Source: Halovenus rubra
GTDB taxonomy: Archaea > Halobacteriota > Halobacteria > Halobacteriales > Haloarculaceae
Direction: 5' to 3'
Length of the DNA: 36,532 nucleotides
Assembly (NCBI RefSeq): GCF_026586665.1
Contig: NZ_JAODIY010000011.1
Location: 1 to 36,532 of the forward strand
In this document: positions 1-36,532 of the stretch, piece by piece
Position numbering within the stretch: the stretch's first letter is position 1
Layout: every line of letters starts with the position of its first letter
The notes under the pieces: model-generated
Seen by the model: only the letters and a program-made list of their open reading frames with translations
The model's database searches: none
What the model was told of the DNA's origin: nothing
Translations under genes and position numbers: made by a program

Positions 1-323
1 GGTGGGGGTGGGGGTGGGGTGGGGTGGAGGGATAGAACCGGAGAAGATTTATGCGTCCAAACTGGCTGAATCAGTCTCCGGTACTAAACTCAAACATGCG
101 GAGACATATAAGATAGAAGCTGGGTTTCAGCTCGTGAAACACCGACAGATTAGAGCGACTGGTCGAAAAGCACTTATCAACCCCCGCAACAGCCCAAGAG
201 TGCTAGTAAGTGTGAATAAGTTGGTGACATTCCGACACGCCACCGGACGAGTACAGCAATCAGACCATACCTGCACTTATCAGCAACTATAATCCTCAGT
301 AGGGTGTACAGTCGATACTGTTC
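1..323. other. Left-edge intergenic region with a G-rich tract
   Basis: I see no convincing gene here. The first 31 bases are almost pure G with single T or A interruptions, giving at least four runs of four or five G, a pattern able to form a G-quadruplex on the + strand. A 96-codon open frame crosses the region, but it begins inside the G tract, has no haloarchaeal acidic bias and resembles nothing I know, so I do not call it. The last ~40 bases hold the likely promoter of the next gene. Confidence 0.5.
285..296 (+). promoter_or_regulatory. Probable TATA element of the UspA-like gene
   Basis: The AT-rich stretch ACTATAAT is centred about 34 bp before the ATG at 324. That spacing fits a haloarchaeal TATA box with a very short leader. 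Confidence 0.4.
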
Positions 324-1046
324 ATGTCTCGACCAACAATACTGATTCCTGTCGCGTTTCCCGACCCTGCCCCGTACCCGTTGGCCGATATGCATCTGGA
401 GGGCCTGTCAAGCTTTGAGATCGTCCTGTCCGGCTACTGGGAAGTTCCCAGCCAGCTCCCAGTGACAGAGGCGCGGGAGGCACACAAAACCGAGGCAGAC
501 GCTGTACTCTACGAGATGGCTACACACTTCAGTCGTGCGGGTGCACCGACCGAAATACAGTTACAGTTCGGTCGGCCCGGTGCTCCCAAACGGACCCATC
601 AGACACGTCTCGCGAGGGAGATAGACGCTGACGGTGTTCTATTGGCGGCCGAACTGCCACCAGTCAGTAACATACTGGTTCCACTTCGTGATAGTCGACG
701 CCAAACAGAGATTGTTGAGTTCGTGAGTAAGTTTCACTCCTCCGACCTCTTTGCCCTAGAACTGTACCACGTGACAGCCGACGAAACAGGCACTGAGCAA
801 GCCAGAGAGATGCTCCAAACAGTCGAGGAAACACTTCTCTCTCGTGGGTTCTCGGAGGCAGATATTGAGATAACAGTCGAAAGCGCGAACGATCCGACCG
901 CCGCGATTGCGGCAACCGCTCGCGACCACAATCTGGTTGTTATGGGAGAAACGGAACAACCAAACACCGAGGGCCAACTATTCGGTCCGGTCTGTTCGAG
1001 TATCGCCGACACTGCCGACCGCCCGATCGTTGTCGTTCGAAAGTAG
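324..1046 (+). CDS. Universal stress protein (UspA) family protein
   Basis: This 240-residue protein looks like two fused or degenerate Usp domains. The N-terminal half opens with a beta strand (TILIPVAFPDP) typical of the Usp fold. The second half, from about residue 113, starts NILVPLRDS and ends with DHNLVVMGETEQ, then a loop and RPIVVVRK. That C-terminal pattern (VVMG, a serine-containing loop, then PIVVV) is characteristic of the family. The strict ATP-binding G-2x-G-9x-G(S/T) loop is only loosely kept (MGETEQ...LFGPVCSS), so nucleotide binding is uncertain. The protein should be cytoplasmic. In haloarchaea such genes often sit alone or near transporters; here the gene is monocistronic, with a TATA-like box upstream. 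Confidence 0.8.
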   Translation: MSRPTILIPVAFPDPAPYPLADMHLEGLSSFEIVLSGYWEVPSQLPVTEAREAHKTEADAVLYEMATHFSRAGAPTEIQLQFGRPGAPKRTHQTRLAREIDADGVLLAAELPPVSNILVPLRDSRRQTEIVEFVSKFHSSDLFALELYHVTADETGTEQAREMLQTVEETLLSRGFSEADIEITVESANDPTAAIAATARDHNLVVMGETEQPNTEGQLFGPVCSSIADTADRPIVVVRK

Positions 1047-1496
1047 CTGTCAGTGGTGTGCTCTCCTCACACTATCACGGTAGCCCACCGCCACCGAATC
1101 ATAACAGTGCAACTGCACGAAGCTAGTGAGAAATAGTACTCAGGTTGTTGCTGGGCTCTGCACAGCAATTTGTTACGCTACTGTAGTGAGATTCGCGTTG
1201 CTTGTGCTATGTTCTCGTCGACAACCGCGGGTGCGTCTGTCGACGTTAGATGCTCAACAAGGGGCGAGAATAGAGAGAAGCTAACCGGGGTGCTTCCAAA
1301 TGCTGGGTCTGGGATGATGAAAGAAAAGCAACTGCTGGCGTAACTATAAGTTGCTGGATTAATCAGATGTGAGTTCTTCTCCGAATTGCCGGACAGAGAT
1401 TGAGTCCACAAAAAGCATACCGTACCGTAGCATTGTTTATCGGCTGATAGAACCATTCACACTGACTTAGTGCGATTATTTTCCTACGCACCCTCA
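1047..1496. other. Intergenic region between UspA-like gene and phosphotransferase
   Basis: This 450-bp stretch lies between the ends of two convergent genes and holds no gene I can support. The open frames in it are short and have poor composition. It contains a perfect 8-bp inverted repeat, CGTCGACA at 1216-1223 and TGTCGACG at 1238-1245, with a 14-nt loop. That could be a transcript-end structure or a protein site. Confidence 0.4.
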
Positions 1497-2585
1497 TCAG
1501 AGTGTGTGGTCTCCGCACGCGATACTCTCAGCGATGAGCAGCAGGTACTCGATGTTCGGTTCCCACTGCCCGGCCGAGCCGGACTGGAGTTGCTCTCGGT
1601 AGATATCCGCCCAGATTGCCGCGAGGTCGAAGGCGGCCAGCGTCCGGTAGAACCGGTCGTGCACAAAGGTGATACCAGTTTCAGCCTGGTAGCGCTCGAC
1701 CAGCTCCCGACGTGTCGGGCTTCCTGGCTTTGTCGTGTAGGGCGCGATGCAAGGGGCATCATCGCCAGTCAGCTCTTCGGTGACTTCCGCTTGGGGGTGT
1801 CTCGCTGCAATCTCTTCGACTGGTGGTGTCGGGTCCGCCTCGTCGCGCCACCGGAGCAACAGATACCCGAGTTCAGTTCGCGGGTCGCCAAGCCACGTCG
1901 TCTCCCAGTCGATGACGCCACCCACTTGTGGTCTGTCTCCACCGACGAACAGGATGTTTCCCGGCCGAAAGTCACCGTGGCAGACCGCAGTCGTTGAATC
2001 CTCAGGGATGTTATCACGAAGCCACTCGGCCACTTCCCAGACTGCAGGGGGTTCGTGGCCAGTTTCTCTAGTGGCTGCTTCCATCCGGTTGATCACTTCC
2101 TCAACCTGGTCTCGGAGCGATTTCCGCTCACACACGTCACTGAAAGGCGCAGTATCGAGGTTGTGGAGGTCGGCAAGCGTCTCGACAACAGCTTCGCCAA
2201 ATTGCTGTCGAGCGGCTGGGTATCGGAACCGGTCGGGCAGTAACGAACCGAGTGCTACTGCTTCCCCCTCGACGTAGGTCGTTATCAGAAACGGGTCCCC
2301 AAGTATCGTGTTGCCGTCACCGACAGCCACCGGTTTGGGGGCTGGAACTGGCGTGTGGTGGAGGTGCTCCAAAACGCCGTACTCCCGATGAACATCAAGA
2401 AAGCCATCGGAATTTCGGAACTTGTTCGGCCGCCGGAGGACGTAGGCGTCGTCCTTGGCTGCTGTGTCGATTCCGAGTGAGAGATTGAGGCCGTCGTGGA
2501 GTACTGTAACATCAACAACGTCCTCGCCAAGTGTTATCGACAAGTCAGATATAAGAACACCGACATCACATTCTACGGCGTCCAT
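1497..2585 (-). CDS. Phosphotransferase family protein (APH/ACAD10-like kinase fold)
   Basis: This 362-residue protein has the aminoglycoside-phosphotransferase fold. A glycine-poor nucleotide loop (VLHDGLNLSLGI) comes first, followed by a beta-strand lysine/arginine segment (YVLRRP). The catalytic loop CHGDFRPGNILF is near residue 206 and carries the conserved H-G-D-x-x-x-x-N. The metal-binding segment GVIDWETTWLGDP follows near residue 228. This arrangement matches the family called phosphotransferase or aminoglycoside phosphotransferase. Archaeal members near acyl-CoA dehydrogenases may phosphorylate hydroxyacyl compounds, but nothing nearby gives the substrate. The protein should be soluble. 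The gene ends in TGA and is convergent with the UspA-like gene. I would not infer antibiotic resistance from it. Confidence 0.85.
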   Translation of the reverse strand: MDAVECDVGVLISDLSITLGEDVVDVTVLHDGLNLSLGIDTAAKDDAYVLRRPNKFRNSDGFLDVHREYGVLEHLHHTPVPAPKPVAVGDGNTILGDPFLITTYVEGEAVALGSLLPDRFRYPAARQQFGEAVVETLADLHNLDTAPFSDVCERKSLRDQVEEVINRMEAATRETGHEPPAVWEVAEWLRDNIPEDSTTAVCHGDFRPGNILFVGGDRPQVGGVIDWETTWLGDPRTELGYLLLRWRDEADPTPPVEEIAARHPQAEVTEELTGDDAPCIAPYTTKPGSPTRRELVERYQAETGITFVHDRFYRTLAAFDLAAIWADIYREQLQSGSAGQWEPNIEYLLLIAESIACGDHTL

Positions 2586-2884
2586 ACGGTCCCAAACAAG
2601 AGAGGTGATATAAACACTGTCGTTCGGTTTTGAAATGACTGCTTGACCGATAGATACTGACGCAGTATGAACCTAGCAGGGCGGACACCAAGCGGTTGGC
2701 CAAAGTCCACGGGATAGAGCGCGTCCTCGGCGTCCAGTCGTTTTTCATCTTGCTTTTTGATCTCTACTGGAAGGAGTAGTGGGCTTTCGATATGATCAAC
2801 TGATTCGGAAATTAAGAATATAATAAGCGTTGCTGGTGGAATGTTCGGTACGGATCCAGAACGACCAGCGTCTGCCCAGAAGAC
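2586..2884. other. Intergenic stretch before the IS6-type element
   Basis: No gene is recognised in these 299 bases. A stretch around 2690-2760 stays open in several frames and could be a fossil of another insertion sequence, but I cannot match it to a family. AT-rich DNA at about 2800-2830 precedes the left end of the insertion sequence. Confidence 0.3.
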
Positions 2885-2933
2885 GGTATTTAGTTAAGCG
2901 TAAAACGTGAGGCGTGGAAATTTCTTGGTGTCC

Positions 2934-3622
2934 ATGCCAGAAATCACGCGACTCAGTGGCAATAACGACTTGATTGATCTGGATTTTGTGGAGCGCGAGC
3001 GAACACCCCAGCAGGCGATGAATCTTGGTATTCAGATGTATCGTGCTGGACTATCGCTTTCGAATACCATCTCTGTACTTGCTGAATTGGGTATCCAACG
3101 CTCTTGAAAAGCCGTCCATGATTGGGTCCAGAAAGCCACTCTACAGCCCGGTGGCGGGACAGCTCCGAATCAGGTTGCGCTTGACGGGAGTGTGATTCGC
3201 ATCACCGATCAGCAATACTGGTTGTACGCTGCCGTCGATCCCGAGACAAACAAATTTCTCCATATCCGTCTCTGTTCCACATATACTACCGGAGTAACCG
3301 AAAGATGTCTCCATGAACTCCGCGAGAAACATGACGTTGATGACGTCCCGAGAACTGCTCGCAGTTCTCGTGGGCTCACAAGACACGTCTTGCGAACGCC
3401 GTGTTTCTCGTCGATGACGCCAACTGGCTCCAAACAGCACTCCAACGACACGGCCTCGATTTCAGATACGACCGTCACGAAAATCGGAACAGCATTGAAC
3501 GTGTTTTCCGAGAAGCAAAGCGACGAACCTCTTCATTTTCAAGCTGTTTTAGTCACGTCGAACCAGAGACCGCAGAAACGTGGTTACAAGCCTTCGCCCA
3601 CTGGCACAATGCTGCTAACTAA
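2934..3622 (+). pseudogene. IS6-family DDE transposase, disrupted by a stop codon and a 53-bp insertion
   Basis: The N-terminus MPEITRLSGNNDLIDLDFVE and the later segments KAVHDWVQKA, DQQYWLYAAVDPETN and HVEPETAETWLQAFAHWHN are typical of haloarchaeal IS6 transposases. Candidate catalytic residues are the D of VALDGS, the D of FLVDDA and the E of NSIERVFREAKRRTSS. Two lesions are visible. TGA at 3105-3107 replaces what relatives have as Arg in RSRKAVHDW, consistent with a single CGA-to-TGA change. An insertion at about 3346-3398 then shifts the frame, so reading resumes in another frame at FLVDDANWLQTA. The reading frames together cover the full family length of roughly 230 residues. It is non-functional as read. 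Confidence 0.85.
3346..3398. repeat. 53-bp double-hairpin insertion inside the IS6 transposase
   Basis: Relative to the expected protein (HDVDDAVFLVDDA), about 53 extra bases interrupt the reading frame. They contain two tight hairpins. CGAGAACTGC and GCAGTTCTCG (3349-3370) form a perfect 10-bp stem with a 2-nt TC loop. CAAGAC and GTCTTG (3379-3392) form a 6-bp stem with a 2-nt AC loop. The length is 2 modulo 3, which exactly explains the frame change. Tandem hairpins of this kind resemble the ends of IS200/IS605-type elements or the palindrome-associated elements known from Haloquadratum; that link is inference. Confidence 0.6.
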
Positions 3623-3662
3623 ACACTACTCATAAAGCCTACCGAAACCTTTAAAATCGGAA

Positions 3663-3841
3663 TGGGCTCGGAGGGATTTGAACCCCCGATCGGCTGATAT
3701 CTCCGGTATACAGTGCCTCGGTACCCCAGAGGGTCATCAGCGCGGGCGGTGATCAGCCGGCCGCTCAGTATATCAGGGGTGTCGTCACCGAGCACGTAAG
3801 CCTCTGGAGTCAGCCGCCTTCCCGGACTAGGCCACGAGCCC
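3663..3841 (-). tRNA. trnW: tRNA-Trp (CCA) with a 105-nt intron
   Basis: On the minus strand the acceptor stem is GGGCTCG (3841-3835) paired with CGAGCCC (3670-3664), with discriminator A at 3663. The D arm is GCCT...AGGC. The anticodon stem is GCTGA paired with TCAGC. The anticodon loop is C-T-CCA-G-A with CCA at 3807-3805, and the T arm reads GGGGG-TTCAAAT-CCCTC. The intron lies between positions 37 and 38, the canonical archaeal site, at 3803-3699. The exons of 38 and 36 nt give a mature 74-nt tRNA. CCA is not encoded. Intron length and place agree with the well-known haloarchaeal tRNA-Trp intron. Confidence 0.95.
3699..3803 (-). ncRNA. tRNA-Trp intron, probable box C/D 2'-O-methylation guide
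   Basis: The 105-nt intron carries a box C-like CTGATGA (minus strand, 3740-3734), a GTGACGA variant close to the 5' part, and CTGA box-D-like motifs (minus strand at 3776-3773, 3768-3765 and 3756-3753). Near its ends GTGCTCGGT and ACCGAGGCAC can form a stem with one bulged base. GGAG (3704-3701) can pair with CTCC of the anticodon loop (3809-3806), giving the bulge-helix-bulge recognised by the splicing endonuclease. In Haloferax the homologous intron guides 2'-O-methylation of C34 and U39 of its own precursor. That function is transferred here from knowledge of the family. Confidence 0.75.
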
Positions 3842-4013
3842 TCATGCACCCGTTGGACGATTCCCCGTAAATGGATTTCGATTGCCGGTCGGGAGAAAAG
3901 ACATTCACCGGCTAGCTGCTGGGGCAAACCGGACGCTGTCAACGAATGCATACGCTCCCGTAGAGACACCAGGAAGCAACAGCCCAAAAGGCAGTACCGA
4001 CGAAGTTGACCGG

Positions 4014-4244
4014 CTACTCGTCGCGGTCGGTCTCGCTCCACTCACACTCTTGGCATTTCCACCCGGTCACAAACGCCAGTGCTGATGGCATGTATCCGAC
4101 AGTGAGCACGTCGCTGCCACATTCGGGACAGTCGCGGTCGGCGTCTTCGATAGGCTCTGCATCCATCACATCCGACCCTTCGATGAGCTCCGCCAGACGT
4201 TCGGGCGTAACCATTCGGCCCTGCACAACACGGTTCGTTCCCAT
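4014..4244 (-). CDS. Small zinc-ribbon protein, DUF5795-like
   Basis: This 76-residue protein begins MGTNRVVQGRMVTPERLAEL and carries CPECG near residue 40 and CQECEW near residue 64. The four cysteines form a likely rubredoxin-knuckle zinc ribbon. The pattern (VVQGRMVTPERLAELIEG, then EPIEDADRDCPECG) is one I associate with the haloarchaeal DUF5795 family, which has no assigned function. An upstream in-frame ATG would add 28 residues of low similarity, so I use the internal ATG at 4244. A DNA- or RNA-binding role is only a guess. The gene lies 170 bp from tRNA-Trp on the same strand. Confidence 0.75.
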   Translation of the reverse strand: MGTNRVVQGRMVTPERLAELIEGSDVMDAEPIEDADRDCPECGSDVLTVGYMPSALAFVTGWKCQECEWSETDRDE

Positions 4245-4392
4245 ATTGAGGTGCTGGCGCTCATTCCTCCTAAGACTTCGTGTTTCAGTGGGGTATCCCC
4301 GACTGGGTGTATAAATATTTTTTCCCACCTTTCAGAAGTGTTCGGGGTATATTTCCATTATAAGCATCAAGAGACTGTAGCGGAAGGCACTG

Positions 4393-5637
4393 ATGTCAGG
4401 AGACACACCAACAGCCACACGACGAACGCTCATTTCTGGGGCCGCAGCCTTAGTTACCACAGCAGTGTCCGGGTCCACTGCGGGCTGTTTGAGTCTGCTA
4501 CCTCCGGTTGGACAGGAAGTTCGGTACGGCCGCGTCGATACACCAACACCAATCGACACCGAGCCAGCATACCGAGAATGGATTCCTGTACAGGCCGAGC
4601 TACCGGCAGGTGAAGACCAACCGGATGTGCAAGACTTGGTCTGGGTCTCAGTAACTCCAGGCGAACTCGGTAGAGAAGCCATCGGTGCTGAGTTTAGAGT
4701 CGGTGCGGATGTAGCTATGTCCCCGCTGGATTATTTCGGGTACGCTTTCCAACACTACGACTACGTCCACGGACTCGGCGGCCTCGGCACAGTCGCCGAG
4801 GGAGATATCGAGACGGAAACGGTCACCAGTACGCTACAGAATAGCGGCTACAGTCACAACGGGACATACCACGGGTGGGAGTTGTTCGACCGAACAGATA
4901 TACCCCGGACCGTCGCCGTTTCCAAGAGAGCAATCGTCCAGAGCTATGGCAATGAGCGGCGACCAATCATCGAAACGGTGCTTGATGCTGGCGATGGTCG
5001 TATCGCCCGGCATCACGAACAGGACAAGGTATTTGAGACATTCTCGGACTGGGTCGGGTCATCTCCGACAATACTAGAAGCGTTTGGATCCAGTTTTCCT
5101 GATTTTGAACCCAGCGAATCAGCGCTCGCCTACAACTTCGACGATGATGCAGCCTACTTCATCTATCACCAACAGTATGCTCACGGAGAGACACCGACAA
5201 AAGGCGAGATTCAAGAGGCACTGGAGAAATCAACTGAGCGGGCAATGCAAGCGTGGGCCGTCGATATCGAAATCGATGGGACACAGGTTGCCATTCAGAT
5301 GCGGGTTGAAGAAGATGAGTTCCAAGATGACGCTGCCGAGGACCGGGCACCGTACCTGACGTGGGGTGTCGACGACCGTGCCGCGACCGTGACCATTCGT
5401 CACGAAGCAGGTGACACGATTCCGGTCGATCAAGTCGATATCGAACCGCAAAACGCTCTCGTCGATAAACCGGAGCCTGGGACACTGCTCGAACCTGGTG
5501 ATGAATTGGAGTTTACAACCGCCAAATTCCCCGAGAGCGAGGATGACATTTCGGTATTTTATAACTACGCCGAGAACAGTAGTAATAGTATCGCGTTGCT
5601 CCATTATGAACCAAATGAGCTTGAGAGCGACGCGTGA
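4393..5637 (+). CDS. Tat-exported lipoprotein of unknown function
   Basis: The 414-residue product opens with a twin-arginine signal (RR at residues 10-11, then a hydrophobic stretch) and a lipobox ending in TAGC with the lipidated Cys32. It should be exported folded and anchored outside the membrane by a lipid, the usual route for haloarchaeal lipoproteins. The rest is acidic. The final ~90 residues (ATVTIRHEAGDTIPVDQVDI ... LEPGDELEFTTAKF) look like a beta-sandwich domain of a type common in haloarchaeal surface proteins. No enzymatic motif is seen. A TATA-like TTATAAG lies about 31 bp before the ATG. The HTH gene follows about 90 bp downstream on the same strand. Confidence 0.75.
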   Translation: MSGDTPTATRRTLISGAAALVTTAVSGSTAGCLSLLPPVGQEVRYGRVDTPTPIDTEPAYREWIPVQAELPAGEDQPDVQDLVWVSVTPGELGREAIGAEFRVGADVAMSPLDYFGYAFQHYDYVHGLGGLGTVAEGDIETETVTSTLQNSGYSHNGTYHGWELFDRTDIPRTVAVSKRAIVQSYGNERRPIIETVLDAGDGRIARHHEQDKVFETFSDWVGSSPTILEAFGSSFPDFEPSESALAYNFDDDAAYFIYHQQYAHGETPTKGEIQEALEKSTERAMQAWAVDIEIDGTQVAIQMRVEEDEFQDDAAEDRAPYLTWGVDDRAATVTIRHEAGDTIPVDQVDIEPQNALVDKPEPGTLLEPGDELEFTTAKFPESEDDISVFYNYAENSSNSIALLHYEPNELESDA

Positions 5638-5726
5638 CGACTATGCTTTGCAGGTACGGTGATCTGGAACAAAACAATGTCTTGCAGACGCAGCCAGGGA
5701 GGCACAAACAGACCAAGGGGCACACC

Positions 5727-6071
5727 GTGAGTGATAACACAGAGCTGTCGACAGTAGTTGGCCTGCTTGACGATGAGTATGCACGACAGATACTACAAGC
5801 GACGAGTATCGACAGGCTATCAAAGACAGAGCTCGCCGAGGAGTGTGATGTGTCGGCACCGACCGTCTCCCGACGAATCGACCGCCTCGAATCTGTTGGC
5901 CTCGTCGAGGAGGAAACGCGCCTGCGCTCGGACGGCCATCATGACACAGTCTACGTGGCCACACTCGACAGGTTCGAAATACAACTGCGTGATGGTGAGT
6001 TCGAATACGACCTCCAGTGTATAGAACGTGACCTGAGTGATGAACTCGAACGCCTCTGGAGCAAGTTTTGA
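5727..6071 (+). CDS. Winged-helix ArsR/MarR-like transcription regulator
   Basis: This 114-residue protein is a DNA-binding regulator. The helix-turn-helix is clear: KTELAEECDVSAPTVSRRIDRLESVGLVEEE (about residues 34-64), followed by a wing segment with DGHHDTVYVATLDRFEIQL. The C-terminal part is charged and helical (CIERDLSDELERLWSKF). I chose the GTG at 5727 because the longer frame from 5634 adds 31 residues without family character. The gene overlaps or abuts the next membrane-protein gene, a pairing common in haloarchaea, so the two are likely co-transcribed and functionally linked. The ligand is unknown. Confidence 0.8.
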   Translation: MSDNTELSTVVGLLDDEYARQILQATSIDRLSKTELAEECDVSAPTVSRRIDRLESVGLVEEETRLRSDGHHDTVYVATLDRFEIQLRDGEFEYDLQCIERDLSDELERLWSKF

Positions 6072-6073
6072 TC

Positions 6074-6415
6074 ATGAAATACATACCAGCTTCCACGATA
6101 GCACAGCTTCTCCCTGCCCGGACAATAGAAATCGTGACGCTCGCGTTTGCTGGCGGCTCCGCAGTCGTTGGCCTGTTTATCACATTTCTTGCAATCCGGG
6201 CACTCCGTCGCCACCAGAGCCGACAGATGCTCCTGTTGTCTGTCGGGATGGTGTTGCTCTTTGGAGCGGCCTATCTGGTTGCGATGGTCGGAACAGTGCT
6301 CATCCATGTCCGTGTGCTTACGCTCCCACAACAGAACTATGTCCGTCTGTTAGTACGGGCCCTCCAGTTCGTTGGCCTTGTGGCTATTGCTTCCTCGCTC
6401 GTATTGCGAGAATGA
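6074..6415 (+). CDS. Small membrane protein, partner of the HTH regulator (DUF7521-like)
   Basis: The 113-residue product has three hydrophobic helices, at about residues 21-40, 52-75 and 88-108. RRHQSRQM lies between the first two as a positively charged cytoplasmic loop. I associate this layout next to a small HTH gene with the haloarchaeal DUF7521 family, whose function is unknown. The ATG at 6074 lies 2 bp after the regulator's TGA. An in-frame TTG at 6068 would overlap the regulator and is an alternative start. The pair may form a membrane sensor and regulator, which is inference. Confidence 0.7.
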   Translation: MKYIPASTIAQLLPARTIEIVTLAFAGGSAVVGLFITFLAIRALRRHQSRQMLLLSVGMVLLFGAAYLVAMVGTVLIHVRVLTLPQQNYVRLLVRALQFVGLVAIASSLVLRE

Positions 6416-6457
6416 GATCCAAACCGCAACGTACGACCAACATCGGACTGGCGACAC

Positions 6458-7453
6458 TCACAGCCAAGGAGGCCGGTCTTGGCCTGGGTTGGTTCCCGTG
6501 GTTGGGTCGGGGGTCTCGCTGTTGTTACATGTTGGCTCTGGCGACTGTTCTCTCCCGTCAGAAATCGGGGCCAGTGGGTATTCAGACAGGTCTGATTCGG
6601 TACCCCTTTGAGCAGAAGAGGAGGTGCGTTGCTTACCACTAGAAGTATCGGTGCGTGTCCCGGCGGGGCCGTCATGGTCAGTCATTTGCGTCTCGAATCC
6701 CGGATCGGGCGCGTCAGTTGGCTCACTGGTCGGGTCGAACGCGAGCAAGGCAGTGATACCGAGCACCAACAGCGCGACTGGAGCGTCAGATGGCAGATAT
6801 CCAACAATCGAGACCGCTAACACACCGAGTGCAACTGCACTTCCAAACCGGAACCGGTCGAGTTCAACCACGTCTCTGAGCCATGGACTCGTCGCTGCAA
6901 GCACGAGTCCGAATGCGACGCCGACGCTCGCGGCGGCCATCGCGCGGGCAATGAGTTCCAGATCAGTCTGAACCACGAACGTCGCCTCACTTGGCGAGAC
7001 AGTTGCGAGAAAGCCAAGTGCAATAACTAGGGCCGGACTGGGAAGGTACTCGGCAATCTGAGCGCTGGCGGTCGCTGCCGCAACCCCTAAGATGACGAGT
7101 GCTGCAAATCGCTCGAAAGTTGCCATGTCGATTGCGCTCTCGATAGTCGGTGCAAGTGTTGCTTGGATTCCGGCCCCTGCAATGACCACACTCCCGATGG
7201 CGAGAATAACCGCCATCGACTCTTTAGGCGGGCCGTCCATCTCTGCAAGGATAACGGCGACCATCGCGCTGCCGCCGAAAACCAAGAGACCGACTTCAAC
7301 AATACCAAAAAGGCTGTCAAGCGCGCCGCCGAGGACGACTGCAACGAAGACGCCATCGACAAGTGGCAGACACAGGACAACCGCGAGCAGGCGGGTTGAG
7401 TCGCTTACCCACCGCTCAATGGAAAGGGCACGTGGATGCTGTGAGTTGCTCAT
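6458..7453 (-). CDS. Multi-pass membrane protein, DUF5794-like
   Basis: The 331-residue protein has an N-terminal half with seven or eight hydrophobic helices (for example LLAVVLCLPLVDGVFVAVVL, FGGSAMVAVILAEMDGPP and PSPALVIALGFLATVSPSEA). A long acidic, Ser/Thr/Pro-rich tail starts near residue 245 and has no clear fold. The segment LPLVDGVFVAVVLGGALDSLFGIVEVGLLVFGGSA recalls the haloarchaeal DUF5794 family. Its role is unknown. The gene is convergent with the preceding small membrane-protein gene and divergent from guaB, separated from it by 418 bp. The low-complexity tail is probably variable between strains. Confidence 0.75.
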   Translation of the reverse strand: MSNSQHPRALSIERWVSDSTRLLAVVLCLPLVDGVFVAVVLGGALDSLFGIVEVGLLVFGGSAMVAVILAEMDGPPKESMAVILAIGSVVIAGAGIQATLAPTIESAIDMATFERFAALVILGVAAATASAQIAEYLPSPALVIALGFLATVSPSEATFVVQTDLELIARAMAAASVGVAFGLVLAATSPWLRDVVELDRFRFGSAVALGVLAVSIVGYLPSDAPVALLVLGITALLAFDPTSEPTDAPDPGFETQMTDHDGPAGTRTDTSSGKQRTSSSAQRGTESDLSEYPLAPISDGREQSPEPTCNNSETPDPTTGTNPGQDRPPWL

Positions 7454-7871
7454 GCGGTATTAATGCTGTGGCCGTTCACCCGTTGGCCGTGGGTACTCAC
7501 GTTCGGAGCCATACTGCCGTCGTCTCCCTGCTTTGTTTGGCATGATTTGCCCAATAATAGCGTTGGCTCCATCTGACCGGGCGGCCCACGAACGTGTGTG
7601 ACGACAACAGCCTGTCCGCATAGCTGTATTGAAGAGTCCCATGGCTCGTACGTTGGTCTGGTCATCGGAACCGATGACTGCTTCACGAGCGCTACTGACG
7701 GCAGTGGGAACTCCATACATCATACATGTTTTTTCGAGGCCGCGATTAATAGCCTTGTGTGAGATGCGTGGACACACTGCTCTGCCGTTGAGAGTGTCGT
7801 TATGCGTTGTTTTGGAATATCCGACAAGCCAAACTCGCAATGTTTTTCAGCCGGTGGGCTAGACGGTTGAC
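7454..7871. other. Intergenic region upstream of guaB
   Basis: These 418 bases separate two divergent genes. Minus- and plus-strand open frames of up to 126 codons are present, but they overlap each other, are rich in Arg, Cys and Ser rather than acidic residues, and resemble no family, so I do not call them. A weak AT-rich element (TGTTTTTC near 7840-7847) lies about 28 bp before the guaB ATG and may be its promoter. Confidence 0.4.
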
Positions 7872-9362
7872 ATGGCGAACGATATCGACCATTTCTCGGA
7901 GAAACTGCAGGTACCGGAGGCACTGACGTTCGACGATGTGTTACTTAAGCCAAAGCAAAGCAACATCGAGCCGGATGAAGCCGGGACCACGACACAGGTT
8001 TCGACAAATGTCTCGCTTACTGTTCCTGTGCTCTCGGCAGCGATGGATACCGTGACTGAAAGCGGAATGGGGATTGCTATGGCCCGACACGGCGGTCTCG
8101 GAGTCCTTCACCGAAACATGGGGCTTGACCAGATGGTCGAAGAGATCGAGCGGGTCAAGAGCGCTGACGAACTCATCATTCCACTTGATGACGTGGTAAC
8201 CGTCGACCCAGAGACGAGCGTCCGTGAAGCAGACAACAGAATGGCCAAGGAAGGTGTCGGCGGCGCACCGGTCATCAATACAAACGGCGAAGTTCAGGGC
8301 ATTATCTCCTCGACTGACGTGCGACCACATCTCGAAGTCGACGAGAACGACCCCGTAACGAAGGCAATGACTGACGAAGTCATCACTGCACCACAGGATA
8401 TCGACGCCCGCGAGGCGTTTGACCTGATGTACGAACATAAGATTGAGCGTGTTCCGGTCGTCGACGACGAGAATCTGCTCGTCGGCTTGGTCACGATGCA
8501 GGGTATTCTCCAGCGCAGAGAGTTTGACGAAGCAGTGCGCGACGAGAACGGCAAACTGCGCATCGGTGTCGCAGTCGGTCCCTTCGAAAAAGAACGAGCC
8601 GAGGCCGCCGACGAAGCGGGTGCTGACATGCTGTTTATTGACTGTGCACACGCGCACAACGAGAGCGTCATAGAAAGTGCCCGCGACATCAAACAGCGTG
8701 TCGAGGCCGACGTAATTGTTGGAAACATCGGCACACGCGAGGCCGCCGAAGATGTAGTTGACTTTGCCGACGGCGTAAAGGTCGGCATTGGACCGGGTTC
8801 AATCTGTACAACTCGTGTCGTCACGGGCGCAGGGATGCCCCAGATTACCGCTATTGCACAGGTAGCCGATGTAGCCAGCAAACACAACGTTCCGGTCATT
8901 GCCGACGGTGGCATCCGGTACTCCGGTGACGCTATTAAGGCAATTGCCGCCGGAGCCGACGCAGTGATGCTGGGCTCGTACTTCGCTGGCACCGACGAGG
9001 CTCCCGGCCGAGTCATTACGATGAACGGTAAGAAGTACAAACAGTACCGCGGTATGGGCAGTGTCGGCGCAATGCAATCAGGTGGCGGCGACCGCTATCT
9101 CAAAGACACCGACGAAGACGATGACTACGTTCCCGAAGGTGTCGAGGCCGCAACGCCATACAAGGGAACAGTACAGTCGGAACTGAACCAACTCGTCGGC
9201 GGGATGCAGTCAGGCATGGGATATGTCGGTGCTGAGACCATCCCAGAGTTTAAACAGCGGGCCGAGTTTGTCCGCGTTTCCGCAGCTGGGCAACAAGAGA
9301 GTCACCCCCACGACGTCGTCATCACTGACGAAGCACCAAACTACAAACCGAACAGCGACTAA
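7872..9362 (+). CDS. guaB: Inosine-5'-monophosphate dehydrogenase
   Basis: The enzyme oxidises IMP to XMP with NAD+, the committed step of GMP synthesis. The 496-residue length is standard. The TIM barrel begins with LTFDDVLLKPKQSNIEPDE and continues with TVPVLSAAMDTVTESGMGIAMA. Two CBS domains occupy about residues 100-215 (IIPLDDVVTVDPETSV ... APQDIDAREAFDLMYEHKIERVPVVDDENLLVGLVT). The catalytic loop GIGPGSICTTRVVTGAG carries Cys312. The later IADGGIRYSGDAIKAIAAGADAVMLGS binds the phosphate, and KKYKQYRGMGSVGAM forms part of the flap. It is cytoplasmic. The gene appears monocistronic and probably leaderless. Confidence 0.98.
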   Translation: MANDIDHFSEKLQVPEALTFDDVLLKPKQSNIEPDEAGTTTQVSTNVSLTVPVLSAAMDTVTESGMGIAMARHGGLGVLHRNMGLDQMVEEIERVKSADELIIPLDDVVTVDPETSVREADNRMAKEGVGGAPVINTNGEVQGIISSTDVRPHLEVDENDPVTKAMTDEVITAPQDIDAREAFDLMYEHKIERVPVVDDENLLVGLVTMQGILQRREFDEAVRDENGKLRIGVAVGPFEKERAEAADEAGADMLFIDCAHAHNESVIESARDIKQRVEADVIVGNIGTREAAEDVVDFADGVKVGIGPGSICTTRVVTGAGMPQITAIAQVADVASKHNVPVIADGGIRYSGDAIKAIAAGADAVMLGSYFAGTDEAPGRVITMNGKKYKQYRGMGSVGAMQSGGGDRYLKDTDEDDDYVPEGVEAATPYKGTVQSELNQLVGGMQSGMGYVGAETIPEFKQRAEFVRVSAAGQQESHPHDVVITDEAPNYKPNSD

Positions 9363-9451
9363 GTCGATTTTCGGAGCGGGGACCCGGGTAGGTTCGTGCT
9401 GTGCAGGCAGATAGTGAAACGACAGTTCTCTGGGTTAGTCTCAGTCGAAAC

Positions 9452-9466
9452 ACACAGATTATAGGC
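9452..9466 (+). promoter_or_regulatory. Probable TATA element of the GNAT gene
   Basis: AGATTATAGG is centred about 25 bp before the ATG at 9484, the spacing expected for a leaderless haloarchaeal transcript. It supports the 9484 start over an in-frame TTG at 9481. Confidence 0.4.
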
Positions 9467-9483
9467 CGACAAACGACCTGTTG

Positions 9484-9921
9484 ATGAGTGAGTATGAAAT
9501 CCGTCGGATACCGGGGGACGGTGAGTTATCTGACGCGTACGATGTGCGCCGGGACGTGTTTATCCAGGAACAAAACGTATCCGAGGCCGAAGAGTGGGAC
9601 GGTAACGACGAGGATGCAGTGCATTATGTCGTCTACAACGACGGCTACCCAATCGGCACTGCACGGGTTCGTATTCCCGAAGCCCACCTTGCGAAAATTG
9701 AGCGGGTTGCGGTCCGGAAGCAGTACCGACAAGCGGGAATCGGACAGTTGTTGATGGAAACACTCGAAACAGAGGTCCGTGACCAGAATGCAACGGAGGT
9801 TCTCCTCCACGCACAGACGGCCGTCAAGCAGTTCTACGAGAAACTCGGGTATATGGCTACCAGTGACCACTTCAATGAGGCAGGTATTTCACACGTCAAG
9901 ATGACAAAACGCCTCGACTGA
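9484..9921 (+). CDS. GNAT family N-acetyltransferase
   Basis: This 145-residue protein has the GNAT fold with acetyl-CoA motif A at VRKQYRQAGIGQLLME (about residues 78-93, R/Q-x-x-G-x-G/A pattern). The preceding strand (LAKIERVAV) and the C-terminal FYEKLGYMATSDHFNEAGISHVKM are also typical. The N-terminal DAYDVRRDVFIQEQNVSEAEEWDGND matches the ElaA/YjcF-like subgroup, in which the substrate is usually unknown. It is cytoplasmic. The 3' end overlaps the end of the convergent ubiA-like gene by 26 bp. Confidence 0.88.
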   Translation: MSEYEIRRIPGDGELSDAYDVRRDVFIQEQNVSEAEEWDGNDEDAVHYVVYNDGYPIGTARVRIPEAHLAKIERVAVRKQYRQAGIGQLLMETLETEVRDQNATEVLLHAQTAVKQFYEKLGYMATSDHFNEAGISHVKMTKRLD

Positions 9922-10774
9922 GAAGCTCCTGTGCGAGCAACAGCAGTGCGAGCACGATGTGTTCGGCGTCGATAACAAAGCCATAGAAAAGGGGCCCTTT
10001 GTCTGTCGTCGCGACGAAACAGTAGCCAATCATATAGGCTGTATAGAGACACAAGAGGAGATAAACAGGACGGAGAACCTCAATTAGAACCAGTACAACA
10101 ACCAGAAGTGAGATAATCACGGTGGCGAACGTCGAGAGTTGGCGTGTAACTGCTGGTCCATACAGGACGGGCAGTGTCGCAATACCGGCCTCACTGTCTC
10201 CTTCGATATCTTTGATGTCGAACACCGCTGCTGCAATTGTAAGCGTCGCTGTAATGAACCCAGTCATGAACAGGATATCAGTGGTCCAGAGAACGTCGTA
10301 GTAGACACCAACACCCGCGGGGATGAGTCCCCAAGAGAAACCGACCAAGAGATTCTTCACCAGCAGGACTCTCTTTAACCCTACTACGGAGTATAGCACC
10401 GCGACAAGCAGGGGGATGACCATTGCAGGTGCACCAGAAATCGATTGCTGGATTGCGAGACTGGTCGCGAGGAAGTAAAGAAGGCCACCGATAGCCAGCA
10501 GCCCTTTGCCATACTGTTCAACGAACGAGGCCCGTTTCGGGATGTTTTGTTTGTCCTCAGTAAAGTCCGAGATTCGGTTGTACGAGTAAACGAACATCGC
10601 CGCTGCAAAGACAATAAACAAGGGAAGCGAGTCAATCGATAGCTCGGCCAGAATAATCGTCGAGACGGCGACACTGGTTGCAGAGACCGAAATAAGGATA
10701 TTCGAGTGAACAAGCGTCTCAATCAGAGACAAGAAAGCGTCCGGGATATCTTCGAAGCCAATATCAGTTCCCAT
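9896..10774 (-). CDS. UbiA family prenyltransferase
   Basis: The 292-residue integral membrane enzyme would transfer a prenyl chain to an acceptor. Two Asp-rich motifs bind the diphosphate through Mg2+: NRISDFTEDKQN in the first half and DIKDIEGDSEAG in the second. Eight or nine hydrophobic helices surround them. Candidate roles in haloarchaea include menaquinone synthesis, geranylgeranylglyceryl-phosphate modification, or heme/carotenoid-related prenylation. The sequence alone does not decide. I place the start at the ATG at 10774 rather than 90 bp upstream, because the extra N-terminal residues (MFLSFIVDPVSCDVFF) lack family character. Its upstream side faces the left end of the integrated element. 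Confidence 0.85.
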   Translation of the reverse strand: MGTDIGFEDIPDAFLSLIETLVHSNILISVSATSVAVSTIILAELSIDSLPLFIVFAAAMFVYSYNRISDFTEDKQNIPKRASFVEQYGKGLLAIGGLLYFLATSLAIQQSISGAPAMVIPLLVAVLYSVVGLKRVLLVKNLLVGFSWGLIPAGVGVYYDVLWTTDILFMTGFITATLTIAAAVFDIKDIEGDSEAGIATLPVLYGPAVTRQLSTFATVIISLLVVVLVLIEVLRPVYLLLCLYTAYMIGYCFVATTDKGPLFYGFVIDAEHIVLALLLLAQELLSRGVLSS

Positions 10775-10951
10775 TGGGTGTAGCTCGTAGCGTTGTACCG
10801 TTGGATACGTGCCTACAAAAAAGACATCACAGGACACAGGATCAACAATAAAAGAGAGAAACACCAGCGACAGTCCATTGACGCGTCACGTTGGTTCCTT
10901 GCAAAACAGGACGACACTCACTGTCTCGTTATTAGTTGACAGACCGTTGTA

Positions 10952-10972
10952 CGGGCCGGGCGCGATTTGAAC
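10952..10972. repeat. attL: 21-bp copy of the tRNA-Lys 3' end
   Basis: The 21 bases beginning CGGGCCGG and ending TTTGAAC are identical to 15325-15345. That segment of the intact tRNA-Lys gene runs from discriminator base G73 through the T loop. Looser similarity continues beyond it (GACACGACC here versus ACGCGACC there). It lies 95 bp before the integrase ATG, as is usual for tyrosine-integrase elements integrated at a tRNA 3' end. Confidence 0.85.
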
Positions 10973-10988
10973 GACACGACCTCCCTCC

Positions 10989-11023
10989 GGCGGTTTCACC
11001 GCCTCCGGGAACCGCAGATGCGG
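10989..11023. repeat. Two small hairpins between attL and the integrase
   Basis: GGCGG-TTTCA-CCGCC (10989-11003) and CCGCA-GA-TGCGG (11012-11023) form adjacent 5-bp stems. They may be integrase arm sites, a leader structure or chance. The region is GC-rich. Confidence 0.35.
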
Positions 11024-11066
11024 ATACCTGAGGGTCGCTGTTGGTGGACTGAGCGCAAGACCCACC

Positions 11067-12089
11067 ATGACGACTAACCTCAAACCACTCGAACCGCAAG
11101 AAGCGAAGGACTGGTATCTCGAAAACCGCCGTGGCGAACTTGCCGATGCTACCTATCGAGCGCACAAGTACTGACTCTCTCCATTCGTTGAATGGTGCAA
11201 CGGCGAAGGAAACGTGAGCAATATGAACGACCTCAGTGGTCGGTACTTCCACCAGTACAAGAAATGGCGACGGGAGAAAGGTGACTGCAACAAGGTCACG
11301 ATGGCGACGCAACTGAGTACACTCAAAGTCTTCATCAACTTCTGCGAGAGCATTGACGCCGTCCAGCCTGGACTGTCCGATTACATCGACCCTCCGACGA
11401 TGAAGAACAAGGAGGACGTGAACGACGACTACATAGACACCGACACCGCGCAGGCCATCATCGAATACCAGCGGAACTTCAACTACTCTCAACGCGAACA
11501 CGTCATCTTCGAGCTACTGTGGCACACCGGGATGAGGAATGGCGCGCTCCGGGCTATCGACCTTGGCGACTACAACAACGAGGAACGAACTCTCGAAGTG
11601 CATCACCGTCCGGACGAAGAAACTCCGCTAAAGAACGGGAAAGAAGGCGAACGTGTCGTCTCTCTCAAGCCGAAAGTCAACCAGATTGTGCAGGACTACA
11701 TCGACCATCATCGCTTCGCCAAAACGGACGAGTTTGGACGTAAACCGTTACTGACGACACGCCAAGGCCGTATCTCAAAGACCTCTATCCGAAGCAACTG
11801 CTATCGAGCTACCCGACCCTGCGATTATGGACTGGACTGCCCACACGGCCGAGACCCCCAAAACTGTGATGCGGCAAATTCCTATCACGCCGCCTCGAAG
11901 TGTCCATCATCCCATGCTTCCCATTCACTGCGGAAAGGTGCAATTACCCACGCTCGCCGCAGTGAAATCCCCATTGAGGCAGTTTCTGAACGAATGGACG
12001 TGAGCGCAGACGTGTTGAAGAAGCATTACGACAAGCGCACGAAGAAGCAGGAGATGAAGAACCGCCGAGGATACTTCGACAATATCTGA
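11067..12089 (+). pseudogene. Tyrosine recombinase (integrase) interrupted by one in-frame TGA
   Basis: Translation from the ATG at 11067 gives MTTNLKPLEPQEAKDWYLEN, then RAHKY followed by TGA at 11172-11174, then LSPFVEWCNGEGNVSN in the same frame to 12089. The full product would be 340 residues. The N-terminal SAM-like DNA-binding domain spans about residues 10-105. The catalytic domain has Arg157 (HTGMRNGALR), His286 and Arg289 (HSLRKGAI) and Tyr321 (LKKHYDKR), so the active site is intact. Relatives, as I recall them, have Arg at the stop, which points to a CGA-to-TGA change. An internal GTG at 11214 or ATG at 11224 could restart translation, but would lose part of the DNA-binding domain. 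Integration was most likely into tRNA-Lys by this enzyme. Confidence 0.85.
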
Positions 12090-12160
12090 CCCATGGAGGG
12101 CAATAAACAAAGGGGCATCTTCCGTGTCAAGCTACCACAGTAGCAAGCCACCGCCCAGAA

Positions 12161-12955
12161 TCACCAACCACCGGAGAATTCGCACTTTAGACCTACTTTC
12201 TCCGGAAGTTCCGATACATATCGTTGCTTATCTTCGGCGCTTAGACCTGTGAATAAGTAATAGCCACCAGACACTCGCCGTTGTCCACTCATATTGGAGC
12301 CGTCCGGATGTTCGGGTTTGTCACTGAGGAGCGCACGACTCCCGCGTCCTGTACCCGGAATGTAGGGAATCTCAATCTCATCCACAAGCCCCTCCTCCCC
12401 AATTAGGTAGTTCGCGAGCGAAGCCATTGCGTCAGATTGCACGTCCTCATACTGATGGCTGTAAGTACGTGAAGATTCGAACTTGGTATTTTCTAACAGC
12501 GAGGCTCTTGCCTGGCGAATCAGGAACTAGCGATTCAAAGAATTACAGCCACCAGTATCAGTCACTCGAAATACCTCTCCTCCATTTCGGGTGAGGCGAA
12601 TCACATATTTCTCGTTTTCTAATTCGTCGTCACCCTTGGGTGACTCTCGAACAACAGTTGTCCGGTGTGCTTGTTCCTCCAAAGTCTCAATCAGGTCATC
12701 GACGAATCCTTTCGCCTCATCTTCGACCTGTTGTGATACCGCGTTTCCAGCTACTTCTGTAACCAAAGCCGTCACGTCTTCTGCGAGGTCTTCTTTGTTC
12801 CCTCGGAGTGATGCGACCGCGTCATGCACTGCCTGAATCTTCTCTGCAATTTGTCGGGACTCCCCAGAGTCAATGGACTTACGCGAAAGAGCCTTCGAGC
12901 AAGCAGGGGAGTTCCAGCACTGTCGTAAGAATTCCGTAGCGTAGCTCATAGTCAT
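12161..12955 (-). pseudogene. Hypothetical protein gene split by an in-frame TAG (codon 143)
   Basis: The first part, 142 residues from ATG 12955, begins MTMSYATEFLRQCWNSPACS and is preceded by GAGGT at a fair distance for a ribosome site. Amber codon TAG at 12529-12527 follows NSLNR. The same frame then stays open for 121 further residues (FLIRQARASLLENTKFE ... YYLFTGLSAEDKQRYVSELPEKVGLKCEFSGGW) to 12161. Read through, the product is about 263 residues. I do not recognise the family. The N-terminal half is helical and charged; the C-terminal half has a short glycine-rich beta segment. A GTG at 12442 could start a separate 93-residue product, but unbroken reading across the TAG argues for one gene with a nonsense change. 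Confidence 0.6.
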
Positions 12956-13263
12956 CTCAGACCTCTTACTTTCTACGTCTGACTACGTCGCAGGGGAAAA
13001 TCGTAAAGTAACGTCTGCTAATTCCCCCTCCATGCAGAGAATCGTGTGGTTCGACTTCCAGAGTTGGTGTTTGACGGTCAGAACAAGCTGAGACGATAGG
13101 CAAGATGACTATGGACTATCAGACGGAATACCCTCATAGCGAAGACCTCGCGTAATGAGTCTCACCTAAGCCGTTCGTGAATCCATCTGTCTCACATCTG
13201 CTCGAAGTAAGGGACTGCCGTCTCGGCGGAGAGGAGTTTCCGTTTGATAGCACATAGTCATCT
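12932..13263. repeat. Three copies of a 26-bp sequence, two in inverted orientation
   Basis: The 26-bp unit starts AGATGACTATG and ends ACGGAA. Copies are at 13103-13128 (+), 13238-13263 (- strand) and 12932-12957 (- strand, the start of the amber-split gene). The first two match at 23 of 26 positions and can form a stem around 109 bases. The third matches the second at 21 of 26. All three would encode MTM-x-Y-x-T-E. They may be fossil gene starts or operator/origin-like repeats. Confidence 0.65.
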
Positions 13264-13423
13264 CAGCATGGCAATCCCCTGTCCCCTCAAAAAAATGAAT
13301 TAGTTGGGTTGATGTGCGATTTCTCTACTGGTACGCTCTTATCTGAACAACTCAGCAGGGTCAGTCGTAATACACCTCATGTCCAGCGCAATAACAATGA
13401 TTAGGGAAGGTAGATGGGGCATT
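12956..13423. other. Repeat-rich gap within the integrated element
   Basis: No intact gene is seen in 468 bp. The two fossil starts of the repeat family open short frames of 16 codons (+, from 13105) and 31 codons (- strand, from 13262), both soon stopped. The remainder is AT-rich near 13290-13320 and holds the end of the lipoprotein transcript. Confidence 0.5.
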
Positions 13424-14014
13424 TTACCTGAAAAGTTCGTAATCCAAAGTAACATCAACTCTGTCATTGTCGAAATTTGTAGGCGGAGATGTACGACCCT
13501 TATTAGTATTATCTATGACAAGACAGTACTCAGTGTCACCACTGAGTTGAACTTCATTATTTGCAGATAGGGTATCAAGTTCACTTCCCGCCGGATAGTA
13601 TTCCCACTCTGTTCCATCTTCGAAATACCGGAAATTTGCACTGTCCATCAGTATCACATCAATTCTTATATCATTCTGAACTCTGGCGTTGTAGGATAGT
13701 GTCGCTGCCTGTCTCGGACTAAATTGCAAATATTGGTAATAATCCTCGTTCAAATCATATGTTTCCCTCCCTTGATTGAACAATTCACTCCTGGTACTAT
13801 CGGAAGGAAAGTCATCTTCAATATCAGGAACACCATCCCCATCCGAATCCACAGGGGTATCTTCTCCATCAGAATTCCCGTTACCACCACTAAGACTACC
13901 GTCGTTTCCATCGTCATTATTCTCCCCTTCGGTACATCCTGCGAAGCCGCCTACCATACCCACCGAGATTCCTGCGAGAAACCGTCGTCGAGTCTTTCTC
14001 AGTTTATCACCCAT
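13424..14014 (-). CDS. Tat lipoprotein with a calcium-binding-type aspartate repeat
   Basis: The 196-residue protein starts at the ATG at 14014. Its Tat signal has TRRRFLAG (RR at residues 9-11) and a lipobox ending FAGC (Cys27). A Gly/Asn/Asp-rich linker (NDDGNDGSLSGG) leads to DSDGDGVPDIEDDFPSD near residues 55-71, a thrombospondin type 3-like D-x-D-G-D-G-x-x-D calcium motif. A beta-rich C-terminal domain of about 100 residues (YYQYLQFSPRQAATLSYNARV ... TEYCLVIDNTNKG) resembles haloarchaeal surface domains that follow such linkers. It should be anchored outside the cell. It is the only long intact minus-strand gene of the element. A longer start at 14062 would put 16 residues before the Tat motif and is less likely. 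Confidence 0.8.
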   Translation of the reverse strand: MGDKLRKTRRRFLAGISVGMVGGFAGCTEGENNDDGNDGSLSGGNGNSDGEDTPVDSDGDGVPDIEDDFPSDSTRSELFNQGRETYDLNEDYYQYLQFSPRQAATLSYNARVQNDIRIDVILMDSANFRYFEDGTEWEYYPAGSELDTLSANNEVQLSGDTEYCLVIDNTNKGRTSPPTNFDNDRVDVTLDYELFR

Positions 14015-14232
14015 GTTTACCCCATTATTTGGTTTATACTTAATATTAATCAAAGATGACATCTAAAATGTTCTTATAGAATTTTGATACTTATATCTTC
14101 CTTAACTTGCCTTAGTCTTATTAGTATACTATTTACTTTCTGTATTATAATGAGAACAGACACAAACTGCCAGTAGGCAAGGTGTCTTACAGCGGTAGAT
14201 TCTTTAGTTGAGTGTGATAATTTCTCTTTTGT

Positions 14233-14765
14233 ATGAGTAGAGGCCAGCTTGAAAGCTATCTCGCAAGTGATGAAGAACTATTACTCGTATTTATCGCGGA
14301 GAGCGTTGTTCAAGGTAAAGATGGCCAGAATGGCAATCACGATTTCTCTGAATCGGAATATACCTTCGGCGCCACAGACCGAAGAGTCGTCTATTTGACT
14401 GAGTCCGGGGGTTTCAAAGATATTGATTATCAGCATGTTAGTTCAATAGAGACCGAAGTGGAGGAAGACAATTCCGACCAAGGGACTGTTTAGCTGTGGG
14501 TGTCTGTGGGGGTGTCATGTTACTTGGAGGGTTGAGTGCACTCGGTGACGAGCCGGGTACTGCGTTAGGGGGGCTTCTTTTGGGAGCTGGTCTCTTGGCT
14601 CTTGGAGTGAAAATATTACAAGATGCAGAGACTACCGAGAAGCAGAAAATCAAGTTCATTACTGGCGACGAGGCCCACCAACAAATCGAAGTTACACTGG
14701 GTTCAGGCGTCGATGACAGCGTTGGCGCAGAACTGAGTCGAATTCTACGTGAGCAAAGGTCATGA
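14233..14765 (+). pseudogene. PH domain-like membrane protein, split by a frameshift
   Basis: Two abutting frames make one expected protein of about 177 residues. The first frame (14233-14493) has MSRGQLESYLASDEELLLVF, then EYTFGATDRRVVYLTESGGFKDIDYQHVSSIETE, the start of a bacterial-type PH domain, and ends at TAG (14491-14493). The second frame (to 14765) has a hydrophobic hairpin (VCGGVMLLGGLSALGDEPGTALGGLLLGAGLLALGVKIL) followed by KQKIKFITGDEAHQQIEVTLG, the closing strands of the same fold. A one-base loss near 14486-14490 (GGACTGTTTAGC) would explain the split. The alternative is two separately translated parts, with GTG at 14496 starting the second. The next gene overlaps it by 4 bp (ATGA). 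Its role is unknown. Confidence 0.6.
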
Positions 14766-15085
14766 AATTCGATTTATTGTTATGTCATGGTAAATCTGAG
14801 CGTTGTCTCAGCTACAGTGGTTACCAATTTCCTCTTTGTACTCGATGTACAGGCATCCTCATAGGATGCGTAATTGCACTTCTAATTGAGATAATTGTAG
14901 GATTGCCTCCCATCATTTTTCTCCCACTGTACATCCTCTTGGGATTTCCTGCAACAATTGATGGAATAACTCAACTAATGCGGAACAGAGAAAGCAATAA
15001 CCAAACTCGTCTTATCACGGGCATAGTTGGTGCCTTAGGGTTTATGCTATTCTTCCGGACCCTCAGATTCTTACTAAGGCTCTGA
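14762..15085 (+). CDS. DUF2085 family membrane protein
   Basis: The 107-residue product carries the signature of DUF2085: LLCHGKSERCLSYSGYQFPLCTRCTGI near residues 6-32, with four conserved cysteines (C8, C15, C26 and C29), followed by three hydrophobic helices. The cysteines probably bind a metal or form disulfides at the membrane. Its function is unknown. The gene overlaps the PH-like gene by 4 bp, so the two are transcribed together. Codon usage is AT-rich compared with the chromosome, in line with acquisition. It is the last gene of the element before attR. Confidence 0.85.
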   Translation: MKFDLLLCHGKSERCLSYSGYQFPLCTRCTGILIGCVIALLIEIIVGLPPIIFLPLYILLGFPATIDGITQLMRNRESNNQTRLITGIVGALGFMLFFRTLRFLLRL

Positions 15086-15324
15086 ATTACAAGTGCTATA
15101 CTCATATTGAACGATTTATAGTGAATTACTTCAAGAACACAGTGGTATCTACGTCAGGCTAATATCGGCTAAGATGCAACCACAGGACAGCGCGCACCCC
15201 AAACACATACGAAACGAACTAACACCAAAATCCCGGTCATATCCGAACCTTATAGTGACTCTAACCCTTACAAAGAGACAGTTCAGCCGCTAACAGTCTG
15301 ACTCTGTATCCATCGTTCAGAAAG

Positions 15325-15345
15325 CGGGCCGGGCGCGATTTGAAC
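15325..15345. repeat. attR: 3' part of the intact tRNA-Lys
   Basis: These 21 bases run from the discriminator base (G73, complement at 15325) into the T loop of tRNA-Lys and are identical to the copy at 10952-10972. The intact tRNA is on this side, so the element lies downstream (3') of the tRNA. Confidence 0.85.
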
Positions 15346-15398
15346 ACGCGACCGACGGATTAAGAGTCCGTCGCTCTGCCAAACTGAGCTACCGGCCC
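15325..15398 (-). tRNA. trnK: tRNA-Lys (CTT)
   Basis: On the minus strand GGGCCGG (15398-15392) pairs with CCGGCCC (15332-15326), with discriminator G at 15325. The D arm is GCTC...GAGC, the anticodon stem GACGG/CCGTC, and the anticodon loop CTCTTAA with anticodon CTT. The T arm is GCGTG-TTCAAAT-CGCGC. It is 74 nt long, has no intron and does not encode CCA. It is the attachment site of the element to its left. Confidence 0.96.
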
Positions 15399-15517
15399 CA
15401 AGCAATCAGTGTTTATCGTACGTGATTAATATACGTTTCTTTCCCAGGACAAGCAATACATACATTCGAAGAATTATTCGAAATGTTTATGATGAGGAGC
15501 TTCGATTCGGTTGATAC

Positions 15518-16342
15518 ATGGTTGTTTCTGACATGTTTGGAGGGGTAAAGGAACTAGTTTCGGCGTCAGTTGCCGGAACGGCAGCACCACAGTCAGGCGG
15601 CAAGAGCGTGGGCGACACACTTAGTGATACTATCGACGAGTCACTGAAAGAGCTGGTTGCCTACTTTCCGGAGATAGTCGTGGCGTTGGTATTTCTGGGA
15701 GCCGGGTATGTGATTGGAACGCGGCTTGGTCCGTTTGTCACGAGATTAGTATACCGATTCGGCGTTGACAGTACACTACAGGGGACGTGGGTTGGTGAGA
15801 CCATTCAAGAGCCACGGAGCGATGGCGGTGTGAATCCAAGCGAGTCACCACAAAACCAGGCTGCTACAAGGCAGCCTCCTGCCCCACGGTACGGTCCAGT
15901 TGCCAACGCGGCAGGGGAAGCCGTTAAATACTATGTTATCCTGTTTGCGGCGTTTCTGGCGGCTGACCGGCTGGGGGTTTCGGAACTCAGTCAGTGGATT
16001 GAGGGGATTATTGACTATGCTCCGGGCTTTGTCGCTGGCGCGGCAGTCATCATCATCGGACTGGTGTTTGCCGAGTACGCTGCGCGACAGACCGGAAACT
16101 CAGAGTTGACCGACCGGAGTGAGTACGGCGTCTGGATTACTAGTTTGGTTCGAGGTGTCCTATCCGCCGTTGTGCTGATTATCGGCCTAGAGATGTTTGG
16201 CTTTGAAATAGAGATTGTGTATATCATCACTGAGGGCATCGTGTCGACGATTGGTGTCGGTCTCACGTTTGCTATCGCGGTGGCGCTGGGCGTAGCCGGT
16301 GGCCTCGCGGCCAAGGACTACTACGAAGAGAACATGGCCTGA
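15518..16342 (+). CDS. Conserved TM-helix protein (mechanosensitive channel-related)
   Basis: The 274-residue protein has an N-terminal amphipathic part, four clear hydrophobic segments and the conserved TM-helix repeat that borders MscS-type channels. One copy is near residues 45-70 (ELVAYFPEIVVALVFLGAGYVIGTRLG) and a second near 155-185 (WIEGIIDYAPGFVAGAAVIIIGLVFAEYAARQ). In between is a Pro/Gln-rich linker. The last segment (IITEGIVSTIGVGLTFAIAVALGVAGGLAAKDYYEE) resembles the MscS pore-lining helix. The MscS soluble beta domain is absent, so a channel-associated or small-conductance role is plausible but unproven. The start may be the ATG at 15518 or one at 15533. It is the first chromosomal gene after the element. 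Confidence 0.78.
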   Translation: MVVSDMFGGVKELVSASVAGTAAPQSGGKSVGDTLSDTIDESLKELVAYFPEIVVALVFLGAGYVIGTRLGPFVTRLVYRFGVDSTLQGTWVGETIQEPRSDGGVNPSESPQNQAATRQPPAPRYGPVANAAGEAVKYYVILFAAFLAADRLGVSELSQWIEGIIDYAPGFVAGAAVIIIGLVFAEYAARQTGNSELTDRSEYGVWITSLVRGVLSAVVLIIGLEMFGFEIEIVYIITEGIVSTIGVGLTFAIAVALGVAGGLAAKDYYEENMA

Positions 16343-16847
16343 CCGGCCGACTATTGGGCCGTCCGGATGACAATATCACACCTCAAGGCAATTTTTTTAG
16401 CGGCTATACGTGTCAACCGGGCAGTGGAATCTGCCTCGTAGGCTACATGAGTCTGCTGAGCTAGGTACTGAACAATAAGTACGGGAAATTGTCTCACGAT
16501 TGCCTCGATGTCTACCTATGCGATTCTCGGGTGTGGAAGCGGCGGGCACGTCGTCGCCGATGAACTCGTCTCCGAAAGAAAGGAGCTTCATGAGTCTGGT
16601 ACAGACATCCGAAACCGTGTCCGACATTCGTGGGCGCTCAAGACGTATTCAATAAATGCTGAGTCGTGGTCAGTTGCTTTCCTTTTTCAAAAGGCTGCTC
16701 ATTCTTGGGACGAACGTGACTGTAAATATAAAACCAGAGGGGGCAGAACGGTCTAGACTCTGAAATGAGAGCAGAAATACGCTATTCTTACCCAAATTAG
16801 CTATATCGGGCCAGACGTGTAACGGCCAAAACCAACGAAGTGGAGGC
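16343..16847. other. Gap with a decayed DHH-gene start
   Basis: No functional gene is seen. The middle contains the DHH-gene fragment described next (about 16478-16586). The sequence after it is AT-richer, with short open frames only, and continues to the minus-strand membrane gene. Confidence 0.5.
16478..16630 (+). pseudogene. Fragment of the TrkA-N/DHH phosphoesterase gene (5' end)
   Basis: 16493-16586 matches 23062-23155 with about five mismatches in 94 bases, and looser similarity extends left to AGTAC at 16479. The ATG of the intact gene has been lost to AATAAG. The translated piece MSTYAILGCGSGGHVVADEL carries one substitution (SVGHV to SGGHV) in the Rossmann loop. Similarity then stops, except that ACATCCGAAACC (around 16602-16613) recurs at about 23325 of the intact gene, suggesting an internal deletion of ~165 bp. 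It is a decayed partial duplicate and is not expressed as an enzyme. Confidence 0.8.
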
Positions 16848-17291
16848 TTACGCGGGCTGCTCAGACACCCAGCGGATATGCAGAACCGTTGAAAGAATTC
16901 CCAGAACAATCAATCCCGAAACCACTAGCGACCCAGTCGGGACGTTAAGTACACCAATTACTGAACTAGCAGTCGTTATGAGCCAGCCAACGAGTGTCAC
17001 AAACGTCCCAACATACATAGATTGGATAGGCGCTGTTGTGGTCGCGTCCGCTGACTTGCTCTCCGGGGCCCCCGTTTCAGACTCGTCGATCTCAAGTCCC
17101 TGTCGCATCAACTGCCGCATCGCTGAGGACTTGTTTTCGTAGTCTTCCTTGAACTCGTCCCACGCTTCTGCAATCTCACCCGAGTCGTCGATACGGGTCC
17201 CGATTTGCCGTTTCCGGGGCACAATAGATTGTACTCGTGTGGGTGATTTACCAGTTCCGTTTCTGTTAACAAATGATTTAGTCTTAATCAT
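16848..17291 (-). CDS. Membrane protein with an N-terminal helical, charged domain
   Basis: I do not recognise the family of this 147-residue protein. The first ~75 residues are charged and helical (RKRQIGTRIDDSGEIAEAWDEFKEDYENKSSAMRQLMRQGLEID). They resemble the ribbon-helix-helix-like N-termini of some haloarchaeal regulators, but this is not diagnostic. Two hydrophobic helices follow (MYVGTFVTLVGWLITTASSVIGVL and TGSLVVSGLIVLGILSTVLHIRW), so it may be an anchored regulator or an accessory subunit. It is transcribed divergently from the next membrane protein over a ~95-bp gap. A TGTTAACA palindrome lies in its 5' coding region (17264-17271). Confidence 0.55.
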   Translation of the reverse strand: MIKTKSFVNRNGTGKSPTRVQSIVPRKRQIGTRIDDSGEIAEAWDEFKEDYENKSSAMRQLMRQGLEIDESETGAPESKSADATTTAPIQSMYVGTFVTLVGWLITTASSVIGVLNVPTGSLVVSGLIVLGILSTVLHIRWVSEQPA

Positions 17292-17334
17292 TCTTCCGTT
17301 ACAGAGGGTCCAGCAGCCTACTGACAGGGTTAAC

Positions 17335-17362
17335 GGTTGCTACAACCTTGCAAAGGTTTTAT
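17335..17362 (+). promoter_or_regulatory. Divergent promoter region, TATA element and small palindrome
   Basis: TTTTATT at 17357-17363 is centred about 28 bp before the GTG at 17387, the expected leaderless spacing. Just upstream, GGTTG-CTA-CAACC (17335-17347) is a 5-bp palindrome that could be an operator overlapping the upstream BRE element. Confidence 0.4.
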
Positions 17363-17386
17363 TCAGCCTGTACGCCAATTACGGAT

Positions 17387-18109
17387 GTGACCCGCCTGTC
17401 GAAGCTCAGGAGCCCAGTTATACTCGGCCCAATTTTAGGTATCATCACGTTTGGTATCGGATATATCCTCACGTACGGGATGTCAGTAGCAAACGGACAG
17501 TCCGACGCCACTGATGTGGGGTGGGTTTATTACAATGCACATTTCGTCAATGTGGAAACGAAATCCATGGTCGATACAGGGTGGGCGACCGCTTTTCACG
17601 ACCAACAGTTCAACGTATTAGTTCAACATCTCAGTGGAAGTTCCATCCCCAGTGGACAGTTGGTTACGCCTTCTGATTTTTTCGCGTCAACGCTGATTCC
17701 TGCGGGTAGCTATCTCGTAATTCCGGTGGTTGTATTGCTGTTTGCCGGGTTCTTCCTGGCTCGTATATCAGGTGCCAGGACTCCTCTCGAATCAGCGTTG
17801 ACCGCAGGAACAATCGCAGTCGGAACGAGCATTGCTGCGGCTACCGGGACCGTCCTGTTTACCTATGAAAGCGAACTACTCGTTCAGCCGGCCCTGCTAG
17901 AAAGTGTGTTGATGGCTGGGTTGTTCTATCCTCTGGTAATCTGTCCTGTCGGTGGTGTACTAGCATCAGTTGTATCTTTCGAGGGTAGTTCAACAAGAGT
18001 GGCAGTTCTATCACGTATGAAGTTGTTTACAAGCATGGATGAGGGCAGTACCGAGACTGCTGTTCAGACTGCGACTGCACCCACTTCATCAACACACGCT
18101 GACGAATAA
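17387..18109 (+). CDS. Four-helix integral membrane protein of unknown function
   Basis: This 240-residue protein begins at a GTG supported by the TATA element 28 bp upstream. A TTG at 17348 would add 13 residues. Hydrophobic segments are near residues 10-33 (ILGPILGIITFGIGYILTYGM), 103-124, 138-160 and 170-195. The loop between the first two (YYNAHFVNVETKSMVDTGWATAFHDQQFNVLVQHLSG) is about 70 residues and probably extracellular. The tail is Thr/Ala rich. The arrangement resembles haloarchaeal transport-associated membrane proteins without a name. No motif assigns a substrate. Co-occurrence with module 1 is suggestive but spacing is large (680 bp). Confidence 0.6.
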   Translation: MTRLSKLRSPVILGPILGIITFGIGYILTYGMSVANGQSDATDVGWVYYNAHFVNVETKSMVDTGWATAFHDQQFNVLVQHLSGSSIPSGQLVTPSDFFASTLIPAGSYLVIPVVVLLFAGFFLARISGARTPLESALTAGTIAVGTSIAAATGTVLFTYESELLVQPALLESVLMAGLFYPLVICPVGGVLASVVSFEGSSTRVAVLSRMKLFTSMDEGSTETAVQTATAPTSSTHADE

Positions 18110-18787
18110 AATCTACGACACCACATATAATCAGTAATCTGATATTTTTCGGCAGCCGCGACGAAGGAACGGTTGGTGAGACGTAAACAAAAATAGTGAC
18201 AGTCTGCGACCAGAGAGTCGTTTTTCTTCTGTACGCAACTGACTATGCACCCCCACGGACCCAGACCCATATTAGCAAGAAATCTACTCAGCAACCAGTT
18301 ATATCGTTTGTTAACAGCGTGTTTCAGCCCAACAGAAGACAACACGAACAAGATAGCAAGGTCGTATCAGCGGTTTGTGCTGCAGCTAGTAGATCCTACC
18401 TACGAAAAACATCAAAGGTTCTGATATATTATATAAACCAAAATACGCCCGTTAGAGATTTTCTATCGCCTGTTAACATGTGCTTGAGTCAGGAGTGACT
18501 GTGTTAACAAACGGTGAAATTCTGCAAAGCACTTATTCAACTCCACACAAAGAATAGGGTATGGAACGATTGCAGACACATCATCCGAAGAGACCAACTG
18601 CTCTGCGTTTGTGCAACCAATCTCAGACGCTGACCGAGACAACACAGCAGTCTGTCGAGGATGAGTGTTCTGGATACGATGAGATCAAAAAGGTACGCAC
18701 TGGCTGTCCCACCAGAGCGCACCGCAACACCAGTTCGTCATTGCACCAGCATAGAAGTGACAAAATATCTATTAATAACAGAGGATA
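18110..18787. other. 678-bp AT-rich intergenic region with TGTTAACA palindromes
   Basis: No gene is supported. Short open frames exist, including one of 75 codons at 18561-18788, but composition and lack of family argue against them. The perfect palindrome TGTTAACA occurs at 18309-18316, 18471-18478 and 18502-18509. The last two are 31 bp apart, three helical turns. This is a candidate operator region for module 1. Confidence 0.5.
18760..18779 (+). promoter_or_regulatory. Probable TATA element for module 1
   Basis: CAAAATATCTATTAATAAC lies 10-30 bp before the lipoprotein start codons at 18788/18794. The AAATATC core is ~22-28 bp upstream, suitable for a leaderless transcript. Confidence 0.4.
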
Positions 18788-19336
18788 ATGCAGATGGTGC
18801 AACAAACACGGAGACGATTTATCGGGGGAGTTGCGACAGCGGGCGCCATATTTTCTTCAGGCTGTCTTGGGCTAGTCGGACTCGGTAACGATAGCTCGGA
18901 TTTCGACAGTCCAGAGTCAGTCGTCGATATGTACATCGATCTTCTCCCTACGCTTTACGGAGACACTGATAAATGGCTCAAGGAAGCACAGCCAGTATTT
19001 CACCCGCAGTCAACATTTCTGGATGGAGATGATGATGCTTTCGATTGGTTCCGTCGTGACAACGAGACGACGTCAGTCGAGGAAACCGCTACTAACACCG
19101 TCGACAAGAATCTGACCGAGTCGCAGATTCGTTCGCTCGATCTTACGACTGGTATTCAGGGTCCTGTTCAGGACCTGCTCTCTGCAGACACTGCGCTGGT
19201 CGACGCGAGTTACTCTCTCAAAGCAACCGAAATCGAGAGCCCGAACGATCTAGCCGACAACGAGATGCGGTTTTTTGTCGCAACAGACGAGGACCAATGG
19301 AAAATCATCGGAATAGTTTCAAATATACAACAATGA
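18788..19336 (+). CDS. Module 1 Tat lipoprotein
   Basis: The 182-residue protein has a twin-arginine motif (TRRRFIGG, RR at residues 8-10) and a lipobox FSSGC (Cys26). The mature part has SPESVVDMYIDLLPTLYGDTDKW near residue 40 and ALVDASYSLKATEIE near residue 140. Both segments recur in the module 2 lipoprotein at 24913-25470 (SPEAVVNSYITLQEQLYDDPEA and ALVDAAYSRKIETE), so the two are paralogues. The fold may be NTF2-like. An ATG at 18794 is a possible alternative start. Its TGA overlaps the next gene by 4 bp (ATGA), so it heads an operon with the surface protein, ATPase and permease. Likely role: external lipid-anchored accessory of the ABC system. Confidence 0.8.
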   Translation: MQMVQQTRRRFIGGVATAGAIFSSGCLGLVGLGNDSSDFDSPESVVDMYIDLLPTLYGDTDKWLKEAQPVFHPQSTFLDGDDDAFDWFRRDNETTSVEETATNTVDKNLTESQIRSLDLTTGIQGPVQDLLSADTALVDASYSLKATEIESPNDLADNEMRFFVATDEDQWKIIGIVSNIQQ

Positions 19337-20928
19337 ATAGAACAATTCAGGTTGCAGCTACCACTCTCCTTCTGGGTGGATTTGTCTGTGCTGTCTGCCT
19401 TTTATTCGCTGTTGTGCCCGCTGCAGGAGGAGATAGTAGCGTGTTCAATATCTCTGCGACAGTTGAAGAGAGAACTGTCTGGGTTGATGAAACAGTCGAT
19501 ATTACCGTCACGGTAAAAAATGACAGAGAGCGGAATCGTCGTCTTAAGAGTCTCACTGTTCGCGACCAGACCGGTGACGTTCGCGCAACCAAGGACATAA
19601 AGAGTAGACAACTACAGCCAAACGAAGGGCATACGTTCGTCGTTGAGGGGCTCCCGGTCGAAGAAGGAATTAACACTCTAACAATTGATGCAAACGACGG
19701 CAACAACAGACAGGACACTGCCGAGGTCGAGATTGTTGCGACCGACCCCACCCCAGCACTTGACCTCGATGTCCAAGGTGAAACACTCACAGACCGTTCG
19801 CTCTCGCTGTCGGTCGGTAACCCACACGACGGCGATATTACCCGTGTTCGTGTTGCAGTCGGCCAGCCACAGAACACCACGCTCAGCGTCATAGACCAGA
19901 CTGGGTCGCTTCCTCTGGTTGAGTCGGGACAGAGCCGCACCATCGAGTTTGAAATTCAAGAGGCCCCCTCCAACACGGTAGAGGTGCCCGTTACACTCTC
20001 GTTTGTCACAGCCGACGGTGAGCGCTGGGAACGTCAGCGTTCCCTTCTGGTAACGTTTGCTGATCCAACATCAACAGTTGATGCAAACGTTGCACCGATT
20101 CAACTTGACCTCTCGACACAACAAGAGTTCATCGCAACAGACCGGACCCTCTCGCTAACGGTCGGGAACCCACAGAAAAACCAGGTCAAGCGCGTCAAAG
20201 CTACACTCGAACAGCCGACAAATGCCTCTTTCGAAATAACTGATGGTACAGATATTTTGCCGGTTGTTGAGCCAGGAGAAACACGTGATATTAGCTTCAG
20301 CGTCCGCAGTGCCCCCGCTGGCCGGTTTGCGTTCCCAGTCACGCTTTCTTACGAGACAGAAACAGGAGAGTCAATAACAGTCTCAAAAACTCTCGATGCC
20401 GTGTTTGACGGGGCAGTTACCACCGTTGACCCCAATATTGCACCGGTACAACTAACCGAAATTTCTGTTGGCGGGACTGGGACGGTCATTATCGAAGGCA
20501 AGGTCGCGAATACGCGAGGCAGGAAAATTTCGGGTATCTCCGTTGGAGTCGTCGACAGAGATGGAGTCTCTCCTGCCGGGACTACTGAGTTCTTCGTCGG
20601 GTCGCTGGAGGGTGGAAAGTTCAACTCGTTTGACCCAATTAGAGTAGATGCCAGTTCTGACCGCGAAACGATTCCTCTCGAAATAACATACAGCGTCAAC
20701 GGAACGCAGTACCGAACCGTCACTGAAATCCAACACAACAACGGTGGTTCGACTGGAGACACCGCCAGTACGGACCAGGATAGCTCCGCTCCACCGTTCA
20801 ATGCTGGGGAGGAAACAGGAGATGAAGATGGTCCGCCGGTGGACAGTCAGACAGCAGTTCTTGTACTGGGTGGCTTAGCTGTGTTCGCTGTGATAGGCAT
20901 CGCAGGTATCGTCTTCAGGCGGCGGTGA
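19333..20928 (+). CDS. Module 1 exported Ig-like/CARDB-type surface protein, C-terminally anchored
   Basis: The 531-residue product begins with a Sec-type signal (hydrophobic residues 8-30, then VVPAAGGD) at an ATG that overlaps the lipoprotein stop. The body is a string of about four beta-sandwich repeats. Each opens with a phrase such as ERTVWVDETVDITVTVKNDRE or DRSLSLSVGNPHDGDITRVRV and contains P-L-V-E-S/P-G-Q-S/E-T-R, typical of CARDB/NEW3-like COG1361 domains. The end is acidic and Gly/Ser-rich, followed by a single helix AVLVLGGLAVFAVIGIAGIVFRRR that anchors it in the membrane. Its paralogue is at 27524-29110. In archaea such proteins neighbour MacB-like ABC genes. The role (substrate binding, adhesion or envelope assembly) is unknown. 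Confidence 0.85.
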   Translation: MNRTIQVAATTLLLGGFVCAVCLLFAVVPAAGGDSSVFNISATVEERTVWVDETVDITVTVKNDRERNRRLKSLTVRDQTGDVRATKDIKSRQLQPNEGHTFVVEGLPVEEGINTLTIDANDGNNRQDTAEVEIVATDPTPALDLDVQGETLTDRSLSLSVGNPHDGDITRVRVAVGQPQNTTLSVIDQTGSLPLVESGQSRTIEFEIQEAPSNTVEVPVTLSFVTADGERWERQRSLLVTFADPTSTVDANVAPIQLDLSTQQEFIATDRTLSLTVGNPQKNQVKRVKATLEQPTNASFEITDGTDILPVVEPGETRDISFSVRSAPAGRFAFPVTLSYETETGESITVSKTLDAVFDGAVTTVDPNIAPVQLTEISVGGTGTVIIEGKVANTRGRKISGISVGVVDRDGVSPAGTTEFFVGSLEGGKFNSFDPIRVDASSDRETIPLEITYSVNGTQYRTVTEIQHNNGGSTGDTASTDQDSSAPPFNAGEETGDEDGPPVDSQTAVLVLGGLAVFAVIGIAGIVFRRR

Positions 20929-20934
20929 GTACTG

Positions 20935-21672
20935 ATGTTGCTCACGGGAGAGAACCTCACAAAACGGTTTGCTGGCGGTAGTGGCACTGTAGACGCTCTC
21001 AACGGAATCAATGTCCAGATTAATACCGGTGAATTCGTCACCGTCGTCGGCCCGAGCGGAAGCGGCAAATCGACGCTGCTCAGTATCTTCGGCCTGCTAG
21101 ATGTCCCGAGTAAAGGAACAGTATGTCTGCATGACACAGATATCGAACAGTATAATCATCGTGAGCGCACGCGTGTTCGCAAGGAGACAATCGGCTTTGT
21201 CTTCCAGAGCTATGGCCTGATTCCGACGCTTACAGCACTCGAGAATGTCGCTGTTCCTCGTCTCCTTGATTCTGATCCAGCAGCGACCGAACGGCGTGCC
21301 AAAGAGTTGCTTGGCAAGGTCGGTCTGAGTAACCGACTAAAGCACTACCCGGATGAACTCTCCGGTGGACAAAAACAGCGCGTCTCTATCGCCCGGGCAC
21401 TGGTCAACGAACCGGCACTTGTGTTGGCTGACGAACCAACTGGTAATCTCGATCGTGACACCGGAGAGCGTGTGTTCAAGGAGTTGTTGGCTGTTACTGG
21501 CGACGATGTTACCATTGTTGCAGTGACCCACGACGAATATCTTGCAGAGTTCAGCGACCGAGTACTCAGGCTTATCGACGGCAGACTGAAAACATCAGGA
21601 ACAGATACGGAGATACCAGTAAGCGAGCAGACTTCGGAGACACCAACAGATGGAGGCGTGAATCACCCGTGA
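20935..21672 (+). CDS. Module 1 ABC transporter ATPase (LolD/MacB type)
   Basis: The 245-residue ATPase has Walker A GPSGSGKST near residue 39, Q-loop segment FVFQSYGLIPTLTALENVAVP, signature LSGGQKQRVSIARAL, Walker B ALVLADEP, D-loop GNLD and H-loop VAVTHDEY. The ENVAVP and Q-loop wording is typical of the LolD/MacB/FtsE group, which drives mechanotransmission or export through FtsX-like permeases rather than classical import. A non-conserved Thr/Ser tail follows residue 222. It shares long identical stretches with the module 2 ATPase, for example VRKETIGFVFQSYGLIPTLT. It overlaps the permease by 4 bp (GTGA) and follows the surface protein by 6 bp. Confidence 0.96.
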   Translation: MLLTGENLTKRFAGGSGTVDALNGINVQINTGEFVTVVGPSGSGKSTLLSIFGLLDVPSKGTVCLHDTDIEQYNHRERTRVRKETIGFVFQSYGLIPTLTALENVAVPRLLDSDPAATERRAKELLGKVGLSNRLKHYPDELSGGQKQRVSIARALVNEPALVLADEPTGNLDRDTGERVFKELLAVTGDDVTIVAVTHDEYLAEFSDRVLRLIDGRLKTSGTDTEIPVSEQTSETPTDGGVNHP

Positions 21673-22850
21673 GTTGGCTCCGCCGGTACTTTCCGCGGAC
21701 CTACATGGCACAGCGTAACCTCCAGCGTGCGAAAGGGCGAACTGCGCTCGCAGTGTTGACGGTTGCGGTCGGGGTGCTTGCTGTTGGTGGACTTGGGGTC
21801 TTTGGACTGGCGTTCGAGGAAAATCAAACACAAAACCTGGGCGATATTGCCAACCAAGTTCGCGTTGAAGCGCCCGGTCAGTCTAGTTTTGCAATCGGGG
21901 ATGGTGACCCACCAGAACTGAGCGAAAAACGACTTAACCAGATCAAGCGTATTGCCGGTAACGCAGAAACGACCGTTATCAGACAGGTAGACAGGAAACG
22001 AGTCCAGCCAGGAGAAAAAATGACCTCACCAACGAGAGTGCTTGGGGTGACCAACCCAAAAGCGACGTACAATGTTGTTCGGGGCGAGATTCCCGAGAAC
22101 TGGGAGAGTGGTGTGATTATCGATACACAGTCTGCGACAATTTTCGAACTCGATATCGGCGACCCCATTACGATAGATGGGCGATTACAAGAAGTAACTG
22201 CAGTCGTAGAGCAACCGGGCGGGCGGTTCAGTGTCGAGCGGACCAGTGCCGCGGCGCTCGTCCCGCTTGACCTTGTCAGAAGTACAACCAACCCGTACCG
22301 TGGCGTTGTTATTCATGCCAAAAACTCGTTCGCGGCAGGTGAGATTGCGACGGAGCTAAAGAGTGAATTAAACGGCCCACTCTCTGAGAACGAGCAAACG
22401 TTCGAAGTTTCTTCTCGACAAGACGATATTGAAAGTATCGACCAGCAGTTTACGTCGACAAACACATTCCTCCTCGGCGTTGGGACTATTTCGCTAATAA
22501 TTGCTGGTATCAGCATCGGGAACCTCCAGTTGATGAGCGCCCGCGAGCGCCGGGAAGAAATCGGTGTGCTCCGGGCCGTCGGCTATGGACGGACAGATAT
22601 TCTCGCAATCATACTTATTGAGGCGGTTATTATGGGGCTGCTAGCCGCGATTTGTGGAGTTGGCCTGACCGTTGGGGCTGGTATGCTCATCAACAACCTG
22701 CTGCTCGCTGCCCCGCTGGCGTTCCAACCCGATACCGTCATCTATCTCGGCGTCGCGTTTGCTTTCGGGGTCGTTATCTGTGTACTCGCCGGGCTGTACC
22801 CTGCCTGGCGAGCCTCGCGCGAGCGGCCTGTCGAGGCACTCAGGGGGTGA
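21669..22850 (+). CDS. Module 1 FtsX/MacB-type ABC permease
   Basis: The 393-residue permease has the MacB/FtsX layout. One helix sits near the N-terminus (TALAVLTVAVGVLAVGGLGVFGLAF, about residues 20-45), then a large extracellular domain (about 45-265), then three helices. The second helix (about 268-290) is followed by SARERREEIGVLRAVGYGRTDIL, the coupling-helix motif, and the last ends AGLYPAWRASRERPVEALRG. Those two stretches are signatures of the family. Its start GTG overlaps the ATPase stop (GTGA). With the ATPase it forms a probable heteromeric export or signalling complex; the lipoprotein and surface protein are the likely extracellular partners. Confidence 0.95.
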   Translation: MSWLRRYFPRTYMAQRNLQRAKGRTALAVLTVAVGVLAVGGLGVFGLAFEENQTQNLGDIANQVRVEAPGQSSFAIGDGDPPELSEKRLNQIKRIAGNAETTVIRQVDRKRVQPGEKMTSPTRVLGVTNPKATYNVVRGEIPENWESGVIIDTQSATIFELDIGDPITIDGRLQEVTAVVEQPGGRFSVERTSAAALVPLDLVRSTTNPYRGVVIHAKNSFAAGEIATELKSELNGPLSENEQTFEVSSRQDDIESIDQQFTSTNTFLLGVGTISLIIAGISIGNLQLMSARERREEIGVLRAVGYGRTDILAIILIEAVIMGLLAAICGVGLTVGAGMLINNLLLAAPLAFQPDTVIYLGVAFAFGVVICVLAGLYPAWRASRERPVEALRG

Positions 22851-23008
22851 AAGGAACAATCTCAGAATCGTGCGTGGGAATAACAGCTATCTCCGACCCA
22901 GCCGATTCAGCGCTGTTTTCCACACAATCAATCACAGTAACCCGTCGTAAGGTTTTCACTGCCGTTTCGGTGTTATTGCTCGAACACGACGAATGTGACG
23001 AACCTTGG

Positions 23009-23018
23009 TGTTATAAGG
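23009..23018 (+). promoter_or_regulatory. Probable TATA element of the DHH gene
   Basis: TGTTATAAGG lies about 30 bp before the ATG at 23044, consistent with a leaderless transcript. Confidence 0.4.
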
Positions 23019-23043
23019 GATTAGGTCACACCTGTACACACTG

Positions 23044-24501
23044 ATGAGTACAGGAACCGGCCTCACGATGGCCTCGATGTCTACCTATGCGATTCTCGGG
23101 TGTGGAAGCGTCGGGCACGTCGTCGCCGATGAACTCGTCGCCGAAGGAAAGGAGTTACTCATTGTCGACCACGACGAGGGGCGTGTCGAGGCACTTCGTG
23201 ATCAAGACCTTGACGCCCGCCAGGGAAACATACAGAGTAACGAGGTTGCCGAGGAGATTGCCGACCGAGATGTTGTTCTCATTCTCTCCTCAGATGTCGA
23301 AGCGAACGTGCAGGCTATCGAAAACATCCGAAACCACAGCGATGAGCAGTTTATCGTTGCCCGAGCATCAGACCCTGTCTCGGGCGATGAGCTGACCAAG
23401 GCGGGCGCAGATGTCGTTATTAATCCCTCTGCCGTCATTGCAGACTCGGCACTGCGTGCGCTCGAAAGCGGCGAACTCGAACATCGTGCACACCAGCTTG
23501 CTGAGGTTATCGACGACACCGACACCGAGATGGCGATCCGCATCCATCGGAGTCCGGACCCGGACTCAATTGCAAGCGCCGCAGCGCTGAAAACCATCGC
23601 CGAGAGTCGCGAGGCAGACGCAGATATTATTTATGACGGCGAAATCGGCCATCAAGAAAATCGTGCGTTCGTCAACCTGCTTGGAATCGAACTTGTCTCG
23701 GTCGAAGAGACTGACGAAGGCGATTACGATACAATCGCGCTGGTCGACCATGCCAAAGCTGGTGAGCCCGAAGAGGAGTCGGGTGCCGACATCATTATCG
23801 ACCACTACGAACACGACCACGACCACGAGTCGACGCTTACTGACATTCGTCCAAACGTCTCCTCAACATCGACAATTTTGACGAAGTACATTCAGGAACT
23901 CGACCTCACACTCGACCAAACAGTCGCGACTGCCCTGCTTTATGGAATTCGTGCGGAGACACTCGATTTTAAACGCGACACCACGCCGGCAGACCTTACT
24001 GCTGCAGCGTACCTCTACCCCTTTGCGGACCACGACACACTCGAACAGGTCGAATCCCCCTCGATGTCCGCGGAGACACTGGACGTACTCGCCGAAGCAA
24101 TTCGTAACCGTGAGGTCGAAGGGTCCCATCTTGTCTCAAACGCCGGCTTCATCCATGACCGCGACGCACTCTCTCAGGCCGCCCAGCATCTTCTTAATCT
24201 CGAAGGAATTACCACAACAGCCGTCTTCGCTATCGCCGACGACGTAATTTACCTCGCGGCGCGCTCGAAAGATATCCGGATGGATATTGGAAAAGTACTC
24301 GAAGATGCCTTTGGGGATATCGCTGACGTGGCCGGGCACTCGACTGACGCTAGCGCAGAGATTCCATTGGGTATTTTCACAGGCATTGAAGTAAGCGAAG
24401 ATAACCGCGAGACGCTGCTCGAACTAACCGAAGAAGCAGTCAAAACGAAGCTCTTCGAAGCGATGGGTGTCGAAAGTAGCAGCAACGGAAATAGTAGCTA
24501 A
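23044..24501 (+). CDS. TrkA-N / DHH phosphoesterase fusion protein
   Basis: The 485-residue protein joins three parts. Residues 16-135 form a Rossmann TrkA-N (RCK) domain with GCGSVGHVVADEL (G-x-G-x-x-G). About residues 155-300 form a DHH phosphoesterase domain with HRSPDPDSIASAAALK (motif I) and ALVDHAKAGE. A DHHA1-like C-terminal part follows (about 330-470; GSHLVSNAGFI and IYLAARSKDIRMDIGKVL). The family includes c-di-AMP phosphodiesterases and RecJ-like nucleases; the TrkA-N fusion is common in haloarchaea and suggests nucleotide or K+ sensing. The characteristic DHH triplet is DHY (253-255) here, followed by a His-rich EHDHDHE stretch. A 5' fragment of this gene is also present at 16478. 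Confidence 0.92.
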   Translation: MSTGTGLTMASMSTYAILGCGSVGHVVADELVAEGKELLIVDHDEGRVEALRDQDLDARQGNIQSNEVAEEIADRDVVLILSSDVEANVQAIENIRNHSDEQFIVARASDPVSGDELTKAGADVVINPSAVIADSALRALESGELEHRAHQLAEVIDDTDTEMAIRIHRSPDPDSIASAAALKTIAESREADADIIYDGEIGHQENRAFVNLLGIELVSVEETDEGDYDTIALVDHAKAGEPEEESGADIIIDHYEHDHDHESTLTDIRPNVSSTSTILTKYIQELDLTLDQTVATALLYGIRAETLDFKRDTTPADLTAAAYLYPFADHDTLEQVESPSMSAETLDVLAEAIRNREVEGSHLVSNAGFIHDRDALSQAAQHLLNLEGITTTAVFAIADDVIYLAARSKDIRMDIGKVLEDAFGDIADVAGHSTDASAEIPLGIFTGIEVSEDNRETLLELTEEAVKTKLFEAMGVESSSNGNSS

Positions 24502-24804
24502 TTAGGCTCTGACTTCTTCTTCCTCGTTTTGTTTTGCTTGCTGGACTCGCTCTGCAAGGTCGTTGACAATGACGACGTCGCCGACCGACTGAACCCACCT
24601 GAAAGGAACGATAACACCACGGGCGCTGGCAGCCTCTTCGGCAAACAGCTCATGGTTCAACTCGTGAAGAGCCAGCCCAGTTACCTGTTGTGTGTCCAAC
24701 TCAAGACGGAGGTCCTCAATCTCTCCGAGAAAGACACCGTTGTTCGTGTAGACTTCTCGCCCGACAAGCGTCGTGATCTCCTGTGGAACGGAGTCGTTTT
24801 CCAT
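24502..24804 (-). CDS. PRC-barrel domain protein
   Basis: The 100-residue protein has a single PRC-barrel domain: LVGREVYTNNGVFLGEIEDLRLELDTQQVTGLAL near residues 13-47, with the second strand pair RGVIVPFRWVQSVGDVVIVND, and a charged C-terminal tail. PRC-barrels occur in ribosome maturation (RimM) and in archaeal CdpB-type cell-division proteins. The short haloarchaeal form with this N-terminus is close to the CdpB group, but I cannot separate the candidates. Its stop codon is directly adjacent to the DHH stop codon: TAA at 24499-24501 and TTA at 24502-24504 with no gap. A TATA-like ATTTAAAC is about 26 bp before the ATG. Confidence 0.85.
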   Translation of the reverse strand: MENDSVPQEITTLVGREVYTNNGVFLGEIEDLRLELDTQQVTGLALHELNHELFAEEAASARGVIVPFRWVQSVGDVVIVNDLAERVQQAKQNEEEEVRA

Positions 24805-24825
24805 ATTTCTTATCTCGTGGGGTAT

Positions 24826-24835
24826 TGTTTAAATT
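24826..24835 (-). promoter_or_regulatory. Probable TATA element of the PRC-barrel gene
   Basis: On the minus strand AATTTAAACA is centred about 26 bp before the ATG at 24804, typical for a leaderless haloarchaeal transcript. Confidence 0.45.
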
Positions 24836-24912
24836 CTTGTGCTCGGCTCCACGATGTTACCAGAAAATGGTTCGATGGAGGAGCGATGACAGAGCCCCGA
24901 GAATGTGGTCGC

Positions 24913-25470
24913 TTACTGTTTTAATACAGGGGTACGGAGGACAATCTGCCAGCTCTCTTTTTCGTTGACGACGAGGTATCGTTCCTTCGCCGAGTTCTCG
25001 AACGTATTACTTTTGCCGTTGATTTCGGTTTCGATTTTTCTACTGTAGGCAGCATCAACGAGGGCTGTCTTGCGAGAGCCAAGGTCGTTTATTGTGCGGC
25101 TTTCGAGTTGGCTTTTTTGTTGTGGTCCCCGTTGTGCAAGTTCTCGTATCTGCCTGACTGTCAGCCCCTCTGTGGTAGTGCTGATTCCGTCGATACTGGT
25201 AATAGTCAGCTCTGCTTTTTCGAGAAACTGCGCGTTTTGCGACGACCCAATCTGGCTGACAGCGTCGTTGGACATCACCGTGTCAAGTTTCTCTTTTGTT
25301 GCTTCAGGATCGTCGTACAACTGCTCTTGTAGAGTAATGTACGAGTTAACAACCGCTTCAGGACTACTCGTATCGATAGTCTCGTCGGACCACGGGAGAG
25401 AATCGAGACAGCCGGCAGTTGCGGTCACAAACCCGACACCACAGCCAGCGAGGAGTTCTCGACGCTTCAT
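24913..25470 (-). CDS. Module 2 Tat-type lipoprotein, paralogue of 18788-19336
   Basis: The 185-residue protein starts MKRRELLAGCGVGFVTATAGC. The twin arginines are at residues 3-4 and the probable lipobox cysteine is Cys21. The SPEAVVNSYITLQEQLYDD and ALVDAAYSRKIET segments match the module 1 lipoprotein, and the rest aligns loosely over the length, implying common origin. It ends with KESWQIVLRTPVLKQ, compared with DQWKIIGIVSNIQQ in its paralogue. It lies at the 3' end of module 2, 97 bp after the permease, and has a possible promoter of its own (CCTAATAGC on the minus strand, ~24 bp upstream). In module 1 the paralogue comes first instead. Confidence 0.82.
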   Translation of the reverse strand: MKRRELLAGCGVGFVTATAGCLDSLPWSDETIDTSSPEAVVNSYITLQEQLYDDPEATKEKLDTVMSNDAVSQIGSSQNAQFLEKAELTITSIDGISTTTEGLTVRQIRELAQRGPQQKSQLESRTINDLGSRKTALVDAAYSRKIETEINGKSNTFENSAKERYLVVNEKESWQIVLRTPVLKQ

Positions 25471-25567
25471 ACATCATGCCCACGGAAGCACGCTATTAGG
25501 GGGTTCTCCAGCGTTTCTGTGACAGCAACACCGGATGTCCGGGCTGATATAAACGAGGTAGGCGGTA

Positions 25568-26743
25568 TCAGCTACGGAGTGCGTCAGCCGGCCGTTCCCG
25601 GGAGGCCTTCCAGGCTGGGAGAATCCCTGCGAGAATACAGATGAACACTCCAAAGCCAAAGGCACCAGCTAGATACCGCCAGCTGTTAGGTTGGAAAGCC
25701 ATCGGGTCACCGAGTAACGCGTCGTTGATTATGGCTCCAGCACCCACAGCAAGGCTGACGCCGACGATAGCAGCGAGTAACCCCATAAAGACCGTCTCTA
25801 TCATCATGATTGCGAGAATGTCTAGGCGTCCATAGCCAACAGCCCGGAGCACGCCGATTTCTTCCCGACGCTCGCGGGCGCTCATGAGTTGAACATTTAT
25901 AATACTGACACCAGCGACGAGCAGCGCAATCGCGCCAACCCCGAGAAGGAACCGGTTGGTTGAGGTCAACTGCTGTTCGATTGTTTCGGCCTCCTTTTTC
26001 TTGTTCTCGACAGTGAACTTGTCTTGGTCCTTGCGAAGCGGTCCGTTCAGTTCGCGCTCGAGTTCTTTGGCTATCTCGTCTGCCTCGATTGCGTTTTCAG
26101 CATAGATGATAACGCCGCTGTATGGCTGGCGGGCGGGTTCAACCAGTTCAATCGGAAGCAACGCCGAACCTCCGGTATTTTCGAGCGATGAGAATCCTTC
26201 TGGCGATTCAATCAGTGCAACAATTCGCTGGAGACGCCCGCCGACTGTCACCGGGTCTCCGACTTCGAGTTCGTCGTACCGGGCGGTCCGCTGGTCGACC
26301 AATGCACCACTGTTCCAGTTGTCGGGAATCTCGCCTTCGACAACGTCGTAGGTTAGCTGTGGGTTGGTTACACCCATCGCCCGAGAGGGTATCTGAATCT
26401 CATCGGTCGAACCGCTCCTGGTTGCAGTTTCTCCTTGCCGAACGACAGTCATCTTTGCGTCCCCAGCAATCTCTCGAATGTCTGCCAAACTGCGCTCGTC
26501 AAGTTCTGGGGCATCCTTACCAGAGAAGAACTGCTGTGGGGATTCGATACGTACCTCGTTGCCGAGATCACCAAGGTTCTCCTGTTGGCTCGCTTCAAAC
26601 GAGAGCCCAAAGATTCCGAGTCCACCAATAGCAACCACACCGATTGCAACGGTCAGAATCGCAAGCGCGGTCCGAACTTTTGCTCGGCGGAGATTCCGGC
26701 GTGCTAGATAGGTCCGAGGGAAATACCGCCGGAGGAAACTCAT
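25568..26743 (-). CDS. Module 2 FtsX/MacB-type ABC permease
   Basis: This 391-residue protein is the paralogue of the 21669-22850 permease. The two share MSFLRRYFPRTYLARRNLRRAKVRTALAILTVAIGV at the start, the coupling segment SARERREEIGVLRAVGYGRLDIL, and a C-terminus PAWKASRERPADALRS. It has one N-terminal helix, a large exposed domain of about 220 residues and three more helices. It overlaps the ATPase by 4 bp (ATGA at 26740-26743) and is followed by the lipoprotein, so it belongs to the minus-strand operon. The external domain has diverged more than the transmembrane parts, which would fit a different substrate. Confidence 0.95.
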   Translation of the reverse strand: MSFLRRYFPRTYLARRNLRRAKVRTALAILTVAIGVVAIGGLGIFGLSFEASQQENLGDLGNEVRIESPQQFFSGKDAPELDERSLADIREIAGDAKMTVVRQGETATRSGSTDEIQIPSRAMGVTNPQLTYDVVEGEIPDNWNSGALVDQRTARYDELEVGDPVTVGGRLQRIVALIESPEGFSSLENTGGSALLPIELVEPARQPYSGVIIYAENAIEADEIAKELERELNGPLRKDQDKFTVENKKKEAETIEQQLTSTNRFLLGVGAIALLVAGVSIINVQLMSARERREEIGVLRAVGYGRLDILAIMMIETVFMGLLAAIVGVSLAVGAGAIINDALLGDPMAFQPNSWRYLAGAFGFGVFICILAGILPAWKASRERPADALRS

Positions 26744-27519
26744 CGGCCCTCACCTCTGGTCGTGGAATCTGATGCAGGCTCGTTACTGTTACCGGTGGTT
26801 TGGGCTGTGCCAGTTGTCGGCGAGAGCTCAGCATTCAACTCAGCGTCGGAGGACTCACTCTGGCTGAGCGTTCCGTCGACAAGTTCGAGAACCCTGTCAC
26901 TGAAGCTGGCGACGTACTCGTCGTGTGTGACGGCGACGACGGTAACGTCTTCCCCTGTACTCTCCAGCAACGTCGATAACACCTGTTTGCCGGTCTCTCG
27001 GTCGAGGTTACCGGTCGGTTCATCGGCCAGTATCAGGTCTGGGTCGTTTATCATAGAGCGCGCGATAGCGACTCGTTGTTTCTGCCCGCCGGAGAGTTCA
27101 GCGGGGTAGTGTTCAAGCCGGTCACCGAGTCCAACGGCATTCAATAACTCGTTTGCGCGCTGTTCGGTCGCTGACGGGTCCGGTTCGAGCATCCGAGGCA
27201 CGGCGACGTTTTCGAGCGCAGTAAGCGTCGGAATCAGTCCATAGCTCTGGAAGACAAAGCCGATTGTCTCCTTACGAACGCCGGTCCGGTCACGGGCGCT
27301 GTAGCTCTCGATGTCGGTCCCTTTGAGCGTGACTGAGCCGGATGTCGGCGTGTCGAGTAGGCCAAGAAGATTCAACAACGTCGATTTCCCGCTTCCACTC
27401 GGACCGACAACGGTAACGAATTCGCCGGCTGTGATACTGAAGGAGACATCGTCGAGAGCACGGACGGTGTCAGCACCGCCAGCGAACTGCTTGCTAACGG
27501 AGTCGGCTGTGATGAGCAT
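26740..27519 (-). CDS. Module 2 ABC transporter ATPase (LolD/MacB type)
   Basis: This 259-residue ATPase is the paralogue of 20935-21672. Walker A GPSGSGKST, signature LSGGQKQRVAIARSM, Walker B DLILADEP, GNLDRETG D-loop and VAVTHDEY H-loop are all present. An unrelated tail of about 35 residues (SSDAELNAELSPTTGTAQTT) follows residue 225. It overlaps the permease by 4 bp. The gene upstream is the surface protein, whose stop codon lies a few bp from this gene's ATG, giving an operon order of surface protein, ATPase, permease, lipoprotein. Confidence 0.96.
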   Translation of the reverse strand: MLITADSVSKQFAGGADTVRALDDVSFSITAGEFVTVVGPSGSGKSTLLNLLGLLDTPTSGSVTLKGTDIESYSARDRTGVRKETIGFVFQSYGLIPTLTALENVAVPRMLEPDPSATEQRANELLNAVGLGDRLEHYPAELSGGQKQRVAIARSMINDPDLILADEPTGNLDRETGKQVLSTLLESTGEDVTVVAVTHDEYVASFSDRVLELVDGTLSQSESSDAELNAELSPTTGTAQTTGNSNEPASDSTTRGEGR

Positions 27520-27523
27520 CTAT

Positions 27524-29110
27524 CTATGACCGTCGTCTGTAAACAACTGCGCCAGCGACGAGCGCGAGGGTTACCAGTATACCACCCACCAGCTGAGGCG
27601 TGTCTGCGGGGAGTGAACTGCCACTTCCCCCGCCGCCATCTGTCCCTGCATCGAACTCGGGGAGTGACGAACTCCCTCCTTGTCCACCACCGGGACTGAC
27701 ACCGCTCTGTCCGCCGGTTTTGTGGTCTAATTCGACAACGCTAGTGTATTGGGTTCCTTTGTAGACGTAGCTGAGTTCCACCGGTATCGTGTCCCTGTCG
27801 CCCGAGACTGTCGCCGAAATCCGCTCAAGTGGCGTAAATGTCCCACTATCAATCGAGCCGGCGAAGAACTCTCCGGAATCGCCAGGCGAGACGCCGTTCT
27901 TCTCTGCGATACGAACAGTGACACCGGTTACAGGAGATTCTCGGGTGTTTGCCAGTTCGCCGCTGATACTGACGCTGTTGCTGCCGGCGATATTAAGATT
28001 CGTCAACTGGACTGGCGGGATGTTTCGTGGGCCCTCGTACGGTACCGACACTGTTGTCGACTGCGCGACACCGTCAATCTGGTACTGAATCTGCAGCGGG
28101 ATACTCTTGCGGTTCGCACCCAGCGACGCCGTGAGGTCGAAGCTGCCGGTTCCCTGCCTTTCGACGCTGTTGATGTACGCCTGTGGTGATGGGCGGGTCG
28201 GCTCGACACCCTGTTCGTCAACAGGCGTTATCCGGACGTTCTGTGCGGTGATATTACCTTCAGTGTATAACGAGCCGTTGAGACGGACACCGTTTGGCGC
28301 AGCAATGACACTCGCCTCTGCGAGACCAATCTGGACGGATTCTCCCTGGTCAGGAAAGTCGACGCTAACTGGGTGCATTGTTTCCCACGATTCGCCATCA
28401 GACGTTTCGTATCGGAGTGAAACGTTGAATTCGTGAGTGCCGACCGGCACGTCCCGTACGGTAAACTTGAGATCTTTGCGTTCCGATGGGCCAAGAGACG
28501 TAATCACGTCTCGGGGGTTGACAATATCAATATCCATCGCGTCGGGCCCCGCAAGGTCAGCCTCGATACGTCGGAGCGACTCGTTGTGCGGGTTACCAAC
28601 AGCCAATGAGACCGTGCGCTCGGTCCCACTGAGTGCTGGCTCGGCCGTCAAATCGACGACCGGTTCTGGATTCGACACCTCGATTTTGATGGATTTCTCG
28701 ATGGTCTCGACTGCCCGCCCACGGTCTTTCTCGATTGCAAGAACTGCCCGAAACTCGGTAATTCCGGTGTCGTCAACAGTGATATCGTTAAATCTGACCG
28801 TATCTTCTGGATTTTCTCCCCCAACACGGAAGTTGAATATGTCGCGTTGTGCGTGTACTGTTCCGTCTCCGTCAACAATGGTAACAGTATCAACCAGATA
28901 TGGCTTGTTGACATCGTTCTGGACTGTTATGCTCAAGTCGACCGAGCCACCAACCCACACGTTCTTGTCGTCGGCACTAACCGAGACATTCAGGTCTTCA
29001 TCAGCGTCTGTCGCGCTTGCGGGAGCAACCCATATCAGCGAAAGGATGCCAGCTGCACAGACGACCGCTAGGACGGTGTAAAAAAGTCGTTGACTCTGTC
29101 CGCGATTCAT
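27524..29110 (-). CDS. Module 2 exported Ig-like/CARDB-type surface protein
   Basis: The 528-residue product is the paralogue of 19333-20928. The chosen ATG (29110) opens a Sec signal (RLFYTVLAVVCAAGILSLIWVAPASATDADED). An upstream start at 29146 would put 12 further residues before it. Beta-sandwich repeats include DDKNVWVGGSVDLSITVQNDVN and TERTVSLAVGNPHNESLRRIEAD, and the last repeat (PPVQLTNLNIAGSNSVSISGELANTR) matches APVQLTEISVGGTGTVIIEGKVANTR in the paralogue. A Gly/Ser-rich linker is followed by a terminal membrane helix (LVGGILVTLALVAGAVVYRRRS). It is probably on the cell surface, and heads the module 2 operon. Confidence 0.85.
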   Translation of the reverse strand: MNRGQSQRLFYTVLAVVCAAGILSLIWVAPASATDADEDLNVSVSADDKNVWVGGSVDLSITVQNDVNKPYLVDTVTIVDGDGTVHAQRDIFNFRVGGENPEDTVRFNDITVDDTGITEFRAVLAIEKDRGRAVETIEKSIKIEVSNPEPVVDLTAEPALSGTERTVSLAVGNPHNESLRRIEADLAGPDAMDIDIVNPRDVITSLGPSERKDLKFTVRDVPVGTHEFNVSLRYETSDGESWETMHPVSVDFPDQGESVQIGLAEASVIAAPNGVRLNGSLYTEGNITAQNVRITPVDEQGVEPTRPSPQAYINSVERQGTGSFDLTASLGANRKSIPLQIQYQIDGVAQSTTVSVPYEGPRNIPPVQLTNLNIAGSNSVSISGELANTRESPVTGVTVRIAEKNGVSPGDSGEFFAGSIDSGTFTPLERISATVSGDRDTIPVELSYVYKGTQYTSVVELDHKTGGQSGVSPGGGQGGSSSLPEFDAGTDGGGGSGSSLPADTPQLVGGILVTLALVAGAVVYRRRS

Positions 29111-29248
29111 ATGCCCCACTTTCGAATACACCTCAAAAAACACCACTACGCCGTTTCCGACTCGGAAACAGCTACAGCCACAGGTTCGTCACTTGCACCC
29201 ATATACCATGACCAGAACCCTCATTCCTGCAGGACGTAATATCCAGCT

Positions 29249-29902
29249 ATGCCGTCGACAATCGTCCATATGGCGTTTGCGGCGCTGATTGCAGCCGCTC
29301 TTCTCGGACGGTCGTTCGACAGAAAATCGATGGTGATTGTGCTCGGGGCAGTGGGGATTATCGACTTCGATTCGTTTATCCCACTTGTTATCGGGTTTGG
29401 TCACCGAGCAATCTTTCATAACCTGTTGATTCCCGTTCTCGGAGCCGTACTGGTGGTTGCCGATGTTTACATCCGCGAGGAGTCAGTCCTGCTCAAAAGG
29501 TGGGGACGGTGGGGGGTTCGGGTTGCGTGGGTCGCGATTCTTTGCTATGCTTTCGCCGGTGTATTGCTCGATATGACTGACGGCGTCGTCAACCTGCTCT
29601 GGCCGGTGCACGACCAATTTTATACCCTCAGCGGGCAGATAGAGCTTTCCGACCAGCGCGGGTTGGTCCAAACGTTCATTGAATGGGGCGGCGAGGACGG
29701 TGCTCCCGCGCCCGAAGCGGTCGGCAGCACGGAGGAGGTTGATATCACGACTGGTGTTGACCCCGGTGGGCCAGCCACACCCGACGAGGACCCTGAACGA
29801 ATCTTCCCAGTTATCGGCGCAACGTGGGAGTTACTTGTAGTTGTCACTGGAACGTTCGTCACTGCAGCCCGGTTTCAGCTCGACGAACGACCCGAGAAGT
29901 GA
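29249..29902 (+). CDS. YdjM-like metal-dependent hydrolase (membrane-bound)
   Basis: The 217-residue protein has several hydrophobic helices in its first half. The characteristic pair of motifs comprises an early His in IVHMAFAALIAAAL and AVGIIDFDSFIPLVIGFGHRAIFHN (about residues 33-58). Its Asp and His residues are expected to bind metal in the YdjM/DUF457 family of membrane-bound hydrolases. Substrate and reaction are not established for the family. An acidic linker of about 45 residues (GPATPDEDPER) precedes a last hydrophobic segment. It lies ~140 bp from module 2 and is divergent to it, so it is probably independent. Confidence 0.82.
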   Translation: MPSTIVHMAFAALIAAALLGRSFDRKSMVIVLGAVGIIDFDSFIPLVIGFGHRAIFHNLLIPVLGAVLVVADVYIREESVLLKRWGRWGVRVAWVAILCYAFAGVLLDMTDGVVNLLWPVHDQFYTLSGQIELSDQRGLVQTFIEWGGEDGAPAPEAVGSTEEVDITTGVDPGGPATPDEDPERIFPVIGATWELLVVVTGTFVTAARFQLDERPEK

Positions 29903-29974
29903 GCATAGGTCGATAACGACTGTCACTGCAATCGACGGGGAACGGTTATTGTACAGGCGGTCGGTGTATGCAGT

Positions 29975-30556
29975 ATGGCAGATTCACCAATGACACGGTT
30001 CCCAGTACCTGCTGTCGAAGAGCTCCCCGAAGACATGCAAGAGCGCGTCCATGACGAGCGTGAGCGATCTGGTTTTATTCCAAACGTCTTCCTTGCCTTT
30101 GCATACAAACCAAAGCAAGCCCGCGCGTTCTTTGATTACTACGACGCCATTATCGACGACTCACCACTCGCACGCGAAGAGATTGAAATGGTTGTGGTCG
30201 CAGTAAGTGGCACCAACGACTGTCTGTACTGCGTTGTCGCTCACGGTGCACTGGCGCGCATCTACGGAGAGGACCCACATCTCGCCGAGCAGTTAGCGAC
30301 AAACCACCGGACTGCAAATATTAGTGACCAACATAAGGCGATGTGCGACGTGGCGGTCACACTCACTGAAAATCCAGCTGCTGTTGACGAAAGCGATATT
30401 GAACGACTACGCCAACATGGCTTCTCGATGGAAGAGATATGGGATATCGCCAGCCTTACTTCGCTGTTCAATCTCTCGAATCGCATGGCACACTTCGCTG
30501 ACTGGCGTCCCAACGACGAATTCTATCGGCTTGGCCGCGACCAAGGCGACGACTGA
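29975..30556 (+). CDS. Peroxidase-related enzyme (AhpD/carboxymuconolactone decarboxylase family)
   Basis: The 193-residue protein carries the redox motif CLYCVVAHG (about residues 88-96), the C-x-x-C...H arrangement of the AhpD-like alkylhydroperoxidase fold. The fold is all-helical and should be soluble. The N-terminal GFIPNVFLAFAYKPKQARAFFDYYDAI is typical of the peroxidase-related subfamily (TIGR01926-like), and the C-terminal FNLSNRMAHFADWRPNDEFYRLGR completes it. The likely function is reduction of organic or hydrogen peroxides, with an unknown reductant. A TATA-like GGTTATTG lies about 29 bp before the ATG. It is probably transcribed alone. Confidence 0.88.
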   Translation: MADSPMTRFPVPAVEELPEDMQERVHDERERSGFIPNVFLAFAYKPKQARAFFDYYDAIIDDSPLAREEIEMVVVAVSGTNDCLYCVVAHGALARIYGEDPHLAEQLATNHRTANISDQHKAMCDVAVTLTENPAAVDESDIERLRQHGFSMEEIWDIASLTSLFNLSNRMAHFADWRPNDEFYRLGRDQGDD

Positions 30557-30876
30557 CGGCCACCCGCAGTCTATTCTATGAATACACAGCCAACTAGCAG
30601 CAGTACAGGCCACTATTCTAAACAATACGATATAGTACAGAAATAAATTTCTGTGTTTATATTTATCTATGGCAAATAGCCGGTATCGAGAGCAATCGGA
30701 GTTGTATTTTAGATTAAACAGCCACTCAAGCCTAACAAAGCGTACTTTTACTTTTCTAACTCCCAGGCACGATTAGTAAGACATCATACACATCAAAAAC
30801 AGATATTGTATACAAATCCGTCATTCGGTAGCACAACTCGGAAAGTGTTTTAACGGTGTAGCGTCTGGATATGATA
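30557..30876. other. AT-rich gap with an inverted repeat
   Basis: I see no gene in these 320 bases. A perfect 7-bp inverted repeat, ACAGAAA-TAAA-TTTCTGT (30637-30654), is followed by T-rich sequence about 80 bp after the upstream stop codon. It could act as a terminator-like structure or protein site. The promoter of the ABC gene is at its right end. Confidence 0.45.
30847..30854 (+). promoter_or_regulatory. Probable TATA element of the ABC exporter
   Basis: GTTTTAAC is centred 27 bp before the ATG at 30877. This spacing favours that start over the ATG two codons upstream (30871). Confidence 0.45.
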
Positions 30877-32826
30877 ATGAGTGGCGTAGATTGGGACGAA
30901 GACGACCCGTTCGAGGAACAACGGGAGAAAATCGAGAACCCCATGAAGCGGTTGTTCCGTGACTACGGGGAACCGTACTGGTGGGCCGGTCTGACTGGCA
31001 TTCTGGCCTCGATATTCGCCCGTGTCCTCGATCTGTTGCCGCCGCTGTTTCTCGCGGTCGCTATCGATGCGATATTCACCGAGGAAGCGAGTTATGCGGA
31101 AGCGTTACCGTTCGGTGGCAACACACTAGAACCGTATATCCCCAACGAGCAAATAGAGCAGTTCTGGTTTACAATCGGCTTGTTGGCAGTTATCTTCATC
31201 TTCGCAGCCGTGTTCCACTGGATTCGGAACTGGGGATTCAATTACTTCGCACAGCACATCCAACATGATGTGCGGACTGATACCTATGATAAGATGCAGG
31301 CGCTGAACATGGACTTTTTCGCCGACAAGCAGACCGGTGAGATGATGTCCATCCTCTCGAACGACGCTAACCGATTGGAGCGATTCCTCAACGACGGGAT
31401 GAACTCATTTTTCCGTCTGTCGGTGATGGTCGTCGGGATTGCCGTACTCTTGTTCGCGTACAACTGGCAACTGGCACTCGTGACGATGGCACCTGTACCG
31501 CTAATTGCCATCTTTACGTTCATCTTTATCAAACTCATCCAGCCAAAGTACGCCGAGGTCCGGTCGATGGTCGGGAAACTCAACAGTCGGCTAGAGAACA
31601 ACCTCGGTGGTATCAAAGTCATCAAGTCAAGCGTCACCGAGAATTACGAGTCTGACCGTGTCAACGAAGTCTCCGATGACTATCTGGGTGCAAACTGGGG
31701 AGCTATCAACATCCGAATCAAGTTCTTCCCGGGCCTGCAATTGCTCTCTGGACTTGGGTTCGTCTTAACCTTTCTCGTCGGTGGGTTGTGGGTGCTTGAA
31801 GGCCCGCCTGGTCCGTTCTCGGGCGAACTCCGTGCCGGAACGTTCGTTGCATTCATCCTCTATAGCCAGCGGTTCATCTGGCCGATGGCGCAGTTCGGGC
31901 AGATTATCAACATGTATCAGCGGGCTCGCGCGTCTTCGGCTCGTATCTTCGGGCTGATGGACGAGCCAGACCGTCTCGAACAGCGCTCCGGTGCTGAGGA
32001 CCTCGACGTGACCGACGGTGCTGTCGAGTACAACGACGTATCTTTCGGATACGACGATGAAGAGACAATTGTTGACGATATCGATGTCACGGTCAACGGT
32101 GGCGAGACACTCGCGCTTGTCGGCCCGACTGGAGCTGGCAAGTCGACGGTTCTCAAGCTTCTGTTGCGGATGTACGACGTTGACAAAGGAGAGATCACTA
32201 TCGACGGACAGGATCTCAAGGATGTCCGACTGCGCTCGATTCGCCAGTCAATCGGCTACGTCAGCCAAGACACCTTCCTGTTCTATGGAACTGTCGAAGA
32301 GAACGTCAAATACGGCACATTCGAGGCTTCTCGCCGAGAGGTTATTGAGGCAGCCAAGATGGCCGAAGCCCATGAGTTCATCAAGAACTTGCCCGACGGT
32401 TACGATACTGAGGTTGGCGAGCGCGGCGTGAAGCTTTCTGGCGGACAGCGCCAACGGCTCTCGATTGCTCGCGCAATCCTCAAAGACCCTGACATCCTCA
32501 TTCTCGATGAGGCGACGAGCGACGTCGATACGGAGACAGAGATGCTCATTCAGCGGTCACTCGACAAACTAACCCAGAATCGCACAACGTTCGCTATTGC
32601 CCACCGCCTTTCAACGATTAAGGATGCCGACCAGATTCTCGTGCTCGAAGGCGGCGAAATTGTCGAACGCGGAACCCACGGGGAACTGCTGGACAATGGC
32701 GGGCTGTATGCCCACCTCTGGGGAGTTCAGGCCGGCGAAATTGACGAACTCCCTGACGAGTTCATTGAGCGTGCACAGCGTCGACAAGCCCGTATCGAAG
32801 CCGAATCTGACGACGACGACGACTGA
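30877..32826 (+). CDS. ABC exporter with fused membrane and ATPase domains (MsbA-like)
   Basis: The 649-residue half-transporter probably works as a homodimer. Membrane-spanning residues occupy about 25-340, with helices in GILASIFARVLDLLPPLFLAVAI, FWFTIGLLAVIFIFAAVFHW, FRLSVMVVGIAVLLFAY, LALVTMAPVPLIAIFTFIFI and LQLLSGLGFVLTFLVGGLWVL. The coupling segment AQHIQHDVRTDTYDKMQALNMDFFADKQTGEMMS is characteristic. The ATPase domain has Walker A GPTGAGKST, signature LSGGQRQRLSIARAI, Walker B DILILDEATS, D-loop SDVD and switch AHRLST. The substrate (lipid, drug or peptide) cannot be read. The acidic C-terminal tail is haloarchaeal. It lies 62 bp before cofE, but the two need not be an operon. Confidence 0.96.
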   Translation: MSGVDWDEDDPFEEQREKIENPMKRLFRDYGEPYWWAGLTGILASIFARVLDLLPPLFLAVAIDAIFTEEASYAEALPFGGNTLEPYIPNEQIEQFWFTIGLLAVIFIFAAVFHWIRNWGFNYFAQHIQHDVRTDTYDKMQALNMDFFADKQTGEMMSILSNDANRLERFLNDGMNSFFRLSVMVVGIAVLLFAYNWQLALVTMAPVPLIAIFTFIFIKLIQPKYAEVRSMVGKLNSRLENNLGGIKVIKSSVTENYESDRVNEVSDDYLGANWGAINIRIKFFPGLQLLSGLGFVLTFLVGGLWVLEGPPGPFSGELRAGTFVAFILYSQRFIWPMAQFGQIINMYQRARASSARIFGLMDEPDRLEQRSGAEDLDVTDGAVEYNDVSFGYDDEETIVDDIDVTVNGGETLALVGPTGAGKSTVLKLLLRMYDVDKGEITIDGQDLKDVRLRSIRQSIGYVSQDTFLFYGTVEENVKYGTFEASRREVIEAAKMAEAHEFIKNLPDGYDTEVGERGVKLSGGQRQRLSIARAILKDPDILILDEATSDVDTETEMLIQRSLDKLTQNRTTFAIAHRLSTIKDADQILVLEGGEIVERGTHGELLDNGGLYAHLWGVQAGEIDELPDEFIERAQRRQARIEAESDDDDD

Positions 32827-32888
32827 CGGTACCGGCGGGTCCCGACCCGACCAATCACCTTTTGAGAGACGCTCCCTCAACGTGAGAC

Positions 32889-33644
32889 ATGAATGTCTTC
32901 GCTGTCGAGGGGCTACCAGAAATCAGGCCGGGCGACGACATCGCCGCGCTCATTGAACAGCAGGTTGATATCGAACCCGACGATGTCGTCTGCGTTGCGA
33001 GCACCATCGTCTCGAAAGCCGAAAGAAGACAAGCCGACCACGCGGACTTTCCTGCCGGGGAGCGGGCAAAGCAGATTGCTGCCAACATTGGCGAAATTGC
33101 CGGCGAAAAGAAAGACCCGCGGTTCGCACAGGCAGTACTTGAAGAGAGCGAAGAACTACTGCTCGAAGCACCGATGATGCTCGCTGTTACCCGATTCGGT
33201 CATATCACCGTAAACGCCGGTATCGACCGGTCGAACGTCCCTGACGCGGAGTTACTGCTGTTGCCTGAGGACCCCACCGCAAGTGCCAAACGCATCCATA
33301 ACGAGCTTGATGTGCCCGTCGTTGTGACGGATACCTCCGGTCGACCGTTCCGACACGGCCAGCGCGGCGTCGCGCTGGGCTGGGCCGGACTTCCTGCTGC
33401 CCGTGACTGGCGAGGAACGCTCGACCGCGACGGCCGAGAAATGGACGTCACTGTGCAGGCTGTCGTCGACGAACTCGCCGCAGCGTCTAATCTTATTACT
33501 GGCGAAGGTGCTGGTGGAACACCGGTGGCGGTGGTCAGAGACTGGGAGTTCGGTGATTTCGACGGTAGTGATGCGTTGTTCCGTGAGGAAGAAGACGACC
33601 TCATCAGACCTGCACTCAAGGAGTGGTCCAATGCTCGGAATTGA
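32889..33644 (+). CDS. cofE: Coenzyme F420-0:L-glutamate ligase
   Basis: The 251-residue enzyme adds L-glutamates to F420-0, the last step of coenzyme F420 synthesis, with GTP. The N-terminal GLPEIRPGDDIAALI followed by DDVVCVASTIVSKAERR and the central VTDTSGRPFRHGQRGVALGWAGLPAARDWRG (about residues 140-171) match the CofE family, including the metal- and GTP-binding residues around it. The C-terminal VQAVVDELAAASNLITGEGAGGTPVAVVRDWEF is also conserved. Length is normal. The gene overlaps the Mer-like gene by 14 bp, placing cofactor synthesis and a cofactor-dependent enzyme in one transcript. Confidence 0.95.
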   Translation: MNVFAVEGLPEIRPGDDIAALIEQQVDIEPDDVVCVASTIVSKAERRQADHADFPAGERAKQIAANIGEIAGEKKDPRFAQAVLEESEELLLEAPMMLAVTRFGHITVNAGIDRSNVPDAELLLLPEDPTASAKRIHNELDVPVVVTDTSGRPFRHGQRGVALGWAGLPAARDWRGTLDRDGREMDVTVQAVVDELAAASNLITGEGAGGTPVAVVRDWEFGDFDGSDALFREEEDDLIRPALKEWSNARN

Positions 33645-34614
33645 ACTGACACCCGAAAAGCCGGTCCCTCAACTCGTTGAGCACGCAACACATGCTGCTG
33701 ACAGCGGCTTTGAGGCTGTCTTTTGCAGTCACCATTACAACAACCGCGACGAGTTTACTGCACTCGCGGCGATTGCACAGGCGACTGCCGATATCCGTCT
33801 TGGCCCGGGAATCACAAACCCATACGAGGCACACCCGGTTACACTCGCCTCGCGGATGGCGACGCTAGACGAACTCGCTGATGGTCGTGGTGTGTTTGGT
33901 ATCGGTGCGGGCGACCCGTCGACGTTAGGCAACCTCGGCTTTGACCACGATGATGCACTTCGTCGAGTTCTTGAAACGATGCAGGTGAGTCGTCGCCTCT
34001 GGGACGGCGAACGCATCGACCAAGACGGAACCTTCGAAGCGACCGATGCAGGGTTGAATTACGAGGCTGGCGAGATACCGGTCTACGTCGGCGCACAAGG
34101 ACCACATATGACCAGAATGGCTGCAAAGTATGCAGACGGCGTCCTCTTTAATGGTTCACATCCTCGTGATATTGAGTGGGCCGCCCAACGTGTGTCTGAG
34201 GGGCGACAACAACGTGATGACAAAACAGGGTCAACGACGTTCGACTTTGTGGCTTATGCCAGTGTCAGCGTCGCGGCCGACAGGGTGGCCGCGCGGGAGA
34301 GTGCGCGACCACCTGTCGCGTTTATCGCTGCCGGTGCGCCGCCGCCTGTCCGCTCGCGTCACGGTATCAACGATGCGGCCGCAAACGACATACAGGAGGC
34401 AATTTCGGCAGGTGAATTTACAGCGGCGTTCGATGCTGTAACCGAGCAGATGATTGATGCTTTCTGTGTTGCAGGGACACCTAAGGAAGTGACAGACAGG
34501 TTGAACAGGCTGGGAGAAACAGCCGACGGCGTCGTCATTGGGTCGCCAATCGGTCCCGATATCGAGAAAGCAATTACTCTTCTGGATGCTTCGAACCTAT
34601 CTGTCCGGGAGTAA
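33631..34614 (+). CDS. mer: F420-dependent methylene-H4MPT reductase-like protein (Mer, luciferase-like fold)
   Basis: The 327-residue product is a luciferase-like F420-dependent oxidoreductase. MLGIELTPEKPVPQLVEHATHAADSGFEAVFCSHHY begins the TIM barrel. GPGITNPYEAHPVTLASRMATLDEL and the F420-binding GVFGIGAGDPSTLGNLGFD match the Mer group. The family reduces 5,10-methylene-tetrahydromethanopterin (or -folate in haloarchaea) with F420H2; in haloarchaea the physiological role is inferred, not shown. The ATG at 33631 was chosen over a longer frame from 33403, which only overlaps cofE. It overlaps cofE by 14 bp, and its 3' end overlaps a convergent gene by 41 bp. Confidence 0.9.
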   Translation: MLGIELTPEKPVPQLVEHATHAADSGFEAVFCSHHYNNRDEFTALAAIAQATADIRLGPGITNPYEAHPVTLASRMATLDELADGRGVFGIGAGDPSTLGNLGFDHDDALRRVLETMQVSRRLWDGERIDQDGTFEATDAGLNYEAGEIPVYVGAQGPHMTRMAAKYADGVLFNGSHPRDIEWAAQRVSEGRQQRDDKTGSTTFDFVAYASVSVAADRVAARESARPPVAFIAAGAPPPVRSRHGINDAAANDIQEAISAGEFTAAFDAVTEQMIDAFCVAGTPKEVTDRLNRLGETADGVVIGSPIGPDIEKAITLLDASNLSVRE

Positions 34615-34786
34615 CGAGGTCGAGACCGGCACCGAGGGTCAGATAGCCGAGTGCAATCGACGGAAGCACCACAAACATAGCACCGAACAGGACCAACACT
34701 CCTTCGGCTGGCCCCTGGGTCGCAACGTCGGCAAACTGTCCGGGCATTTTGGTGATGCTGTTAATCAGCTTCGTAGCTGGGTTCAT
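34574..34786 (-). CDS. Small membrane protein of unknown function
   Basis: The 70-residue protein starts MNPATKLINSITKMPGQFADVATQGPAEGVL and has one or two hydrophobic helices (VLVLFGAMFVVLPSIALGYLTLGAGL). I have seen this type only in haloarchaea and do not know its role. The upstream in-frame start would add 17 residues without family character. The 3' end overlaps the Mer-like gene by 41 bp on the opposite strand, so antisense interaction of the transcripts is possible. Confidence 0.65.
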   Translation of the reverse strand: MNPATKLINSITKMPGQFADVATQGPAEGVLVLFGAMFVVLPSIALGYLTLGAGLDLVTPGQIGSKHPEE

Positions 34787-34875
34787 GCTCGGATGTTTGG
34801 ATGGATAGTATTTGTTGGTTCTGGTACTCCGGGCCAACCAGCATTGCTAAGGGACCGGAGCACCGACTCGACGGT

Positions 34876-35073
34876 ATGGAAGAGACCTCACTCGACACGT
34901 TCGTGGAGTCACACAGTGAGGACGACACGCACAGCGCAACCACTGTCGAGTCCGCGACACCAACCGCGAGGTGGGCGAACGACGGACAGCACTGCCAGAA
35001 GTGTGACAGCCCGACACAGCGGCTGTGGAACGATGATGGCACGTTCGTTTGCTCTCAGTGCAAGAGCTGGTGA
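34876..35073 (+). CDS. Small zinc-ribbon protein, DUF7573-like
   Basis: The 65-residue protein begins MEETSLDTFVESHSEDDTH. A Ser/Thr/Ala-rich acidic linker is followed by a zinc ribbon: HCQKCDSPTQRLWNDDGTFVCSQCKSW, with C-x-x-C ... C-x-x-C pairs. The WNDDGTFVCSQCK wording recalls the haloarchaeal DUF7573 family, whose function is unknown. The longer frame from 34801 adds 25 residues of poor character, so I use the ATG at 34876. It is upstream of the RNase P component gene and may be transcribed with it. Confidence 0.75.
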   Translation: MEETSLDTFVESHSEDDTHSATTVESATPTARWANDGQHCQKCDSPTQRLWNDDGTFVCSQCKSW

Positions 35074-35150
35074 GTTTCCGTATGAGCAGTTCGGATGTAT
35101 ATAGCGAGAGAGCGGAAGCTATACGTGTGAAACCGGGTGATAGATAACCA

Positions 35151-35426
35151 GTGAGCATTGCGGTTGAGCGAATCGAGCGGTTACAGGAACTGGCACGCAA
35201 AGCAGTTCAGGAGGGAAACAAAGCGCGTGCACAGCGGTACGTCCGGAGAGCAAAGCGTATTGCAGAGCGCAACCGGCTCAGACTTCCGCGTGAGTTTATC
35301 CGTTTCACCTGTGACCGGTGCGAGACGTACCTTATCCCGGGAACGAACGCACGCGTTCGGCTACAGGACGGTCACGTTGTCAGTACCTGTGACTGTGGGG
35401 AACAGCACCGTCATCCATACAAGTAA
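35151..35426 (+). CDS. rnp4: Ribonuclease P protein component 4 (Rpr2/RPP21)
   Basis: The 91-residue protein is the archaeal RNase P subunit Rpp21/Rpr2, which helps the RNase P RNA process the 5' ends of tRNA precursors. The N-terminal helices (VERIERLQELARKAVQEGNKARAQRYVRRAKRIAERN) bind Rpp29. The C-terminal zinc ribbon CDRCETYLIPGTNARVR ... VVSTCDCGEQHRHPYK supplies the zinc cysteines. Translation starts with GTG at 35151. It is followed by the CRM-domain gene at 62 bp, a common archaeal neighbourhood of RNA-processing genes. Confidence 0.93.
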   Translation: MSIAVERIERLQELARKAVQEGNKARAQRYVRRAKRIAERNRLRLPREFIRFTCDRCETYLIPGTNARVRLQDGHVVSTCDCGEQHRHPYK

Positions 35427-35487
35427 CGCGGGCTGTGACCGGACTTTGCCCAACTATAAGGGGATATAGATGAAAACAGGGGTAACG

Positions 35488-35736
35488 ATGAGTTCTGACG
35501 AGCTTCGAGAGAAGATGCATTCGCTTGATGCAACGCTTCGGGTCGGCAAGAACGGTATCGAGTCCGTCGCCGAAGAACTAGAGACACAGCTTGATGACCG
35601 ACGGTTCGTGAAAGTGAAGTTCCATCGTGCCTCGCGAGCAGGAACCGATACCGAGGAGTTGGCCCAGAAGCTGGCTGACCGTGTCGGTGCGAGCGGTATC
35701 GAGACACGCGGGCATACGGCAGTGATTGCACGATGA
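35488..35736 (+). CDS. CRM/YhbY-family RNA-binding protein
   Basis: The 82-residue protein is a single CRM domain, the YhbY type that associates with pre-50S ribosomal particles in bacteria and probably with archaeal RNA processing. LDATLRVGKNGIESVAEELETQL holds the conserved GKNG loop (G-x-x-G), and the KVKFHRASRAGTDTEELAQKLADRVGASGIETRGHTAVIAR half completes the fold. I prefer the ATG at 35488, which gives MSSDELREKM, over one at 35470. Its TGA overlaps the next gene's ATG (ATGA), so the pair is translationally coupled. Confidence 0.9.
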   Translation: MSSDELREKMHSLDATLRVGKNGIESVAEELETQLDDRRFVKVKFHRASRAGTDTEELAQKLADRVGASGIETRGHTAVIAR

Positions 35737-36532
35737 GGAGCCTGACTGCCTTCGCCGATGTAGTGGGGGCCGTCATGCCGGTAGCAGACATCCTCAACAA
35801 GTTAAACATTCCATGGTCACGGACCCTCGCGCGAGTGATTGTCTTCGTGGCTGTTCTCGTTGGCGTCTATCATGTCGGCCAAAAGGTCCTCAGTCCGATG
35901 GCTGGCAGGATGATGGATGCCAAGAACCTCGACGCCCATGCACAGCGGCCACTACAGAAAGTTCTGAGCTTTGGCATTCTTTTTGCCGCGCTTTCGATGG
36001 CGTTTGGGCTGGCCAGGTTTGGGAACTTTCTTGAGTTACTGGCAACGATTGCTGCGGCAGCGACGCTTGCTATTGGCTTTGCGCTTCAGAATGTCATTCA
36101 GAACTTCGTCTCGGGAATCTTTATCTACGCAGACCGTCCATTCCGCCTCGGTGACTGGATTGAATGGAATGGTCATGCCGGTGTCGTCGAAGATATCAGC
36201 CTCCGGGTGACACGGGTCCGGACGTTCGACAATGAGTTGCTGACGGTCCCGAACGCCGAACTCACTGGCGGCGTTATCAAGAACCCGGTCGCAAACGACG
36301 AACTCCGTCTCAAAGTCGACTTTGGCATCGGATACGAGGATGATATCGACACAGCGGCCGAAATTATTGTCGAAGAAGCCCAAGACCACGATGACATCCT
36401 TGTTGACCCCGCCCCGTCAGTCCGACTGGTCGAACTCGGGAACTCCGATGTTGGCCTCCAATCGCGTATCTGGGTCTCGAACCCGAGTCGCGCAGATTTT
36501 GTCAAGGTTCGCGGCGAGTACGTCCAGGCTGT
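35733..36532 (+). CDS. MscS-family mechanosensitive ion channel, 3' end cut by the window
   Basis: The gene starts at the ATG overlapping the CRM gene's stop and stays open for 266 codons to the window edge. The N-terminal helices (VVGAVMPVADIL and TLARVIVFVAVLVGVYHVG) precede the pore segment LLATIAAAATLAIGFALQNVIQNFVSG, the Ala/Gly-rich third helix of MscS. The beta domain follows (YADRPFRLGDWIEWNGHAGVVEDISLRVTRVRTFDNELLTVPNAELTGGVIKN), with the PFRLGDWIE and VPN signatures. It is a tension-gated channel that protects against hypo-osmotic shock, relevant to a halophile. The C-terminal part lies outside the window. Confidence 0.93.
   Translation, partial: MRSLTAFADVVGAVMPVADILNKLNIPWSRTLARVIVFVAVLVGVYHVGQKVLSPMAGRMMDAKNLDAHAQRPLQKVLSFGILFAALSMAFGLARFGNFLELLATIAAAATLAIGFALQNVIQNFVSGIFIYADRPFRLGDWIEWNGHAGVVEDISLRVTRVRTFDNELLTVPNAELTGGVIKNPVANDELRLKVDFGIGYEDDIDTAAEIIVEEAQDHDDILVDPAPSVRLVELGNSDVGLQSRIWVSNPSRADFVKVRGEYVQA

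Follow-up and report, generated by a model that had tools for sequence, protein, structure and literature searches.

The window analysed here, a 36,532-nucleotide stretch of the Halovenus rubra genome (NZ_JAODIY010000011.1), carries at positions 10952-15345 an element of 4.4 kb that is bracketed by exact 21-bp copies of the 3′ end of tRNA-Lys(CTT). The element is genuine mobile DNA, although decayed and of a fairly ordinary kind, and very probably represents a degenerate, likely immobile copy of a group of small (4-15 kb) haloarchaeal integrative plasmids that insert at the 3′ end of this tRNA gene. The initial annotation, made from the sequence of the window, had proposed an element integrated at the tRNA-Lys 3′ end, and eight complete relatives at the same tRNA, together with an empty site in a genus mate (G002), bear this out. 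The features of the element and its target are as follows.

10952-10972: attL core, 21 bp, exact direct repeat, positioned relative to the integrase as in relatives
10973-11066: left arm, conserved, running from attL to the integrase (ten-locus alignment)
11067-12089, forward strand: tyrosine integrase gene, SNJ2 family, nonsense codon 36 at 11172-11174 (Pfam Phage_integrase 1.5e-9; 80-93% to relatives with an intact frame)
12161-12955, reverse strand: remnant of an HsdR_N-type protein gene, C-terminal part only, without the nuclease domain and with a repeat inserted (tblastn to haloarchaeal plasmids; alignment; HSDR_N_2 position in a relative)
12446-12561: MITE-like 116-bp repeat with terminal inverted repeats, holding an in-frame TAG at 12527-12529 (nine matches in the genome; inverted repeat I2)
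13424-14062, reverse strand: lipoprotein gene, open, with a twin-arginine-like start and lipobox (FAGC) (ORF; 33% homologue in the Halorubrum Hd13 element)
14233-14765, forward strand: PH-domain membrane protein gene, frameshifted, halves 14233-14493 and 14496-14765 (bPH_3 9.8e-5; alignment to one 212-aa protein)
14762-15085, forward strand: DUF2085 membrane protein gene, open (Pfam 2e-23)
15166-15324: right arm, conserved, adjoining attR (blastn to nine loci and nine-locus alignment)
15325-15345: attR core, 21 bp, 3′ end of tRNA-Lys, exact direct repeat
15324-15398, reverse strand: tRNA-Lys(CTT), target gene (ARAGORN; tRNA-Lys in the same place at eight related loci)

Boundaries and empty site at tRNA-Lys

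The direct repeat is the 3′ end of the tRNA and the tRNA gene itself is kept whole, while the chance expectation for an exact 21-bp copy within the window is about 3e-8. The integrase starts 94 bp inside attL, and the boundaries, the tRNA and the integrase position agree with one another, as the initial annotation had held, with the same geometry recurring in the eight complete relatives. A 20-bp att core is present in only 17 of 146 genomes of the family, at one to five copies each, and each site that was examined proved to be a tRNA-Lys gene or a short fragment immediately downstream of one; the reversed 20-mer, used as a control, has no match in the same 146 genomes.

The left neighbour of the element is UbiA-like and the right neighbour MscS-like; both genes are kept in genus mates, and without the element the order in the window would be UbiA-tRNA-Lys-MscS. 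The corresponding empty site, which had been suggested as a check, is found in G002, a different species of the genus, where UbiA and tRNA-Lys are adjacent and carry no insertion. The UbiA codon corresponding to residue 44 lies 229 bp from the att core in G002 and at nearly the same distance, 218 bp, from attL in the window. The bases just outside attL (GTTGTAC) resemble those that precede the tRNA-Lys core in G002, G004, G014 and G017 (CTGTAC, GTTGCAC, GTGTAC), and the bases adjoining attR within the element are similar in the alignment to those at the right ends of other members, so the insertion is polarised as expected.

The window genome (G000) also contains a second tRNA-Lys-like gene (G000:C48:138991-139064), 88% identical and with the same 20-bp core, which is a possible second target; a single copy of the core was found on its contig. 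At least six other family genomes have, downstream of tRNA-Lys, tandem arrays in which the 20-nt tRNA-Lys 3′ end recurs exactly at intervals of 123-171 bp (G004:C1:1167762-1168057, G007:C67:3392-3548, G011:C73:1164-1312, G014:C133:8915-9057, G017:C133:4686-4830 and G018:C1:2625043-2625201; L069-L072, L083, L147), and such copies are additionally present at G022:C1:1630268-1630426. Among the units looked at, the 20-nt copy stands at the head of a near-palindrome of about 80-95 nt, for which folding as DNA gave a z of -4.4 for one 83-nt unit and -2.0 for another. These arrays, which have no integrase between the tandem copies, were considered as scars of the tRNA-Lys elements and rejected, as they share little beyond the att core with the right end of that family.

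A family of related elements and its integrase

Integrases 80-93% identical to that of the window occur in nine other haloarchaea. A genome scan with the integrase identified Natrinema pallidum DSM 3751, Halolamina rubra CBA1107 and Halorubrum sp. Hd13 (elements L197-L199), along with Halorubrum cibi, all at 91-93% over the open part, and five more loci came from 392 genomes across the order and from 170 belonging to one family, with two or three matches that appear to repeat named loci. The Halorubrum cibi locus is truncated where its contig stops; the other eight are complete, and each of them lies at tRNA-Lys(CTT) between matching att repeats. A search allowing five mismatches recovered the repeat in seven, and for L199 the alignment shows a left copy that differs at one base. 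The expectation that related elements would be found at tRNA-Lys in other haloarchaea was therefore realised, with the same tRNA and the same geometry. The complete relatives measure 3.95, 5.26, 5.51, 5.99, 6.19, 6.52, 7.70 and 14.5 kb, their integrases start about 100-112 bp inside attL, and they follow a common plan of attL, integrase, variable cargo and conserved right end.

In L198, L208, L210 and L211, the host tRNA-Lys has a T-arm variant, and both att copies carry that same variant, as would follow if recombination were site-specific and used a core common to both. Similarity at the DNA level between the window and its relatives (blastn) is confined to a left part made up of attL and the integrase (78-84%) and to the right end together with the tRNA (78-86%), and the middles of the related elements are unrelated to that of the window. 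The integrases from tRNA-Lys loci form one clade in the tree (support 100/99). For most pairs, dS is about 0.6-1.4 and dN/dS about 0.05, which points to an old family under strong constraint instead of one recent burst of transfer. Membership of this family can be defined by attL, an integrase of the clade, the conserved right arm and tRNA-Lys(CTT), all of which the window element has; the replication-type gene found in seven of the eight complete relatives is absent from the window and was not used as a condition of membership. At L207, L199, L200, L197 and L210, about 10-50 bp of right-arm sequence of the element's type recur just outside attL, as though the right end of a previous element had stayed in place; the window has no such repeat.

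The window integrase, with its SAM-like and Phage_integrase domains, falls within the SNJ2 family, for which at least 30% identity over 60% of the length has been proposed (PMC8371274); it is 40.6% identical to the SNJ2 integrase over the whole query and 48% identical to that of pHK2. The initial annotation could match the element to nothing nameable, a view that the relatives overturn, since they place it as a small integrative plasmid with an SNJ2-family integrase, which is what the relatives themselves look like. As in SNJ2, HHPV4, HRPV9 and pHK2, the integrase is of a homologous classical type whose gene stays whole. In contrast to those carriers, the window integrase belongs to another clade, and the element has a 21-bp att at tRNA-Lys, where integrated SNJ2 virus has a 13-bp att site (PMC8371274), and no virion genes. 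Elements L197-L199 are the most alike, sharing the tRNA, the att geometry and the right end, with integrases 90-92% identical, but they differ in having an intact integrase, a replication-type gene, other cargo and a length of 5.5-7.7 kb compared to 4.4 kb.

Integrative plasmids, prophages and remnants at tRNA genes, decayed ones included, are known from haloarchaea (PMC3119063). The 6.7-kb tRNA-Thr1 remnant of Haloquadratum resembles the window element in its decayed content and in the duplication of the tRNA 3′ end at its far end, although it has no integrase nearby, whereas the nearly whole integrase of the window identifies the family (PMC3119063). No description of the tRNA-Lys family, including L197-L199, was found in the open papers searched, and its novelty is provisional.

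The middles of the relatives hold two kinds of large protein with a putative role in replication. Primase-like proteins of 539-548 aa are encoded in L197, L207 and L209 (PHROG primase 1.4e-7 for L197); a structure predicted for the primase-like protein is of low confidence and was given no weight. Proteins of 614-760 aa have a P-loop-like motif in L198, L199 and L210, with a distant relative in L208. Three of these are related to proteins of 9-11-kb haloarchaeal plasmids, and that of L198 is 38-39% identical to proteins of free plasmids of 8.9 kb and 10.8 kb from Halorientalis and Halomarina. The replication-type gene reads from the right end towards the integrase in six of the seven elements, while in L210 it runs in the opposite direction and lies in the left half of the element. 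The smallest relative, L211 (3.95 kb), has an integrase, a lipoprotein and, in place of the large replication-type gene, a gene for a 262-aa protein related to a viral PHROG of unknown function. From a reading of the ORFs, six of the eight relatives, like the window, encode a protein whose start is lipobox-like. In L210 (14.5 kb, reverse complement), three consecutive ORFs of 500, 266 and 984 aa at 9243-14485 have sizes and an order that suggest a type I restriction-modification system, a candidate defence cargo.

Lesions and cargo of the window copy

The frame of the window integrase is interrupted by one TGA, at codon 36, which is a sense codon in the intact related integrases, and the catalytic part is otherwise open and conserved, in agreement with the early TGA and intact catalytic residues first noted. 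Residues 4-112 match PDB 3nrw, a structure of the N-terminal part of an integrase from a haloarchaeon, so the stop falls in the core-binding domain. The ORF downstream of the stop (291 aa) would lack part of this domain. A conserved internal restart was rejected, as the methionine at residue 53 is absent in L209 and L211 and a restart there would cut into the 3nrw-matching domain. The dN/dS of the window integrase is 0.043-0.054, equal to that of intact copies (0.03-0.10), which indicates that inactivation was recent. There is no second integrase of the tRNA-Lys clade in the window genome, where the closest other integrase is 45% identical and lies outside the clade, so the element is probably trapped, as originally suspected; help in trans from another integrase in the genome looks unlikely from these comparisons, and excision would then be impossible.

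The gene first described as split by an amber codon does contain an in-frame TAG, but the split is no point mutation, as the TAG lies inside an inserted 116-bp repeat in a truncated HsdR_N-type gene; amber recoding of this gene was rejected on the same ground. The proposed database search with the split protein returned HsdR_N-type proteins of haloarchaeal plasmids (tblastn, 45-51% to the best), and none of the relatives was found to hold the PH/DUF2085 pair. In a Halolamina relative of the HsdR_N-type protein, the nuclease domain spans aa 26-131 and is absent from the window remnant.

The 116-bp repeat has nine matches in the window genome, three of the others being 98-100% identical, at window 12446-12561 and on contigs C8, C48, C45 (two), C1 and C47, with partial matches on C3 and C34; more distant copies occur in G007, G010, G011 and G135, genus mates among them. 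Its ends are about CTSATACTGRTGGCTGTAA. It has features of a MITE, in that it is short, has terminal inverted repeats and exists as several near-identical dispersed copies, and no target-site duplication is consistent across the copies. A degenerate stretch upstream of the HsdR_N remnant (12932-13266) contains a separate 10-nt motif, AGATGACTAT, three times and in both orientations, within longer imperfect repeats.

Both halves of the PH gene align, in order, to a single 212-aa ORF of G030, and this collinearity supports the frameshift described at the outset. The lipoprotein and DUF2085 genes were likewise correctly recognised, and both are open. The mature lipoprotein is predicted to form a GOLD-like β-sandwich (core pLDDT mostly around 80; Foldseek E 2e-4), a predicted fold that does not fix its function. 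No relative of the element with the window cargo genes together was found. In ten family genomes, relatives of the PH, DUF2085, HsdR_N and lipoprotein genes have no close relative of the window integrase beside them, and one lipoprotein relative has an integrase of 40% identity nearby. As the initial annotation stated, no replication gene is visible: neither a replication-type gene nor a remnant of one was found in the window element, which reads as loss or absence when set against seven of eight relatives.

Origin of the element and competing explanations

Site-specific integration followed by decay would account for these features. Judging from gene order, the circle of an intact member would hold the att core between a divergent integrase gene and (in most members, beyond the right arm) a replication gene. 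The SNJ2-like integrase would carry out recombination between this core and the tRNA 3′ end; the copy from the element would restore the tRNA and the displaced one would become attL, to give the usual integrated order attL-int-cargo-rep-right arm-attR/tRNA. In the window copy, the integrase would then have acquired its stop at codon 36, the replication gene would have gone, the PH gene would have been frameshifted, and the HsdR_N-type gene would have lost its nuclease domain and taken up the MITE-like repeat, leaving a fossil.

The replication gene was more likely lost than never present, given that seven of eight relatives carry one. It is improbable that the window holds a minimal cassette of integrase and cargo that never had a replication gene, moved by recombination alone (aided by a relative, or carried on chromosomal DNA that was transferred) and lost its integrase later. 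Such a cassette would explain why the window has no rep remnant, has a parallel in L211, which is without a large replication gene, and is compatible with the integrase having until recently been as constrained as in intact copies. It sits poorly with the gene content of the other seven complete relatives and with the remaining window lesions, which show decay under way, and the 262-aa protein of L211 with its viral PHROG match may itself act in replication. The further proposal that the window element and L211 are a distinct form, minimal integrase and lipoprotein cassettes at tRNA-Lys that spread without replicating, through gene transfer and the integrases of co-resident relatives, is unlikely to hold.

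The integrase stop and the PH frameshift are each seen in a single assembly and could be sequencing errors. It is nevertheless unlikely that both arose in assembly and that the element can still move: they are single-position changes, and the integrase is constrained as in intact copies, but the repeat insertion, the missing nuclease domain and the missing replication gene are independent structural lesions that show decay.

An origin as the remnant of a pleolipovirus provirus is suggested by the related integrases of SNJ2, HHPV4 and HRPV9 and by the best matches in the phage collection, which are pleolipovirus-type integrases at 40-41%. We consider it very improbable and rejected a virus origin, as neither the window nor the eight relatives have a recognisable virion (spike or membrane-protein) or NTPase gene, in keeping with the capsid gene reported missing, and viral contigs scanned with the integrase, the integrase alignment, DUF2085 and the lipoprotein yielded no relative and no integrase of the tRNA-Lys clade. 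This clade is also separate from SNJ2 and pHK2 in the tree, and the SNJ2 integrase ends, and does not start, close to the end of its record. Finally, the tandem 20-mers lacking an integrase in other family genomes offer a precedent for the left 21-bp copy being an unrelated tRNA-fragment duplication, with chromosomal accretion of the genes between, but this is extremely unlikely given eight other loci with the same order of att, integrase, right arm and tRNA and an attL matching the host tRNA variant, the uninterrupted site in G002, and a window without the palindromes that follow the short repeats.

The probable decayed integrative plasmid of the window points to a compact and testable haloarchaeal family, with one integrase clade, one tRNA target and fixed arms, in whose middle replication genes and cargo are exchanged, a lipoprotein gene usually being present. 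The window copy provides a picture of such an element after losing its integrase and replication gene, and the intact relatives could be site-specific integration tools for haloarchaeal genetics.
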